Source: Magnetospira sp. QH-2 (GTDB lineage: Bacteria; Pseudomonadota; Alphaproteobacteria; Rhodospirillales; Magnetospiraceae). From it: a DNA stretch of 64,000 nt. The first letter of the stretch is position 1; every line of letters begins with the position of its first letter. This document shows positions 1-64,000 of the stretch, in pieces. The notes under the pieces are model-generated. The model was not told the origin of the DNA. It was given only the letters and a program-made list of their open reading frames with translations, and did no database searches. Position numbers and translations under genes: made by a program. The stretch lies in contig NZ_FO538765.1 of the NCBI RefSeq assembly GCF_000968135.1, forward strand, positions 3,672,501-3,736,500, in the 5' to 3' direction.

Positions 1-56
1 CCAAGCAGACGGACACCAAGGGAGCTTCCGCCCCCATGGTCACACCCGTCCGTTAA
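1..56 (+). CDS. Possible 3' end of a gene cut by the window edge
   Basis: An open frame (codons from base 3) runs from the window edge to a TAA at 54-56, giving the last 17 residues KQTDTKGASAPMVTPVR. It stops 13 bases before the convergent gene that ends at 70, which is a natural place for a gene end. The stretch is too short to identify, and chance open frames of this length are common, so this is only a possibility. Confidence 0.3.
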   Translation, partial: KQTDTKGASAPMVTPVR

Positions 57-69
57 CAGCGGATCTCGA

Positions 70-1410
70 TCAGCCCTGGTTGATGAAGCTCGGTTCGCAG
101 AACTGCTTACGGCGCTTGAGCTTGCGACACAGGTCCTGCGAGGCCGCCTTTGTGGTCAATGGGCCGGCCTTGAGCCGGTAATAGGTGCCCTTACCCCTGC
201 CCAGATTGACCTTGGTTATCTCTGGCTGAAGGCTTCCCAGCAGAGCCCTGTGGGCTTTCTGAATCTCCGACCAGCCCTTGCGCGCCGCGGCTTCTGATCG
301 ATAGGACGCCACATGGACCGCCGGCTTGGGCCCGGCCATGGCCATGCCGCCCGCCTTGTCCCCCATGGCCTTCAACGAGGCCGGAGGCTCCGGCTGCAGG
401 CCACTCTCGATGGCCTTGCGCTCCTTGGCATATTCGTCCGAGGTGATCAGCTTGGCTTCTTGCAGCATTTCCAGGCGCCGCACCGCGTCGGCGGCTTTCA
501 TCAATCCCTTGGGCGGCACCGAGGGCGCCGCGATGGCCACCGGGGTTTCCGGCAACAGGGCATCCAGAATCATTTCCCGTTCCGCCGCATGCTGGCCGAC
601 GGTCATAGCGCGCATTTCCAGCGCCCGGCCAATGGCACGCAGGCGTCCAAGGATCTGATCCGTGGTTGGTACCGAACGATCCAGACCCGCCGCCGGAGGC
701 GGTGACGTAAAGGGAACCAGCGCGCCCACATTGGTCTTGCGACGGGCAAGGTATTCATCGGGGGCGATCAGACCCTGATCCCGCAGAGCCCGTAGGGTTT
801 CGAACCGCGACACGATATTGGCGTCGGCCGTGCTGGCGCTGACCATGGGACCGCCCATGCCACCCGCGCCACCGATATCCATGCCTCCGGATGAGGGTCC
901 CATGCCGGAAGCACTCACCGGCCCGGTCATGGCGCTGCCTTGCGGTGCGCCATCCAGTCCGGCGGCGCCGCGCTCCATCTGGCCAACCACGTTGCCGCTT
1001 TGCAGCAGGCTCATGTTGACACTGGCGATCTCGGAGACCGGGCGGGTGGTGAAGTTGTTCATCACCATAAGCTGTTCCGTTTCCGGCGGCCGCAGGGCCA
1101 GCACGGCTTCGTACATGGCGCGGGCGCGGGTGACTTGCCCGGTATGGTGATAGAGGATGGCGCGGCCCAGCAGGGCATGCACATCATTGGGGTTGGCCTT
1201 CAAGGCTTTGTCGAAATGGCTTTCGGCCAGAACGAAGTTGCCCTTGGTCAGTTCGGCGATGCCCAGCTCGGCCTCGACGTTTTCTTTCTTCAGCGGGCTA
1301 TTGGTCCAGAACTCCGGCTTCAGCATGTTCTGATCCGTCACCACGCCGCAGCCTGCCAAAATCGTGGTCGTCGCCACGATCATCGCCGCATACCGGTACA
1401 TCCGTTTCAC
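70..1410 (-). CDS. TPR- and SPOR-domain lipoprotein
   Basis: Predicted outer-envelope lipoprotein of 446 residues. The GTG start at 1410 is chosen because GGAG lies 7 bases upstream and the product then begins with a proper lipoprotein signal: a KR-containing n-region, a hydrophobic stretch and the lipobox LAGC near residue 20. A TPR-like repeat pair follows (about residues 45-110; for example LAESHFDKALKANPND). A Gly/Met-rich linker comes next, then two short helical segments resembling SHOCT motifs (LRALRDQGLIAPDEYLARRK and LQEAKLITSDEYAKERK). The last 75 residues look like a SPOR domain, the family that binds denuded peptidoglycan at division sites. A role in cell-envelope or septal organisation is inferred from domains only. 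Longer upstream starts are open but would bury the signal peptide. Confidence 0.72.
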   Translation of the reverse strand: MKRMYRYAAMIVATTTILAGCGVVTDQNMLKPEFWTNSPLKKENVEAELGIAELTKGNFVLAESHFDKALKANPNDVHALLGRAILYHHTGQVTRARAMYEAVLALRPPETEQLMVMNNFTTRPVSEIASVNMSLLQSGNVVGQMERGAAGLDGAPQGSAMTGPVSASGMGPSSGGMDIGGAGGMGGPMVSASTADANIVSRFETLRALRDQGLIAPDEYLARRKTNVGALVPFTSPPPAAGLDRSVPTTDQILGRLRAIGRALEMRAMTVGQHAAEREMILDALLPETPVAIAAPSVPPKGLMKAADAVRRLEMLQEAKLITSDEYAKERKAIESGLQPEPPASLKAMGDKAGGMAMAGPKPAVHVASYRSEAAARKGWSEIQKAHRALLGSLQPEITKVNLGRGKGTYYRLKAGPLTTKAASQDLCRKLKRRKQFCEPSFINQG

Positions 1411-1531
1411 CGCTCGTCTCCCGTCGGGTCGTGGGGCCGCCAAAGAGGCAACACCCAACATAAGGACAAAATACAACAGAATCCTGACCTCCGTTGGTAA
1501 AAAATGTCCTAAGAGCGCGGATATTACTGAA

Positions 1532-3307
1532 TTATTCGTCCGAGTCCGGATCGATGGAAAGGTCTTGCCCGGTCTCCTTGGCCTTGCGAACGGCGGTGAT
1601 TTCGGCCCCTGGGAAGGTCTCCAACACGGCTTTGACCAGCGGATGCCCGGAGACTTTGGCCCGCAGATGGGCCTCGGCTTCGTCTTTTTGCTGGCGCAAG
1701 GTAGCGGCGCCGGGGGCCTGTTGGGAGATTGTCACCGCCCATCGGCCGCCGGTTTTCTCATCCAGAAACCGCTTCATCTTGTTGGCCAGATCAGCAGGCG
1801 CATGGTCGCCTGGCCGGAATTCAATGCGACCGGGCGCGAAGGACACCAGGTGCAGATTATTGATCAGGTCCGCATGCAGGATCGCTTCTTTTTCCGTTTC
1901 CGCCAGGGCGACCACGTCGTCAAAGGTTTGTGGATTGGGAAGGGTCAATTGCGACTCGGCTTGCGGCTGGGGGTCGGGATCCCCGGCGATCACCACCAGG
2001 GCGGCTTGCGGGGCCCCGGACGGGGATCCTCCCGAGGGTAAGGACGATCCCGCAACCGGATTCGATGGGGATGGCGACGGGACGGGTGCGCCCGCCCCGG
2101 AAGAGCTTGGCAAGGGCTGCCCGCCGTCAAGCATTTTCAAGGCTTCTTCCGGACTGGGCAGGGTCGAGGCATGGGCCAGGCGAATGAGAATCATCTCGGC
2201 GGCCTGTAGAGGAGACGGGGCTTGCCGGGTTTCCTGGATACCCTTCAACAGCATCTGCCAGGCCCGGGCCAAGGTCGCCAGCCCCAACCCCGCGGCCATT
2301 TCTCGGCCCCGGGTGCGTTCGGTTTCCGACACCGTGCCCCGCTCGGCAGCCGCCGGCACCACTTTGATCCGGGTCAGCCAGTGGCTGAGGTCCAGCATGT
2401 CTTCGAGCACCACCGCCGGTTCGGCCCCGGCCTTGTACTGGCCATCGAGGATCTCCAGCGCCTTGGCCGGATCCCCCTGCAACACCGCCGCCAGCAGATC
2501 GAAGGTCACCGCCCGGTCGGCCAGCCCCAGCATATCGCGCACCTGACCCTCGGAGACGGTTCCGGCACAATGGGCAAAGGCCTGGTCGAGCAATGACAGG
2601 CCGTCGCGGACGCTGCCATCGGCGGCGCGGGCGATGAGGCCCAGGGCCGCGGGTTCGATTTCGGCGTTTTCCTGGTCGGCAATGGAGGCGAAATGGGCGA
2701 TCAGGGTCTCCATTTCCACGCGCCGCAGATCGAATCGCTGACAGCGGGATAACACGGTCACCGGCACCCGGCGGATTTCGGTGGTGGCGAAAATGAACTT
2801 CACATGTTCCGGCGGCTCTTCCAGGGTCTTCAACAAGGCGTTGAAGGCGTTTTTGGAGAGCATGTGCACTTCGTCGATGATGTAGATCTTGAATCGCGCC
2901 GAGGTGGGGCGATAGGCCACGCCTTCGATGATCTCGCGGATATCGTCGACACCGGTGCGCGACGCGGCATCCATTTCCAGCACGTCCACATGACGATCTT
3001 CGGCAATGGCACGGCAGTTTACACATACTCCGCAGGGCGAGATGGTGGCACCGCCAGTGCCGTCGGGTCCGATGCAATTCAGGGCCCGGGCGATGATCCG
3101 CGCGGTGGTGGTCTTGCCGATGCCGCGCACGCCGGTGAGCACAAAGGCATGGGCCAGGCGGCCGGAATCGATGGCATTGGTGAGGGTGCGGACCAGGGCT
3201 TCCTGACCGATCAGCCCGGAGAAGTCCTTGGGCCGATACTTGCGCGCCAGCACCCGGTATTCACCGGCATCACTGGTTTCCACGGAAGAGGGATCGAGAT
3301 CGGTCAT
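1532..3307 (-). CDS. dnaX: DNA polymerase III subunit gamma/tau
   Basis: Clamp-loader ATPase of the replicative polymerase, 591 residues. The N-terminal AAA+ module is clear: Walker A GVRGIGKTT at 59-67, the four zinc-ribbon cysteines (C78 and the CGVCVNC cluster at 92-98), Walker B IIDEVHML at 143-150, and sensor I followed by the SRC arginine-finger motif (LSRCQRFDLRR). The clamp-loader collar domains follow, then a Pro/Ser-rich linker and a C-terminal tau-like domain that in the family binds DnaB and the alpha subunit. No convincing slippery heptamer was seen, so a programmed frameshift producing gamma is not supported. The SRP RNA gene lies just upstream on the same strand, an arrangement common in alphaproteobacteria. 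Confidence 0.96.
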   Translation of the reverse strand: MTDLDPSSVETSDAGEYRVLARKYRPKDFSGLIGQEALVRTLTNAIDSGRLAHAFVLTGVRGIGKTTTARIIARALNCIGPDGTGGATISPCGVCVNCRAIAEDRHVDVLEMDAASRTGVDDIREIIEGVAYRPTSARFKIYIIDEVHMLSKNAFNALLKTLEEPPEHVKFIFATTEIRRVPVTVLSRCQRFDLRRVEMETLIAHFASIADQENAEIEPAALGLIARAADGSVRDGLSLLDQAFAHCAGTVSEGQVRDMLGLADRAVTFDLLAAVLQGDPAKALEILDGQYKAGAEPAVVLEDMLDLSHWLTRIKVVPAAAERGTVSETERTRGREMAAGLGLATLARAWQMLLKGIQETRQAPSPLQAAEMILIRLAHASTLPSPEEALKMLDGGQPLPSSSGAGAPVPSPSPSNPVAGSSLPSGGSPSGAPQAALVVIAGDPDPQPQAESQLTLPNPQTFDDVVALAETEKEAILHADLINNLHLVSFAPGRIEFRPGDHAPADLANKMKRFLDEKTGGRWAVTISQQAPGAATLRQQKDEAEAHLRAKVSGHPLVKAVLETFPGAEITAVRKAKETGQDLSIDPDSDE

Positions 3308-3350
3308 TCGGGGCCCGTCTGGTTACGGTATCGGCGGGCGGAGATAAGGT

Positions 3351-3445
3351 GAGAGACTGACAGCGACCCGAATCAAAACTCGTTACGGCTGCTTCCTTCC
3401 GGACCTGACCGGGTTGGCGAGGAATCCGTCCACCACCAGCCTCTC
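3351..3445 (-). ncRNA. ffs: Signal recognition particle RNA, small bacterial type (4.5S)
   Basis: The minus strand carries the diagnostic SRP domain IV core GTCAGGTCCGGAAGGAAGCA, which forms the asymmetric internal loop and GGAA tetraloop recognised by Ffh. The ends pair: GAGAGGCUG at the 5' end (3445 downward) with CAGUCUCUC at the 3' end, giving a closed hairpin of about 95 nucleotides, the usual size of the alphaproteobacterial form. It is transcribed towards dnaX, 43 bases upstream of that start. Exact ends are set from the pairing and could shift by a few bases. Confidence 0.95.
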
Positions 3446-3451
3446 AAGGGC

Positions 3452-3481
3452 TATATAGCAAGCTCCCCCCGGTCGAGGCAA
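3452..3481 (-). promoter_or_regulatory. Promoter of the SRP RNA gene
   Basis: On the minus strand a TTGCCT -35 box (3476-3481) and a TATATA -10 box (3452-3457, preceded by TGC) are 18 bases apart. The -10 box is 6 bases before the folded 5' end of the SRP RNA at 3445, the expected distance for a sigma-70 start. Confidence 0.75.
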
Positions 3482-3493
3482 GGTTCGTCGAAT

Positions 3494-4027
3494 CTATTCT
3501 TCCACGATGAAGACACCGGAGATCCCGCTCATGGCGCCAACGCCGGAGGTGAACGATCCCATAAAGGGAACATAGGTCCCATAGGTCTCATTGTTGAAAC
3601 GATAGCGGCCGGGGTTCATGGGCACGACCTTGATCTCCCGGGTTTCCTTGGCGGCCAGGGCAATGGAGACCACCATCAGCGGGTCCGATTCGGTGCTGCC
3701 GGTCAAATCGCTCGCCGCCGCGTTTTGAAAGAAATCGGCGGCGGCCAGCGTGCGGACGTTGTCAATGGTGTTGACCAACTTCAAGATATAGGGCTGCCCG
3801 CGTTTCATGGAAACGAATGTCGGCTTGAGATCATCCTCAAGAAACAGGATTTCATGCGTCTGGGCCTGAGTCCAATCGGTGGCGGCAAGCGTATCGGACG
3901 CCTGCTCCATGTAGCCATCCGGGAACACGACCACCGCATCCAACTGATTGACCAGGTCCACTTCGGTACAGGCGGTTGCGCCCAACAGAGCCAGTGCGGC
4001 CAAACCGTTCTTCCAATTCACGCCCAT
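3494..4027 (-). CDS. Cupredoxin-like small lipoprotein of unknown function
   Basis: 177-residue exported protein. A strong GGGGGA ribosome site lies about 6 bases before the ATG. Residues 1-20 form a signal peptide ending in GATAC, so lipidation at Cys20 is plausible although the lipobox is not ideal. The rest is beta-rich, with segments that recall cupredoxin-type sandwiches (EILFLEDDLKPTFVSMKRGQ, then YILKLVN, and a C-terminal GVFIVEE strand). The family copper ligands (a Cys and a paired His near the C-terminus) are not visible, so it probably does not bind copper in the usual way. It is a single gene between ffs and nudC with no functional partner. The function is unknown. Confidence 0.6.
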   Translation of the reverse strand: MGVNWKNGLAALALLGATACTEVDLVNQLDAVVVFPDGYMEQASDTLAATDWTQAQTHEILFLEDDLKPTFVSMKRGQPYILKLVNTIDNVRTLAAADFFQNAAASDLTGSTESDPLMVVSIALAAKETREIKVVPMNPGRYRFNNETYGTYVPFMGSFTSGVGAMSGISGVFIVEE

Positions 4028-4142
4028 CGGTCGTCCCCCAAAATATCCACCATTGCCTTTTTATGGGGCTTTCCGGCCCCAAACGCAACGGTCAACAGCC
4101 CGCGGGCTTGGTTTCGATAAAAGAGTATGCCATTCATGCATC

Positions 4143-5087
4143 ATGTCTGACCGCCCCTCCGATTCACTCTCTTATGATACCTTCGGCCTTGATCGGGCTG
4201 ACCGCCAACGCAAGGATCCCCAATGGGTGGCGGCGCGGCTGCATGCCCGAGACAGTTTCCTGATCCCCGTATGGCGCGATCACAATCTGATTTTGCCCGG
4301 CGACGACGATCATGCCCCTTCGGCGGTCACTCTGACCGGCGACCATGCCCGGGGTACCCTGCATATGGCCCGGGACGTGACTTTCTTGGGCCAAAGGGAA
4401 GGCCGATCCTGGTTTACCGCCGACCTTTCGGATCAAGAGCTATTTGATCTCACGCCGATCATGGGGCGGGCCGAATTCCTGGATCTACGGGGCTGCGGGG
4501 CTTTTATGGATCCCTTCGAAGCGGCCATGCTGGCCTATGCCCGGGGCATGCTGTTTTGGCACCGTCGACAGCGTTTCTGCGGTGCTTGCGGAAGCCCCAC
4601 CGAAGCCCATCATGGAGGTCACAAACGCACCTGTGGCAACGCGGATTGCGGTCTGGAGCATTTTCCGCGCACCGATCCGGCGGTGCTGGTGCTGATCACC
4701 CGACCCGGTCCCGAGGGTGGGGCCTGTCTGTTGGCGCGGCAACCGGCCTGGCCGGACAAATTCCATTCCTGTCTGGCCGGATTCCTGGAAATCGGCGAGA
4801 GCCTGGAAGCCTGTGCCCGGCGCGAAGTGATGGAAGAAGTGGGCATCGAGATCGAAGACATCGTCCAGGTTCAGTCTCAGCCTTGGCCCTTCCCCGCCTC
4901 GTTGATGGTGGGCATGACAGCCCGCGCCCGCACGGTGCGCCTGAGAGTCGATACGGACGAGTTGGAAACCGCCCGCTGGGTCACCCGGCGGCAGTTCGAC
5001 GATCTGGGCTCCCTGGGTATCGTGCTGCCCCGGCGGGACACCATGGCAAGGTTTTTGATCGAAGGGTGGTTGCGCAAGGAGACGTGA
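4143..5087 (+). CDS. nudC: NAD(+)/NADH pyrophosphatase (NUDIX)
   Basis: 314-residue NADH pyrophosphatase that splits NAD(H) to NMN(H) and AMP; bacterial NudC also removes NAD caps from RNA. Diagnostic features: a zinc ribbon with C146, C149, C164 and C169; a complete Nudix box at 213-235 (GFLEIGE, then REVMEEVGI, matching GX5EX7REUXEEXGU); and the NudC signature SQPWPFPAS at 245-253. The ATG at 4143 gives the normal family length. The frame stays open upstream to 3948, but that stretch overlaps the 5' end of the opposite gene and has no family similarity. It is divergent from the lipoprotein gene at 4027. Confidence 0.95.
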   Translation: MSDRPSDSLSYDTFGLDRADRQRKDPQWVAARLHARDSFLIPVWRDHNLILPGDDDHAPSAVTLTGDHARGTLHMARDVTFLGQREGRSWFTADLSDQELFDLTPIMGRAEFLDLRGCGAFMDPFEAAMLAYARGMLFWHRRQRFCGACGSPTEAHHGGHKRTCGNADCGLEHFPRTDPAVLVLITRPGPEGGACLLARQPAWPDKFHSCLAGFLEIGESLEACARREVMEEVGIEIEDIVQVQSQPWPFPASLMVGMTARARTVRLRVDTDELETARWVTRRQFDDLGSLGIVLPRRDTMARFLIEGWLRKET

Positions 5088-5094
5088 CCCCCTT

Positions 5095-5613
5095 CTACAG
5101 ATCCTCGAATCCCGGTACTTCCAATTCGAAGCTGCGCCGTTCCGGGCCGGTATAGAGGATACTCGCCTTGCGCCGCCGATCAGGGCCGAAAAAGGCCTGG
5201 GTGCGGACGAAGGGTCGCGGGGCGCGGATGACATTGTTGAGCCGACTGCAAAACACCTTGGCCGAAATGGGCTTGACCAGGAATTCGTTGACCCCGGCAT
5301 CGCGCGCGGCAGTGATATGTTCTTCCTCGGCAAATCCACTGATCATGATGATCGGCAGAAACGGGTTGGGGCTGTCGGCCATGGTGCGGATGGCCCGGGT
5401 CAGTTCCACGCCGTCGAGCACGGGCATGTACCAATTGGTGATCAGGATATCCGGCGCCGTCAGGTCCTTCATGCGGGAATAGGCCTGGGCGCCATTGTTG
5501 GCCTGATGAATCTTGCGACAACGAAAGGTTCGCAACAGCGTCTTATAGAGGCTGAGCATATGCGAGTTATCATCGACGATCATGATGGAGACCTGGCTGA
5601 GATCGAATTCCAT
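5095..5613 (-). CDS. Receiver-domain protein with Asn at the phosphorylation site
   Basis: 172 residues: a CheY-like receiver domain (about 8-130) and a basic and aromatic C-terminal tail with no recognised DNA-binding motif. The acidic pair is present (IMIVDDN, Asp14/Asp15), as are the conserved Ser92 (position of Thr87 in CheY) and Lys114 (FLVKP). The phospho-acceptor position reads ITNWYMP, with Asn60 where ordinary receivers have Asp; the codon is AAT. It should therefore not be phosphorylated normally, and may signal by protein contact or be locked in one state. No kinase or output gene is adjacent. The tail contains two similar arginine-rich segments (GPDRRRKA and GPERRSFE). Confidence 0.85.
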   Translation of the reverse strand: MEFDLSQVSIMIVDDNSHMLSLYKTLLRTFRCRKIHQANNGAQAYSRMKDLTAPDILITNWYMPVLDGVELTRAIRTMADSPNPFLPIIMISGFAEEEHITAARDAGVNEFLVKPISAKVFCSRLNNVIRAPRPFVRTQAFFGPDRRRKASILYTGPERRSFELEVPGFEDL

Positions 5614-5781
5614 CGGTTTCCGGCTTCCCTTTAATTTGTTTGCCCCATTCTTGACGATCTATGCGGGGAAATGAACCGGAAATTACGCTTTTTTCCCCGA
5701 TGGCCTCCCTGCTGCTTGCCGAACGCGCTGCACTGCGTTAAATTTCTTCGCAACTGCAATATAAATTCTGGGAGGCTTTCC

Positions 5782-6657
5782 ATGGTCCGAGATGCCCGTC
5801 CGCGCCGCAGTATTCTTTACATGCCCGGCTCCAATGCCCGCGCCCTTGAGAAGGGCCGGACCCTTGCCGCCGACGGGTTGATCCTTGATCTGGAAGATGC
5901 GGTTTCGCCGGAGTCCAAGATTCTGGCCCGCGAGCAGATTTGTACCGCGGTCACCGAAGGTGGCTACGGCAAGCGGGAAATTCTCATTCGGGTCAACGGT
6001 CTCAACACGCCCTGGGGCTATGACGATATCGCCGCCGCCGCCAGGACCCCCGCCGATGCCATTTTGTTGCCCAAGGTGGAGAGCGGCGACATGGTGCGGC
6101 AAGCCGCCGCCGCTTTGCAAGCCAATGGCGCGCCGGCCAGCATGGCCATCTGGTGCATGATGGAAACCCCCATGGGCATGCTCAACGCCCAGGACATCGC
6201 CGGATCCAGCCCGCGTCTTGCCGGATTCGTCATGGGCACCTCGGATCTGGCCAAGGATCTGCATTGCGCCCATACGCCGGAGCGTCAGCCCATGATTACC
6301 TCTTTGGGCCTCTGCCTGTTGGCTGCCCGAGCCTATGGACTGGCCATCGTCGACGGGGTCTATCTGGACCTGAAGGATGATGAAGGCTTCAAGGCCCATT
6401 GCGTTCAAGGCCGGGAGCTGGGCTTCGACGGCAAAACCCTGATCCATCCGAAAACCGTGGATGTGGCCAACGAGATTTTTGCCCCCTCCGAAGAGGAGGT
6501 GGACTGGTCGCGCAAGATAATCGCTGCCCATGCCCAGGCCGAAGCCGAAGGCCAGGGTGTGGTGCTGGTGGATGGCAAGTTGATCGAGAACCTGCATGTG
6601 GTCGCCGCCCAACGGCTGGTGGATCTGGCCGATGCCATCGCGGAGATGAATCCATGA
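5782..6657 (+). CDS. mcl1: CoA-ester lyase, malyl-CoA / beta-methylmalyl-CoA lyase type
   Basis: 291-residue member of the HpcH/HpaI and citrate-lyase-beta superfamily, which reversibly cleaves acyl-CoA esters such as malyl-CoA or beta-methylmalyl-CoA. Visible family motifs: ILYMPGSN near 11-18, DGLILDLEDAV (31-41), IRVNG (69-73), PKVES (97-101, metal-binding Glu), METP (127-130) and GTSDLAKDL. The start at 5782 has GGAGG 7 bases upstream; an open extension to 5671 has no such site. The next gene starts inside its stop codon and encodes a mesaconyl-CoA-hydratase-like protein, which favours a methylmalyl-CoA lyase in the ethylmalonyl-CoA pathway over a citrate lyase subunit. Exact substrate is inference. 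Confidence 0.82.
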   Translation: MVRDARPRRSILYMPGSNARALEKGRTLAADGLILDLEDAVSPESKILAREQICTAVTEGGYGKREILIRVNGLNTPWGYDDIAAAARTPADAILLPKVESGDMVRQAAAALQANGAPASMAIWCMMETPMGMLNAQDIAGSSPRLAGFVMGTSDLAKDLHCAHTPERQPMITSLGLCLLAARAYGLAIVDGVYLDLKDDEGFKAHCVQGRELGFDGKTLIHPKTVDVANEIFAPSEEEVDWSRKIIAAHAQAEAEGQGVVLVDGKLIENLHVVAAQRLVDLADAIAEMNP

Positions 6658-7706
6658 CCAACAAGACCAACCCGGGCAATTTTTTCGAGGATTTCTCCGT
6701 CGGTCAGGAGATCATCCATGCCACCCCAAGGACGGCCAGCGTGGGCGATGTGGCCTTGCATACGGCCCTCTATGGCTCGCGCTTTGCCGTCCAATCTTCC
6801 GATGAATTCGCCAAGTCCCTGGGGCTGATCGCTGCGCCGCTTGATGACTTCCTTGGCTTTCATCTGGTATTCGGCAAGACCGTCCCCGACGTGTCGCTCA
6901 ACGCCGTGGCCAACCTGGGCTATGCGGCAGGCGTCTTCGGGCCGCTGATCATGCCCGGGGACACGGTCAGCACCCGCTCCACCGTCATCGGCGTCAAGGA
7001 GAACTCCAACGGCAAGACCGGCGTGGTCTATGTGCGTTCGGTGGGCCGCAATCAGCGCGACGAAACGGTGCTCGACTATGTGCGCTGGGTGATGGTCAAA
7101 AAGCGCGATCCCGGCGCCCCGGCCCCGGAGCCGGTGATTCCCGATCTGCCTGGCGCTGTGGCGGTGGAAGACCTGCAGGTGCCCGACGGCCTCTATCTGA
7201 GTGCCTATAACAGGGATCTGGCGGGCAGCCCGTTTGGTTGGGACGACTACGCCGTGGGCGAGAAGATCGACCATGTGGACGGCTTCACCATCGAGGAGGC
7301 CGAGCACCAGATGGCCACACGGCTGTATCAGAACACCGCCAAGGTGCATTTCAATCAGTTCGAACAGAAAGAAGGTCGCTTCGGCAAACGCTTGATCTAT
7401 GGCGGCCATATCATCAGCCTGGCCCGCTCGCTAAGCTTCAACGGCCTGGCCAATGCCTTCCGCGTCGCCGCCATCAACGGCGGGGCCCATTGCAACCCGA
7501 CCTTCGCCGGCGACACCATCCACGCCTGGTCGGAAGTGCTCGACAAGCAGGAACTTCCCGACCGCACCGACATGGGCGCCCTGCGCCTGCGCACGGTGGC
7601 CACCAAGGACCGGCCTTGTGCCGACTTCCCCTACAAAGGGGAGGACGGCAAGTATCTGCCCGAGGTGGTGCTGGACTTTGACTACTGGGTCCTGGTGGTG
7701 CGGTAA
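6654..7706 (+). CDS. mch: MaoC-family hydratase, probable mesaconyl-CoA hydratase
   Basis: 350 residues arranged as two hot-dog (MaoC-like) halves, the size of mesaconyl-C1-CoA hydratase (beta-methylmalyl-CoA dehydratase). The N-terminal half begins FFEDFSVGQEI and has the substrate-pocket region PLIMPGDTV. The second half contains ERFGK-like and GGHIISLARS segments typical of the family. It starts by ATGA overlap with the upstream lyase gene, so the two are translationally coupled. In the ethylmalonyl-CoA pathway this enzyme hydrates mesaconyl-CoA to beta-methylmalyl-CoA, which the lyase then splits to glyoxylate and propionyl-CoA. The pathway's other genes are not in this window. Confidence 0.82.
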   Translation: MTNKTNPGNFFEDFSVGQEIIHATPRTASVGDVALHTALYGSRFAVQSSDEFAKSLGLIAAPLDDFLGFHLVFGKTVPDVSLNAVANLGYAAGVFGPLIMPGDTVSTRSTVIGVKENSNGKTGVVYVRSVGRNQRDETVLDYVRWVMVKKRDPGAPAPEPVIPDLPGAVAVEDLQVPDGLYLSAYNRDLAGSPFGWDDYAVGEKIDHVDGFTIEEAEHQMATRLYQNTAKVHFNQFEQKEGRFGKRLIYGGHIISLARSLSFNGLANAFRVAAINGGAHCNPTFAGDTIHAWSEVLDKQELPDRTDMGALRLRTVATKDRPCADFPYKGEDGKYLPEVVLDFDYWVLVVR

Positions 7707-7709
7707 GGC

Positions 7710-8504
7710 TTAAAACCCCCGCCCGCCTGCCCGTCCTACAGCCCCGCCCCCCGGCGGCCCCAGTTCCATGGGCGTGCTCAGGATGTCGCGCACCCTTGCT
7801 GCATCGAGCAATTGCGGTTTGTAGGTCCCGCCGCGCTGGTTCAGCTGCCCGGCGAAGGACCGAAGGTGATTGCGGGAACCCCGGCGGATGGTGGTGTAGA
7901 CCTGTTTGATATCGGCCTGGGCGGTGCTTTCAATGGCCTTGTCCAGGTCGGCGATATCCACTTCCTCGATTAGACCACCCACGTTGAGAGCCGCTTGCAA
8001 CGAGGCTTTGCTTTTTTCCGAGAGATCCCGATAGAGCTTTTGCAAGTGGACGTTCTGGAACTCGCCGCGGCCGGTGGATTGTGCCGGGTCGATGAGCCCG
8101 TAGCGGGTCAGGGGCCGCAAAAGGGCATCCATATGACGCTGCTCGGCACTGGCGATTTTCTGGAATATCGGCAGCTGCCAACGATCAAACAGATCCAGAT
8201 ACACATCCCGGGCCAGCTTTTCCTCCTCGCGCATATATAGGAGGTCCTGCACCTCGCGTTCGGTCAGGATCGGCGTGCCTCCGGCCACCAGCGACGGCAT
8301 GGCGGCCGGAGGCGTTTGGGAGAGCGGAAAGGCCACGTGCTGGCCCGGGGCGTTGGCGCGCGGCGCCCCCACGGGCTGCATGTTGGTGGCCTGCAACACG
8401 GCATCGAGAGCCAAGACCATGCCGCCGACTATCAGCAGCGCGGTGATGATGACAATAAAGGAACGGGCGGCGTTGGAGCCAGGCTGGCGGGGTGGTCGGG
8501 TCAT
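7710..8504 (-). CDS. Membrane-anchored DUF2202 (ferritin-like) protein
   Basis: 264 residues from the ATG at 8504. An N-terminal membrane anchor (about 16-36, FIVIITALLIVGGMVLAL) is followed by a Pro/Ala-rich linker and a DUF2202 domain (about 85-245). That domain contains YMREEEKLARDVYLDLFDRW and a later AEQRHMDAL segment, giving an ExxH-type arrangement as in four-helix ferritin-like proteins. Metal binding is inferred from the fold; no enzyme activity is assigned to this family. The frame is open further upstream, but the anchor then lies too far inside the protein. It converges with the hydratase gene, with only 3 bases between the stops. Confidence 0.7.
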   Translation of the reverse strand: MTRPPRQPGSNAARSFIVIITALLIVGGMVLALDAVLQATNMQPVGAPRANAPGQHVAFPLSQTPPAAMPSLVAGGTPILTEREVQDLLYMREEEKLARDVYLDLFDRWQLPIFQKIASAEQRHMDALLRPLTRYGLIDPAQSTGRGEFQNVHLQKLYRDLSEKSKASLQAALNVGGLIEEVDIADLDKAIESTAQADIKQVYTTIRRGSRNHLRSFAGQLNQRGGTYKPQLLDAARVRDILSTPMELGPPGGGAVGRAGGRGF

Positions 8505-8666
8505 GGAAGCGTCCAAAGAGTGATCGGATTCGGGCCGAGAATACCCGATTCGGACCAAAATGGTATGATATTTCATTTCGCATTCATGGCGTGGGCTGTG
8601 TCTGTCCGGAGACCGTGAATTTATCTTGCCTCTTGTCCCTTTCAAGCAATCTGGCATAATGCAATT

Positions 8667-9110
8667 ATGATAGCATTATTAATGGTGATTACCTTCTTAT
8701 GCGCGTATTCAGCTCAGGCAGCGCCGGATATTCCCGGCCCGGCCCAGGTGCATGCGCAGGTGATCCGGGTGATCGACGGCGATACCTTCGAGGCCATGGC
8801 CTATTTGGGCATGGACGTGTATCGGCAGATCACCATCCGGGTGGCGGGGATCAATACCCCGGAGTTGCGCAGCCGTTGTGAGGACAACGACGCCCGGGCG
8901 CGGGAACGGGCCTTGGCCCGCCAGGCCCGCGACCTGAGCCAGGAAATGCTGCAAGACCGGGTGGTCACGCTGATCCGCCCGCGAACCGGCACCTGGCGCG
9001 GACGCATGGTGGCCGAAGTGGTATTGGAAGATGGGCGTTATTTAGCCGAGGTTTTGACCGCCGCCGATCTCAGCCGAGGCGAAGGGCGCTTAGTCTGGTG
9101 CGCCCCGTAG
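8667..9110 (+). CDS. Secreted SNase-like (thermonuclease family) protein
   Basis: 147 residues with a cleavable signal peptide (1-18, ending AQA) and a staphylococcal-nuclease-like OB fold. Family motifs are RVIDGDTFEAMA (calcium-binding Asp), IRVAGINTPELRSRC (active-site Arg and Glu region) and a later Arg in WRGRMVAEV. It is shorter than the secreted nuclease of Staphylococcus and matches the short periplasmic forms common in alphaproteobacteria; substrate and activity are not proven. The last 41 bases overlap the 3' end of the convergent TetR gene. Confidence 0.78.
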   Translation: MIALLMVITFLCAYSAQAAPDIPGPAQVHAQVIRVIDGDTFEAMAYLGMDVYRQITIRVAGINTPELRSRCEDNDARARERALARQARDLSQEMLQDRVVTLIRPRTGTWRGRMVAEVVLEDGRYLAEVLTAADLSRGEGRLVWCAP

Positions 9111-9714
9111 CGGATCCGGCGACCAGCATCTTGCGCGCCAGAAGCTTCATTCGTTCCCCATAGGCCTGTTGTGACCAGCCGCAATCGAGGATGAATCGCT
9201 CCCAGGTCTGCACCGACAGCATGGACCAAAGAATATCCGTGGCCTCGGTGACGGTGAGGGCGGGGGATAGCATGCCGTCGCGATCCAGTGCATCGACGGC
9301 GGCCTGGAATCCCTCGCGCAGGCCCGCCATGCGATCAGCCCAAGCCAGCCGCGCGGCCTCGTCCGTGTCCCCCATGGCCAGCAGGGCCTTGGCCACCCCA
9401 TGGATTTCCGGGATGTAGTGGACCCAGGCCTCGACAAAGGCCTCCAATCGCTCCAGCCCGCTGTCCGCATTGCGGCTGGCCTGCAACCGACCCGCCACAT
9501 CCTTGACCTCGTCCACATAGCGGACGGTGGCGATCAGCAAATCGGCGCGACCGGGAAAATGTAGATAGACCGCCTGACGGCTGATCCCGGCGGTCTTGGC
9601 GATGTCGCTCATGCGCACCGTGCTGTCGCCGGATTCCAACAGAGTCCAGGCGGCTTTCAGGATGCGGGTTCGGGTATCGGCACTTTCACTTGACATGATG
9701 TCAAGATGCCCCAT
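9070..9714 (-). CDS. TetR-family transcriptional regulator
   Basis: 214 residues. The N-terminal TetR helix-turn-helix is clear (RILKAAWTLLESGD, then MSDIAKTAGISRQAVYLHFP, about residues 17-53). The C-terminal half is helical and variable, as expected for a ligand-binding domain. The ATG at 9714 is preceded by AGGA with an 8-base spacer; a second Met at 9696 would put the start inside a palindrome. It is divergent from an NmrA-type reductase gene, and two palindromes of one consensus lie between and just inside the genes. It therefore probably represses itself and the reductase. The effector is unknown. Confidence 0.9.
   Translation of the reverse strand: MGHLDIMSSESADTRTRILKAAWTLLESGDSTVRMSDIAKTAGISRQAVYLHFPGRADLLIATVRYVDEVKDVAGRLQASRNADSGLERLEAFVEAWVHYIPEIHGVAKALLAMGDTDEAARLAWADRMAGLREGFQAAVDALDRDGMLSPALTVTEATDILWSMLSVQTWERFILDCGWSQQAYGERMKLLARKMLVAGSATGRTRLSALRLG
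9689..9705. promoter_or_regulatory. Palindromic operator 1, TetR-type
   Basis: CTTGACATGATGTCAAG is a perfect inverted repeat around one central base. It shares the core TTGACA-N3-TGTCAA with operator 2, and the two centres are 42 bp apart, about four helical turns. It sits in the first codons of the TetR gene, so binding would block its transcription. The assignment is inferred from symmetry and position. Confidence 0.7.
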
Positions 9715-9731
9715 ATGTTAGGTCCTGTCAA

Positions 9732-9746
9732 TTGACACGGTGTCAA
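9732..9746. promoter_or_regulatory. Palindromic operator 2, TetR-type
   Basis: TTGACACGGTGTCAA is a perfect inverted repeat in the 79-bp gap between the divergent TetR and NmrA-type genes. It matches operator 1 in both half-sites. A further overlapping palindrome, GTCAATTGAC, begins at 9727. Confidence 0.72.
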
Positions 9747-9793
9747 GTTGATAAATCTTAACCCAACCCCACCCAACTCCCTGGGAGATGACC

Positions 9794-10651
9794 ATGAAAC
9801 CCCTTGAAAACACCCACCCCGTGCTGGTTCTCGGCGGCAACGGCAAGACCGGACGACGGGTAATGGACCGGCTTCGGGCGCGCGGCAGGGAGGTCCTCGG
9901 CGTCTCCCGCTCCACCACCCCTGCCTTCGATTGGAACGACCCCGCCTCCTGGCCCGATCTCTTGGAGGGCGTGAGCGCGGTCTATATGACGTATCAGCCG
10001 GATTTGGCGGTACCGGGCGCCTTGGACGCGGTTCGTGGCTTCACCGATCTGGCGCTGAAAGCGGGCGTGCGACGCTTGGTGTTGCTGTCCGGGCGTGGGG
10101 AAGAGGAAGCGCAACGGGCCGAGCGGATGCTGCAAGACAGCGATGCTGACTGGACCATCGTCCGCGCCGCCTGGTTCAATCAGAATTTCAGCGAGAATTT
10201 TCTCATGGACGGGGTGCTGGCCGGTAAGATCGCCCTGCCCGCGGGCAGGGTCCAAGAACCCTTTGTCGATGTGGATGACATTGCCGAGGTGGTGGTGGAA
10301 GCCCTGTGCGATGACCGTCACATCGGCCAGTTGTACGAGGTCACCGGCCCCCGCCTGATGACCTTTGCCGAGGTTGTCGCCGAGATCGGCACGGCCTGTG
10401 GACGGGAGGTCTCCTATGAGCATATGGCGCCCGATGACTATGCGGCCTTGTTGCGGCAACACCAGCTTCCTGCGGATTTCGCCAATCTGATCCTGTATCT
10501 GGTGACGACGGTGCTCGACGGGCGCAATGCCTATCTGGCCGACGGCGTTCAGCGGGCTCTGGGCCGACCACCGAAAGATTTTTCGGACTATGCACGCGAG
10601 GTGGCGGCCCAAGGCGCTTGGTCGGTCGTACCAGAGCCGATTTGTGCGTAA
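9794..10651 (+). CDS. NmrA-type NAD(P)-binding reductase-like protein
   Basis: 285-residue atypical short-chain dehydrogenase. It opens with the Rossmann motif VLVLGGNGKTGRRV (about 10-23) and continues through an NmrA/HSCARG-like fold (VYMTYQPDL, GVRRLVLLSG, TIVRAAWFNQNFSE). It lacks a clear YxxxK dyad, as redox-sensor or quinone-reductase-like members often do. The second ATG (9794) is chosen because GGGAG lies 6 bases before it. The divergent TetR gene and shared palindromes suggest induction by a small, perhaps electrophilic, compound; that is inference. Confidence 0.82.
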   Translation: MKPLENTHPVLVLGGNGKTGRRVMDRLRARGREVLGVSRSTTPAFDWNDPASWPDLLEGVSAVYMTYQPDLAVPGALDAVRGFTDLALKAGVRRLVLLSGRGEEEAQRAERMLQDSDADWTIVRAAWFNQNFSENFLMDGVLAGKIALPAGRVQEPFVDVDDIAEVVVEALCDDRHIGQLYEVTGPRLMTFAEVVAEIGTACGREVSYEHMAPDDYAALLRQHQLPADFANLILYLVTTVLDGRNAYLADGVQRALGRPPKDFSDYAREVAAQGAWSVVPEPICA

Positions 10652-10659
10652 AGGCTCTA

Positions 10660-10760
10660 GATCACGTCGTGTTTGATCGGATTCGATCAAACATGAAAAA
10701 CGTGATCGATTCCAATAAGGTCGCGCGTGTCTAACGGGTCCGATTGGACCCGACACGCGC
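10660..10760. repeat. Array of three nested palindromes, possible intergenic repeat element
   Basis: Between two convergent genes lies a compact palindromic block. An outer stem GATCACG/CGTGATC (10660-10666 with 10701-10707) encloses an inner 10-bp stem TGTTTGATCG/CGATCAAACA (10670-10679 with 10684-10693). A separate bulged hairpin follows at 10723-10760. CTAG occurs near both ends (10657-10660 and 10760-10763). The organisation resembles REP/RIME-type dispersed repeats, but no second copy was noticed in this window. Confidence 0.5.
10723..10760. terminator. Bidirectional terminator-like hairpin between convergent genes
   Basis: GCGCGTGTC (10723-10731) pairs with GACACGCGC (10752-10760), and GGGTCC pairs with GGACCC around a GATT loop, leaving a 4-base TAAC bulge. 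It touches the stop codon of the Crp/Fnr gene and follows the NmrA-type gene. There is no U tract, so it may act with Rho or simply protect 3' ends. Confidence 0.55.
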
Positions 10761-11371
10761 TAGGTCGCAATCCGGTCGGTGGGAAAAAGCCGCACCGACC
10801 GGCCGTCGCGCGCCAGGCGGCCCTGCTTTTGTAGTCGCGACAACACCCGATACAGCGCCTCATGGGTCAGTCCGATCTCGCTGGCCCACTGCATCCAGGT
10901 TCCTGGAATGGTCGCCACGCCCTGTTCCGACTCCAAGACCCGCAACGCCGTCATGACCCGCTCATCGGCCGATCGAATGCCCCGGATTTCACAGCGGGTT
11001 CGGGCCTGTTGCAGTTGTCGCGCCAACCGTTGGGTAAAGGCCAAGGCAAAAGCGGGATCGGACCGCAGGCACTCCAGAAAGACTTGGCGCGGGGTTGCCA
11101 GGACAACGCTGGCCACCGTTGCCACACCATCGCAGTGATAGGCCTCGGAAAACACGGATGCTTCGGCAAAGGTCTCGCCGGGATGGATACTCTGAATGGT
11201 AATATCGGCTCCGTCGCGACCGGGACGGATCAACCGCAGGCCGCCACTTTCAAGGTAAAATAGCTTCGAAGGTTCCGCCCCCCGGTGAAACAGCATCTCG
11301 CGCGGGTCCAAAAGGCGGCGCTCCGCGCCCTGCCACAGATCATCCCATGAAAAAGTGTCGCTTCCAGTCAC
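10760..11371 (-). CDS. Crp/Fnr-family transcriptional regulator
   Basis: 203 residues with an N-terminal cyclic-nucleotide-binding-like beta-roll (about 20-115) and a C-terminal winged helix with the recognition region WASEIGLTHEALYRVLSRLQ (about 160-179). The N-terminal cysteine cluster of oxygen-sensing Fnr is absent; its three cysteines are scattered (AYHC, LEC, TRC). It therefore resembles Dnr/NnrR-like or Crp-like branches that sense NO through haem or another small ligand. It is divergent from a cytochrome c'-like gene, and a strong Fnr/Dnr-type palindrome lies between them, which suggests autoregulation and control of that gene. Confidence 0.88.
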   Translation of the reverse strand: MTGSDTFSWDDLWQGAERRLLDPREMLFHRGAEPSKLFYLESGGLRLIRPGRDGADITIQSIHPGETFAEASVFSEAYHCDGVATVASVVLATPRQVFLECLRSDPAFALAFTQRLARQLQQARTRCEIRGIRSADERVMTALRVLESEQGVATIPGTWMQWASEIGLTHEALYRVLSRLQKQGRLARDGRSVRLFPTDRIAT

Positions 11372-11391
11372 CCTCTGTCCCCGCCCTCGAC

Positions 11392-11411
11392 GATATGATC
11401 CAGATCATATC
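11392..11411. promoter_or_regulatory. Fnr/Dnr-type operator palindrome
   Basis: GATATGATC-CA-GATCATATC is a perfect 9+2+9 inverted repeat. Its core TGAT-N4-ATCA matches the half-sites of Fnr/Dnr-family proteins (TTGAT-N4-ATCAA) apart from the outermost pair. Flanking CGCCCTCG and CGAGGGCG extend the symmetry with a 2-base offset. It lies 20 bp upstream of the Crp/Fnr gene start and 132 bp upstream of the cytochrome gene. Confidence 0.75.
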
Positions 11412-11543
11412 CGAGGGCGGGCTGGCCTGCTAGTGTTCCATCGACGTTCCTCTCGGTGCCTGCCCCATACAAGGATGAGGACGTCGATTCAACCGCACAA
11501 GCCTGAGGTTCCAACAAAAAATGTTCCGGAGGATTCCCACCCC

Positions 11544-11993
11544 ATGAAGCACCTATGGACCCCCCTTGCCCTGATTGCCCCGCTGCTGCTTGCCTCCGCC
11601 GCCACCGCCCAGGACGATACCCGGGAACTGGTCAAGCTGCCGGAGATGATGCAACAACATATGATGAGCAATATGCGGGATCACCTGTTGGCCCTGGACG
11701 AGATCCTCGGGCTACTGGCCGAAGGCAAGAATACACAGGCCGGAGAGTTGGCGGAACAACGCATCGGTATGTCGTCTCTGACTCTTCACGGCGCCGACCA
11801 CATGGGCCCCTACATGCCCGAGGGCATGCGCGCCGCTGGAACGGAAATGCACCGCCGGGCCAGCCGCTTCGCCCTGGCGGCGCAGGAAGCCGAACTGGAC
11901 CAGACCTATGAAGCGCAGCAGAAAGTCTTCGCCGCCCTGCAAGGCATCACCGAGAACTGCAATGCCTGCCATATGGGTTACCGGTTGCGGTAG
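11544..11993 (+). CDS. Periplasmic cytochrome c'-like protein
   Basis: 149 residues with a signal peptide (1-22, ending ATAQ) and a helical body. A single haem c site, CNACH (C139, C142, H143), lies 6 residues from the C-terminus. A C-terminal CxxCH in a four-helix protein of about 130 mature residues is the layout of cytochromes c' and c556. Many Met and His residues in the first helices (MMQQHMMSNMRDH) could supply a sixth ligand. Cytochromes c' bind NO, which fits the adjacent Fnr/Dnr-type regulator and operator; this link is inference. GGAGG lies 11 bases upstream of the ATG. Confidence 0.8.
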   Translation: MKHLWTPLALIAPLLLASAATAQDDTRELVKLPEMMQQHMMSNMRDHLLALDEILGLLAEGKNTQAGELAEQRIGMSSLTLHGADHMGPYMPEGMRAAGTEMHRRASRFALAAQEAELDQTYEAQQKVFAALQGITENCNACHMGYRLR

Positions 11994-12046
11994 CAGCGAG
12001 GAGTCCGGGATGCTAGAACGGGTTCACCGAATCGGGAGAGCCTACC

Positions 12047-12844
12047 GTGAGCCTGCTGCAATTGACCGTCATCGCCCTGGTCCAGGGCATTACCGAGTTT
12101 TTGCCCATTTCCTCGTCCGGGCACCTGATTTTGGTACCGCAGCTGACCGGCTGGGAGGATCAGGGGCTGTTGATGGACGTGGCGGTGCATGTGGGCACGC
12201 TGCTCGCCGTGATGCTGTATTTCTGGCGCGATGTCTGGGCCATGCTGAGTGGATTGGGCAATCTGTTCAAAGGCCGCCTGGATCCCGGTGCACGCATGGT
12301 GTTGCTGGTTGTGGTGGCAACAATCCCGGTGATTGGCGTCGGCTACTTGGCCAAGGATTTTGTCTCCACCCATCTACGCTCCATCGAGGTGATTGCCTGG
12401 GCGACCTTGGGCTTCGGTATTGTCATCTACATCGCCGACCGACTGGGCATGACCATGCGGCGCATGGAACATCTGGGGTTCAGCGACGCGGTGATCATCG
12501 GCCTATCCCAATGCCTGGCCTTGATCCCCGGCACCAGCCGTTCGGGCATCACCATGGCCGCCGCCCGGGCCCTGGGCATGGAACGCCCCGACGCGGCGCG
12601 CTTTTCCATGCTGATCTCCATGCCGACGATCCTCGGTGCGGGCGTATTGGCGGGCAAAGACCTTTATGAAAGCGGCAATGCCCAGCTTTCCTTCGATGCC
12701 CTGATCGCCGGGGGGTTGGCCTTCGCCTCGGCCCTGGTGGCCATCTGGGGCCTCATGGCCTGGCTCAAACGGGCCTCTTTCACGCCCTTTGTCATCTACC
12801 GGATGCTGCTGGGCGTGGGGTTGCTGGCACTGGCTTACGGGTAA
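12047..12844 (+). CDS. uppP: Undecaprenyl-diphosphatase
   Basis: 265-residue integral membrane enzyme of the BacA/UppP family, which dephosphorylates undecaprenyl diphosphate and so recycles the lipid carrier for peptidoglycan and surface polysaccharide. Both signature motifs are present: QGITEFLPISSSGHL (13-27) and PGTSRSG (near 165). The start is GTG with GGGAGAG 6 bases upstream. The downstream region carries other polyprenyl-linked envelope genes, although the next gene is on the opposite strand, with no gap between the two stops. Confidence 0.96.
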   Translation: MSLLQLTVIALVQGITEFLPISSSGHLILVPQLTGWEDQGLLMDVAVHVGTLLAVMLYFWRDVWAMLSGLGNLFKGRLDPGARMVLLVVVATIPVIGVGYLAKDFVSTHLRSIEVIAWATLGFGIVIYIADRLGMTMRRMEHLGFSDAVIIGLSQCLALIPGTSRSGITMAAARALGMERPDAARFSMLISMPTILGAGVLAGKDLYESGNAQLSFDALIAGGLAFASALVAIWGLMAWLKRASFTPFVIYRMLLGVGLLALAYG

Positions 12845-14098
12845 TCACCGTTCATACGCGCCCAGGTCCAACGGCCCGTTGCGTTTGCGGACCACCTTGT
12901 TGAGCGGATGAACATATTCGTATTCCGGCCAAAGGGGCTGGGTACCATCCACGCCGGGGTCCATACCCACGTCCAACGCCGGAGAAATCGCTGTCAGACG
13001 CATGTCCAGGTTCAACGGGTCCACGAAGCCCGGTTGCGGCTCATCGGTGAGCGCCAACAGTCTGAAAGGTTGCAGCAACAACCCAAAATCATCGGCAACC
13101 ATGGACGCGACCTCGGACCAGCCGTGACGGCGCAGGTGCATATTGCTCCCCATCTCGGCGGGGCCGATAACGAATTTGCCCTGACCGATGGCCAGATTGT
13201 TGATCAGACGCACCGGCGTCTGCGTGCCATTGACGATGAACCGCCCGGTGGCATTGCGATTGACGATGGTATTGTTGACCACCCGGAACCGGTGCGCCGG
13301 GTGCTGTTTCTTCTTCTCCACGCCCAGGGCGATCATGGCATTGTTGAGGGCCTTGGCGCTTTGTTCGATCACATTGCCGATAATCGTGACATCCCCCCCA
13401 TTGGGCACGTCGATCAGATAGCTGGCCTGACCCTCGGCACCTTCGACCAGTTCGTTGTAGGCAATTACGGTCTTATGCGCCCGGCTCTTGACCAGGTGCC
13501 CCACCACGGATCGATGGCTGGCGCTGTAGCGCAGGGTGAAACTGCGGACATGGGTGATATACATATTGTGGGAGTAGCCATCTCCGGCACCGTTGTGGTC
13601 GAATTCCGAATGCTCGACCAGAATATCGCTTTCGGCGACAGGATTGGTCAGGATGCCATTCTCATTGTCACGAAAGACGCAGCCGATCACCGTGAGGCCC
13701 TTGCCTTCGGAGCGGATCCCGGCACCGTTTTTGGCGTTGGCTTTGGCCCCGCTGAATTCGATCCCAGAGACTCGAACCCGGTCGCCCTTGATCACCCAGA
13801 TCCCCTTTTGATCGGCGATTTGACCATTGGCCTGTAGTTTGACCGGGCCCCCGTTTGACCGCAGGATCAGATCATTCTGTTTCCATACCGCCACATCGCC
13901 GGGATAGCTGCCGGCATCAATCTGTACAATGTCGCCGTCCTTGGCCACTTTGGCCGCCGCGCTGGGAGTCTTCAGCGCCCGCAAGGGGCCAACCTGCAAA
14001 ACGTCGCCCAGAGCTTGGTTTGCCGGGATCAAGCCTCCGAGATACAGGGCCGCCACGACCAGAAGCCGGAAACCCGTGAATCGCTGTTCCATATTCAT
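12845..14098 (-). CDS. Secreted right-handed parallel beta-helix protein
   Basis: 417 residues from the ATG at 14098, which has AAGGGG 5 bases upstream; the ATG at 14113 is part of that ribosome site. A signal peptide (about 1-31, ending ALG) is followed by repeated short beta-strand turns, for example GIWVIKGDRVRVSGIEFSGA, GLTVIGCVFRDNENGI and DILVEHSEFDHNG. This is typical of pectate-lyase-like PbH1 repeats. It ends with DLGAYER, a motif often closing such proteins. These folds usually bind or cleave polysaccharides, but no catalytic set was recognised and the substrate is unknown. Its place among polyprenyl-linked sugar genes suggests a surface-glycan role. Confidence 0.75.
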   Translation of the reverse strand: MNMEQRFTGFRLLVVAALYLGGLIPANQALGDVLQVGPLRALKTPSAAAKVAKDGDIVQIDAGSYPGDVAVWKQNDLILRSNGGPVKLQANGQIADQKGIWVIKGDRVRVSGIEFSGAKANAKNGAGIRSEGKGLTVIGCVFRDNENGILTNPVAESDILVEHSEFDHNGAGDGYSHNMYITHVRSFTLRYSASHRSVVGHLVKSRAHKTVIAYNELVEGAEGQASYLIDVPNGGDVTIIGNVIEQSAKALNNAMIALGVEKKKQHPAHRFRVVNNTIVNRNATGRFIVNGTQTPVRLINNLAIGQGKFVIGPAEMGSNMHLRRHGWSEVASMVADDFGLLLQPFRLLALTDEPQPGFVDPLNLDMRLTAISPALDVGMDPGVDGTQPLWPEYEYVHPLNKVVRKRNGPLDLGAYER

Positions 14099-14222
14099 GA
14101 TTGCCCCTTCCATGAAACGAAATCCCTACGAAGATGATAGGCAATTCAACGCCCGACCGAAATGTTTAATCCATGACCAGTCGGGACATGAACCCGTCAT
14201 CGTCCCGTGAAGGCCCTCCCCT

Positions 14223-15902
14223 GTGAAGGAGGATCGTGATACACCGGATTCCCGAACATGGTTCAGCCCCAGCGAGGCCGCCTTGCATAGCCTTTTCGAC
14301 AACATGACAGACGGCCAGCGGCCCTTCATTCTGTTGAGCCTTTGGTGTTTGTTGCTCTATGCGACCACCATCGCCGCCCTGCCGCCCATGGACCGGGACG
14401 AGGCTCGCTTCGCCCAGGCCTCGGCGCAGATGCTGGAAACCGGTGATTATGTGCGCATCCGCTTTCAGGACAAGGCCCGCAACAAGAAACCGGCGGGGAT
14501 CTATTGGCTACAGGCCGCCTCGGTGTCGTTGTTGAGTTCGGAGACGGCACGCGAAATCTGGGCCTACCGGGTGCCCTCGGCCCTGGGGGCCTGGATCGCG
14601 ACCTTGCTGACCTTCGCCATTGGGGCGCGATTGTTCGAACGACGAACGGCGCTGCTCGGCGCCTTGTCCCTGGGTGGCTGTATGATGCTATTCGTCGAGG
14701 CCCATTTGGCCAAGACCGATGCGGTGCTGCTGGCCACCATTGTCGGCGCCCAATGGGCCCTGGCACGCATCTATCTGGGCACCCGCGATGGCTCGCGCCC
14801 GCCCGCCCTGTGGGCCTTCTGGCTGTGGCTGGCGTTGGGCCTTGGATTCCTGATCAAGGGGCCGGTCCCTATGATGGTGGTGGCCCTGACCGCGGCGACC
14901 CTGTCCATCGCTGATCGGGACGGTAAATGGCTGAAAGGGCTTTACCCCGTTTGGGGCGTCCCCTTGATGCTGCTCATCGTGTTGCCCTGGTTCGTGCTCG
15001 CCGGGCAGGCCTTCATCGCCGACGCGGTGGGCAAGGACCTGCTGCCCAAGTTGATGAGCGGCCAGGAATCCCATGGCGCCCCGCCGGGCTACTATCTGTT
15101 GTTGATGACGGTCTTTTTGTTCCCGGCTTCTCTCTATGTATGGCCCGCCTTGTTCCGGTCGTGGAAGGTTCGTCTGCATCCGGGTATCCGCTTCTGTCTC
15201 GCCTGGTTGATTCCGGCCTGGATTGTCTTCGAATTGATTCCCACCAAATTGCCCCATTATGTACTGCCGATGTATCCGGCCTTGGCCCTGCTCACCGCCC
15301 GAGCGGCCTTGAATCGGGATCTGAGGGATTGGGGCACGAAAATCGGCATGATGGTCTGGGCTTTGGTCCCCGTTGCCCTGGGCGTCGCGGCCTTGGCTTT
15401 GCCTGTGATCTATGGGGACGGCTTTGATTTGTTGATGCTGATCCCGGCGATGATCGCCGTGGCCCTGTTGATTGTGGTACTACCCCGAGCCTGGCGCGGG
15501 GACTCGCCGGTGGCCATGAACCAGGCCATGGGCCTGGGTGTCTTGCTGCTGATCACCGTGGTCGGTCTGGCCTTGCCCAGCCTGGAAAGCTTCAAGGGCT
15601 CCGTCCGGGTGGCCGAGGCCCTGCCCGACAACCACGGTCCCTTGGCGACGGCGGGATACCACGAACCCAGTCTGGTCTTCCTGGCCGGAACCGATACCAA
15701 ACTTGTGGACGGCGGATCGGCGGCGGCCCATCTGCTGGACGGCCACGGCCCGGCGGTGGTCAACGACCGGGAACAGGCAGCCTTTGACCAGGCTGTCGGC
15801 GAGAGCAAGATTGCCCCAGACCGGGTCGTCCGCGCCTTCAATTACTCGCGCGGACGCTGGGAGTTGCTTTCTCTGTACCTGCCAAAGGGAGGGCAACCAT
15901 GA
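14223..15902 (+). CDS. GT39/ArnT-like integral membrane glycosyltransferase
   Basis: 559 residues with roughly ten or more membrane segments and the hallmark first periplasmic-loop motif MDRDEARFAQ (56-65) of the ArnT/PMT family. These enzymes move sugars from polyprenyl phosphate to lipid A or protein. The GTG at 14223 (GAAGG 9 bases upstream) is used; an ATG at 14304 just before the first membrane helix is a plausible alternative. The PAP2 phosphatase gene starts within its stop codon. Lipid A or another glycan as acceptor cannot be decided from sequence. Confidence 0.82.
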   Translation: MKEDRDTPDSRTWFSPSEAALHSLFDNMTDGQRPFILLSLWCLLLYATTIAALPPMDRDEARFAQASAQMLETGDYVRIRFQDKARNKKPAGIYWLQAASVSLLSSETAREIWAYRVPSALGAWIATLLTFAIGARLFERRTALLGALSLGGCMMLFVEAHLAKTDAVLLATIVGAQWALARIYLGTRDGSRPPALWAFWLWLALGLGFLIKGPVPMMVVALTAATLSIADRDGKWLKGLYPVWGVPLMLLIVLPWFVLAGQAFIADAVGKDLLPKLMSGQESHGAPPGYYLLLMTVFLFPASLYVWPALFRSWKVRLHPGIRFCLAWLIPAWIVFELIPTKLPHYVLPMYPALALLTARAALNRDLRDWGTKIGMMVWALVPVALGVAALALPVIYGDGFDLLMLIPAMIAVALLIVVLPRAWRGDSPVAMNQAMGLGVLLLITVVGLALPSLESFKGSVRVAEALPDNHGPLATAGYHEPSLVFLAGTDTKLVDGGSAAAHLLDGHGPAVVNDREQAAFDQAVGESKIAPDRVVRAFNYSRGRWELLSLYLPKGGQP

Positions 15903-16699
15903 AGGCCTTGTGGCGGATGCTCCGTGCCGCGCCCCTTCGGATCTCGCTGTTTGTTTTAGGCTCCCTGGCACTGGTCAGCATCGGGTTATGGGATCAGTCG
16001 GTGGCGCTGTATTTCAAGCATGACGCCGATCGGGAAGTGGTGGCCTTTTTCAAGACCATCACCGACGCAGGCAAGCCCGAGGCCTATTATATTCTCGCCG
16101 CCGTGGCGCTGTTGCTGTCGCGCTGGCGGCTGTACTTTGTCGTGGAGGAGCAAGCCCGGCTGTTTTGGGACAAGGTGGGGAACGCCGCAGCCTTCACCGC
16201 CATGTCGTTGATCCTGTCCGGGCTGCTGGTCAATGTATTGAAGTTGGTGTTTAGCCGCCATCGCCCCCGCGACCTGTTCGAGCAAGGACAATTCGGGTTC
16301 GATTTCCTGGCCTTCGATAGCCACCTGCATTCCTTTCCCTCGGGCCACACACAGGTGGCCTTTGCCTTGGCGACCTGCTTGGTGATCGTGCTGCCCAGGC
16401 TGGACCATCTGTGGCTGGTGTTCGCCCTGGTGATTTCCTTTTCACGCATCGCCACCAGCGTCCATTTTCCCGGTGACGTGATCATGGGTGCCTGGGTCGG
16501 ATTGATGATGCCGGTCCTATTGAAAAGGCTGGTCTATGACCGCCGCCGGATCCCCTTTCAATTCAATGCCAACCCGGGGCTCTTGATGCGGGCCCGCGTG
16601 CGGCTCGACCGCTGGTCAGGCGTGACTTGTGCGGCGCAAGAAACTGCCTATACTGCGCGCCGTTCCGATCCCCCCAAGCAAGAGGACCAAGGCTCATGA
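15899..16699 (+). CDS. PAP2-family membrane phosphatase
   Basis: 266 residues with about six membrane segments and all three phosphatase motifs: K115 with RHRPR (120-124), PSGH (147-150) and [12 protein letters not shown] (182-193). Such enzymes hydrolyse lipid phosphates such as undecaprenyl diphosphate, or remove phosphate from lipid A. The gene overlaps the GT39-like gene by ATGA and its own stop overlaps the argG start, so all three are probably co-transcribed. Together with uppP nearby this suggests lipid-carrier recycling or lipid A remodelling. Confidence 0.88.
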
Positions 16700-17910
16700 G
16701 CGGTGACGTGAAAAAAGTGGTGCTGGCTTATTCCGGAGGTCTGGATACCTCCATCATCCTGCGCTGGCTGCAGGATGAGTATAACTGCGAGGTGGTCACC
16801 TTTACCGCCGACCTGGGCCAAGGAGAGGAACTGGAACCGGCCCGGGAAAAGGCCGAAATGATGGGGATCAAGGAGATCTACATCGAAGACCTGCGCGAGG
16901 AATTCGTCCGCGACTACGTATTCCCCATGTTCCGCGCCAACGCCATTTACGAAGGCACCTATCTGCTCGGCACCTCCATCGCCCGGCCGCTGATCGCCAA
17001 GCGCCAGATCGAGATTGCCCGGGAAGTGGGCGCCGACGCGGTGTGCCATGGGGCCACCGGCAAGGGCAATGACCAGGTCCGTTTCGAGCTGGGCTATTAC
17101 GCCTTGAACCCGGACATCCGGGTCATCGCGCCCTGGCGGGAGTGGGACATGCAGTCCCGTTCCGACCTGATCGAGTATGCCGAGCAGCATCAAATTCCGG
17201 TGCCCAAGGACAAGCGCGGTGAGTCCCCGTTTTCCCAGGATGCCAACCTTTTGCATATCTCATCGGAAGGCAAGATCCTGGAAGATCCCTGGGACGAGCC
17301 CGATTGGGACCTGATTCTGACCCGCATGGTCACCCCTTGGGAGGCTCCCGACACCTCCACCGAAATCACCATTGATTTCGAGCGGGGCGATGCGGTGGCT
17401 ATCGACGGTGAAGCCCTTAGCGCCGCCGCCCTGCTGACCCGACTCAACGAGCTCGCCGGTGCCAACGGGGTCGGCTGCATGGATATTGTCGAAAACCGTT
17501 TCGTCGGCATGAAGTCGCGCGGAGTATATGAAACACCGGGAGGTACGGTTCTGTTGCACGCCCATCGCGCCATGGAGAGCCTGTGTCTGGATCGGGGCGC
17601 CGCACACCTGAAAGACGAGATCATGCCGCGCTATGCCGAGCTGATCTACAACGGCTTTTGGTTCGCGCCGGAACGCGAGATGCTACAGGCCGCCATCGAT
17701 GCCAGCCAGGAAAAAGTCACCGGTAGCGTGCGGTTGAAACTCTACAAGGGCAACGTCATCGTCGTAGGACGGAAGTCCCCCTACAGCTTGTACTCCGAGA
17801 AGGTCGCCACCTTCGAGGCCGACGAGGGGATCTACAATCAGCGCGACGCGGAAGGCTTCATCAAGCTCAACGCTCTGCGCCTGCGGTTGGATAAAATGGC
17901 AAGGAAGTAA
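16696..17910 (+). CDS. argG: Argininosuccinate synthase
   Basis: 404-residue enzyme joining citrulline and aspartate with ATP in arginine synthesis. The N-terminal PP-loop AYSGGLDTS (11-19) is intact, and the conserved [13 protein letters not shown] segment and the C-terminal SPYSLYSE region are present. Length is typical. The ATG at 16696 overlaps the PAP2 stop codon; an in-frame extension to 16627 has no family similarity. Downstream, a weak 5-bp hairpin (TTAGG/CCTAA near 17918) is the only terminator-like feature. Confidence 0.97.
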
Positions 17911-18020
17911 GCTGCTTAGGTTCCGGCCCTAAATTACACAATTACGAAGGTGCAACAAAAATATTACACACCTGTTATGGATAACATAAAAACCCTACAC
18001 CAAGTAGGAATATCGACGTC

Positions 18021-18050
18021 TTGGGATTGAAGCGCCTAAAATGCTATACT
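18021..18050 (+). promoter_or_regulatory. Sigma-70-type promoter before a small gene
   Basis: TTGGGA (18021-18026) and TATACT (18045-18050) are 18 bases apart, and TGC precedes the -10 box. A transcript starting near 18057 would have a leader of about 125 bases before the 62-residue ORF, including a GGGGG/CCCCC hairpin at 18092-18111. The rest of the 17911-18183 gap is AT-rich and holds nothing else that was recognised. Confidence 0.5.
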
Positions 18051-18183
18051 CTTTGGCATAGAGAGGCTGGCGTCAGGATTTGAATGCCGTTGGGGGGAAA
18101 CTGGGACCCCCTCAGATAATCGGCACGGATCCGCTCAAGACCAGCCCGGGAAACGAACCGACGTTTCTATCTGGGAGGATGTT

Positions 18184-18372
18184 ATGAACCGATCCGATTT
18201 CGCGGTCGTACCAAGTGAATCCGCGCCCGATTGTGGTGGGGTAGAGGTTCCACTTGACCAATTGCTGGCTGGGACCGTTATGCGGGCCATGATGTCGAGC
18301 GACGGGGTGCGTCGGGAAGACTTGGAAGCGCTGCTCGACGATGTGCGGCACAAAATCTCCGAGGCTGCCTAA
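18184..18372 (+). CDS. Small hypothetical protein
   Basis: 62 residues, acidic, mostly helical, with no signal peptide or membrane segment; not recognised. Support for a real gene comes from a GGGAGG ribosome site a few bases before the ATG, a plausible promoter at 18021-18050, and its isolation from any competing gene. The C-terminal half (SSDGVRREDLEALLDDVRHK) looks like an amphipathic helix pair. The function is unknown. Confidence 0.5.
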   Translation: MNRSDFAVVPSESAPDCGGVEVPLDQLLAGTVMRAMMSSDGVRREDLEALLDDVRHKISEAA

Positions 18373-18394
18373 CCTTCTTTAAAGACTTTAGTGG

Positions 18395-18946
18395 CTACGA
18401 ACGCTGAATGATATCCGCGTAGCGGGCCATCAGCTTCTGGCTGCGCTTGAGAATAAACCGGGTTGGCTCCGGGTAGTCGGCGAAGCTGTAAGCATCGCGT
18501 GCGACCAACAGAAAATTTTCCCGAAGCATGGATAGGGTCCACAGGCTGTGGGTGAACAGCGGCTTGCGGGGAATGGCGTTCTGATCCGGAAACAGGGCAA
18601 TGGCCCGCTCGAAGGCGCGGATGGTGCCATCGAAGGCCACCGCATGACGCACCGCATCTTTGGACAGGGCGCCCAGATCCGATCCCAAGGCGGCAACCAT
18701 ATGGCTGCTCACCGGTTGTGCCAACCGTGCGGGAAAGGTCTGGTCGGCAGGCGTCTTTTCCAGAGTCTCCACCAATGAGATAAAGACATTGAGGCTCTGC
18801 TCCATATCGGCCAGCAGGGCGCGGGCCACACGACGACGGCGGGCCTTGTTTTCCGACCAGCGCCAGACAGCGGCGGCCAGCAACCCGCCGGTGACCGCCA
18901 AGGCGGCGCCGGTCGCTTGGGCGACGAGAGCGGGATCAGGCATCAT
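18395..18946 (-). CDS. Hypothetical protein with N-terminal membrane anchor
   Basis: 183 residues. One membrane segment (about 10-28, GAALAVTGGLLAAAVWRW) is followed by a positively charged stretch (NKARRRRVARALL), so the helical C-terminal domain should be cytoplasmic. A GAGGGAG ribosome site precedes the ATG. No family was recognised. It lies 24 bases after the UbiH-type gene on the same strand and may be co-transcribed with it; the shared context does not reveal a function. Confidence 0.6.
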   Translation of the reverse strand: MMPDPALVAQATGAALAVTGGLLAAAVWRWSENKARRRRVARALLADMEQSLNVFISLVETLEKTPADQTFPARLAQPVSSHMVAALGSDLGALSKDAVRHAVAFDGTIRAFERAIALFPDQNAIPRKPLFTHSLWTLSMLRENFLLVARDAYSFADYPEPTRFILKRSQKLMARYADIIQRS

Positions 18947-18970
18947 GGTTCGGTCTCCCTCTATCAGGAC

Positions 18971-20206
18971 CTATAACGGTTCCCCCTTCAACATGCGCGG
19001 CAGATCGCCAACCAAGCCCATGGCATGGCGCATGAAGAACTTTTTCACCGGTGGCATCTTGTTGACCACCGCCAATCCTAAATCCCGGGCCACCCGCAAC
19101 GGCGGAATATTGTTGGAAAACAGCCGATTCAGCCCGTCGGTCAGGGCCAGCATCAAGGTATTGTCGAAGCGTCGCCAGCGTTCATAGGCCTCCAACACCA
19201 CCGGCGCGCCTATATCCTGGCCCAGGCGATGGGCATCCACCACCACTTCGGCCAATGCCGCCACGTCGCGCAGGCCCATGTTGAGCCCTTGTCCGGCAAT
19301 GGGATGCATGCCGTGGGCCGCGTCGGCCACCAGCGCCAGCCGTTTGTCCGTGGCCCGATGGGCATACTGCAAGGACAGCGGATAGGCAAAGCGCGGCCCG
19401 CTGACTGCGATGTCACCCATGAAGTCGCCGAACCGACGCCGCAGCTCCGTCAGAAACCCTTCATCGTCCAGATCCATGATCGCCGGGGTGAGCGCTTCTT
19501 TCTCGGTCCAGACGATGGACGAGCGGTTGCCCTTCAACGGCAGAATGGCAAAGGGTCCGCTGGGCAGAAAATGTTCGTGGGCGATATTGTCGTGCGGGTA
19601 TTCATGAGTCACGGTGCAGACAATACCGGTCTGGTGATAGGACCAGCTGGTCAGATCGATCCCCGCTTCCTCGCGCACCCGCGACCCCCGCCCGTCGGCA
19701 CCGACCAACAGCTTGGCCCGCACCCGGCGGCCATCGGGCAGAGTGGTCTCCACGCCTCGGTTGGTGCGGTCGATGGGCCCGGCCTCGGTCGGCGCGGCCC
19801 AGGTCACGAGATCCAGAGTCGGCAGCTTTTTGGCCAGCGCCCGGCGCAGGGTCTGGGTCTCGATCATAAAGCCAAAGGGTTCGTCACCAATGGATTCATG
19901 GTCGTAATGCAAAAACATCAAGGAATCCCCGTCGGTCACCCGGATATCGCCGATGGGATTAACCTCGTCGGCCATCAAATCCCACAGATCGGCGCCCACC
20001 AACAGACGCTGCGCCGCCAGGGCAATGGCAAAGGCACGCCCGTCATAGGTGGCCCTCAGGGCGGCTTTGGGGTCTTCCCGGTCGATGACCACCGACGACA
20101 CGCCGCCTCGGGCCAGGGCACAAGCCAGGGTTCCCCCGGCGAAGCCGCCGCCGACAATCAGCACATCCGTTTCCAGGATCTCTCCCGTGGGTTCGCGACC
20201 GGTCAT
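18971..20206 (-). CDS. UbiH/Coq6-family FAD monooxygenase
   Basis: 411-residue flavoprotein hydroxylase for ubiquinone ring hydroxylation. Visible motifs: the FAD dinucleotide-binding DVLIVGGGFAGGTLA (near 14-28), the second FAD/NADPH motif LVGADGRGSRVRE (about 167-179) and LVADAAHGMHPIAGQGLNMG (about 292-311), the family DxxHxxxPxxGQG motif. Which carbon of the ring is hydroxylated (UbiH, UbiF, UbiI or the broad UbiL/UbiM types of alphaproteobacteria) cannot be told. A Coq7 gene for another ring position is 28 kb away at 47837. Confidence 0.88.
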   Translation of the reverse strand: MTGREPTGEILETDVLIVGGGFAGGTLACALARGGVSSVVIDREDPKAALRATYDGRAFAIALAAQRLLVGADLWDLMADEVNPIGDIRVTDGDSLMFLHYDHESIGDEPFGFMIETQTLRRALAKKLPTLDLVTWAAPTEAGPIDRTNRGVETTLPDGRRVRAKLLVGADGRGSRVREEAGIDLTSWSYHQTGIVCTVTHEYPHDNIAHEHFLPSGPFAILPLKGNRSSIVWTEKEALTPAIMDLDDEGFLTELRRRFGDFMGDIAVSGPRFAYPLSLQYAHRATDKRLALVADAAHGMHPIAGQGLNMGLRDVAALAEVVVDAHRLGQDIGAPVVLEAYERWRRFDNTLMLALTDGLNRLFSNNIPPLRVARDLGLAVVNKMPPVKKFFMRHAMGLVGDLPRMLKGEPL

Positions 20207-20393
20207 GGAAAGGCAAACTCCCTATTGATTTGAATCCCCTAAACCCCGTTTAGCAGATCTGCCTTCAATTTGTGCGCCTAAATTTTAGGCAAAGCTTACT
20301 AAATAATCATTAACCGGAGAAAACCACAGACCTCACCTCCCGAAAATGACCCTGCTCACTTCATTATCTCCTTATATTACAGCAATTTAATAA

Positions 20394-20828
<435 letters not shown>

Positions 20829-20840
20829 GAGGTATGACCG

Positions 20841-22199
20841 ATGAATTCCATTAAACGTTTGACCGGTATGCTGGTCCTGGGTGTGATTGCCCTGGCGGTG
20901 ACCGCCGACCCGGCCCGTGCCGAGGTTTCCGGCGAAACCCAGTTCATTTTCAACACGTTCTCTTTCCTGGTGCATGGTTTCCTCGTGCTCTGGATGGCCG
21001 CGGGCTTTGCCATGCTCGAAGCCGGTCTGGTGCGCACCAAGAACACCACCATGCAGCTGACCAAGAACATCGGCCTGTTTTCCATTGCCGGCATCATGTT
21101 CTACCTAATGGGCTACAACGTCATGTATGACGGCGTTGACGGCGGCTTCATGGGCGGCATCTCCATCTGGGGCGCCGATGACAGCGCGGTTCTGGCCGAT
21201 GGGGCCAAGATCGAAGGCGGATACGCGGCTTCCTCCGACTGGTTCTTCCAGATGGTGTTCGTCGCCACCGCGGCCTCCATCGTTTCCGGCACCCTGGCCG
21301 AGCGCATCAAGCTGTGGCCGTTCATGATCTTCGTGGTCGTCCTGGCTGGCCTGATCTACCCGATCCAGGGTTCCTGGGAATGGGGCGGCGGCTGGCTCAA
21401 CACCGACAGCTTCAAGGCTTCCTTTGGCGATGAGTTCAAGGACTTCGCCGGCTCCACCCTGGTCCATTCCGTGGGCGGCTGGGCGGCCCTAACCGGTGCC
21501 ATCATCCTCGGCGCCCGTAAAGGCAAGTACGGTGCTGACGGCGCCGTGCATCCGATCCCCGGCTCCAACCTACCGCTGGCCACTTTGGGTACCTTCATCC
21601 TGTGGCTCGGTTGGCTGGGCTTCAACGGTGGTTCGCAGCTCGCCATGGGCTCCGCCGCCGATGCGGTTGCCATCTCCAACATTTACGTCAACACCACCAT
21701 GGCCTCGGCCGCCGGTGTGGTTGCCGCGATGCTGTTGACCCAGGTGATCTACAAGAAGGTTGATCTGACCATGGCCCTCAACGGCGCCCTGGCCGGTCTG
21801 GTGTCCATCACCGCCGCGCCCGACGGCGACTCGGTGATGCTGTCCATGTTCATCGGTGCCGTCGGTGGCGCACTGGTGGTCTTCACCGTGCCGCTGCTCG
21901 ACAAGCTGAAGATCGATGACGTGGTCGGTGCCATTCCGGTTCACCTGGTGGCCGGTATCTGGGGCACCCTGGCGGTTGCTCTGACCTATGGCTCCGAAGG
22001 CGCGTCCTTCATGGCCCAGTTGGTCGGCGTGGTCTCCATTGGCGCCTTTGTGATCGTCTCCAGTGCCATCGTCTGGTTCGTCCTCAAGATGACCATCGGC
22101 ATCCGTGTCGACGAAGAGGAAGAAGTGCTGGGTCTCGACAAGACCGAGCTGGGCTTGGAAGCCTATCCGGAATTCGGTTCCGGCTCCAAGGCTATGTAA
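20841..22199 (+). CDS. amtB: Ammonium transporter
   Basis: 452-residue Amt/Rh-family channel with a cleavable signal peptide (1-27, ending ARA) followed by eleven predicted membrane helices. The two pore histidines are seen in TLVHSVGGWAAL and IPVHLVAGIWG. The periplasmic gate region and GSWEWGGGWL segment are conserved. AGGAGG precedes the ATG. The C-terminal tail has the acidic DEEEEVLGLD segment that contacts GlnK in the family. Two hairpins follow, the second a strong terminator. Confidence 0.97.
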   Translation: MNSIKRLTGMLVLGVIALAVTADPARAEVSGETQFIFNTFSFLVHGFLVLWMAAGFAMLEAGLVRTKNTTMQLTKNIGLFSIAGIMFYLMGYNVMYDGVDGGFMGGISIWGADDSAVLADGAKIEGGYAASSDWFFQMVFVATAASIVSGTLAERIKLWPFMIFVVVLAGLIYPIQGSWEWGGGWLNTDSFKASFGDEFKDFAGSTLVHSVGGWAALTGAIILGARKGKYGADGAVHPIPGSNLPLATLGTFILWLGWLGFNGGSQLAMGSAADAVAISNIYVNTTMASAAGVVAAMLLTQVIYKKVDLTMALNGALAGLVSITAAPDGDSVMLSMFIGAVGGALVVFTVPLLDKLKIDDVVGAIPVHLVAGIWGTLAVALTYGSEGASFMAQLVGVVSIGAFVIVSSAIVWFVLKMTIGIRVDEEEEVLGLDKTELGLEAYPEFGSGSKAM

Positions 22200-22206
22200 T
22201 CCAACT

Positions 22207-22245
22207 CCCGGCGCGATCCTCCCCTGACTTTGGGATCGCGCCGGG
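22207..22245. other. Strong hairpin after amtB
   Basis: A perfect 13-bp stem CCCGGCGCGATCC/GGATCGCGCCGGG (22207-22219 with 22233-22245) encloses a 13-base loop. It follows the amtB stop by 7 bases. No U tract follows, so it may stabilise the 3' end and not terminate. Confidence 0.55.
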
Positions 22246-22330
22246 TCCAAGGCTTCGAAGATGGACTCCCTGTTGTCTTCGAAGAATGGGGTTTAGGCCC
22301 CGACGATCTACTACTCCCCTATCGCAACTT

Positions 22331-22361
22331 GACCGGGCGGTCTGATCCGCCCGGTCTTTTT
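22331..22361 (+). terminator. Rho-independent terminator of glnK-amtB
   Basis: GACCGGGCGG pairs with CCGCCCGGTC around a TCTGAT loop (22331-22356) and is followed by five Ts. It separates the ammonium operon from the aminotransferase gene starting at 22399. Confidence 0.9.
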
Positions 22362-22398
22362 GTTTGGCGCCGGTCTCCGGGCCGCTTATAAAAAACCC

Positions 22399-23595
22399 AT
22401 GATCAATCAACGTCTCGATCTTCTGAACGACTATCCGTTTCAGCGCCTGCGCGATCTGTTGGACCCGCTCGATCCGCCCGACGGGGTGACGCCGCTGGTC
22501 ATGTCCATTGGCGAACCCAAGCACAGCCCGCCGGATCTGGTGGCTGACATTATCCAAGATCATCGGGCCGACTGGAATCGCTATCCACCGCCCGCCGGAA
22601 CCCCCGAACTGCGCCAATCCATGGCCGGGTGGCTGACCCGCCGCTTCGCGCTGCCCGAGGATCTGGTGGATCCGGAGCGTCACCTGTTGCCCTTGGCCGG
22701 GACCCGCGAAGGTCTGTTTCAGGCCGCCCTGGTCTGCGTGCCGCAAAAACGCCCCCACGGCCCGCCGCCGGTGGTGCTGACCCCCAATCCGTTCTATCAG
22801 GTCTATGCCGGGGCCGGGGTCATGGCCGGGGCGGAGACGGTCTATCTTCCCGCCACCGGGGACACCGGCTTTCTGCCTGACCTGGATGCCCTCAGCGCGG
22901 ACCTGTTGACCCGCACGGCCATGCTCTATCTATGCTCGCCGACCAACCCACAAGGGGCGGTGGCCGATGACGACTACCTGGACCGGGCGTTGGACCTGGC
23001 ATTGTCCTACGATTTCGTCCTGGCCATGGATGAATGCTACGCCGAGACCTATGACCAGACCCCGCCACCGTCCGCGTTACAGGCCGCCGCGCGCCTGGGG
23101 GGCGGCTTGAGCAATCTGTTGGTCTTTCATTCCCTGTCCAAGCGCTCCAGTGCGCCGGGCCTGCGCTCCGGGTTCGTGGCCGGGGACCAGGATCTGATCA
23201 CCTTGTTCGCGCGCCTGCGCTCCTATGCCGGGGCGACCATCCCCATGCCCATCATGGCCGCTTCCGCCGCCCTTTGGGACGATGATGCCCATGTGGCCGA
23301 CAATCGTGCCCGCTATGGCGAGAAATTCGATATTGCCGAGCGCATCCTGGGCGACCGCTTCGGCTTTCGCCGCCCCCAAGGTGGATTCTTCCTGTGGCTG
23401 GATGTGGGCAATGGCGAAGAGGCGGCGAAAAAGCTCTGGCAGCAAGCCGGTTTGCGGGTTTTGCCTGGGGCCTATCTGGCCCGCGACGACGAGTCCGGGG
23501 ATAACCCCGGCGCGTCTTATATCCGTGTCGCCCTGGTGCATGAACCGGCGATGGTCGAAGACGCCCTGACCCGCCTCGTCGAGGTGTTACGTTAA
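22399..23595 (+). CDS. Class I PLP-dependent aminotransferase, DapC-like
   Basis: 398 residues of fold-type I. The PLP lysine is K248 in FHSLSKRSSAPGLRSGF, the ring-stacking pair is in AMDECYAETY (D211, Y214), and the substrate-carboxylate Arg lies near the C-terminus. The N-terminal LNDYPFQRLRDLL and SIGEPKHSPP segments match the proteobacterial succinyl-diaminopimelate aminotransferase group (DapC), which acts in lysine and cell-wall synthesis. No other dap gene is adjacent, so the substrate is inferred. There is no clear ribosome site before the ATG; the TTG upstream lies in the terminator and was rejected. Confidence 0.8.
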   Translation: MINQRLDLLNDYPFQRLRDLLDPLDPPDGVTPLVMSIGEPKHSPPDLVADIIQDHRADWNRYPPPAGTPELRQSMAGWLTRRFALPEDLVDPERHLLPLAGTREGLFQAALVCVPQKRPHGPPPVVLTPNPFYQVYAGAGVMAGAETVYLPATGDTGFLPDLDALSADLLTRTAMLYLCSPTNPQGAVADDDYLDRALDLALSYDFVLAMDECYAETYDQTPPPSALQAAARLGGGLSNLLVFHSLSKRSSAPGLRSGFVAGDQDLITLFARLRSYAGATIPMPIMAASAALWDDDAHVADNRARYGEKFDIAERILGDRFGFRRPQGGFFLWLDVGNGEEAAKKLWQQAGLRVLPGAYLARDDESGDNPGASYIRVALVHEPAMVEDALTRLVEVLR

Positions 23596-23630
23596 GGTCT
23601 TGGTAAGCGCCGTTATGGCATGCTTCGGCC

Positions 23631-26126
23631 ATGGCTCGCACAACCTCCCCCGCAGCCCGGCCGCCGATTCTTCCGGCCTCCGCCGTGGCCTTTCTGCGAC
23701 GGCGCCTGATTGAAGGCGCCGGACTCGCTGTCTGTACGCTTGCGGTGCTGCTCGGCTTGGCTCTGGTCAGCTTTTCGCCCGCCGATCCCTCTTTGAATAG
23801 TGCCGGTTTCGGACCCATCGGCAACAAGCTCGGGACCTCTGGTGCGGTGATTGCCGATTTGGCTCTGCAAGGCTTGGGGATCGCGGCCTGGGTGTTGGTG
23901 GCGGTGCCCTTTGTTTGGGGCATCCGCATTTTGTTCAAGCAGGTCACCGGCCATTGGGAACTGCGCTTGGCGCTGTTGCTGTCGGGAACGCTTTTTCTGG
24001 CCGTCGCCGTGACCTTGTTGCCGATCCCGCAATTCTGGCCGTTGCGAGTCGGGCTTGGCGGCGTGGCGGGCGCCTTGATCGTCGACGGATTGATGCCCTT
24101 GCTGACCATGGCCGGATGGCAATATGGGCCTTGGCCCATTGCCGCCCTGGCCCTGCCGCCCGCCCTGGCCGCCTTGTTCCTTTCCCTGGGTATTCGCCGC
24201 CATCAATGGCGGGCCGCCTGGGAACAGGGGGTGGATTGGGTTCTGGTGGTTTGGGATCTGCTGCTGCCGGTCGCCCGCCGGATCGGCGGACGGGGGGTCG
24301 CTTGGGTCGTGACCTGGATCGAAGAGGCCCGTCGAGCCATGGAAGCACGCCGGGAAGCCCGTCTGGCCACCCGCTCAACCGGAGCCGAACCGGAAGTTAT
24401 CGAAGAAGAGGAAAATCCGGCACCAGCGCGGCGTCCGGACTCCAGCGCCGCCTTGCTGCGCCGCTCGACTCCCAAGGCGCCGATCAAGCAGGCCGAAGAG
24501 ACACCCAAGGCGACGACAACCAAGAAGATTCCCGTGGATGCGCCCAAGAAGGACCCGGCCAAGCCACGCCCGGGCCGTCAGGGATCGTTGAACTTGGGCG
24601 ATGGCTTGCAATCCTTCGACCTGCCGCCATTGGATCTGCTGGCCAAGCCGGAAGTCTCGACCCGGGATCCGGGCTTGGACAAGGAAGCCCTGGAAAACAA
24701 CGCCCGGATTCTGGAAACGGTGCTGGAAGATTTCGGCGTGCGGGGCGAGATCGTCAAAGTGCGCCCCGGCCCGGTTGTCACCCTGTACGAACTGGAACCG
24801 GCCCCGGGCACCAAGACGTCGCGCGTCGTCGGTCTTGCCGACGATATCGCCCGCTCCATGAGTGCCATTTCCGTGCGCATCGCGGTGATTCCGGGTCGCA
24901 GCGTCATCGGTATCGAACTGCCCAATGCCACCCGCGAGACGGTCTATCTGCGCGAGATGCTGGCCTCGGAGGATTTCGAGAAAGCCTCGGCCAAGATGTC
25001 GCTGTCCCTGGCCATGGGCAAGGATATTGGCGGCACCCCGGTGACCGTGGATTTGGCCCGCATGCCGCACTTGTTGGTCGCGGGCACCACCGGGTCGGGC
25101 AAGTCGGTATCGGTCAACACCATGATCCTGTCGTTGTTGTACCAATACTCGCCGGAGCAATGCCGTTTCATCATGATCGACCCCAAAATGCTGGAGCTGT
25201 CGGTCTATGACGATATCCCGCACCTGCTGGCGCCGGTGGTCACCGAGCCGGGCAAGGCGGTGGTGGCGCTCAAATGGACCGTGCGCGAAATGGAAGACCG
25301 CTATCGCGCCATGGCCAATCTCGGCGTGCGCAATATCGGCGGCTATAACCAGCGCATCATCGAGGCGCGCAAGAAGGGCGAGACCCTGACCCGACGGGTT
25401 CAGACCGGCTTCGACGTGGATACGGGCAAGCCGGTGTTCGAGGATCAGGATCTGGACATGAATCCGCTGCCGTTCATCGTCGTAGTGGTGGATGAAATGG
25501 CCGATCTGATGCTGGTGGCGGGCAAGGATATCGAAGGCGCCATCCAGCGTCTGGCCCAAATGGCCCGGGCCGCCGGAATCCATTTGATCATGGCCACTCA
25601 GCGACCCTCGGTGGATGTCATTACCGGCACCATCAAAGCCAACTTCCCCACCCGGGTCAGCTTTCAGGTGACCTCGAAAATCGACAGCCGCACCATCTTG
25701 GGCGAACAAGGCGCCGAACAGCTGTTGGGCATGGGCGACATGCTCTATATGGCGGGTGGCGGGCGCATCACCCGCGTCCATGGCCCATTCGTCACCGACG
25801 AGGAAGTGGAAGAGGTGGTCGATCACCTGAAGACTCAGGGCGAGCCCACCTATGTGGAAGCGGTCACCGAAGAGGTGGACGAAGACGGCGGTGCTGATAT
25901 GAGTAGTGGCGGGGCGCGCGAAAAATCCGAAGACCCGTTGTACGACGAAGCGGTGGCCCTGGTGGCCCGCGAAGGCAAGGCCTCGACCAGTTTCGTGCAG
26001 CGCCACTTGCAGATTGGCTATAACCGAGCCGCCCGTATCATCGAACGCATGGAAGGCGAGGGCGTGGTCAGCAAGGCCAACCGCACCGGCAAACGCGAAG
26101 TGCTGGTCAGCGACCATAGTGGATAG
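23631..26126 (+). CDS. ftsK: DNA translocase FtsK
   Basis: 831-residue septal DNA pump that clears chromosome ends and activates dimer resolution at dif. Four N-terminal membrane segments (about 25-190) anchor it at the septum. A fairly short charged and Pro-rich linker follows (about 235-320), then the motor: Walker [14 protein letters not shown] near residue 485, Walker [13 protein letters not shown] near 620, and [13 protein letters not shown]. The C-terminal gamma winged helix ([23 protein letters not shown]) reads KOPS sites. It is compact compared with the E. coli protein, as in most alphaproteobacteria. lolA follows after 76 bases, a common pairing. Confidence 0.97.
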
Positions 26127-26202
26127 CGGCCTCGACAGCCCCCTGTCACCTCGCTACAACGATGATCCTATTTTCGCCCCATTCCTTTCGGATGCTTGGT
26201 TC

Positions 26203-26832
26203 ATGCGACTGATACTGATCCTGTTGATGCTGGTCATCGCCCTGCCTGCCGAGGCCGAGGAAAAGCATGTCTTTTCCGCGGATGAGCAATCCACCCTGAA
26301 AAAGGTCCAGCACTACCTGAACAGTATCAAGACCCTGCAATCCCGGTTCATCCAGGCCACCTCCGCCGGCGGCTACGCCGAAGGCACGCTGTACCTTTCC
26401 CGGCCGGGCAAGCTGCGGTTCGAATACGATCCCCCAGCGCCTTTCCTGCTGGTTGCCGACGGTACTTGGCTGATCTATGAGGATAAGGAGCTGGAGCAAA
26501 TCAGCTATCTGCTGCTCGACAGCACCCCGGCGGCGCTGCTGGTCAGCGACGATCTGGATTTCAATGGCGACAAGGTGACGGTGGAAAAACTGGTCAAGGA
26601 CAAGGGCCTGCTGGCTGTGACCTTTACCCAGAAGGAAAACCCGGAAAACGGCCAAGTCACCATGATCCTCAACGAGAAGCCATTGATCCTGCGTCAATGG
26701 GAAGTGCTCGACGCCCAAGGCACCCGCACCATGGTCACGCTCAACAAGACCCGTACCGGAATGCCTCTGGACAAGATGCTGTTCCGCTACAAGGACCCCC
26801 GGCATCAGGGCGGCATCAATCTCCTCGATTGA
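26203..26832 (+). CDS. lolA: Outer-membrane lipoprotein carrier protein
   Basis: 209 residues with a signal peptide (1-18, ending AEA) and the LolA-type half-barrel. Diagnostic segments are LKTLQSRFIQ-like IKTLQSRFIQATSAGG, LYLSRPGKLRFEYDPP and the later LILRQWEVLDAQG. It carries lipoproteins through the periplasm from LolCDE to the outer membrane. ftsK-lolA-xthA order is common in alphaproteobacteria. A weak match to a ribosome site precedes the ATG; no better start is in frame. Confidence 0.9.
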   Translation: MRLILILLMLVIALPAEAEEKHVFSADEQSTLKKVQHYLNSIKTLQSRFIQATSAGGYAEGTLYLSRPGKLRFEYDPPAPFLLVADGTWLIYEDKELEQISYLLLDSTPAALLVSDDLDFNGDKVTVEKLVKDKGLLAVTFTQKENPENGQVTMILNEKPLILRQWEVLDAQGTRTMVTLNKTRTGMPLDKMLFRYKDPRHQGGINLLD

Positions 26833-26868
26833 TGGCGTTCAAATAAACGTGAGCCATGCAGGAATCGC

Positions 26869-27015
26869 ATGCCTCCTATCCATGCCGACCCTTGAATTGT
26901 TTGGGATGCAACGCCACATAAGTTCCATAAGGGGCCGTCACCGCAACGGTGCGGCCTGGGACAGATGGGATCCCCTGCCATCGTCCCGGCTCCCCCCAAA
27001 GGAGCTTCGAGGCGT
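26869..27015 (+). ncRNA. Structured non-coding RNA candidate, possibly 6S RNA
   Basis: The lolA-xthA gap folds unusually well. The ends pair (AUGCCUC at 26869-26875 with GAGGCGU at 27009-27015). Inside are strong hairpins: GGCC-G-CACCG/CGGTG-C-GGCC, GGGAC-GATGG/CCATC-GTCCC, and GCTCC/GGAGC on the 3' side just before the closing stem. A length of about 147 bases and a side hairpin opposite an open 5' bubble resemble alphaproteobacterial 6S RNA. A terminator overlaps the 3' stem. No covariance search could be run, and no clear promoter was found, so the class is uncertain. Confidence 0.45.
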
Positions 27016-27050
27016 CCGATTATCCCCCTGATCGGACGCCTCTTCCTTTT
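27009..27050 (+). terminator. Rho-independent terminator before xthA
   Basis: A 12-bp stem GAGGCGTCCGAT/ATCGGACGCCTC (27009-27020 with 27031-27042) with a 10-base loop is followed by TTCCTTTT. It ends transcription of lolA or of the RNA candidate before xthA begins at 27102. Confidence 0.82.
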
Positions 27051-27101
27051 GGCCACCCGGACAATTGCCAAGGTCGGGCAAATGGCGCAATCTGCCGCCC
27101 C

Positions 27102-27920
27102 ATGGATCTGAAAGTCACCACCTGGAACGTCAACTCCGTGCGCAAGCGGCTCCGTCATCTGGAATGGCTGATGGAAGCGCAATCCCCGGACGTGCTCTGT
27201 TTGCAAGAAACCAAGGTGGTCAACGAGGATTTCCCCGAGATGGCCTTGCGCGCCTTGGGCTATGACCACGTGTTATTCCATGGCCAGAAGTCCTACAACG
27301 GTCTTGCCATTGCCAGTCGGGTGCCGCTGAGTCAGCCGGAAACCCACTATTGGGGCGGACGGGAAGAGGCCCGGCATCTCTCGGCCATGCTGCACCCCAG
27401 CACGCATTCAGCCCCCATCGAACTGCATAATCTTTATATTCCGGCGGGAGGCGACAAGCCGGACCCGCTGACCAATCCCAAATTCGCCCACAAGCTGGAT
27501 TTCCTCAGTGAACTGGCTCATTGGTGGCTGGCCCGTACCGGCGCGCCGGAAATCCCCATGATTTTGGTGGGTGACCTGAACGTGGCGCCACTGGAAACCG
27601 ATGTGTGGGATCATCGGCGGCTGCGCCGGGTAGTCACCCATACGGAGATCGAAATCGCCCACCTGGACCGGGTTCGCCTGGCTGCTCAGTGGGTCGATGC
27701 GGTACGGCATTTTTACCCCGCCGATGAGAAGGTATTTTCCTGGTGGAGCTATCGCACGCCCGAATGGGACGAGGCGGACAAGGGGCGCAGACTGGACCAT
27801 GTTTGGGTCACACCACCGCTGGTCTCCACCCTGAAGAGTGCTGAAATCCTGCGCGAGGCCCGTGACTGGCCGGAGCCTTCCGATCACGTCCCGGTTTCGG
27901 TAACCTTTTCCATTTCCTGA
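27102..27920 (+). CDS. xthA: Exodeoxyribonuclease III (AP endonuclease)
   Basis: 272-residue base-excision repair nuclease of the exonuclease-endonuclease-phosphatase fold. Catalytic positions are visible: Asn10 (TTWNVNSVR), Glu36 (CLQETKV), the GDLNVAP motif (near 148-154), RLDHVW and the terminal SDHVPV His. The ATG at 27102 gives the standard N-terminus; longer in-frame starts lie in the terminator. The last 37 bases overlap the 3' end of the histidine-kinase gene on the other strand. Confidence 0.95.
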   Translation: MDLKVTTWNVNSVRKRLRHLEWLMEAQSPDVLCLQETKVVNEDFPEMALRALGYDHVLFHGQKSYNGLAIASRVPLSQPETHYWGGREEARHLSAMLHPSTHSAPIELHNLYIPAGGDKPDPLTNPKFAHKLDFLSELAHWWLARTGAPEIPMILVGDLNVAPLETDVWDHRRLRRVVTHTEIEIAHLDRVRLAAQWVDAVRHFYPADEKVFSWWSYRTPEWDEADKGRRLDHVWVTPPLVSTLKSAEILREARDWPEPSDHVPVSVTFSIS

Positions 27921-30514
27921 TCGACCACGCGCTCCAGTGGAAACCACAGGCCGACCTTGGTGCCGCAGCCCGGTGTGCTGTCCAGTCGCAGGCGACCATC
28001 ATGCAATTCCATCAAATGGGCGACCAAAGGCAGGCCCAGGCCCGTGCCCTCGTAGCGCCGCGCCAAGTCGGAATCGATCTGGCCAAAGGGGGTCAGGGCG
28101 GTGGGGATATCCTCCGGCGCCATGCCGATACCGGTGTCATCGATGGTCAGAATCAAACCGTCATTCAGACGGGCAACCCCAAGGGTGACGGATCCCCCCG
28201 CAGGCGTGAATTTAATGCCGTTGGTAACCACATTGAGCAGGATCTGTTTCAATCGGTTGGGATCGGCGAGCAACCGGGGCAACAGTTCGTCGGATTCAAA
28301 CACCAGGTCCACCTCGGCTTCATCCGCATGGGCTTGGGTCAACCGCAGTACGTCTCCAAGGATTCTCGCCAAGTCCACCGAGGCATTGCGCACCGCCATG
28401 GTGCCCGATTCCACTTTGGCCATGTCGAGGATATCGTTGATGACTTCCAAAAGGTGATTTCCAGACCCTCGTATATCTTCCAGATACTCCCGGTGGCGCG
28501 GGTTTTCCACCGGCCCCATCAGCCCATGAATGAGGATGTCGGAGAACCCGATAATGGCGTTCAAGGGGGTACGGAGTTCGTGGCTCATGGTGGCCAGAAA
28601 CTGGGTCTTGGCCCGGTTGGCGGCTTCGGCCTCTTCCTTGGCCCGGTACAAAGCCGCTTCCTGCATCAGCCGCATACGGATATCGCGGACCATGGCCAGC
28701 ACGTAGCGCTGTCCCTCGTGGGACACCATGTTGCAGGCCATTTCCACATCGATCTCGGTCCCCAGCCGGGAGCGCATCCGCACTTGCCCGAACCAAGTCT
28801 GGCGGCGATGGATGGACTGCCAAAACCGGGACCATTGCTCTGGCGAGAGCTCCGGGTTGATATCCCAGGCCTTCAGGCCGGTCAGGCTGACCGCTGTCTG
28901 ATCGAGCAACTTCAGCGCCGCCCGGTTGGCTTGCATCAGGTCCCCGTTTTCGAGGATCCAGAAAATGCCGTCGCTGGCCTCCTGGACCGACCGCTCAGAC
29001 AGCTCCAGCTTCTGTTGCGCCCGGCGCAGTTCGGTGATGTCTTGATAGATGCTCACCGTACCGCCAAGACGGGTTTTGTTTTCCCGCGCCAGAATCAATC
29101 GACCGCTGCTCAGGGTCAGTTCGCGGGGACCTTCGGGGGTTCGGTGACTCCTCATGGTTTCGGCCAGCCACAGATCCGGTGGCGCCCGGCCCGTATCGAT
29201 GACCCCGGAATCCACGAGCTGGCGCAGGATGGTTTCGCAAGTGTCGCCCTTGCTCAGCAGCCCGGCCCGCGACCCCAGGTTTTCATGCACATATTGGTTA
29301 GCCAGTACCAATCGATCCTGGTCGTCCCACAGGATAAAGCCGTCGGTGATGCTTTCCAGCGCGTCGGCCAAAAGCAGCCGGGCGCGGCTGACCTCGGCCT
29401 CGGCCTCGCGGGCGGCGGTGATGTCCACCGACGATCCGCGATAACCGAGAAACGCCCCCGACCCATCGAACAGGGGCTGGCCGGAGACCCGCATATGGAC
29501 CGTTCGTCCGTCCGGCGTCTTTGTCATGTAGGTGGCGTCGCGGAAGGGCCGGTGATTATTGAATTCCTCCGCATGCCGTTCAGCGTCGGTGGGTGGCGTG
29601 ACCTGAAAACCCAGGTCGTCGCGACTTTTACCGATCAGGCTTCCAGCGGGAAATCCGAGAATACGGTGGGCGTTTTCCGAACAGAAACAAACCCGCAAGT
29701 CCGCATCCATCTCCCAAAACCAATCCGAAGCAGCCTCGGCGAAATTTTTGAAACGCACCTCCGATTGCCGCAGTTCAAGGGTCCGGGCGACAACCCGCTG
29801 TTCCAGTTCGGCAGCCGAGCGGCGGAGATCTTCGTCGGCGGCCACCAATGCCTGTTCGCCTCGACGCACCGGGAAATAGACGATGGAAAACATGACCAAA
29901 AGCAACAGCGAAACCCCGGTGGCCAGGCCGTATTTGACCTGCTGGCGGTGGCGAAAGGTCTCGGTGATGTCCCGCTCCACCAGCAGCAGGCCGCCGTTTG
30001 CCAGGGCATGGAGGGTTCGAACCAGGGTTCGCTCGCCGTCGGCCTCCCGACCGGACCCGGGGGGGCGCGTGATCAGGCTGCTCGTCATGGTGCCGTTCAT
30101 GGTGTCACGCAGCGTTGCGTCATCCAGACCCAGGGAGTCGATGGCTTGGCTCGCCGTGGAGAACAGAATTCTCCCCGAGGGATCCAGGAGCGCCACCCGA
30201 GGCAAGTCATGGCGCGAGGCATAGGATTCCAACGCCCAGACTTCCGGCTCGAGGGTGGTGGGGTGCAGATCCGGCGCGCGGAGTTTCGGCGTCAACAAGG
30301 AATCACCGAAGCGATTCTCGATCTCCAAGGCATGGGGGGCGGACCAGGTGCCCATGAGGGCGACAAATTCGGTTCGCTCCCGGAATCCAAATAACAGGAC
30401 AATGGCGGTAAAGACCAAGCCGATCACCACGGCGGCGGCCAGCAGATACCATCGGGTCAGCCGGTGTCTGACCGCGACGGTCGGTTTCATGCGATGCGGG
30501 CTCATGTCTTGCAT
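27884..30514 (-). CDS. Membrane-bound PAS sensor histidine kinase
   Basis: 876 residues. Two membrane helices (about 21-42 and 193-215) bracket a periplasmic sensing region of about 150 residues. Three PAS-type domains follow (starting near 250, 380 and 505; for example ASDWFWEMDADLRVCF, ESITDGFILWDDQDRLVLAN and ASDGIFWILENGDLMQAN). The HisKA helix has the phospho-acceptor His near 643 (FLATMSHELRTPLNAI), and the HATPase has N-box NVVTNGIKFTPAGG and G-box DTGIGM. There is no receiver domain and no response regulator gene beside it, so its partner is unknown. The ATG at 30514 has GGGGAGG 11 bases upstream; the frame is open further but without such a site. Confidence 0.88.
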   Translation of the reverse strand: MQDMSPHRMKPTVAVRHRLTRWYLLAAAVVIGLVFTAIVLLFGFRERTEFVALMGTWSAPHALEIENRFGDSLLTPKLRAPDLHPTTLEPEVWALESYASRHDLPRVALLDPSGRILFSTASQAIDSLGLDDATLRDTMNGTMTSSLITRPPGSGREADGERTLVRTLHALANGGLLLVERDITETFRHRQQVKYGLATGVSLLLLVMFSIVYFPVRRGEQALVAADEDLRRSAAELEQRVVARTLELRQSEVRFKNFAEAASDWFWEMDADLRVCFCSENAHRILGFPAGSLIGKSRDDLGFQVTPPTDAERHAEEFNNHRPFRDATYMTKTPDGRTVHMRVSGQPLFDGSGAFLGYRGSSVDITAAREAEAEVSRARLLLADALESITDGFILWDDQDRLVLANQYVHENLGSRAGLLSKGDTCETILRQLVDSGVIDTGRAPPDLWLAETMRSHRTPEGPRELTLSSGRLILARENKTRLGGTVSIYQDITELRRAQQKLELSERSVQEASDGIFWILENGDLMQANRAALKLLDQTAVSLTGLKAWDINPELSPEQWSRFWQSIHRRQTWFGQVRMRSRLGTEIDVEMACNMVSHEGQRYVLAMVRDIRMRLMQEAALYRAKEEAEAANRAKTQFLATMSHELRTPLNAIIGFSDILIHGLMGPVENPRHREYLEDIRGSGNHLLEVINDILDMAKVESGTMAVRNASVDLARILGDVLRLTQAHADEAEVDLVFESDELLPRLLADPNRLKQILLNVVTNGIKFTPAGGSVTLGVARLNDGLILTIDDTGIGMAPEDIPTALTPFGQIDSDLARRYEGTGLGLPLVAHLMELHDGRLRLDSTPGCGTKVGLWFPLERVVDQEMEKVTETGT

Positions 30515-30614
30515 GATGCCGACGTCCTCCCCAAGCGGGATTCTTCTGTCCCGTGGGTCAGCATAAACACGCCATTCCGGTTTGATCAAATTTTTCCGAG
30601 TAGGATACTGCGGA

Positions 30615-31457
30615 TTATCCGTCCCAATCCCGCCGATTGACAGCATATTCCCCCGCCTCGGCGCGGAACGGCTGGACCAGCATCCGGTCCAGCCGTTGAT
30701 CGTCGGGCTCGCGGAACAGATCAAGGCCGATGGTCATGGCTTCGTGCCCCGCTTCCGGCTGGGCCTTGTAGGTCCCGAACAGGCGGTCCCACCAGGGCAA
30801 GTTGAAGCCGAAATTACTGTTGGTCTCGGCGGGCAGCACCGAATGATGCACCCGATGCATGTCCGGGGTCACCACGAACAGCCGCAATACCCGGTCCAGC
30901 CCCAAAGGCAGGGCGATATTCCCGTGATTGAACATGGCCGTGGCATTAAGCAGGATCTCGAAGATCAACACCGCCAGCATGGGCGCGCCGATCAAGGCAA
31001 TGACCGAAAGCTTGATGCCCAGGGACAAAACGATTTCGATGGGATGGAATCGGGCACCGGTGGTCACGTCATAGTCGGTATCCGCGTGATGCATGCGATG
31101 AAGACGCCATAACACCGGCACGGCGTGGACCATCACATGCTGGAAATAGATCGCCATGTCCAACAGCACCACACAGAGCAGTACCGCCAGACCATCGGGC
31201 ACGCCCAGTTGCGGCATCAACCCCCATTCCCGCTCGGCGGCATAGGCGGCAAAGCCGATGGGCGCCATGGGCAGGATCAGGCGGACGAGAATGCTGTTCA
31301 TGAACACGATGGTGATGTTCGAGGGCCAGCGGACCCAGCGGCTGAAGCGCAGCGCGCGGCGGGGAATCAGTGCCTCGGCCCCGGCCACGACGAGGAGGAC
31401 ACTGAAAAAGGCAATCAGACGAACGATGAGCTCGTTGTCGGTCAGGAACTGGGTCAT
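30615..31457 (-). CDS. Sterol desaturase / fatty-acid hydroxylase family protein
   Basis: 280-residue membrane di-iron oxygenase. Three to four hydrophobic segments surround the histidine boxes: HVMVH, WRLHRMHHADTDYD (HxxHH), FNHGN and MHRVHHS (HxxHH). These bind two irons and insert oxygen into unactivated C-H bonds of lipids. The substrate could be a fatty acyl chain, a hopanoid or a carotenoid; nothing adjacent decides this. The ATG at 31457 is chosen as the Met directly before the first hydrophobic segment. The next Met upstream (31475) is also possible. Confidence 0.82.
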   Translation of the reverse strand: MTQFLTDNELIVRLIAFFSVLLVVAGAEALIPRRALRFSRWVRWPSNITIVFMNSILVRLILPMAPIGFAAYAAEREWGLMPQLGVPDGLAVLLCVVLLDMAIYFQHVMVHAVPVLWRLHRMHHADTDYDVTTGARFHPIEIVLSLGIKLSVIALIGAPMLAVLIFEILLNATAMFNHGNIALPLGLDRVLRLFVVTPDMHRVHHSVLPAETNSNFGFNLPWWDRLFGTYKAQPEAGHEAMTIGLDLFREPDDQRLDRMLVQPFRAEAGEYAVNRRDWDG

Positions 31458-31570
31458 GGCTTCAGTATAACCCATTGCCCATATTAGAAAAGGCCGATGG
31501 ATACCGGGTTTACAGGTTGCCTCGGGGCTCCTTATGCTGCAACGCAGAATAGATTCGCGAGGCCGAGGCA

Positions 31571-32698
31571 ATGGCGGACAAGCCGGTGGAAACTCCTCTC
31601 TCCGTATACCGTGATCTGGTGCGTCAAGGGGACCTGCATGCGGATCCGGCCCAGGCCCTGGCGGTGGAAAAGTTCCAGTCCCTGCATCATGCGCTGGCAC
31701 GGTATCGCCCGGATACCGGTCAACAGGGTTGGAAGGCCCGCTTTGGTCTCGGACGGCGGCGGGAGGAAGTGCCGCAGGGTCTATATCTCTATGGCGGCGT
31801 CGGTCGCGGCAAATCCATGCTGATGGATATCTTCCATTGCCTCGCCCCCACGGAATCCAAACGGCGGGTGCATTTTCACGAATTCATGCAAGAAGTCCAA
31901 ACCCGCCTGACCAAGTTACGGGAAAAAGGCCGTCACCGGGGCGATCCCATTTCGGCGCTGGCGGCGGAAATTTCCTATGGGGCCTATCTGCTTTGCTTTG
32001 ATGAATTTCAGGTCACCGATATCGCCGATGCCATGATCCTGGGCCGTCTGTTCGAGGCCTTGTTCGAGGGTGGCGTGGTTGTGGTGGCAACATCCAACAG
32101 ACCGCCCGCAGACCTGTACAAGGACGGTCTGCAAAGGGAGCGCTTTCTACCCTTCATCGACCTGATGCAACAGCGCATGGACGTACTCCAATTGCAAAGC
32201 GAGACCGATTACCGGCTGATCGACGTGACCAAGGTGCGGGCCTATCTCCACCCCGCCAATGACGATACCGGCCAGGAGTTGGAGCAGATTTTCCAGAAAC
32301 TAACCCATGGCGAGGCGGTGCGCGGCGATTCTATCTTGGTTCATGGACGGATCATCGAGATTGGCGTGGCCAGCCATGGGGTCGCCCGCTGCACCTTTGA
32401 TGAACTCTGCCGTCGTCCCCTGGGCCCCGGTGATTATCTCGCTCTGGCCACCAAGTATCATACCTTGGTCCTGTCCGACATTCCGCGCCTGACAGCCGAT
32501 GAACACAACGAGGCGAAGCGATTCGTCGCGCTGATCGATGCGCTGTATGAACATCGGACTAATCTTTTTTGCACCGCCGAAACGCCTCCAGAAGAGATTT
32601 ATACCGCTGGACCAGGCAGTTTCGAGTTCGCGCGCACCACATCCAGGCTGGCGGAAATGCAGGCCGCCCACTATCTGGCCACGCCGCATTTGACATAG
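31571..32698 (+). CDS. zapE: Cell division ATPase ZapE (AFG1 family)
   Basis: 375-residue AAA+-like ATPase. Walker A is GGVGRGKS (75-82), Walker B is LLCFDEFQV (near 138-147), and the AFG1 signature HFHEFMQEVQ and VATSNRPP sensor region are present. In E. coli ZapE acts at the division ring under low oxygen; the mitochondrial homologue handles misfolded inner-membrane proteins. It stands directly upstream of the malate dehydrogenase gene, a conserved alphaproteobacterial order, but a 226-base gap with its own hairpins separates them. Confidence 0.9.
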   Translation: MADKPVETPLSVYRDLVRQGDLHADPAQALAVEKFQSLHHALARYRPDTGQQGWKARFGLGRRREEVPQGLYLYGGVGRGKSMLMDIFHCLAPTESKRRVHFHEFMQEVQTRLTKLREKGRHRGDPISALAAEISYGAYLLCFDEFQVTDIADAMILGRLFEALFEGGVVVVATSNRPPADLYKDGLQRERFLPFIDLMQQRMDVLQLQSETDYRLIDVTKVRAYLHPANDDTGQELEQIFQKLTHGEAVRGDSILVHGRIIEIGVASHGVARCTFDELCRRPLGPGDYLALATKYHTLVLSDIPRLTADEHNEAKRFVALIDALYEHRTNLFCTAETPPEEIYTAGPGSFEFARTTSRLAEMQAAHYLATPHLT

Positions 32699-32823
32699 GG
32701 CCATGGTGCGCTGCAAAATACCCCCTGTTCGAATCACGACAATACATTAGAAACCCCTAATTTTATTGTTGTTTTTCAGGGTTCAAGGCCGTTATTTCCC
32801 TTGCCCGGCGCTGTAAAACGCGC

Positions 32824-32843
32824 TACCACCTGTCTGGGTGGTA
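32824..32843 (+). other. Hairpin in the mdh leader region
   Basis: TACCACC pairs with GGTGGTA around a 6-base loop, about 80 bases before mdh. Nearby GCGC repeats (32808-32811 and 32820-32823) could extend or compete with the stem. There is no U tract. It may belong to the 5' leader of the mdh-suc transcript; no riboswitch class was recognised. Nothing else was identified in the 32699-32924 gap. Confidence 0.35.
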
Positions 32844-32864
32844 TTGTGCGCCGCGACAGGGTAG

Positions 32865-33878
<1,014 letters not shown>

Positions 33879-33888
33879 GGGAGCAATC

Positions 33889-35085
33889 ATGAATATCCAT
33901 GAGTATCAAGCCAAACAGCTGCTAAAGCGCTATGGCGTGCCGGTGGCCGAGGGCGGGGTGGCTTACACCCCCGATGAGGCGGAAACCGTCGCCAAGGACC
34001 TGGGCGGCCCGGTCTGGGTGGTCAAATCGCAGATCCATGCGGGCGGACGCGGCAAGGGGACTTTCAAGGAAGACCCCAACGGCCGTGGCGGCGTGCGCGT
34101 CGTCACCAACCTCGAAGAGGTGGCCGACAACGTCAAGGCCATGTTGGGCAAGACCCTGGTCACCCATCAGACCGGCCCCGACGGAAAGCAGGTCAAACGC
34201 ATCTATATCGAGGCCGGCTGCGACATCAAGCGCGAGCTTTACCTCTCCTTGCTCATCGACCGCACCACCTCGCGGGTGACCATCATGGCCTCCACCGAGG
34301 GCGGCATGAACATCGAGGAAGTGGCCGAGGAGACCCCGGAAAAAATCATCACCGAGACCATCGATCCGGCGCTCGGGTTGCAGGGCTATCAATCCCGCAA
34401 GGTGGGCTTCGCCTTGGAATTGAACGGCAAGCAGGTCAACGCCTTTTCCAAGATGCTGGCCGCCATCTACAAGGCCTTCCTGGAGCTTGACTGCTCCATG
34501 CTGGAGATCAACCCCTTGGTGGTCACCGGCGACGGCAACGTGATGCCACTCGATTGCAAGATGAACTTCGATTCCAACGCGCTGTTCCGCCACAAGGATG
34601 TGGAAGAAATGCGCGACGAAGACGAAGAAGACCCCTCGGAGCTGGAAGCGGCCCGTCACGGTCTCAACTACATCAAGCTCGACGGCGCCATCGGTTGCAT
34701 GGTCAACGGGGCCGGTCTGGCCATGGCGACCATGGATATTATCAAGCTCTATGGCGGTTCTCCGGCCAACTTCCTCGACGTGGGAGGCGGTGCCACCAAG
34801 GAACGGGTGACCGAGGCCTTTAAAATCATCCTGCGCGATCCCAAGGTCGAGGGCATCCTGGTCAATATCTTCGGCGGTATCATGCGCTGCGACGTGATCG
34901 CCGAGGGTGTGGTGGCGGCGGCCCGCGAGGTCAGCCTCAACGTGCCCCTGGTGGTTCGCCTCGAAGGCACCAATGTGGATCTGGGCAAGAAGATCCTTGC
35001 CGATTCCGGACTACCCATCGTCTCCGCCGACAATCTGGCGGATGCCGCCGAAAAGGTGGTCAAAGCCGTGAAGGAGGCCGCATAA
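33889..35085 (+). CDS. sucC: Succinyl-CoA synthetase beta subunit (ADP-forming)
   Basis: 398 residues: an N-terminal ATP-grasp domain ([19 protein letters not shown] start, [11 protein letters not shown] near 44-54) and a C-terminal CoA-ligase domain ([24 protein letters not shown]). It binds the nucleotide and succinate in the substrate-level phosphorylation step of the TCA cycle. It begins 10 bases after the mdh stop with a GAGGGAG ribosome site, and the alpha subunit starts 1 base after its stop. Confidence 0.97.
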
Positions 35086-35086
35086 A

Positions 35087-35962
35087 ATGGCTGTACTGGT
35101 CGATAAAAATACCAAAGTCGTCTGCCAGGGCTTCACTGGCAGCCAAGGGACCTTCCACTCGGAACAGGCCATCGCCTATGGCACCAACATGGTCGGCGGC
35201 GTCACCCCGGGCAAGGGCGGCACCAGCCACCTGGACCTGCCGGTGTTTGATACCGTGGCCGACGCGGTGGAAAAAACCGGCGCCAACGCTTCCGTCATCT
35301 ATGTACCGCCGCCCTTTGCCGCCGACGCCATCTTGGAAGCGGTGGATGCGGGCGTCGATTTGGCGGTCTGCATTACCGAAGGCATCCCGGTGATCGACAT
35401 GGTGCGTGTCAAGCGCGGCATGGAAGGCAGCAAGACCCGCCTGATCGGCCCCAACTGTCCCGGGATCATCACCCCCGATGAATGCAAGATCGGCATCATG
35501 CCCGGCCATATTCATCAACGGGGCAAGATCGGCATTGTTTCCCGCTCGGGTACCCTGACCTACGAGGCGGTCGCACAGACCACCACCGCCGGTTTGGGCC
35601 AATCCACCTGCATCGGCATTGGGGGCGATCCGGTCAACGGCACCAACTTCATCGACTGCCTGGACCTGTTCCTGGCTGATCCGGAAACCCAGGGCATCGT
35701 CATGATCGGCGAGATCGGCGGTTCCGCGGAAGAAGATGCGGCCGAGTTCATCAAGCAGTCGAAAACCAAGAAACCGGTGGTCGGCTTTATCGCCGGGGTC
35801 ACCGCCCCGCCGGGCAAACGCATGGGCCACGCCGGTGCGATTATCTCGGGCGGCAAAGGCACCGCCGACGCCAAGATCGAGGCCATGCGTTCGGCCGGAA
35901 TCGAAGTCGCGGACTCGCCAGCGGCCCTTGGAAGCACCATGTTGAAGGCTATGGGGGGTTAA
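35087..35962 (+). CDS. sucD: Succinyl-CoA synthetase alpha subunit
   Basis: 291 residues with the CoA-binding Rossmann domain ([11 protein letters not shown] near 14-24) and the phospho-histidine in [15 protein letters not shown] (His near 249). It pairs with SucC. The ribosome site GGAGG lies inside the last codons of sucC, so the subunits are translationally coupled. Confidence 0.97.
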
Positions 35963-36039
35963 CCTCACCGGAAAACTGCTTGGGAGGCGGGGGTCAGCGG
36001 GCACTAAAAAATAGTCCGCGACCGCCGTTGCAAGAAAAA

Positions 36040-38964
36040 ATGACACCGACGCTTGATACGCTGCTCAGCGGATCCAACGCCACCTATATCGCCGAACTCT
36101 ACGGCAAATATCTGGAAAACCCGGGGTCCGTGGATGCCACCTGGGCCGGATTCTTCACCGAGTTGGAAGAAGACGGCCGAGCGGTGTTGGACGAACTGCG
36201 CGGTGCCACCTGGGCCCCGTCGGGAACGACGGTCATCGGCGGACCGGGGGGTGCCCGTCCCACCGCCGCCGGTCCGGGTCTGGCCTCTGGTCCGTCGACT
36301 TCCGATCTCAAGCGGGCCACCCACGATTCCATCCGCGCCTTGATGATGATCCGTACCTACCGGGTGCGCGGCCATCTGATCGCCAATTTCGATCCCCTGG
36401 GGCTGGAGGGCAAGAGCTACCATCCGGAGCTCGACTATAAATACTACGGTTTCAACGAAGAAGACCTGGACCGGCCGATTTTCATCGACTTCCAGCTCGG
36501 ACGTGAAACCGCCACGCTGAAGGAAATCCTGGGTGTCCTCAAGGCCACCTATTGCGACACCATCGGCGTCGAGTTCATGCATATGCAGGACCCCGAGGAA
36601 AAGGCCTGGATCCGCCAACGCATCGAAGATCTGCCGACGCGCCACAACTTCACTCATCTGGGTAAGCGGACCATTTTCCAACGGCTGATCGAGGCCGAGG
36701 GCTTCGAACGTTTCCTGGACAAGAAATGGAAAGGCACCAAGCGCTTCGGCCTGGACGGCGGAGAATCCCTGATTGCCGCCTTGGAACAGATCGTCAAGCG
36801 CGGCTCGCAGCTGGGCGTGGACGACATCGTCATCGGCATGCCCCATCGGGGACGGCTGAATGTTCTAGCCTCGGTGATGTGCAAGCCCTATCGCGCCATT
36901 TTCGCCGAGTTCCATGGGGTTGCCTCTGACGCCTTCTCCGATGTGCAGGGCTCCGGCGACGTGAAGTATCACCTGGGCGTGTCCGCCGATCGGGTTTTTG
37001 ACGGAACCCGCGTGCATCTGTCGTTAACCGCCAACCCGTCCCACCTGGAAGCGGTGAATCCGGTGGTGGTGGGCAAGGTGCGCTCGAAGCAAAACCGCCG
37101 CGGCGACAAAAAGCGTCAAAACGTCATGGGCATTTTGATGCATGGCGACGCGGCCTTCGCCGGGCAGGGCCTGGTGGCCGAAACCCTGGAGATGAGCCAG
37201 CTGGAAGGCTATACCACCGGCGGCACCATCCATTTCATCGTCAATAATCAGATTGGCTTTACCACGGTACCGTCCAAGAGCCGGTCATCCCCCTATTGCT
37301 CGGATGTGGCCAAGTCCATTCAGGCACCGATCTTCCACGTCAACGGCGACGATCCGGAGGCCGTGGTTCATGTGGCCCGGCTGGCCATCGAGTTCCGCCA
37401 GGAATTCAAGCGCGACGTGGTCATCGACATGTTCTGTTACCGGCGCCACGGGCATAACGAGGGCGACGAGCCCATGTTTACCCAGCCGATCATGTACCGC
37501 ACCATCGCCAAGCATCAGCGCACTTTGGAAGTCTACCGGGACCGGCTGATCCGCGAAGGGGTGCTGACACAGCAAGACGCCGAGACCATGATCAATGAGT
37601 TTGAAGCCCGGCTGGAGGCCGACTTCGAAACCGCCACCACCTATCGCCCCAACAAGGCCGATTGGCTCGAAGGGGTATGGGACGGGCTGATCCGGCTCAA
37701 CGAGGAAGAGGAACTGCGCGAGGACGATACCTCGGTTCCCATGGAGCTGTTGAAGACCGTCGGCAACGCCATTTCCCGCAAGCCCGACAATTTCAACCTG
37801 CACCCGAAAATCGCCCGCCAGTTGGACGCCAAGGCCAAGGCCGTGGACCAAGGCAAGGGAATCGACTGGGCCACCGCCGAGGCCCTGGCTTTCGGCACGC
37901 TGATGACCGAGGGCACCTCGGTGCGGCTGTCTGGCCAGGACTGCGGGCGCGGTACCTTCTCCCATCGCCATTCGGTACTCATCGATCAGGTGAGCGAGGA
38001 GAAATATCTGCCTTTGCAAAATATCTGCGAAGGTCAGGGCAATTACGAAGTGCTTGACAGCCCGCTCTCTGAGTTCGGCGTGCTTGGCTATGAGTATGGC
38101 TATTCCCTGGACGATCCCCATACCCTGGTGCTCTGGGAAGCCCAGTTCGGCGACTTCGCCAACGGGGCCCAGGTGATGATCGATCAGTTTATCAGTTCGG
38201 GTGAATCCAAATGGATGCGCTTCTGCGGCTTGGTCATGCTGCTGCCCCATGGCATGGAAGGCCAAGGTCCGGAACACTCCTCGGCCCGCCTGGAACGCTA
38301 TCTGCAACTCTGCGCCGAGGACAATTTGCAGGTCTGCAACATCACCACTCCGGCCAACTACTATCATGCCCTGCGCCGCCAGGTTCGGCGGAACTATCGC
38401 AAGCCATTAGTTATCATGTCCCCGAAATCATTGCTGCGTCACAAGCAGGTGATATCGGACCTCAAGGACATGGCCGAGGGCACCAAGTTCCGGCGGGTGT
38501 TGCCGGAAGTGGATAAGCTGGCCAAAAACGACAAGATACGCCGGGTCGTGCTCTGTAGCGGCAAAGTCTACTATGATCTGCTGCAGACGCGCCGGGACGA
38601 AGGTCTCGACGATGTGGCCATTGTCCGGGTGGAACAGCTCTATCCCTGGCCACGCAAGGGCGTCATGGCACAATTGGCGCGCTACCCCAAGGCCGAGGTG
38701 GTCTGGTGCCAAGAAGAACCGGCCAACATGGGCTCTTGGACCTTTGTGTTGCCCCGGCTGGCCCATATTCTTCAGAGCCTGGGACTCAGCCAGACACTGC
38801 CCTTTTACGCCGGGCGATGCGCCGCGGCGTCCCCCGCCACCGGCTTTGCCAAGGTCCATGCGGCGGAACAGGCGCAACTGGTCAACGAGGCATTGAACAT
38901 TGCCCCCGATGACCTGCCGCAACCCTTCCGGCCTCCAGCCAAACCATCCGACCGCAGATGCTGA
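36040..38964 (+). CDS. sucA: 2-oxoglutarate dehydrogenase E1 component
   Basis: 974-residue thiamine-diphosphate enzyme that decarboxylates 2-oxoglutarate and loads the lipoyl group of E2. The N-terminal E2-binding peptide (LLSGSNATYIAELYGKYLEN), IGMPHRGRLNVL, the ThDP motif region (GDAAFAGQG to NNQIGFTT) and FSHRHSVLIDQ are present. The ATG at 36040 starts at the family N-terminus; an upstream TTG frame from 35980 was rejected. The ribosome site is weak (AAGAAAAA), and the 77-base gap after sucD holds no terminator. sucB follows after 42 bases. Confidence 0.96.
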   Translation: MTPTLDTLLSGSNATYIAELYGKYLENPGSVDATWAGFFTELEEDGRAVLDELRGATWAPSGTTVIGGPGGARPTAAGPGLASGPSTSDLKRATHDSIRALMMIRTYRVRGHLIANFDPLGLEGKSYHPELDYKYYGFNEEDLDRPIFIDFQLGRETATLKEILGVLKATYCDTIGVEFMHMQDPEEKAWIRQRIEDLPTRHNFTHLGKRTIFQRLIEAEGFERFLDKKWKGTKRFGLDGGESLIAALEQIVKRGSQLGVDDIVIGMPHRGRLNVLASVMCKPYRAIFAEFHGVASDAFSDVQGSGDVKYHLGVSADRVFDGTRVHLSLTANPSHLEAVNPVVVGKVRSKQNRRGDKKRQNVMGILMHGDAAFAGQGLVAETLEMSQLEGYTTGGTIHFIVNNQIGFTTVPSKSRSSPYCSDVAKSIQAPIFHVNGDDPEAVVHVARLAIEFRQEFKRDVVIDMFCYRRHGHNEGDEPMFTQPIMYRTIAKHQRTLEVYRDRLIREGVLTQQDAETMINEFEARLEADFETATTYRPNKADWLEGVWDGLIRLNEEEELREDDTSVPMELLKTVGNAISRKPDNFNLHPKIARQLDAKAKAVDQGKGIDWATAEALAFGTLMTEGTSVRLSGQDCGRGTFSHRHSVLIDQVSEEKYLPLQNICEGQGNYEVLDSPLSEFGVLGYEYGYSLDDPHTLVLWEAQFGDFANGAQVMIDQFISSGESKWMRFCGLVMLLPHGMEGQGPEHSSARLERYLQLCAEDNLQVCNITTPANYYHALRRQVRRNYRKPLVIMSPKSLLRHKQVISDLKDMAEGTKFRRVLPEVDKLAKNDKIRRVVLCSGKVYYDLLQTRRDEGLDDVAIVRVEQLYPWPRKGVMAQLARYPKAEVVWCQEEPANMGSWTFVLPRLAHILQSLGLSQTLPFYAGRCAAASPATGFAKVHAAEQAQLVNEALNIAPDDLPQPFRPPAKPSDRRC

Positions 38965-39006
38965 TGGCCAACCGCGCGCAACGATAAGAGAGAGATCGAG
39001 GAAACA

Positions 39007-40599
39007 ATGGCGACGGATATCAAGGTTCCCACCCTGGGTGAATCGGTGACAGAGGCGACGGTGGCCAAATGGTTCAAGAAAGTGGGCGACGCAATTGCCG
39101 CCGACGAACCCATCGTCGAATTGGAAACGGACAAGGTGACATTGGAAGTCAACGCCCCGGCCGCCGGGACGCTGACCGAAATTGTCGCCGATGAGGGCGC
39201 CGAAGTTTCCGTTGACGCGCTGCTCGGGGTGATGGGCGAGGCTGGTGCTGCGCCCGGAAAAGCATCGAAAAAAACCAAGGCCGAGGCACCCATGGAAACC
39301 ATCGCGCCCGAGGTTCCGACCCAGATCGCCGCCACGGTGGATCTGGTGGTACCGGTATTGGGTGAATCGGTCACCGAAGCCACCGTGGGCAAATGGTTCA
39401 AGCAGCCCGGTGATGCCGTCGAAACCGATGAACCGGTGCTGGAACTGGAAACCGAGAAAGTCTCGCTTGAGGTCAATGCCCCGTCCACCGGAACGCTGTC
39501 CGAGATCGTCGCCGCCGAAGGGGCAGAGGTGACCGTCGGCGCTCTGTTGGGCCGATTGGCCGCTGGTGCCGGTGCCGTGGTAGCCCCGGCTCCCATCGCC
39601 GCGCCCAATGTCTCGGTGACCGTCGCGCCGAGCCAGAAAAGCGAAGTGCCCCTGTCCCCGGCCGTGCGTCGGGTGGTCGAGGAAAACGATCTGGACCCAT
39701 CCAAAATCACCGGTACGGGCAAGAACGGTCGCATCACCAAAGAAGATGCCTTGGCCGCCGCCGCCTCGGGCACGGCCCACAGGGATGATCCGGTGATGAC
39801 CCAGGCTCCGGCAACCCCGGCGCCCGCGGCGGCACCACCCCCGGCCCCACAACAGGAATCGGCCCCGGCCCCGGCAGCCGCGCCGCAACTGGATGATCCC
39901 CGCGAGGAACGGGTACGCATGACTCGCCTGCGCAAGATGGTGGCCACGCGCCTGAAAGCGGCGCAGAACACCGCCGCCATGCTGACCACCTGGAACGAGA
40001 TCGACATGACCGAGGCGATTGCCCTGCGCAATCGCTACAAGGATATCTTCGAGAAAAAGCACGACATCAAGCTCGGATTCATGTCCATTTTCATCAAGGC
40101 GGTCTGCGTGGCGCTCAAGGAATGGCCGGCGGTCAATGCCGAGATCCGTGGCGATGATATCGTCTATAAGAACTTCTACGACATCTCGGTGGCCGTAGGT
40201 TCGCCGCAGGGCCTGGTGGTCCCGGTGATCCGCGATGCCGATACGCTGAACTTCGACGAAATCGAAAAGACCATCAAGGACTTCGGGCTGCGCGCCCGAG
40301 GTGGCACCTTGAAGGTCGAGGAAATGCAGGGCGGCACCTTTACCATATCAAACGGCGGCATTTTTGGATCGCTGCTTTCGGCACCGATCCTCAATCCGCC
40401 GCAATCGGGCATTCTCGGCATGCACAAGATGCAGATGCGGCCCATGGTCATGGCCGATGGCAGCATCGAGGCCCGCCCGATGATGTATATCGCCCTGTCC
40501 TATGACCACCGGATCATCGATGGCCGCGAGGCGGTCTCGTTCCTGGTCCGGGTCAAGGAGTGCATCGAGGACCCCAACCGCATCATGCTGATCGCCTAA
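39007..40599 (+). CDS. sucB: 2-oxoglutarate dehydrogenase E2 (dihydrolipoyl succinyltransferase) with two lipoyl domains
   Basis: 530 residues. Two lipoyl domains are clear: 1-78 with K43 in ELETDKVTLEV, and about 110-187 with K151 in ELETEKVSLEV. A peripheral-subunit-binding domain follows (about 214-250, SPAVRRVVEENDLDPSKITG), then a Pro/Ala-rich linker and the catalytic domain (about 300-530) ending with the DHRIIDG active-site motif. E2 of this complex normally has one lipoyl domain and about 400 residues, so the duplication is unusual. GAGGAAAC precedes the ATG. It sits between sucA and lpd. Confidence 0.96.
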   Translation: MATDIKVPTLGESVTEATVAKWFKKVGDAIAADEPIVELETDKVTLEVNAPAAGTLTEIVADEGAEVSVDALLGVMGEAGAAPGKASKKTKAEAPMETIAPEVPTQIAATVDLVVPVLGESVTEATVGKWFKQPGDAVETDEPVLELETEKVSLEVNAPSTGTLSEIVAAEGAEVTVGALLGRLAAGAGAVVAPAPIAAPNVSVTVAPSQKSEVPLSPAVRRVVEENDLDPSKITGTGKNGRITKEDALAAAASGTAHRDDPVMTQAPATPAPAAAPPPAPQQESAPAPAAAPQLDDPREERVRMTRLRKMVATRLKAAQNTAAMLTTWNEIDMTEAIALRNRYKDIFEKKHDIKLGFMSIFIKAVCVALKEWPAVNAEIRGDDIVYKNFYDISVAVGSPQGLVVPVIRDADTLNFDEIEKTIKDFGLRARGGTLKVEEMQGGTFTISNGGIFGSLLSAPILNPPQSGILGMHKMQMRPMVMADGSIEARPMMYIALSYDHRIIDGREAVSFLVRVKECIEDPNRIMLIA

Positions 40600-40611
40600 G
40601 GAGAATTCTAT

Positions 40612-42012
40612 ATGAGCGAGACATCCTACGACCTGGTGGTGATCGGGGGCGGCCCCGGCGGCTATGTGGCAGCCATCCGCGCGGCGCAATTGGGCCTCAA
40701 GGTGGCCTGTGTGGAAAAGCGCGGGGCGCTGGGCGGCACCTGCCTCAATGTGGGCTGTATCCCCTCCAAGGCGATGCTGCAATCCTCCCACCATTTCGAA
40801 TCCGCCGCCGAGCATTTCGCCGCCCATGGGGTACAAGTCAGCCCGAAGCTCGACCTGCCGACCATGATGGCCCGCAAGGACAAGGTGGTGCTCGATCTCA
40901 CCAAGGGCATCGAGTTCCTGTTCAAGAAGAACAAGGTGGACTATTTCATCGGCACCGGCACCGTGGCCAGCAATTCCACGGTGGATATCACCGGCGACTC
41001 CGAAGCCACCTTGAAAACAGAAAACATCCTCATCGCCACCGGTTCCGACGTGGCGCCCCTGCCGGGGATCGAGATCGACGAAAATCGTATTGTCTCCTCC
41101 ACCGGTGCTCTTGCCCTGCCCAAGGTGCCAAAATCCCTGGCGGTCATCGGCGGGGGCGTGATCGGGCTGGAACTGGGTTCCGTCTGGCGGCGTCTGGGGG
41201 CCGAGGTCACGGTGATCGAATTCCTCGACGACATTTTGCCCGGCATGGACGGCGAGGTCCGCAAGACCATGCGTCGGGTGCTGAAGAAACAAGGCGTCCA
41301 GTTCAAACTCAAGACCAAGGTCACCGCCGCCAAGGCCACCAAGACCCAGGTCACCCTGACCATGGAACCGCGTGACGGCGGCGATTCCGAAACTCAGAAA
41401 GCCGAAGTGGTGCTGGTCGCCGTGGGCCGCCGCCCCTATACCGACGGGCTGGGCCTGGACGCCGTTGCCGTGGAGCGCGATGCCCGGGGCTTCATCAAGG
41501 TGGATGCGGATCTACAGACCAACGTACCGGGTATTTTCGCCATCGGTGACGTGATCGGCGGTGCCATGCTGGCCCACAAGGCCGAGGAGGAAGGCGTGGT
41601 GGTGGCCGAGCTGATTGCCGGACGCAAGGGCCATATGGACTACGACACCATCCCCGGAGTGGTCTACACCCATCCCGAAGCCGCCTCGGTCGGCAAGACC
41701 GAGGAACAGTTGAAGGAAGCCGGTGTCGATTACAAAGTCGGCAAGTTCCCGTTCTCGGCCAATTCCCGCGCCCGCTGTATCGCCGACATGGACGGCTTCG
41801 TGAAAATCCTCGCCGATGCCAAGACTGATCGGGTGCTGGGTTGTCATATCGTCGGCCCAGCGGCCGGAGACCTGATTCAGGAAGCCGTGCTCTGCATGGA
41901 GTTCGGCGGCGCGTCCGAAGACCTGGCACGGACCTGTCACGCCCATCCCGGCCTCTACGAGGCGGTCAAGGAAGCTGCGTTGGCACTGGGCGACGGCGCC
42001 ATTCACGCCTGA
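40612..42012 (+). CDS. lpd: Dihydrolipoamide dehydrogenase (E3)
   Basis: 466-residue flavoprotein that re-oxidises the lipoyl groups. FAD motif VVIGGGPGGYVAA (9-21), redox disulfide GGTCLNVGCIPSK (C44, C49), NAD motif VIGGGVIGLELGS and the C-terminal His-Glu dyad in CHAHPGLYEAV are intact. AAGGAG precedes the ATG, 12 bases after sucB. It completes the 2-oxoglutarate dehydrogenase complex and may also serve pyruvate dehydrogenase if no other copy exists. Confidence 0.97.
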   Translation: MSETSYDLVVIGGGPGGYVAAIRAAQLGLKVACVEKRGALGGTCLNVGCIPSKAMLQSSHHFESAAEHFAAHGVQVSPKLDLPTMMARKDKVVLDLTKGIEFLFKKNKVDYFIGTGTVASNSTVDITGDSEATLKTENILIATGSDVAPLPGIEIDENRIVSSTGALALPKVPKSLAVIGGGVIGLELGSVWRRLGAEVTVIEFLDDILPGMDGEVRKTMRRVLKKQGVQFKLKTKVTAAKATKTQVTLTMEPRDGGDSETQKAEVVLVAVGRRPYTDGLGLDAVAVERDARGFIKVDADLQTNVPGIFAIGDVIGGAMLAHKAEEEGVVVAELIAGRKGHMDYDTIPGVVYTHPEAASVGKTEEQLKEAGVDYKVGKFPFSANSRARCIADMDGFVKILADAKTDRVLGCHIVGPAAGDLIQEAVLCMEFGGASEDLARTCHAHPGLYEAVKEAALALGDGAIHA

Positions 42013-42064
42013 TCAGCAAGAGGGCTGTGCGCGGGGCGGACCTGTCCCACCGCATCGCATCGCC

Positions 42065-42553
42065 TCAATGGGGTGGATAGCCTCTTTTTTCCATGCCCGC
42101 CGTGACCTGTTCCATGATCGTCGGCATGGACTGGGCCATGAACTGCTGCGCCAGGAGAACCGATTCCTGGGTCATTTTAGGCATCACCTGAACGTATTTT
42201 TTGCCCAGCGGTGTTTGATAGAACGCGATCATTTGTTGGATTTCTCCGGCGTCAAAATACTTGGAGACCAAGGATTTCGTTTGATTCATGAGGTCGGGAA
42301 TCAAGGGCTTCATGGCCGCCGTCAGCTCCTCGGAAAAGGCCTGTAGCTTTTTTTCGTCGGCGCTTGGATCCCGTTGCTTGACCGATTGAATCAACATTTC
42401 CGGCAACTGATCAAACATCTGCTCGATCATCTTGTCCATCTCGGTGATCCGCATCAGGTCTCGGGCCGCCTGATCCGCGTCCAGCTCTGCGGCCTTGGTG
42501 CCGGGTGCGATCAAACAGGCGGCAACAACAAGACCAAAAACCAATCCACGCAT
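42065..42553 (-). CDS. Secreted DUF2059 protein
   Basis: 162 residues with a signal peptide (1-21, ending KAAE) and a helical DUF2059 body (QMIAFYQTPLGKKYVQVMPKM is the typical core). This family of small periplasmic proteins has no assigned role. The ATG at 42553 has GAGGATTTC upstream and a proper signal peptide; the longer open frame to 42640 does not. It converges with lpd and is divergent from the flagellin gene. Confidence 0.8.
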   Translation of the reverse strand: MRGLVFGLVVAACLIAPGTKAAELDADQAARDLMRITEMDKMIEQMFDQLPEMLIQSVKQRDPSADEKKLQAFSEELTAAMKPLIPDLMNQTKSLVSKYFDAGEIQQMIAFYQTPLGKKYVQVMPKMTQESVLLAQQFMAQSMPTIMEQVTAGMEKRGYPPH

Positions 42554-42780
42554 ACTGAAATCCTCTGAAATTAAGATGGAGCCGAGCGCCCCCATTTGGA
42601 ATGGATCACGTCGTTGACAACGATAGCCGCCACCCCACAATTCCGATAGCGCAAAAAGGACATTGGCGGAGCGACAAACTGTTTTCAGATCTTGTTAATG
42701 CTCTTCAGACATACTAGCCAACCACCGATATCAAATATCGGCGGGGTGTAAGACGGCGACAATTCAGAGGGAGCTCCATC

Positions 42781-43701
42781 ATGGCGGACATCACACTTTC
42801 GGACGCGGTTCGATCGAACCTGCTATCCCTGCAAAGCACTCAAGGGAAGATTGACCGGACTCAAAATCGTCTATCCACGGGCCTGAAAGTTGCCTCACCA
42901 ACCGATGACGCGGTGAAATTTTTCCAAGCCCAATCCTTGAGCAACCGCGCTACGTCCCTATTGGAACGTAAATCCGCGGTGGATCAGGGCATCCAGGCCT
43001 TGGACGCGACCTTGAAGGCTCTCGAATCCATCGAGGACTTCTCTTCTCAGCTCAAAGGTCTGGTCGATAGTTCCCGGTCCGCGGATGATGCCCAACGGGC
43101 GGAACTGCAAACCCAGGTCAACGAACTGGCCAAGCAGATCGAGAAGCTCATTGCCGATGCCACCTATCAGGGCTTGAACCTGTTGAACTCCTCGGCCTCG
43201 AAGCTGTCTGTCCGGTTCTCGGACAAATCGGACTCGAAGCTCGAAGTGACCGGCATCGATATCAACCCCAGCGCCCTGTATCGTAATTCGCTCGGTACCG
43301 GCTTTGTGGGGCAAACCCTTGACGCCAGTCAGGCCAACTTCGTCGAATCGTTCCTGGGCTTCGGACAGTCATTCGAAGGCTACGATCTGACCGATGCGAC
43401 CGAACTGGCCTCCTTCAATGCCCATGCGGACGTGGCCATCTCCCGCCTGGATGCCACCATTAGCTATCTGCAAGCGAAAGCAGGCTCCATGGCCAATAAC
43501 GTCGCCATCTTGCAAGTCCGGTCGGACTTCACCCAGGAATACGTGGACGTGTTGGACACCGGTGCCGGTAAGCTGACCGTGGCCGACCTCAACGAGGAAG
43601 GCGCCAACCTGCTGGCCCTGCAAACCCGCCAGCAGTTGGGCATTCAGTCCCTGGCCTTCGCCGGTCAGGCCGAACAATCCATCTTGGGTCTGTTCCGTTA
43701 A
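42781..43701 (+). CDS. Flagellin
   Basis: 306 residues with the conserved flagellin ends. The N-terminal coiled D0/D1 segment is LSDAVRSNLLSLQ, then RTQNRLSTGLKV. The C-terminal segment is FTQEYVDVLDTGAGKLTVADLNEEGANLLALQTRQQLG and ends in ILGLFR. The central variable domain is short, as in many alphaproteobacterial flagellins. There is no signal peptide, as expected for type III export. GAGGGAGC precedes the ATG. No other structural flagellar gene is in the window, so this is a detached filament gene. No confident sigma-28 or sigma-54 promoter was found in the 227-base upstream gap. Confidence 0.93.
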   Translation: MADITLSDAVRSNLLSLQSTQGKIDRTQNRLSTGLKVASPTDDAVKFFQAQSLSNRATSLLERKSAVDQGIQALDATLKALESIEDFSSQLKGLVDSSRSADDAQRAELQTQVNELAKQIEKLIADATYQGLNLLNSSASKLSVRFSDKSDSKLEVTGIDINPSALYRNSLGTGFVGQTLDASQANFVESFLGFGQSFEGYDLTDATELASFNAHADVAISRLDATISYLQAKAGSMANNVAILQVRSDFTQEYVDVLDTGAGKLTVADLNEEGANLLALQTRQQLGIQSLAFAGQAEQSILGLFR

Positions 43702-43723
43702 GTCGCCTGAATGGCTCGGACGC

Positions 43724-44272
43724 CTATAGGCTGCCCGGTTTGAACATTTCGATCAGGGTATGGGTAAGCATTTTTCTCAAGGCCTTGTCCTCGGGGCCGG
43801 TGATGCCCCTTGCAATGCCGCTGACCACGATGCGCGCCTGCTCCTTGGAGCAATAAACCGTATAGGCATGCACCTCGCCGTTGGCGCGCAGTTTCCCAAG
43901 GTCTGCAGGAACTGCCCCATCGCATATGTTTTGCGGAGACAAACCCTGAGGCGGCTCGAAAACGACAACAATGCGCTGGACAGGTTCGGCTGCCTGGTTC
44001 TTGTCGGTTGTGAAACGCACCCCGCCCAACTGCGGCATGCCGTTCTTAAATGCCTTGACGATCGTCCGTTCCAAGGGCGCCAGGTCGCCGCCAAAAGGAT
44101 TGCCACGGACATCCACCCAAAAGGGACCCTTTGAGGCCGCGTACTGGAAAAACGAGAAGTTGTCGCCCCCCTGCCGATACTCGACCACCGTCTGAAAAGG
44201 GACCTCTTCGCAGGCGGTGGCCGCCAGGGTCGCCAAACCACCGAGCACGGCGGCGATCTTGCGAAATACCAT
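43724..44272 (-). CDS. Small lipoprotein of unknown function
   Basis: 182 residues from the second ATG, which is 5 bases after AGGAGG; the first ATG overlaps that site too closely. A signal peptide ends in ATAC, with lipidation of Cys21 plausible. The rest is a mixed alpha/beta domain, with two later cysteines (ICDGAV and VYCSKE) that could form a disulfide. No family was recognised. It lies 26 bases after the FliM-motif protein gene on the same strand and is convergent with flagellin. Confidence 0.6.
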   Translation of the reverse strand: MVFRKIAAVLGGLATLAATACEEVPFQTVVEYRQGGDNFSFFQYAASKGPFWVDVRGNPFGGDLAPLERTIVKAFKNGMPQLGGVRFTTDKNQAAEPVQRIVVVFEPPQGLSPQNICDGAVPADLGKLRANGEVHAYTVYCSKEQARIVVSGIARGITGPEDKALRKMLTHTLIEMFKPGSL

Positions 44273-44298
44273 CATATCCTCCTCTGAAAATTCCCCGA

Positions 44299-44847
44299 TC
44301 AGTCGTTGAAAAGGGCGTCAATATCTGCCTGACTGGCGTGATCATCCGAGGTTGAATGGGTCTCTCCCCCCTTCATGACACCGTCGATTTCATCTTGGTG
44401 CATGACCGTTTCCCCGCCATGAATGATTCCGTTGGCCACGTCCCCAAGCTGACGCAACAAAGCCAACAAAGCCCGCGTGCGTATGCGGATGGTATCGGCC
44501 TGGCCCGATTGCAGCAGGTCCTCGATCCGCTCAAGGCAGGTCAGGATGACACTGTCCATCTGTTGAATGGTGGTTTCGAAGCGTTCACGAAACTGAGCCG
44601 GAACATGGTCATAGGCCTCCACAGCCAAATCCCGATCGGAAAAGCTGCTGTCCTTGAAATGCTCCTGATAGCTCTTGGGCCGCCATTCCCGGGCTTCTTC
44701 GTAGAGATCAGGCATATCCGGGATCATCTCCAACAACATAACGATTTCGTTGAAGTGATTCATGTAGTCGGTGGCCAATAAGGTCCGCGGACTGATATTG
44801 CTGCCCGCCACCTTGGCCTTGATTGACTCGTATTCGGAATGGCCCAC
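44299..44847 (-). CDS. Unrecognised helical protein with two C-terminal FliM-like motifs
   Basis: 182 residues from a GTG at 44847 with GGAGG 10 bases upstream; the open frame continues to 45003 but would overlap the cimA promoter region. The body is helical (about 20-145), with no membrane segment or signal. The C-terminus carries two copies of a short motif: HQDEIDGVM (150-158) and SQADIDALF (172-180). Both resemble the N-terminal CheY-binding peptide of the flagellar switch protein FliM (SQAEIDALL in E. coli). With flagellin 600 bases away, a role in binding CheY-type proteins is a reasonable guess. It is not a recognisable CheZ. Confidence 0.65.
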   Translation of the reverse strand: MGHSEYESIKAKVAGSNISPRTLLATDYMNHFNEIVMLLEMIPDMPDLYEEAREWRPKSYQEHFKDSSFSDRDLAVEAYDHVPAQFRERFETTIQQMDSVILTCLERIEDLLQSGQADTIRIRTRALLALLRQLGDVANGIIHGGETVMHQDEIDGVMKGGETHSTSDDHASQADIDALFND

Positions 44848-44995
44848 GGTGGCCGCCCCTCCAAACAGGCGGATAATCAAGGGGTCACCATATCCGGTTG
44901 AATCGGCAAGGCCAAGACGAATTACCGTGGTTCTTCCTTGTAAGCACTGGAAGGATTGGGCATTCTCCGGCTCTCTTCCAAAGGAGACCAGGATC

Positions 44996-46588
44996 ATGAC
45001 CAAGGAACGGGTCTATCTGTACGACTGCACCCTGCGCGACGGGGCCCAGACCCAGGGCGTCGATTTCAGCGCCGCCGACAAAACCGCCATCGCCCAGGAC
45101 CTGGACCGGCTGGGCATCGATTACGTGGAAGGCGGTTGGCCAGGCGCCAACCCCACCGATGACGCCTTTTTCGGCCATCTGCCGCAGCTGACCCACGGTC
45201 GATTCAGCGCCTTCGGCATGACCCACCGCCCGGGCCGTTCGGTGGAGAACGATCCGGGCTTGCAGGCGATCCTCGATGTGGCGGTGCCGGTGGCCTGCAT
45301 CGTCGGCAAAACCTGGGACTTCCACGCGGAAGTGGCCTTGGGCATCACCACCGAGGAAAACATCTCCATCGTCGCCGAGTCCATCCGCCATGCCACCACC
45401 CGCAAGGAAGAGGTGCTGTTCGACGCCGAGCATTTTTTCGATGGCTACAAAGCCAATCCCTCGTTCGCGCTGGCATGCCTGAAGGCCGCCTATGACAACG
45501 GCGCTCGTTGGATCGTCCTTTGCGACACCAATGGCGGCACCCTGCCCCATGAAATCGAGGCCATCGTCACCGAGATCACCCAGCATATCCCCGGAGACCG
45601 TCTGGGCATCCACTGCCACGACGATACCGGCAACGCAGTGGCCAACAGCCTGGCCGCCGTGCGGGCCGGGGTGCGGCAGGTACAAGGCACCTTGAACGGC
45701 CTCGGCGAACGCTGCGGCAATGCCAATCTGGTTTCGATCATTCCGTCCTTGGTGCTCAAGATGGGCTATGACACCGGCATTGACCCCAACCAGTTGACCC
45801 AGCTGACCCACGTCTCCCGCACATTGGAAGAACGCCTCAACCGGCAGCCGGACCGGGGCGCGCCCTATGTAGGCGAGAGCGCCTTTGCCCATAAGGGTGG
45901 CCTTCATGTATCGGCGGTGGAAAAGGATCCGCGCTCCTATGAGCATGTGGTTCCGGAACTGGTGGGCAATCACCGCCATATCGTTATTTCCGATCAGGCC
46001 GGACGATCCAACATCCTGTCGCGCTTTCGCGAGCTGGGCATCGACCTGGAAGACAATGACGATGGCGTGCGCAAGCTCTTGGAAACGGTCAAGGCACGCG
46101 AGTTCGACGGCTATGCCTATGACGGCGCTGAAGCCAGTTTCGCTCTGTTGGCCCATCAGGCTTTGGGCGGCGTGCCGAAGTATTTCCGTTGCAGCAGTTT
46201 CCGGGTCATTGATGAACGGCGCTGGGACAACAACGACCGGCTGATCACCCTGTCCGAGGCGACGGTCAAACTGGAAGCCCGGGGGGAAAGCTATATGTCC
46301 GTGGCCGAGGGCAATGGCCCGGTCAATGCCCTGGATGCCGCCATGCGCAAGGTGCTGACTCCTATCTACCCCGGTCTTTCCGACATGCACCTCGTGGACT
46401 ACAAGGTGCGGATCCTGACCCCCCAGGCGGGCACCGGCGCGGTCACCCGGGTGATGATCGAAAGCGCCAACGGCAACCGCGAAAGCTGGACCACCGTCGG
46501 CGTCTCCACCAACATCATCGACGCCTCGTACAACGCCCTGCGTGACGCGATTGTCTACAAGCTTTTTCAAGACGGAGTCAGGGACTGA
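44996..46588 (+). CDS. cimA: (R)-citramalate synthase
   Basis: 530-residue member of the isopropylmalate-synthase family. The N-terminal TIM barrel has YDCTLRDGAQ (metal-binding Asp and catalytic Arg), GGWPGANPTDDAFF and the metal motif HCHDDTGNAVANS. The C-terminal LeuA-type allosteric domain (about 405-525) is present. The YVEGGWPGAN motif and total length place it in the CimA group, which condenses pyruvate and acetyl-CoA for the isoleucine route, and not LeuA. A group of LeuA-like paralogues of unknown substrate exists, so activity is inferred. AAGGAG precedes the ATG. Confidence 0.88.
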   Translation: MTKERVYLYDCTLRDGAQTQGVDFSAADKTAIAQDLDRLGIDYVEGGWPGANPTDDAFFGHLPQLTHGRFSAFGMTHRPGRSVENDPGLQAILDVAVPVACIVGKTWDFHAEVALGITTEENISIVAESIRHATTRKEEVLFDAEHFFDGYKANPSFALACLKAAYDNGARWIVLCDTNGGTLPHEIEAIVTEITQHIPGDRLGIHCHDDTGNAVANSLAAVRAGVRQVQGTLNGLGERCGNANLVSIIPSLVLKMGYDTGIDPNQLTQLTHVSRTLEERLNRQPDRGAPYVGESAFAHKGGLHVSAVEKDPRSYEHVVPELVGNHRHIVISDQAGRSNILSRFRELGIDLEDNDDGVRKLLETVKAREFDGYAYDGAEASFALLAHQALGGVPKYFRCSSFRVIDERRWDNNDRLITLSEATVKLEARGESYMSVAEGNGPVNALDAAMRKVLTPIYPGLSDMHLVDYKVRILTPQAGTGAVTRVMIESANGNRESWTTVGVSTNIIDASYNALRDAIVYKLFQDGVRD

Positions 46589-46592
46589 CCGG

Positions 46593-47354
46593 ATGGCGGG
46601 AACCGACGCACGAAAGGCCGAGGCGCTGACCGATGGCCCGGTGATCATCCTTGTCGAGCCCCAGCTGGGCGAGAATATCGGCATGGTCGCCCGAGCCATG
46701 CTCAATTGCGGCCTGACCCAAATGCGATTGGTCAATCCCCGCGACGGCTGGCCCAACGAGGACGCCATCAATCCGGCCTCCGGCGCCACCATCGTGCTCG
46801 ACAATGCCGCCGTCTTCAACACTACCGAGGCAGCCATCGCCGATCTCAATCGGGTCTATGCCACCACCGCCCGTCCGCGCGGCATGATCAAGGACGTGGT
46901 GACCGCCCGCGCCGCGGCGGCTGAAATGCGTGCCATCATCGGCCAGGGGGACCGTTGCGGGTTGCTGTTCGGGCGCGAATCCAAGGGGCTCAACAACGAA
47001 GACGTGGTGCTCGCCGACGCCATCTTGCAGGTGCCGCTGAACCCCGCCTTCACGTCGCTCAACCTGGCCCAGGCGGTGCTGTTGGCGGCTTATGAATGGT
47101 ACCAGTCCGGCGATTCCTCTCCAGACAGCGAACTGGTCTTGCACAAAACCCGTCCGGCAGACAAAAAAGACCTGATCGGCCTGTTCGAACATCTGGAGAA
47201 AGAGTTGGTGGACGTGGGCTTTCTCTATCCGCCGGACAAGGCTCCGGCGATGATCCGAAATCTCCGCAATCTATTTCAGCGCGCCCGGCTCACCGAACAG
47301 GAAGTGCGGTCCCTGCGCGGGGTCATTGCCTGTCTGAGGAATCCAAAGGGCTGA
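46593..47354 (+). CDS. trmJ: tRNA (cytidine/uridine-2'-O-)-methyltransferase, TrmJ-like
   Basis: 253-residue SPOUT-fold RNA methyltransferase. SpoU motifs are VEPQLGENIGMVARAMLNCG (motif 1), LLFGRESKGLNNEDV (motif 2) and LNPAFTSLNLAQAVLL (motif 3), which form the deep trefoil knot that binds S-adenosylmethionine. The C-terminal extension after residue 165 matches TrmJ, which methylates position 32 in the tRNA anticodon loop. It starts 4 bases after cimA and is probably co-transcribed with it. Confidence 0.88.
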   Translation: MAGTDARKAEALTDGPVIILVEPQLGENIGMVARAMLNCGLTQMRLVNPRDGWPNEDAINPASGATIVLDNAAVFNTTEAAIADLNRVYATTARPRGMIKDVVTARAAAAEMRAIIGQGDRCGLLFGRESKGLNNEDVVLADAILQVPLNPAFTSLNLAQAVLLAAYEWYQSGDSSPDSELVLHKTRPADKKDLIGLFEHLEKELVDVGFLYPPDKAPAMIRNLRNLFQRARLTEQEVRSLRGVIACLRNPKG

Positions 47355-47357
47355 CCC

Positions 47358-47840
47358 CTATTTCGCCGGTTTGTGGCTTTGTCCGGTGAGCGACCTGATG
47401 GCCCCACTGCGGAATGCCCGCAATTGCCGGATCTCGGCGGCCAGGGCATCGTCGATGGCCAACTGGCAGTCGGCGAGGAAGTGTTCCATCTGGCGCGGAT
47501 TTCCGGCGAGCGGCGTCTTCTTCATCGCTTCCAGCATGCCGTCGAAGCGTGACACGCCGATCATGAAAGTCTTCATGTTGTGGGCCAGGCCGCCCGCTCC
47601 GTCTTCCAGATACAGGTTTTCGAAGCCCGAGCCGATCATATAGAGAATCTTGTTCTCCAGCTTCTTGCCGCGCTCGGCGCGAAACAGGAAATCGGCCTCT
47701 TCGTTGTAGATGTCTTGTGCCACGATCACCGCCGCCAGGCAGTTCATCGGCGCCGTATCCAAGGTCAGCTCGATCTTGGATTTATCCTGGGCCAGCGCCG
47801 GGAAAGACAGCAGCATAACCAAAAGGGCAAGAAGTCTCAT
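47358..47840 (-). CDS. Hypothetical secreted protein
   Basis: 160 residues with a clear signal peptide (1-17, ending ALA). The mature part is helical, with two cysteines (MNCLAAV and LADCQLA) that may pair. It is not recognised. It overlaps the end of coq7 by 4 bases and probably ends the dsbB-coq7 transcript. Three bases separate its stop from that of trmJ on the other strand. Confidence 0.6.
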   Translation of the reverse strand: MRLLALLVMLLSFPALAQDKSKIELTLDTAPMNCLAAVIVAQDIYNEEADFLFRAERGKKLENKILYMIGSGFENLYLEDGAGGLAHNMKTFMIGVSRFDGMLEAMKKTPLAGNPRQMEHFLADCQLAIDDALAAEIRQLRAFRSGAIRSLTGQSHKPAK

Positions 47841-48403
47841 AGGCGGCTACTCAGCCAGATGGCCAGTCGCGAGCCGCCCTTGATCAAGCCACTCAGGACC
47901 TCATAGCCCGGGGTGCGCTCGGCACCGTTTTCCAGGCCGATGTCCCGATGCTCCACCTCTTCCTGGCGGAAGGTCTCAAAGGTCTCGGTCAGCGCCGGTT
48001 CATCGGCATCAAGGCGTTCGATCTGGTCTTGATAGTGCTCGTCGATGACTTCTTCCACCGCCACGGTACAGGCCATGGCCGCCCGCTCGCCCAGCAGGGC
48101 CGTGCCCGCGCCCAAGGCGAACCCGGCCATGTGCCACAACGGCGTCAGCAAGGTCGGACGCACCCGGCGTTCGGTAACCAGTTTGTTGAAGGTCTCCAGG
48201 TGATGCTCTTCCTGCTTCAGCATATGGCGCACCGTCTCGGCCTTGTCGGAGGTCTTGCCGAGGACCGCCAATTGGCCCTGATAGATGCGAACCGCGCCGT
48301 ATTCCCCGGCATGATCGACGCGCAGCATGCGCTCCACCAATTGCTTGCCGGTGGGATCACCGCGCAGAGGTCTCGGACGGGAAGAGGAGCGGATCGCCAT
48401 CAT
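47837..48403 (-). CDS. coq7: Demethoxyubiquinone hydroxylase
   Basis: 188-residue di-iron monooxygenase of the Coq7/CLK-1 family, which adds the last hydroxyl group to the ubiquinone ring. Ligand motifs are visible: RVDHAGEYGAVRIY (Glu), KQEEHHLETF (ExxH), VEEVIDEHYQDQ (Glu) and RQEEVEHRDIG (ExxH). It overlaps the dsbB stop by ATGA. Together with the UbiH-type gene at 18971 it shows an aerobic ubiquinone pathway. The second Met at 48400 is an equally possible start. Confidence 0.93.
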   Translation of the reverse strand: MMAIRSSSRPRPLRGDPTGKQLVERMLRVDHAGEYGAVRIYQGQLAVLGKTSDKAETVRHMLKQEEHHLETFNKLVTERRVRPTLLTPLWHMAGFALGAGTALLGERAAMACTVAVEEVIDEHYQDQIERLDADEPALTETFETFRQEEVEHRDIGLENGAERTPGYEVLSGLIKGGSRLAIWLSSRL

Positions 48404-48891
48404 TGCCGCCTTTCACGTTTACAGGCGTTGACACCATACAGAGTCGCCGCGGCCAGCAACAAGGACCAAAGCACATTGAGAACGGTCACCGAAATGCCGA
48501 AAACGGCCCAGGTAATCTCGTCGCAGCGCTTCAGCGGCGTTGCCATGAGCTGGGCCTTCAGATCCTGGAGCGATTGGGTGGTATCGATTTCTCCGGTACA
48601 GCCCGCCGTGCCCGTCCACCAATGCTGCTCGACGCCCACATGATATCCAGCAATTCCGGCGCCAACCAAAAAGGCCAAGGCAACCAGCATCAATACCGGT
48701 ACCGCCAACCGCGGCAGCAGCAGCACCAACAATGCCAATCCTCCGGCGACCGCGAAGGGAATGCGCTGATAAAGACACAGAATGCAGGGCTGCATATGGA
48801 ACAGGTATTGGGCCCCATAGGCGAAGGCCAGGGAGCCAACGGAAGTCGCCAACACGAACAGGGCGACGCTTTTGGGATGCAGGATGATCAT
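48400..48891 (-). CDS. dsbB: Disulfide bond formation protein B
   Basis: 163-residue inner-membrane quinone reductase that re-oxidises DsbA. Four membrane helices carry the quinone-proximal cysteine pair CILC (36-39). A periplasmic loop carries the second pair (Cys in AGCTGEID and in LKRCDEIT). It is shorter in its loops than the E. coli protein, as usual in alphaproteobacteria. It is followed by coq7, a ubiquinone enzyme; the quinone supplied may be the link. Confidence 0.9.
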   Translation of the reverse strand: MIILHPKSVALFVLATSVGSLAFAYGAQYLFHMQPCILCLYQRIPFAVAGGLALLVLLLPRLAVPVLMLVALAFLVGAGIAGYHVGVEQHWWTGTAGCTGEIDTTQSLQDLKAQLMATPLKRCDEITWAVFGISVTVLNVLWSLLLAAATLYGVNACKRERRQ

Positions 48892-48898
48892 GGGCCGA

Positions 48899-49480
48899 TC
48901 ATATGACGTATTTCGCCAGGACGAAACCGCCCACCAGCAAGACCACGAAGACCACGAACACCAGCCCCAAACGGCGTTCGATGAAATCGCGGATGGGCGG
49001 GCCGAAATGCCACAACAGGGCGGCGACGATGAAGAACCGCAGTCCCCGCGCCGCCACCGACGAAATACTGAACACGGTGGGATCGAGCTGAGTGACCCCC
49101 GACAGAATGGTGATGACCTTGTAGGGGAACGGTGTCACCCCGGCCATGAACACCGCCCAGGCGCCCCACTCGTTGTACTTGGCCTGGAACACGGAGAACT
49201 TGTCGGTGTAGCCATAGAGCTCCAACACCGGCTTGCCCACTTGCTCGAACAGGAAATAGCCGATGCCGTAGCCGAACATGCCGCCGATCACCGAGGCGAT
49301 GGTGCAGACCAGCGCATAGCGCCAGGCCTTCTCCTTGGCCGCCAGGATCATCGGAATCAGCAAGACATCGGGCGGGATGGGAAACACCGAGCTTTCGATG
49401 AACGAGACCAATGCCAAGGCCAGCAGCGCATGCTTATGGGCGGCCAGGCCCATGGTCCAATCGTATAGTCCTCGCAGCAC
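48899..49480 (-). CDS. DedA/YqaA-family membrane protein
   Basis: 193 residues with about five hydrophobic segments and the VTT-domain signatures: ESSVFPIPPDVLLIPM (29-44) and the later FMAGVTPFPYKVITILSG, which form re-entrant loops. Members of this family include polyprenyl-phosphate and phospholipid flippases; YqaA-type members are uncharacterised. It lies 7 bases upstream of dsbB on the same strand. Confidence 0.85.
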   Translation of the reverse strand: MLRGLYDWTMGLAAHKHALLALALVSFIESSVFPIPPDVLLIPMILAAKEKAWRYALVCTIASVIGGMFGYGIGYFLFEQVGKPVLELYGYTDKFSVFQAKYNEWGAWAVFMAGVTPFPYKVITILSGVTQLDPTVFSISSVAARGLRFFIVAALLWHFGPPIRDFIERRLGLVFVVFVVLLVGGFVLAKYVI

Positions 49481-49551
49481 GGCACGCTCCTGAATTTACC
49501 GGGGTTGTTCGGGCGTCGGTGTAGCAGTCGGAGACGGGGGATACAAGCTGG

Positions 49552-49579
49552 TTGACCCTGACAGTTCCTCCGCTATGAT
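49552..49579 (+). promoter_or_regulatory. Promoter of tRNA-Leu
   Basis: TTGACC (49552-49557) and TATGAT (49574-49579) are 16 bases apart, and the -10 box is 19 bases before the mature tRNA 5' end. Both boxes are close to the sigma-70 consensus. Confidence 0.8.
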
Positions 49580-49598
49580 CGGCGCGATTTGGTCTTGG

Positions 49599-49685
49599 GC
49601 CCCTGTGGCGGAATTGGTAGACGCGATAGACTCAAAATCTGTTGTCCTTACGGGCGTGCCGGTTCGAGTCCGGCTGGGGGCACCA
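49599..49685 (+). tRNA. tRNA-Leu (anticodon CAA)
   Basis: 87 bases with a 7-bp acceptor stem (GCCCCTG with TGGGGGC, two G-U pairs), anticodon stem ATAGA/TCTGT with loop CTCAAAA (anticodon CAA, reads UUG), a long variable arm as in class II tRNAs, T arm GCCGG-TTCGAGT-CCGGC and encoded CCA. Own promoter and terminator make it a single-gene unit. tRNA 3' ends are common integration sites, and an insertion-sequence cluster begins less than 100 bases downstream. Confidence 0.97.
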
Positions 49686-49719
49686 AATCATTTCTGCGAA
49701 ATTTGACCACGAAACGACG

Positions 49720-49742
49720 CCGCCCCGGACAATCCGGGGCGG
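49720..49742 (+). terminator. Rho-independent terminator of tRNA-Leu
   Basis: A perfect 10-bp stem CCGCCCCGGA/TCCGGGGCGG with a 3-base loop is followed by CTCGCG and then TTTTACTTTT. Confidence 0.85.
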
Positions 49743-49880
49743 CTCGCGTTTTACTTTTGCAGGCTGCTGAAAAAGTCCGATTTCGAGCCTGTGGCGACAC
49801 ATGCTTCGACAGGCTCAGCATGAGGGCCATTGAACTTTCAACATGTTAGCCTCACCCTGAGCTTCCTCATCCCGAGGCTG

Positions 49881-49904
49881 GATTCAAATTTCAAGTGCAA
49901 CACC
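49881..49904. repeat. IS30 terminal inverted repeat, left
   Basis: 24-bp end of the IS30-family element. The transposase stop codon lies inside it. Confidence 0.82.
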
Positions 49905-50852
49905 GATTGATTTGGCGAATGCCTCGATTGGCGTGAGGAAACCGAGGCATTTTCGGGGCGTTGTGTTGTAGGTCCATGTGATGTCCTCGATGTCTTGATC
50001 GGAGAATTTATTGAGGCGAATGTGCCTGGGCAGGCTGCGGCGCAGGACGCCGTTGGCGTTCTCGATGGAGCCGCGCTGCCAGGGGGAATGGGGATCGCAA
50101 AAGAAGGCGCGCACAGGCAGGCTCTTGTGGTCGTAGAACTCGCCGCCGTTGTCCAGGGTGACGGTTTTCCGGGCCCGTTTGGGCGCACGGTTGAGCAGCC
50201 TGGCCAGCGCCTCGGCGGTGGTGCGGGCGGTTTTGTCTGGAAGGGTCGCGGTGAGCAGCAGCCGAGACCGCCGCTCGATACAGGTGAGCAAACAGGCCCG
50301 TTGCTTGCGGAAATGCACCAGATCGGCCTCCCAATGGCCCGGCTCGGCGCGCAGATGGGCCTTGGTCGGGCGCATGTGGATCGGCATCCGGTCGGGGATC
50401 GGCGGATCGCGCCGCCCTTTTCGGGCCCGTCGTCCGCGACGGGATTTGGCCTGCGGCAACAGGCGGTGGAGCTTCTGCCGCCGCCCGTGGGGCCCGTAGA
50501 TCCAGGCATAGATTGTCTCGGCGCTGACGGTATGCTCTGATCCTTCGAGCTTGAGCCTTCCGGCGATCTGCTCCGGGCTCTGTTCCATAGCAAGTGCATC
50601 CAGGATGTGGGTTTTCAGAGGGCTCAAGCGCTCGATTTTCGGCAGGCGGCGTTTGCGCGCCCAGGCCATGCGCTCGGCCATGGCCGGCTTGTATCCGGCC
50701 CGGGGCAGCGCGTTGCGCTTCAATTCCCGGCCAATGGTCGAGGCCGAGCGGCCCATCAGCCGCCCAATGGCCCGTTGAGATTTACCGTCTGCATGCAGAC
50801 GGTAAATCTCGCATCGTTCGTCCAAGCTGACGTGTGCATATTTCTGTCCCAT
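49884..50852 (-). CDS. IS30-family transposase
   Basis: 322-residue DDE transposase. The N-terminal helix-turn-helix (about 9-45, SQRAIGRLMGRSASTIGREL) binds the ends. The RNase H-like core has D177 (HWEADLVHF), D234 (VTLDNGGEF) and E264 (GSIENANG). Length and motifs are complete, so it may be active. A perfect 34-bp palindrome occupies codons 15-25, which encode EIYRLHADGKS. Confidence 0.93.
   Translation of the reverse strand: MGQKYAHVSLDERCEIYRLHADGKSQRAIGRLMGRSASTIGRELKRNALPRAGYKPAMAERMAWARKRRLPKIERLSPLKTHILDALAMEQSPEQIAGRLKLEGSEHTVSAETIYAWIYGPHGRRQKLHRLLPQAKSRRGRRARKGRRDPPIPDRMPIHMRPTKAHLRAEPGHWEADLVHFRKQRACLLTCIERRSRLLLTATLPDKTARTTAEALARLLNRAPKRARKTVTLDNGGEFYDHKSLPVRAFFCDPHSPWQRGSIENANGVLRRSLPRHIRLNKFSDQDIEDITWTYNTTPRKCLGFLTPIEAFAKSIGVALEI
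50777..50810. repeat. Perfect 34-bp palindrome inside the IS30 transposase gene
   Basis: GAGATTTACCGTCTGCA is followed directly by its exact reverse complement, with no loop. It lies about 45-75 bases after the transposase start codon, in the helix-turn-helix coding region. In mRNA it would form a 17-bp hairpin minus a short loop, which could slow ribosomes or expose a cleavage site; as DNA it could extrude a cruciform. Confidence 0.9.
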
Positions 50853-50871
50853 AGCGTTCCCAGCATAGCTG

Positions 50872-50895
50872 GGTGGTGCACTTGGGGTCTGAATC
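50872..50895. repeat. IS30 terminal inverted repeat, right
   Basis: 24-bp end of the IS30-family element, starting 19 bases upstream of the transposase start codon. Confidence 0.82.
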
Positions 50896-50991
50896 TAGGG
50901 AGCTTGTCGAGGGACGAAGGGCGAGGCGGGCCGTCGAACAACACTTTTTCAGATGGCGGTAATCGAGCAGTCAGGGATTGCCTAGACAGTC

Positions 50992-51063
50992 AGCTGGTCT
51001 CCACACTCGGTCTTGATCAAGTATCCGGGTCAATTCCTGGACATGGAACAGAGGAGACCAGCT
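50992..51063 (+). promoter_or_regulatory. Long-range hairpin masking the IS110 transposase ribosome site
   Basis: AGCTGGTCTCC (50992-51002) is the exact reverse complement of GGAGACCAGCT (51053-51063), which includes the GGAGA ribosome site directly before the ATG at 51064. Pairing across the 50-base loop would hide the site and limit transposase synthesis. The same stem could instead belong to a structured RNA of the element. Confidence 0.6.
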
Positions 51064-52095
51064 ATGGAGTATTTTGTTGGAATGGACGTATCGATGGCAA
51101 GCATTTCGATCTGTGAGATTGATGCAAAGGGAACCGTCATTCGCGAAGGCAAGGTGTCAAGCACACCCGAGGCGGTCGCCACTTGGCTCGAGGAAAGCGG
51201 GCGTGGCTTTGCGCGAATTGGGTTGGAAGCTGGCCCTCTGGCGCCTTGGCTGTACGCAGGACTGTCCAGTCGGGGCCTCCCTGTGATTTGTATCGAGACC
51301 CGGCAAATGAAGGCCTTTGCCAGCGCCAGCCCAGTCAAGACGGACCGTCGCGACGCCCGCTTGATCAGCCAGGCGATGCGGACCGGTTTGTACCGCGCGA
51401 CCCACGTCAAGACCGCGCGCAGTCAGGAGCTCCGGATGGTGCTGACCCATCGGGAGACCCTGGTTCATCAGGTCCGTCAGTTGTCCAATACGGTACGAGG
51501 AACATTGAAAGCTTTCGGCCTCAAGGTCGGTATGGCGCGCGGACGCCTTTTCGCGGCGCGGGTTCGGGAATTGACGGCTGATAACCCGCACCTCAGCGCA
51601 GCCGCCGAGCCGCTCTTGCTTGCGCGCCAAGCCTTGCTCGAACAACTCGACAAGCTCGACCGGCAGGTTCATGCCGCTGCGCGCGATGATAGCGTTTGCC
51701 GGCGCCTGATGACCGTTCCCGGCGTCGGCCCGGTTACCGCCCTCGCTTTCAGGACAGGACTCGACGTGCCGGAACGGTTTCAAAAGTCGGTCATGGTCGG
51801 CGCCCACTTCGGGCTTGTCCCACGCAGATACGCCTCGGGAGAGCAGGACCGAAGCGGCCCCATCAGCAAGTGCGGAGATGCCATGGTTCGTTGGCTTTTG
51901 TTCGAGGCCGCCAATGCACTTCTCACTCGAACCCGCCGTTGGTCCTGGCTCAAACACTGGGGGCTCGCGGTCGCCAAAAGGCGCGGGATGAAACGCGCCA
52001 AGGTCGCCGTTGCCCGGCGTCTCGCCGTAATCATGCATCGCATGTGGATCGACGGCACGGACTTCCAGTACCGCAAGGAGGAGACCGCCATCTAA
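51064..52095 (+). CDS. IS110-family transposase/recombinase
   Basis: 343 residues. The N-terminal RuvC-like domain has the DEDD set at D8 (FVGMDVSM), E55 (IGLEAGPL), D94 and D97 (KTDRRDARL). A coiled segment follows, and the C-terminal Transposase_20 domain (about 215-300) has the helix-hairpin-helix-like TVPGVGPVTALAFRTG and HFGLVPRRYASGE. AGAGGAGA lies upstream of the ATG. The frame extends to 51013 without a ribosome site. The protein looks full-length and possibly active. Confidence 0.92.
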   Translation: MEYFVGMDVSMASISICEIDAKGTVIREGKVSSTPEAVATWLEESGRGFARIGLEAGPLAPWLYAGLSSRGLPVICIETRQMKAFASASPVKTDRRDARLISQAMRTGLYRATHVKTARSQELRMVLTHRETLVHQVRQLSNTVRGTLKAFGLKVGMARGRLFAARVRELTADNPHLSAAAEPLLLARQALLEQLDKLDRQVHAAARDDSVCRRLMTVPGVGPVTALAFRTGLDVPERFQKSVMVGAHFGLVPRRYASGEQDRSGPISKCGDAMVRWLLFEAANALLTRTRRWSWLKHWGLAVAKRRGMKRAKVAVARRLAVIMHRMWIDGTDFQYRKEETAI

Positions 52096-52364
52096 ACACA
52101 ACGAAAACCGAGATCGCCTGAAGGGCGGCCAGGACGCGTGGCGACGCGCGGGGCTCGGATGACAGCGCGCAGGCTGCAGTGGCGTAAGACCACGCTTTTC
52201 AGATTGCTGCACCCGATCCCCCTTGATCCCCATCATGCGGCGACGACGTCGACCGCGGACAGAAGCAAAGGGCGCCACATACCCCAGGTTCAAACCGACG
52301 GCTTGGAAATCAGCTTGACTCAAATGACTCGATTACAGAAGCAGCCTGTTAGGTCGGATTGCTT
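52096..52364 (+). other. Long non-coding end of the IS110-family element, candidate bridge-RNA region
   Basis: 269 bases with no credible gene. It contains short hairpins such as GTGG-CGTAAGA-CCAC (52171-52185) and GC-rich pairing segments near 52127-52150 (GACGCGTGG and GACGCGCGG repeats). In the IS1111 group of IS110 elements the bridge RNA comes from the end after the transposase; in the IS110 group it comes from the end before. Which applies here was not settled. Confidence 0.4.
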
Positions 52365-53936
52365 TTAGTGCCGGAAATGCCGCATGCCGGTCATGACCAT
52401 GGCGAGGCCCTTCTCGTTGGCAGCGTCGATTACTTCGTCGTCACGGATCGAGCCGCCGGGCTGGATAACCGCCGTGGCCCCTGCTTCGGCAGCGGCCAGC
52501 AACCCATCGGCAAAGGGGAAGAAGGCGTCCGAAGCGACCACCGAGCCACGGGCCCAGCTTTCCGAATCCCCCGCCACGTCGGCGGCGGCCTGAGCTTTCC
52601 AGGCGGCGATCCGGGCCGAGTTGACGCGGCTCATCTGCCCGGCGCCGACTCCGGTGGTCATGCCATCCTTACAATAGATGATGGCGTTGGATTTGACGTG
52701 CTTACAGACGGTGAAGGCGAATTCCAGGTCTTTCATCTCCTGGTCCGTCGGCGCGCGCTTGGTGACCACATTGAGCTGATCCTGGATCAATCGGTTATCG
52801 CGGCCCTGAAGGAGGATGCCGCCCGATAGGCTCTTGAAGGTCAGGCCGCCCGCTTCCGGATCGGGCATGCCGCCGGTGCGCAGGACGCGGAGGTTTTTCT
52901 TGGCGCCGAGAATCTCGCGCGCCGCATCGGTGATTTCCGGCGCGATGATCACTTCCAAAAAGATCTTGGCCAATTCCTCGGCGGTGGGCGCGTCCAGGGG
53001 CCGGTTGAAGGCAACGATGCCGCCAAAGGCGCTTTCCGTATCGCAGGAAAAGGCCCGCAGATAGGCATCCTTTTGATTTGCGCCAAGAGCCACACCGCAA
53101 GGATTGGCATGCTTGACGATGACCACCGCCTCTTCGTCGAACTCGGCAACCAGTTCAAAGGCGGCGTCGGTATCGTTGAGATTGTTGTAGCTTAGTTCCT
53201 TGCCCTGCAGCTGTTCGGCGGTGGCGACACCGGGACGGTTGTCGCCCGTGCTGTAAAAAGCTGCCGCTTGATGGGGGTTTTCGCCATAGCGCATGGTCTG
53301 CACATGGGTGCCGCCGAGGGCCAGATGCGACGGGAAAGAGTCGCCCAGCTGCTCGCCGAACCAGCCGGAGATGGCCGCGTCATAAGCCCCGGTGCGCGCA
53401 TAGGCCTTGGCCGCCATGCGACGGCGGAAATCCAACGTGGTGGCGCCGCCATTGGCCTGCATCTCTGCCTTCACCGTGTCGTAGTCGGTGGGGTCGACCA
53501 GCACGGTCACGCCGTCGTGGTTCTTGGCCGCCGCGCGAATCATGCCTGGGCCGCCGATGTCGATGTTCTCGATACAGGTCTCGAAGTCGGCGCCACCGGC
53601 CACCGTCGCCTCGAACGGATAAAGATTGACCGCCAGCAGATCGATGGGCGCGATGTCATTGTCGGCCATGGCCTGATCATGCTCCGCATTGCCGCGCACC
53701 GCCAGCAGGCCGCCGTGGATCTTGGGGTGCAGGGTCTTGACCCGGCCATCCATGATTTCCGGGAATCCGGTGTGGTCGGCCACCTCGGTGACCGGCACCC
53801 CGGCATCGGCCAGGGCCTTGGCGGAGCCGCCGGTGGATAGGATTTCCACCCCGTTGTCCGCCAGGAACTGGCCGAACTCCACCAGTCCCGATTTGTCGGA
53901 AACAGAAATCAATGCGCGCCGGATCTTGTCCGCCAT
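52365..53936 (-). CDS. purH: Bifunctional AICAR formyltransferase / IMP cyclohydrolase
   Basis: 523-residue enzyme for the last two steps of purine synthesis. The N-terminal MGS-like cyclohydrolase domain has [23 protein letters not shown] and [15 protein letters not shown]. The larger C-terminal domain has [12 protein letters not shown] and the Lys-His region [18 protein letters not shown] precedes the ATG. The IS110-family element ends right at its stop codon, so any native downstream terminator has been displaced; the reading frame is complete. Confidence 0.97.
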
Positions 53937-54016
53937 GTCGGTATCCCCCAGAAGAAAAATGGTGCCGCCGGATATAGCAGGAAGGGGGATCGGGCGGAAG
54001 TCCCCCTGTGGGAAAC

Positions 54017-55897
54017 TCAGGCTTCCGTCTGGTATTCCGGCACCAATTCCCGGGCCAAGGTCAGGACTCTGTCGGCCTCATCCGCCGTGCAGAGGCTTTC
54101 CATCTCGCCCAGAACCTGTTCCATGCGCGCCCGGTCGGCGAGACGCGGCGCCGCCAGTAAAATGCCTTTATACTTGGTGGGCACCAGGTCCTCGGCACCA
54201 TGGAAAATTTCCTCGAACAGCTTTTCACCGGGACGAATACCGGTGAAGTGGATCTCCACGTCTTCATCCGGACGCAGACCCGCCAATCGGATCATCTGGC
54301 GGGCCAAATCGACGATTCTCACGGGCTCGCCCATGTCGAGCACAAAGATCTTGCCCTCGTCGTGATTGCGCCCGGCCAGGGCCGAGGCTTCCAACACGAG
54401 CTCCACCGCCTCGCGGATGGTCATGAAATAGCGCTTCATGTCCGGGTGGGTGACGGTCAAAGGCCCGCCCGCCTGCAATTGCTTTTGGAACAGGGGCACC
54501 ACGGAACCGGTGGACCCCAGGACATTGCCAAAGCGCACGGTGACAAAATTGGGGGTCTGCCCGGCCCGGTCGATATCCAATGCCTGGCAATAGATTTCCG
54601 CCACGCGCTTGGTCAGACCCATGATGCTGGACGGGTTGACCGCCTTGTCGGTGGAGATCATCACCATGCATTCGACCCCATGGGCGACACAGGCATCGGC
54701 CACGTTGCGGGTCCCAAGAATGTTGGTGCGCACCCCTTCGAGCAGGTTGGCCTCGACCAGGGGTACGTGCTTCAGGGCGGCGGCATGGAACACCACCTGC
54801 GGTCCGATCTCGCTGAACAGCCGGTTCAGGCGGTCCCGGTCACGCACATCGGCAATTACCGCTTTGCGGTCAATTCCCGGATGGCGCTGGGCCATTTCCT
54901 GATCGATGCGATACAGGGCGAACTCGGAGTTTTCCACCAGCACCAAATGGCTCGGCCCCAGATCTGAAACCTGACGAACTAGCTCTGACCCGATGGATCC
55001 TCCGGCACCGGTCACTACCACCGTTTTGCCGGCAACCAAGCCATGCATGGCATCCCGGTCCAGGGTGGCTTGCGGACGACCCAGCAAGTCGGCCACGTCG
55101 ATGGGGCGCACGTCCATGCCTTCGGCCAGCCCGCTCTTCAGGTCGGTGAGCTTGGGCAGTCGTGCCAAGGTCAGGCCCAGCCCATCGGCGCGATCCAACA
55201 GTGCCCGCAGGCGGGCACCGTCCATGGTATCCTTGGTAACGATCAGCTTTTGCGGACGGTCTTCGTCATCTTCATCGCCAATGACCGTCTCCAGGTCCTC
55301 CAGGGTACCGACCACCCGCACGTCGCGAATCAGCCGCCCGACCCGACCCGAGGTTTCCGATAGAATTCCGGTCACGCGATAACCCATGCCGCCATTGCGC
55401 AGGGCGCGCAGAAACAATTCCGCACCGTCACCGGCCCCCACCAGCAATACCGGCACCGCCGGGCGATTACCGTCCTCGGTCAGATCAATGCGTCGGTCCT
55501 TGATCAGCCGGTAAAGGAACCGGGGGCCCCCGAGCAAGGCTATCAGGACGAACCAGTTGAGCAACGGCAAAGAGCGCGGAATCAGCTCCAGTCGGGTCCA
55601 AATGAACATCACGGCGGTGAATATCAAGATGGCCAGGGTCACCGATTTGGCGATGGCCGTCATGTCATTGAGCGAAGCGTAGCGCCAGATCCCCCGGTAC
55701 AGGTTCATGGCCCAGAACACCGCACCGCAGATGACGGCGAACATCAGCATGGCCTCGCCGCCGTGCCCGTGGCGCCAGATTTCGTGAAATTCCTCGCCGG
55801 TACGCAGATAGATGGTCAGGCCGAAGGATAGCGCCGCCATGAACACGTCATGGAGGAACACCACCGAACCCCGACGGAGTCTCGCCAGCTTAGCCAT
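54017..55897 (-). CDS. CapD/WbpM-type UDP-sugar 4,6-dehydratase, membrane-bound
   Basis: 626 residues. Four N-terminal membrane helices (about 10-125) are followed by a degenerate Rossmann domain ([11 protein letters not shown] at 151-160) and an active SDR domain. The latter has the NAD motif [13 protein letters not shown] near 290-302 and the family Ser-Met-Lys catalytic set in [17 protein letters not shown] (near 412-430), where Met replaces the usual Tyr. Such enzymes turn UDP-GlcNAc into a 4-keto-6-deoxy sugar, the entry to bacillosamine, QuiNAc and FucNAc synthesis. It overlaps the epimerase gene by 8 bases; the paired products suggest QuiNAc or FucNAc. Confidence 0.92.
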
Positions 55898-56819
55898 GAG
55901 TCCTCCTGTACCAGGCGGCCACTTCCGCCAGCCCTTGATCGACGGTAAAAGGCGGTGTCCAATTCAGGTCGGCGGTCAGCTTGCCATGATCGATGGTCAG
56001 CGATTGCAGCAGCCGCGCTACCCGGTCCTGTTTGCCCGTTGCCCGTCCGGCCAGGGTCAGAAACGGCGTTGGCAAGGGCACCAGCCGCGCCGGACGTCCC
56101 AGAACCTTGGCGATCTTGCGCACCAGATCGGCGGTGGAAAGATCTTCGCCGTCGCTGATCAGATAGGTACCGCCCGCCGCCGCCGGATGGTCGAGCACCA
56201 GCCGTATGGCCCGCACCAGATTGCCCAGATAGACCAGGCTCCGCCTGTTGTCGATGCGGCCCAGGGGAAGAGGCAGGCCGCGATTGCATAAATGCATCAG
56301 GGCAAGGAAATTGGCCCGTACCCGGGGACCATAAACGAGCGGCGGGCGCAAGATCACGGTCTCCAGACCGGTGCGCGCGCCGATGTCACCGAGGCATTCC
56401 TCGGCTTCCATCTTCGAAACACCATAGGGGTCGCTGGGGCTGAGCGGATCGTCGGCGCGAAAGGGTGTGCCCTGAGTGGCCTCCCCGTGCACCTTCACCG
56501 TGCTCAGATAGACCATGCGCCGGACGCCGGACGCCGCCGCCTGTTCGGCCAGATGCCGGGTGCCTTCGGTATTGATATGCCGGTACTCGGCCAGCGGATC
56601 AGCGGCGGTATCGTTCATCACATGAGCCCGGGCGGCCAGATGCACCACGGAATCAATGCCCAGCAGCAAAGGACGCCAATCGGTGCCGGGGCCAATGGCG
56701 CCAACGGCCTCCCTGGTGGCACGGATCACCCGGTCACCTTGCACCTCCAAGGCGGTGCAAAGGGCCTGTCCGACGAACCCGTTGGCGCCGGTGACCAGAA
56801 TGCGGCGTCCCCGCCTCAT
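55890..56819 (-). CDS. NAD-dependent nucleotide-sugar epimerase/reductase
   Basis: 309-residue extended SDR. The N-terminal NAD motif is ILVTGANGFVGQAL (7-20), the catalytic YxxxK is in PSDPYGVSKMEAEE (near 142-155), and the Ser is in VYLSTVKVHGEA. It resembles the WbpV/WreQ-type 4-keto reductases and epimerases that follow a WbpM-type dehydratase. This fits its place directly upstream of the CapD-type gene, and a QuiNAc or FucNAc route is plausible. The ATG at 56819 overlaps the stop of the preceding gene; the longer frame to 56921 is rejected. Confidence 0.85.
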   Translation of the reverse strand: MRRGRRILVTGANGFVGQALCTALEVQGDRVIRATREAVGAIGPGTDWRPLLLGIDSVVHLAARAHVMNDTAADPLAEYRHINTEGTRHLAEQAAASGVRRMVYLSTVKVHGEATQGTPFRADDPLSPSDPYGVSKMEAEECLGDIGARTGLETVILRPPLVYGPRVRANFLALMHLCNRGLPLPLGRIDNRRSLVYLGNLVRAIRLVLDHPAAAGGTYLISDGEDLSTADLVRKIAKVLGRPARLVPLPTPFLTLAGRATGKQDRVARLLQSLTIDHGKLTADLNWTPPFTVDQGLAEVAAWYRRTHG

Positions 56820-57508
56820 GCGGCCCCCAATTTGCGGGACATTCGGGCGATGGTGTCGGGCAGATCCGACAGATGATCGATCAAGACATCCATGGGCAGG
56901 CTGTCCATGGGTTCGTGGCAATAGCCAAAGGAGACCATCACATAGGCGATCCCGGCATTGCGCGCCGCATAGGCATCATTCTCGCTGTCGCCCACCAGAA
57001 CCGCCCGCTCGGGCGTCCCGCCCATGGCGGTGACGCAATCGAGCACATGCCGGGCATCGGGCTTTTTATGGATGACCTGATCCCCGCAGAGGACCACCGG
57101 GAAGTATTTTTCAAGGTCCAACGCCTGCATCACCGGCGCCGCGGTCAAGGATGGTTTGTTGGTACAAATACCCAGGGTCTTGCCTTGGGCTTGCAGGGTC
57201 TCGAGCATTTCCACGGCACCGGGAAAAATCACGGAATCGATGATCGGTTCGGCGGCATAGGCCTCCAGGAAATCCTTGCAGACCGCATCCGTTTCGCAGT
57301 CCGATAGGACTCCACCGCTTAATTCCAAGGCTGAAACCACCAGGTCCCGCGCGCCTTTTCCAACCCAGGATTTGACCTGTTCCACCGTGCGCGGCGCGCG
57401 GTCGATGCGGGCCAGGGCCTTGTTCAGACCATGGCACACGTCGGGGACACTATCGACGAGGGTGCCATCGAAGTCGAACAGGATATAGTCCAGGACAGGC
57501 GCGCTCAT
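56816..57508 (-). CDS. gph: Phosphoglycolate phosphatase-like HAD hydrolase
   Basis: 230 residues of the HAD-IA family. Motif I is FDFDGTLVDS (nucleophile Asp), motif II Thr is in GICTNKPS, motif III Lys is in IHKKPDAR, and motif IV is LVGDSENDAYAA. The cap insertion size matches Gph, which removes phosphate from 2-phosphoglycolate formed during DNA repair or photorespiration. Its position inside the polysaccharide cluster, with ATGA overlap to the epimerase, leaves open a role on a sugar phosphate. Confidence 0.82.
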   Translation of the reverse strand: MSAPVLDYILFDFDGTLVDSVPDVCHGLNKALARIDRAPRTVEQVKSWVGKGARDLVVSALELSGGVLSDCETDAVCKDFLEAYAAEPIIDSVIFPGAVEMLETLQAQGKTLGICTNKPSLTAAPVMQALDLEKYFPVVLCGDQVIHKKPDARHVLDCVTAMGGTPERAVLVGDSENDAYAARNAGIAYVMVSFGYCHEPMDSLPMDVLIDHLSDLPDTIARMSRKLGAA

Positions 57509-57571
57509 GGTCGTCCATCGGTGGTGAATAAGAAACCTGAATCAGGGAACTACCCTGTGGACCGGAGTCCG

Positions 57572-58819
57572 TCAACGACTCAAACCGACTTCCGACCCCC
57601 GTCCCTGGGCCGATGCCTCTAGAACCGCCATCATTTCCTCGGCTTGTTTTTCGCGCGTATGGAGCGGGGCCGACGCCAAACTTCGCGCTGCCATTTTGGT
57701 CCTGAAGTCCGTGTCGGCAAGGGTGCGGCAGGCCTCGGCCAGGGCGTCTGGATCTTCCGGCGGTACCCAGATCCCGGCGCCGTCGGCCTCCAGGATCTCG
57801 CTGGCCTCGCCCCGGGGCAGGGCCATGAGAATCGGCAGGCCCATGCCCATGGCCTCGAACATTTTCGACGGGATGACCTCGGCGAACACCGGTGTATCGC
57901 GCAGATGCACCAAAGCCACATGGCACAGGGACCAGACCCGGGGCATGGCTTCCTTGGGCTGTGGCGGGCCGAACACCACATTGTTCAGGCCCCGTTGCCG
58001 GGCCGCTTCCATCAACATTTCGCGCTCCGCCCCGGCCCCCACCAGCAGGAAGCGGAAATTGGGCAGATCCTTGAGCCGCTCCGCCGCGTCGAGCACGTTG
58101 CTCAGGCCATGGGCCATGCCATGGGTGCCCACATAGCCGACCACGAACTTGTCGGTCAGATCCCACTCGGCGGCCAAGGCCTGATCGGTCTCACGGGGCG
58201 CGTAGCGGTCCAGATCCACCCCATTGCGCACCACGGCGATCTTGCCAGCATCGATGCCGCGCCCGGTCAGATTGACCTTGAAGGCCTCGGTCAAGGCCGC
58301 CACCGATGCCGAGGAGCGGTATAGATAGAGTTCCAGCTTCTCCATCCAGCGCAGGGCCAGATTGTCCTGCATGGCGCCCACGGCGGTGATGGAGGCGGGC
58401 CAGATGTCGCCCAGTTCGAAAACAAAGGGCACCCGGCGGACCTTGCCCAGGGCCCAACCGGCAACGGCGGAAAAGAATTGTGGCGAGGTGGCGGATATGA
58501 CGTCGGGGCGCTTTTGAAACAGCCCGGCCGCGAAGCCGGTCACCATGAAGCTGAGGAAATCCAGCATGCGCTTGGCGAACCCGGCATTGGCGGCCATATA
58601 GGTTTTCACCCGCACCACCCGCAGGCCGTCCATGTCTTGCACCTGCACCCATTTGTTCTTCCAGCCCTCGTAGAGCCGGCCTTGGGGGAAATTGGGCGCG
58701 CAGGTGATGATGGTCACCTCGTGTCCCCAGCGCACCCAATAAAGCGCCCGCTCATAGACCCGCGTGGCGGCGGCATTGGTTTCCGGCGGGAAATTCTCGG
58801 TCAGAAACAGGATCTTCAT
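57572..58819 (-). CDS. Glycosyltransferase family 4 (WbuB-like)
   Basis: 415 residues of GT-B fold. The N-terminal domain starts MKILFLTENFPPETNAAATR, like WbuB and other L-fucosamine or amino-sugar transferases. The C-terminal donor-binding domain has VGYVGTHGMAHGLS and the EX7E-type region FAEVIPSKMFEAMGMGLPI. It is expected to add a sugar to a lipid-linked acceptor on the cytoplasmic face. It starts by ATGA overlap with the WecA-like gene, its likely source of acceptor lipid. A 63-base gap precedes gph. Confidence 0.88.
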   Translation of the reverse strand: MKILFLTENFPPETNAAATRVYERALYWVRWGHEVTIITCAPNFPQGRLYEGWKNKWVQVQDMDGLRVVRVKTYMAANAGFAKRMLDFLSFMVTGFAAGLFQKRPDVISATSPQFFSAVAGWALGKVRRVPFVFELGDIWPASITAVGAMQDNLALRWMEKLELYLYRSSASVAALTEAFKVNLTGRGIDAGKIAVVRNGVDLDRYAPRETDQALAAEWDLTDKFVVGYVGTHGMAHGLSNVLDAAERLKDLPNFRFLLVGAGAEREMLMEAARQRGLNNVVFGPPQPKEAMPRVWSLCHVALVHLRDTPVFAEVIPSKMFEAMGMGLPILMALPRGEASEILEADGAGIWVPPEDPDALAEACRTLADTDFRTKMAARSLASAPLHTREKQAEEMMAVLEASAQGRGSEVGLSR

Positions 58820-59829
58820 GGGCCCGCCTTTCGAACAAACTGTCGGCGTAGATAGTACAGAAGCCAGCCGATGGCCACCACGGCACCACCCAACGCCGCC
58901 ACCGGATAGTCCGGTGACAAGACTGCCAGCACAATAAGCACGCCGTTGACCAACGCCACATGGACGACCACCGCCCCATGACCCAGGCCACCGCGCACCG
59001 CCAATTGATAGAAATGCTCCCTATGGGCCTGCAAGACGTTCTCGCCGCGCACCGCCCGCTTAAGGATGGTGATGGAGGCATCGGCCAGGTAATAGCCCGG
59101 TAGAATCAACGCCGCCGCCCCATACCCGTTGGCGCCAAGGCTCAACAACAGCCAGCCGAACAGGAACCCCAGGGGCACGCTGCCCACGTCGCCAAGAAAG
59201 ATTTTCGCCGGAGGCCGGTTCCAGATCAGGAACCCGAGCGCCGCCGCCAGCCCGGCCAAGGCCAGGGGCAACAGGGTCGGATCGGTGATCCCGGAAAAGA
59301 CGGCCAACAGCGCCAGTCCGGCACCCAGACTGCCGGTCTCGACCCCGCTCAGACCATCGATCCCGTCCATGAAGTTGTACAGATTGACGAACCAGACCCA
59401 GAGCATTGCCGCGCCCAACAGGTCCGCCCAAGGGGGCAGCCACCCGCCCAACACCGGCCCTGGCAATGGGGCCACCAGCAGCGCCCCGACGACCGTTGCC
59501 AGATGCACCCCCAGGCGCAGGGCGGCCGGTAACGGATGCAGATCGTCCCACCAGGATAGAATGGCCAGCGCCAGGGCGCCGCCCGGTACGGCCCACCACC
59601 CCATGGACTGGCCGGTCTCCAGGCCGACCCAGGTCCAGGCGGCCAACAACACCGCCATCACCGCCAGTCCGCCCCCCTTGGGCGTCGGGACCGCATGGCT
59701 ACTGCGATGGTTGGGATGATCGAGAATGGCCTTGTGACACAGCAGCCGCAACAACAGCCCCACAGCAAGGACAGTGATGGCGAAAACCAGGAACACCAGC
59801 AGGGTAAGGGCGACGGGGGACATGGTCAT
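58816..59829 (-). CDS. WecA/MraY-family polyprenyl-phosphate sugar-1-phosphate transferase
   Basis: 337 residues with about ten membrane helices and the catalytic motifs of the family: D95-D96 in SWWDDLHP, NFMDGIDG (152-159), FLGDVGS (211-217) and the HREHFYQ His motif (269-275). It loads a sugar-1-phosphate (GlcNAc, QuiNAc or FucNAc phosphate) onto undecaprenyl phosphate and so starts repeat-unit synthesis. Closest in layout to WbpL/WecA. The second Met (59823) is an alternative start; neither has a strong ribosome site. Confidence 0.92.
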   Translation of the reverse strand: MTMSPVALTLLVFLVFAITVLAVGLLLRLLCHKAILDHPNHRSSHAVPTPKGGGLAVMAVLLAAWTWVGLETGQSMGWWAVPGGALALAILSWWDDLHPLPAALRLGVHLATVVGALLVAPLPGPVLGGWLPPWADLLGAAMLWVWFVNLYNFMDGIDGLSGVETGSLGAGLALLAVFSGITDPTLLPLALAGLAAALGFLIWNRPPAKIFLGDVGSVPLGFLFGWLLLSLGANGYGAAALILPGYYLADASITILKRAVRGENVLQAHREHFYQLAVRGGLGHGAVVVHVALVNGVLIVLAVLSPDYPVAALGGAVVAIGWLLYYLRRQFVRKAGP

Positions 59830-59833
59830 GGTT

Positions 59834-61480
59834 TTAACGGTTGCCCCTGTCTTCGGACAAGGGGGCGGGACGCAGGCACCAGCCGAGCATCAACAAATCG
59901 CCGCTGGCGGTCATTTCCAGGATGATCTGTTTTGCCGTGCGCAGAGTCCCCATGCGCGGTGCATAGACGCTGTCGGTGATATGCAGGCGCCCGCCCTTGG
60001 CCTCGAAGATCCATGTCACGCCATCGGGCAGGGTCAGACGCAGGTGATCCGCTTCCCGCGTTACCGCCACGTCGGGATGCAGGTGGAAATGGGCCCGGGC
60101 CGCGCGGCCATCCATTTTACCCTCCAACAAATCCCGGCCTTCCAGCCGCAAAGGGTTTTCGTTCAAGGTCAGGCAGCGCTGATGGGTGACTTTCAGGTGG
60201 CGGTAGCCGTCGTGGGTACCGGTGACAGCGTTTCCGTCGTGAACCCCGACCACCGTCTTGGGGCGACGGCCCAGGCGGAACACCCCATAGACCTCGGCAC
60301 TGTCCAGGCCGTCCACCGCGACGGTGCTATGGGCCGCCGTGCCCCGCAACCGGTTGCGCCAGGCCGGATCCTGATAGGCGTAGGTGCCGCAATTGACGAT
60401 CATCCGCTGGGCACCCACCGACATTTCAAAGCTCAACGGATCCGCATGGGCATGGGCGGGCAGATCATCGGGACAGCATTTGGCGCAATCCATGATCAAG
60501 ACCACCGGGTCCGCCGCGAGCCGGTGATACCCCGCCACCGACAGGGATGGCGGTGCCTCGGGCAGACCGCCCAACTGGTCGATCACGGCATTGATCAGGG
60601 CCGGGTCTCCCTCGTCGCCGTCATTGAATTGGGCCAGACCGCCGTCCCCCGGGAGGAAAAAGGCCAGGGCGCCGCCCATGCGGTGGATGGCCTGGCTCAG
60701 CCAGTCCGGCGTCTCGTCGGCCAACAGGGCCCGCAGGTCCAATAAATCCGCCAAGACCTGAAGGTGATAGGTCGGCGACAGTTCGTAATGGCAGCCATCC
60801 GCCAGAATCTGACGCGTCACCTCTTGCTTCAGGGCGTCCATGGGCGGGTTTCCGGCCCCCAGACACAGGGCGGCCACCGTTTGCGCTTTCAGATTCTTGA
60901 TCAGGTGATTACCGCCCACGTCCCGCTCCGGTACCCGTCGGAGGTGGCGGGCCTGGCGGGTCAGCGCCGTTTCGAAACGGGTTTTGAAATCCGCCGGGGC
61001 GTCGTTCAACAAAAACGGCCCATGTCTCAGCCAGGCGACGAGCCGCAGAGACAGGGGATAGGGGTGCCAGGCCACCGCGTCGGCCAACGGGTGGGCGGCG
61101 ATCCAGTCGTCCACCACCGACCGGCCCAGGGCCGCCGCCTCGGGACTGCCCTCGGCCTCCAGATCGGCCAGCCACTCGAAATAGTGCAGGGTGAATCGCC
61201 ATAGCAGGGTCTGGCCCTCGGCCTGCCAATCCACCGGCCCCGCGAAGGGATGGGCTTGCCCCAGCAGGTGGATCGTCCCGTTGAGCATGGCCTGTCCATT
61301 TTGGACGTCTCCAGGCCAGAGGCTTTGGAGAAACTGGTTGACCAGAAAGGACTTTTTACTGTCCAAACCATACCGTCCATAAGCGTTGCTGGCGTGCCAG
61401 GGGCGCAGAACCCGCAGCCGGATGCGGTGCCAGAGTTGCTCGGGGCGTAGATGAATAACCGTCCGCCAGAAGCGATTCAT
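59834..61480 (-). CDS. Heparinase II/III-family protein
   Basis: 548 residues: an N-terminal alpha/alpha toroid (about 60-330, with RDVGGNHLIKNLKAQTVAAL and YELSPTYHLQVLADLL) and a C-terminal beta-sandwich (with PAHAHADPLSFEM, the family His region, and AAHSTVAVDG). These proteins are lyases or related enzymes acting on uronic-acid polysaccharides. In capsule and O-antigen clusters they often sit beside asnB-like genes. There is no signal peptide, so action in the cytoplasm or a non-lyase role must be considered. The ATG at 61480 overlaps the asnB stop. Confidence 0.88.
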   Translation of the reverse strand: MNRFWRTVIHLRPEQLWHRIRLRVLRPWHASNAYGRYGLDSKKSFLVNQFLQSLWPGDVQNGQAMLNGTIHLLGQAHPFAGPVDWQAEGQTLLWRFTLHYFEWLADLEAEGSPEAAALGRSVVDDWIAAHPLADAVAWHPYPLSLRLVAWLRHGPFLLNDAPADFKTRFETALTRQARHLRRVPERDVGGNHLIKNLKAQTVAALCLGAGNPPMDALKQEVTRQILADGCHYELSPTYHLQVLADLLDLRALLADETPDWLSQAIHRMGGALAFFLPGDGGLAQFNDGDEGDPALINAVIDQLGGLPEAPPSLSVAGYHRLAADPVVLIMDCAKCCPDDLPAHAHADPLSFEMSVGAQRMIVNCGTYAYQDPAWRNRLRGTAAHSTVAVDGLDSAEVYGVFRLGRRPKTVVGVHDGNAVTGTHDGYRHLKVTHQRCLTLNENPLRLEGRDLLEGKMDGRAARAHFHLHPDVAVTREADHLRLTLPDGVTWIFEAKGGRLHITDSVYAPRMGTLRTAKQIILEMTASGDLLMLGWCLRPAPLSEDRGNR

Positions 61481-63324
61481 GCGCGCCGCTCCCAGGCCTC
61501 GAAGACCAACAGCGCCCAAACCTTGAGGGCCACGTCCCGGCGGCCCGCTTTCTGAACCGCCAACAAATGATTGACCGCCTTGGGCGCGAGCCCCAGATCG
61601 GCCATGCGGCCGGGAGTGAGCCGTTCCTCGATCATCGGCGCCAAGTCCTTGCGCAGCCAGACCCCCATGGGCGGATTAAAGCCTCGTTTCGGAGCATCAA
61701 CGATATCCGGAGGCAACAAACGCTTGGCCACACCGCGCAAAAGAGACTTCATTCCATTTTCGACACGAAGTGCCGGGGTGACCTTGCCGACTGCTTCCAC
61801 CAGCCGGTGATCGATCAACGGCAACCGGAGTTCCAGCGCATGGCGCATACTCATGGCATCCCCATAGGCCAATAGATTCCCCGGCAGGAAAGACAACAGA
61901 TCGGTTTGCTGCATGGCGTCCAGGGGATCGGAGGAGGGCGATTCCCGATAGAGATCGGCAAGGGGCTGGGCCGGATCTTCGGACAGCCCCAGCAGCGCCC
62001 GCCGCTCGGCCGGATCGAAATACTCCACCCAGGCAGCATACATCTCCGGATCGGGACGATTGGCGGCGGTAAGGAATTCCCGCACCCGGCGTAGACCATG
62101 ACGCCCCGAGGTGCTTTCGGGGATCAATGCGGCGGCCCCGGCACCCAGATGACGCAGCGGGGCCGGGATCCGGCGATAACGGGCCGCCAACAGCCCGCCA
62201 CGATATCTTGGATACCCGGCAAACACCTCGTCGCCGCCGTCGCCCACCAGGGCCACGGTGACATGCTCTTTGGCCTTGCGCGACAGGTCGTTGATCAGCA
62301 AGGCCGTGGGATTGCCAAAGGGTTCGCCAAAGCCGTCGATATAGTCGTCCAGCAGATCCACCAGGGTCGGGCTGGCGCGCAGCTCCACATGGTCGCTGCC
62401 GATATGGTCGGCCACCCGGCGGGCATTGTGGCGTTCGTCGTAGGCCGCTTCATCGAAGGTCATGGTGAAGCTGCGGATCGGTGGGGCGCCAAGGCGCTTG
62501 GCCTCTTCGGCCATCAAGGCCGCGATCACCGATGAATCGATGCCGCCGGAAAGAAAACAGCCCACCGGCACATCGGCCACCAACCGGTCCACCACCGCCC
62601 GGCGGACCAGCGGCAGGATTTCCTCCACCGCTTCGTCGTGGCTCACCGCGCGGCTTCCGGCATAATGGGGCCGCCAATAGGGCTCGATACGGGCCGCGCC
62701 ATCTTTCCAGGTCAGCAGATGGCCGGGCGGCAGCTTGCGAATCCCTTTGTGGATGGTCAGTGGCGCCGGGACATAGAGGCAGGCCAGGTACTGGGACAGA
62801 GCGTCCCGGTCGATGGCCAGATCGATTCCCGGATGTGCGCGCAGGGCGCGGATCTCCGAGGCGAAGGCCAATCCCCCATGGGCCAGGGCACCATAGACCA
62901 GCGGTTTGATGCCCAGCCTGTCTCGGGCCAGCACCAAGGTCCGTTCGTGCCTGTCCCACAGAGCAAAGGCGAACATGCCGACCAGCTTAGCGATTCCGGC
63001 GGCCCCATGGCGCCGCAACAGGGCAAGCAAGACCTCCGTATCGCTGTCGGAGCGGAACAGGTCTCCCGCGGCTTGTAGCTCTTGGCGCAGATCGCGGTAG
63101 TTATAGATTTCGCCGTTGAAAGCCAGCACATAGCGTCCGCAATCGGAAACCATGGGCTGGGCGCCCCCTTCGGTCAGATCAATGACCGCCAATCGGGTAT
63201 GGGCCAGACCGATTCCGTTCTCGATCCAAGAACCCCGGGCGTCGGGCCCGCGATGGTGCAAACGCTCGGTAAAGGCGCTCAGAACACCCGCTTCGGCCTG
63301 GGTCGTTCCGGCGATTCCGCACAT
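61477..63324 (-). CDS. asnB: Asparagine synthetase (glutamine-hydrolysing) family protein
   Basis: 615 residues. The N-terminal class-II glutaminase has the catalytic Cys2 (MCGIAGTT), RLAVIDLTEGGAQPM and NGEIYNYRDLR. The C-terminal synthetase has the PP-loop GCFLSGGIDSSVIAAL and GDGGDEVFAGYPRY. Enzymes of this group in polysaccharide clusters (WbpS-like) often amidate uronic-acid residues and do not make free asparagine. With a heparinase-like gene overlapping next to it, uronamide formation is plausible. It lies 3 bases after the GT2 gene. Confidence 0.88.
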   Translation of the reverse strand: MCGIAGTTQAEAGVLSAFTERLHHRGPDARGSWIENGIGLAHTRLAVIDLTEGGAQPMVSDCGRYVLAFNGEIYNYRDLRQELQAAGDLFRSDSDTEVLLALLRRHGAAGIAKLVGMFAFALWDRHERTLVLARDRLGIKPLVYGALAHGGLAFASEIRALRAHPGIDLAIDRDALSQYLACLYVPAPLTIHKGIRKLPPGHLLTWKDGAARIEPYWRPHYAGSRAVSHDEAVEEILPLVRRAVVDRLVADVPVGCFLSGGIDSSVIAALMAEEAKRLGAPPIRSFTMTFDEAAYDERHNARRVADHIGSDHVELRASPTLVDLLDDYIDGFGEPFGNPTALLINDLSRKAKEHVTVALVGDGGDEVFAGYPRYRGGLLAARYRRIPAPLRHLGAGAAALIPESTSGRHGLRRVREFLTAANRPDPEMYAAWVEYFDPAERRALLGLSEDPAQPLADLYRESPSSDPLDAMQQTDLLSFLPGNLLAYGDAMSMRHALELRLPLIDHRLVEAVGKVTPALRVENGMKSLLRGVAKRLLPPDIVDAPKRGFNPPMGVWLRKDLAPMIEERLTPGRMADLGLAPKAVNHLLAVQKAGRRDVALKVWALLVFEAWERRA

Positions 63325-63327
63325 GGG

Positions 63328-64000
63328 CTACCTGAAAACGTTATATTTGATAATGCAGTAGATGGCCCGCACCCCATCTTTCCAGCCGATCTTCTTGCCC
63401 TCTTCATAAGTCCGGCCATAGTAGCTGATACCCACCTCGTAGATACGTGGGCGCGGCTTGAGATGGGCAATCTTGGCGGTCACCTCGGGCTCAATGCCGA
63501 AGCGGTTTTCCACCACCTGGATCTGCCGCAGGGTTTCGGTGCGATAGACCTTGTAGCAGGTCTCCATGTCCGACAGGGTCATATCGGTCATCATGTTGGA
63601 CAACAATGTCAGGAACCGGTTGCCCACCGTATGCCAGAAATAGAGGATTCGCACTTCTTGGCCACCGCGAAACCGTGAGCCGTAGACCACATCCGCGCGA
63701 TCATCGAGGATCGGGTGCAGCAGTTTGGGATATTCGGTGGGGTCGTACTCCAGATCGGCATCCTGAACCAACACGATATCCCCGGTTGCTTCCTTGTAGG
63801 CCGTTCGCAATGCCGCGCCCTTGCCTTGGTTTTTGTCATGGGTGAAGACCTGAATGCGCGGATCGGCCTTGGCAAGGTTTCGGGCCCTTTCCAGCGAGTC
63901 ATCCATCGAGGCATCATCGACGATGACGATTTCCAGATCCAAGCCTGACGTATTCGCGTTTTGCACCCGGGCCACCAGGGTTTCCAAGGTAGCCGATTCA
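63328..64000 (-). CDS. Glycosyltransferase family 2, DPM1-like (5' end outside the window)
   Basis: At least 223 residues; the reading frame continues past the window edge and the residues before LETLVARV (ESAT) match the usual start region of such enzymes. GT-A motifs are visible: EIVIVDDASMDDS, NQGKGAALRTAY, the metal-binding DADLEYDP and GSRFRGGQ. The pattern is that of dolichol/polyprenyl-phosphate mannose or glucose synthases without a membrane tail. The C-terminus KKIGWKDGVRAIYCIIKYN is typical. It opens the polysaccharide transcript as far as this window shows. Confidence 0.9.
   Translation of the reverse strand, partial: ESATLETLVARVQNANTSGLDLEIVIVDDASMDDSLERARNLAKADPRIQVFTHDKNQGKGAALRTAYKEATGDIVLVQDADLEYDPTEYPKLLHPILDDRADVVYGSRFRGGQEVRILYFWHTVGNRFLTLLSNMMTDMTLSDMETCYKVYRTETLRQIQVVENRFGIEPEVTAKIAHLKPRPRIYEVGISYYGRTYEEGKKIGWKDGVRAIYCIIKYNVFR

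Follow-up and report, generated by a model that had tools for sequence, protein, structure and literature searches.

A protein of 182 residues encoded in a 64,000-nucleotide stretch of the Magnetospira sp. QH-2 genome (NZ_FO538765.1, positions 3,672,501 to 3,736,500; hereafter the window) is a probable, so far overlooked, partner of CheY-type signal proteins. It belongs to an unannotated, conserved alphaproteobacterial family, whose members would each combine two parts, a helical body and a C-terminal tail bearing one or more CheZ-type QxxIDxLF-like peptides. We propose that the tail, folded as a short helix, binds a CheY-type receiver at the face also used by the FliM and CheZ peptides and would thereby tether the receiver to the body; that several peptides in series would increase avidity or allow two or more receivers to be bound; and that the family protein would draw on the same receiver pool as CheZ instead of being a component of the flagellar motor. 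We put the probability of this tethering as a whole, which does not require a phosphatase activity, at about 0.6; the binding of a receiver by the tail, taken by itself, is quite likely. The relevant features, in coordinates of the window, are the following:

44299..44847, minus strand: coding region for the 182-residue protein, from the GTG start codon to the stop at 44299-44301; homologues found
44858..44862, minus strand: GGAGG, a possible ribosome-binding site (by inference), 10 nt upstream of the GTG
44725..44772, minus strand: helix 26-41 (TDYMNHFNEIVMLLEM), containing the family's most conserved stretch, with D27 and N30 as a putative acid/amide pair
44374..44400, minus strand: motif 1, HQDEIDGVM, residues 150-158, in the predicted helix 151-160; conserved in homologues
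44335..44373, minus strand: inter-motif linker of low confidence, probably flexible (pLDDT <50 at 163-166 and 168-170)
44308..44334, minus strand: motif 2, SQADIDALF, residues 172-180, in the predicted helix 173-180 and two residues from the C-terminus
43724..44275, minus strand: downstream gene for a protein of 183 aa, lipoprotein-like by eye, with no Pfam match at E 0.01
42781-43701, plus strand: flagellin (Flagellin_N E 3.5e-14; Flagellin_C match only at cut-off)

The plus-strand frame across 44299-44847 is interrupted by stops, and the coding strand is the minus strand, on which the ORF extends upstream as far as a TTG at 45003; the GTG is the preferred start because the GGAGG sits 10 nt ahead of it. 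A sigma-70 scan for this gene did not find a promoter. The earlier note had presented the protein as unrecognised, helical and devoid of FliM domains, and the first and last of these hold in profile searches, which assigned it to no family and hence to none with an unrelated function: no family was returned from Pfam (hmmscan), FliM included, or from NCBIfam, both searched up to E 10. The best values against PHROGs were only 0.099 and 0.15 and the best E against PDB sequences was 0.077, leaving no credible family or PDB match, and PADLOC reported none for this protein. The last 35 residues found nothing among PDB chains of at least 20 residues, and a scan of 49 family members against the profile libraries yielded nothing beyond weak, scattered matches, the strongest being 0.0011 for a single member.

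Homologues occur in 38 of 60 order-level relatives and in 72 of 385 genomes of the class. A search of genome contigs confirmed at least 476 of at least 596 stretches, of which 80 were retained; the named matches listed are from Rhodospirillales genera, e.g., Thalassospira, Azospirillum, Novispirillum, and Magnetospirillum, with one record titled Roseomonas. A sample of the phylum (299 genomes, class members included) gave 22 matches within the class and one marginal match outside it (G638, E 8.4e-4), in a 608-residue frame that lacks the helix-26 signature. Plasmid records contributed 11 matches, all from Azospirillum, one of them being WP_111068551.1, annotated as a hypothetical protein, and we found no description of the family among the papers listed from the open-licence literature on chemotaxis and the motif. 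Possible domain fusions in two homologues (L002 and L013) were rejected: their long open frames have no Pfam match and are therefore probably chance open frames.

Both C-terminal peptides named in the earlier note, HQDEIDGVM and SQADIDALF, are present in the minus-strand translation, and their assignment to the FliM-like, receiver-binding type is borne out by the sequence and by their conservation among homologues. The tail motif exceeds chance. When Q-x-[DE]-I-D-x-[LF], with limited x, is written as a degenerate DNA pattern, which does not cover motif 1 (V at the seventh place), it has five matches in the whole 4.05 Mb genome, against none for the reversed control pattern; three of the five are in frame, viz., near the N-terminus of FliM, at the C-terminus of CheZ, and at motif 2 of the 182-residue protein, and the other two, to which we attach no meaning, lie at the end of a coiled-coil-like ORF and at a site in frame with no ORF of at least 100 aa. 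A strict form of the motif (Q..[IV]D.[LIMFYVA][LIMFYVA]), counted only in the residues after the body, is found in all 30 of the relatives' loci returned by the order-level search (shuffled tails expect 0.07), in 79 of 79 genome-contig ORFs (expectation 0.16; an 80th, L103, dropped out because another ORF overlapped it), and in 58 of 68 class-level sequences (expectation 0.23), which were supplied by 68 of the 72 matched class genomes. These three sets overlap by a few sequences, the window protein itself sitting in two of them as L001 and L121. Four of the ten class-level sequences without the strict motif have a near form and two have no tail to test, and among 14 further divergent sequences the strict motif is present in two, a near form in six, and neither in six. 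The earlier note had looked to orthologues lacking the motifs as evidence to the contrary; such orthologues are a minority among the class-level sequences (these 10 of 68), but in the further divergent set the strict form is missing from 12 of 14. Tails with at least two strict motifs belong to 7 of the 30 relatives, 2 of the 79 genome-contig ORFs, and 7 of the 68 class-level sequences. In L002, a relative from the same GTDB family as the window, the tail contains the strict motif five times, four copies being within near-identical AGQADIDALFDGPPPPSSEP repeats, and an extra degenerate copy at the end. Many divergent members terminate in QxxIDxLF, sometimes with one additional residue, and the preceding linkers differ in length.

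Place, linker and letters of the tail are all closer to CheZ tails than to FliM; on these grounds we set aside a FliM-like adaptor as the first comparison, and CheZ is, by the sequences, the better one. In the genome of the window, which has one CheZ match, the CheZ tail reads NQEDIDALFD, that of the 182-residue protein SQADIDALFND, and the FliM site NQDEIDSLL. Each of 27 CheZ ORFs from ten family-bearing genomes has the motif in its C-terminal part; a script detected it in 26, and in L167 it was seen by eye. In a second set of genomes, many of which lack the motif in the family protein, it is present in the last 45 residues of 14 of 16 CheZ ORFs (L234 and L238 being the exceptions) and anywhere past the active site in all 16. 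The C-terminal place of the peptides had been thought odd, but E. coli CheZ is described as owing its main CheY-P affinity to a short, flexibly tethered helix at the C-terminus (PMC1447658), the C-terminal CheY-binding region is described as conserved in an alphaproteobacterial CheZ (PMC7750401), and CheZ proteins of the same genomes have nearly the same letters there. Nor is the doubling unusual, since four of the CheZ ORFs (L163, L166, L168, L249) have two or three strict C-terminal peptides each; in L163 and L168 long proline- and alanine-rich stretches separate them. The tail is of a known kind, and it is the family that is new to the libraries searched. A divergent CheZ is rejected as the identity of the protein because the bodies fail to align (hhalign probability 0.94 of 100, E 0.058); with the tails included, the alignment to CheZ picks out the tail, at probability 87 over 30 columns. 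The CheZ ORFs of these genomes contain the FQDxxGQ stretch with the catalytic DxxxQ; it is absent from the 182-residue protein, and no such conserved columns occur in 127 aligned homologues.

The predicted model of the 182-residue protein (mean pLDDT 89.7, pTM 0.79, 49 sequences) is all-helical, in agreement with the earlier note, with helices at residues 3-13 and 26-41, short ones, long ones at 84-114 and 117-142, and the tail helices at 151-160 and 173-180; confidence drops around residues 163-170, and the conserved all-helical body comprises about 145 residues. Among the 133 PDB matches that Foldseek reported at E values up to 10, none reached 0.001. The best VIA-align match, an apolipoprotein E bundle (Z 8.2), falls within the common arrangement for helical bundles, and CheZ, whose fold is a long helical hairpin that forms a dimeric four-helix bundle, is absent among the VIA-align structure matches listed, which are only generic bundles. 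An alignment of 127 sequences, from which the fragments or duplicates L121, L175, L203, and L204 and the marginal L232 were excluded, has its most conserved part at residues 24-37, with N30 in 127, D27 in 126, and N33 and E34 in 124 each; W55 and Y60 are invariant. In L225, a homologue that is very divergent, D27 is replaced by N and N33 by I. The hydrophobic moment of helix 26-41 is unremarkable (518 of 5000 shuffles are as high), and the idea of a polar stripe along it is thus unsupported. The case for a phospho-histidine (HPt-like) body using H31 is weakened by variation at this position, which is H in 116 of the 127 aligned sequences and, in a set of 146, has L, V, R, or T in six; a folding core could explain the conserved W, Y, and H residues just as well.

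Receiver phosphatases are described as inserting an acid and an amide into the receiver active site (PMC3035606). As CheX is reported to require ExxN and CheZ DxxxQ (PMC3510030), D27xxN30 would fit this pattern, and D27 and N30, placed three residues apart on one helix, might take the acid and amide roles in receiver dephosphorylation. A receiver phosphatase acting through D27xxN30 is therefore our leading guess for the body, and a tentative one: even if binding is granted, this step is somewhat doubtful. A bolder version, which we consider unlikely, would make the family a fourth kind of dedicated CheY-P phosphatase: its body, without kinship to CheZ, CheC/CheX, or the Rap proteins, would have arrived at the same acid-plus-amide chemistry (D27xxN30), and the CheZ grip would be present in one to several copies, across hundreds of alphaproteobacterial species and partly outside chemotaxis. 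Alternatively, the protein might be a non-catalytic sink or localiser, with the tails keeping phosphorylated receivers off the motor or at a place in the cell that the body, as a scaffold, would select. Multivalent tails, such as the five motifs of L002 and the two in the window protein and a handful of relatives, would suit capture, and Azorhizobium CheZ, for which a helical region at the N-terminus is described as directing it to the poles with no dependence on chemotaxis or flagellar proteins (PMC7750401), makes the union of such a tail with a localising body a known design. Four near-invariant polar residues on one helix seem to us, however, excessive for a plain scaffold, and we rate this alternative as rather unlikely.

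The phyletic distribution of the family tracks that of CheZ more than that of FliM or the flagellum. The 385 class genomes include 72 with the family, 148 with CheZ, and 213 with FliM; the family and CheZ occur together in 66, the family alone in 6, CheZ alone in 82, and neither in 231 (odds ratio 31, kinship ignored), so that CheZ is present in 66 of 72 family-bearing genomes vs 82 of the 313 others. FliM, which is far commoner overall, accompanies the family in 64 of the 72 (odds ratio 8.8, kinship ignored). The family is found in 61 of 137 FliM-bearing class genomes with CheZ as against 3 of 76 without it, and in 5 of 11 FliM-less genomes with CheZ as against 3 of 161 without it. When the 60 relatives are counted by GTDB family, 20 have both, two only the family under study, one only CheZ, and eight neither (Fisher p 4.7e-5). 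Genomes with any CheZ match have one to six, and four FliM-bearing genomes with neither CheZ nor the family include one with CheW. We count against the proposed tethering the 82 of 148 CheZ-bearing class genomes in which the family is missing. Together, the counts indicate that the family accompanies CheZ, and often chemosensory genes, without requiring the flagellum. The term "motility adaptor", used in the earlier note, is accordingly too narrow, because the association with CheZ is the stronger one and because the family is present in genomes in which neither FliM nor CheW was detected: among 13 family-bearing genomes without FliM, CheW was found in seven and not in the other six (G009, G033, G102, G171, G221, G267), four of which (G102, G171, G221, G267) are at least 97% complete. 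Two of these (G102 and G267, 97-98% complete) have a CheZ match alongside the family, which raises the question of a CheZ acting outside chemotaxis.

The body and the tail do not always go together. In a tree of the 127 bodies, which rests on few columns and has many unresolved forks, at least seven changes are needed to account for the 17 rows that lack the motif under a looser rule. One lineage of seven sequences (f199: L137, L220, L221, L228-L231) has EADVDTIM/EADxDxIM-like tails that lack the Q, with the CheZ of each of the seven genomes retaining QxDIDALF, and members of another (f100) have the body without the strict motif, CheZ not being detected there; the body would therefore be useful without such a tail. 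Conversely, L143 from genome G171 (98% complete) has the body and the motif, with CheZ, FliM, and CheW not found. These three cases, which we also count against the proposed tethering, suggest that body and tail are separable, and that the receiver is not necessarily a motor CheY.

The gene had been described as lying next to flagellin. The flagellin gene is indeed close by, but it is on the opposite strand with one gene between, and the neighbourhood is not conserved: tblastn of the flagellin and the intervening gene against 110 homologue loci, 30 of which hold only about 1.5 kb of flank, found only those of the window itself. Hence, a function by association with flagellin was rejected. The downstream gene (43724..44275) could be co-transcribed with that of the 182-residue protein, and is probably outside the system because it is not found beside homologues. 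The flagellin gene is also distant from the FliM region (FliM at C1:2273450, the window at C1:3672501), and a PF02154 search found a single place for FliM in the genome, elsewhere than the 182-residue protein. In 80 loci, the commonest neighbour clusters occur in at most 27; by eye, we take the commonest neighbours to be housekeeping genes (cysS, nadE, cimA, aroG, purU, rlmH), and no chemotaxis genes were recognised by eye beside the homologues of these 80 loci. Further along the window, two adjacent ORFs at 49884-50852 (minus strand) and 51013-52095 (plus strand) presumably code, as judged by eye, for IS30-like and IS110-like transposases. In 14 of the 80 loci, all Azospirillum-like (cluster 8), and likewise at L250:2251-3054, a response regulator gene lies nearby on the opposite strand in divergent orientation, and its product combines, by eye, a sigma-factor-like part with a receiver.

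These divergent response regulator genes would accord with an output protein, whose body would have an activity that is unrelated to the receiver's phosphate, possibly lies outside motility, and is switched when a phosphorylated CheY-type receiver binds to the tail, as would the survival of the body without the strict motif in some lineages and the six FliM-less genomes, four of them at least 97% complete, in which CheW was not found. We regard such a role as unlikely, given that the profile searches recognised neither a catalytic nor a binding domain in the body and that the tight association with CheZ points to the phosphate cycle of the receiver. That the tail only resembles a CheY-binding peptide, and serves, e.g., dimerisation with the body or a non-receiver partner, would be consistent with motif 1 abutting the body and being predicted as a helix without a partner (block pLDDT 82-89), but is quite unlikely in view of the letters shared with the CheZ tails of the same genomes and of a terminal copy behind variable linkers, which fits a tether and not a fixed internal contact.

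The tethering of receivers that we favour would bear on the many alphaproteobacteria equipped with multiple CheY-type receivers and, often, multiple CheZ-like proteins. In these organisms, a further conserved protein with the receiver grip of CheZ would be a missing player in the sharing or removal of phosphate, and would offer a handle on which receivers use one common docking peptide; if it also works in genomes without a flagellum, the same grip would be used outside chemotaxis.

Among known systems, the nearest is CheZ (PF04344), with which the family shares a C-terminal peptide that is, by sequence, of the receiver-binding type and spelled alike, a preceding linker that low pLDDT suggests is flexible, a helical body, the genomes in which it occurs, and a tail that is doubled in some members; it differs in that the body of the 182-residue protein has no detectable homology to CheZ, no Pfam match, and no FQDxxGQ. 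The N-terminal peptide of FliM, for which an EIDALL motif is described (PMC9126983), is of the same type, as is evident from NQDEIDSLL in the FliM of the same genome; in contrast, the 182-residue protein has its peptide at the C-terminus, repeated and without a FliM domain. CheC, CheX, and FliY (ExxN) likewise have an acid and an amide three residues apart on a helix, comparable to the putative D27xxN30 pair, but the 182-residue protein matches no Pfam or NCBIfam family up to E 10 and has a CheZ-like tail. Finally, CheT of Sinorhizobium meliloti is described as acting on CheY-P with a DxxxQ motif and a CheZ-like predicted fold, and as encoded in a che cluster (PMC12654446). Like the family, it is a small helical alphaproteobacterial protein outside the E. 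coli paradigm (PMC12654446); judged by that description, the family is set apart from it, as its 127 aligned homologues have no conserved DxxxQ and no che genes were recognised around its own.
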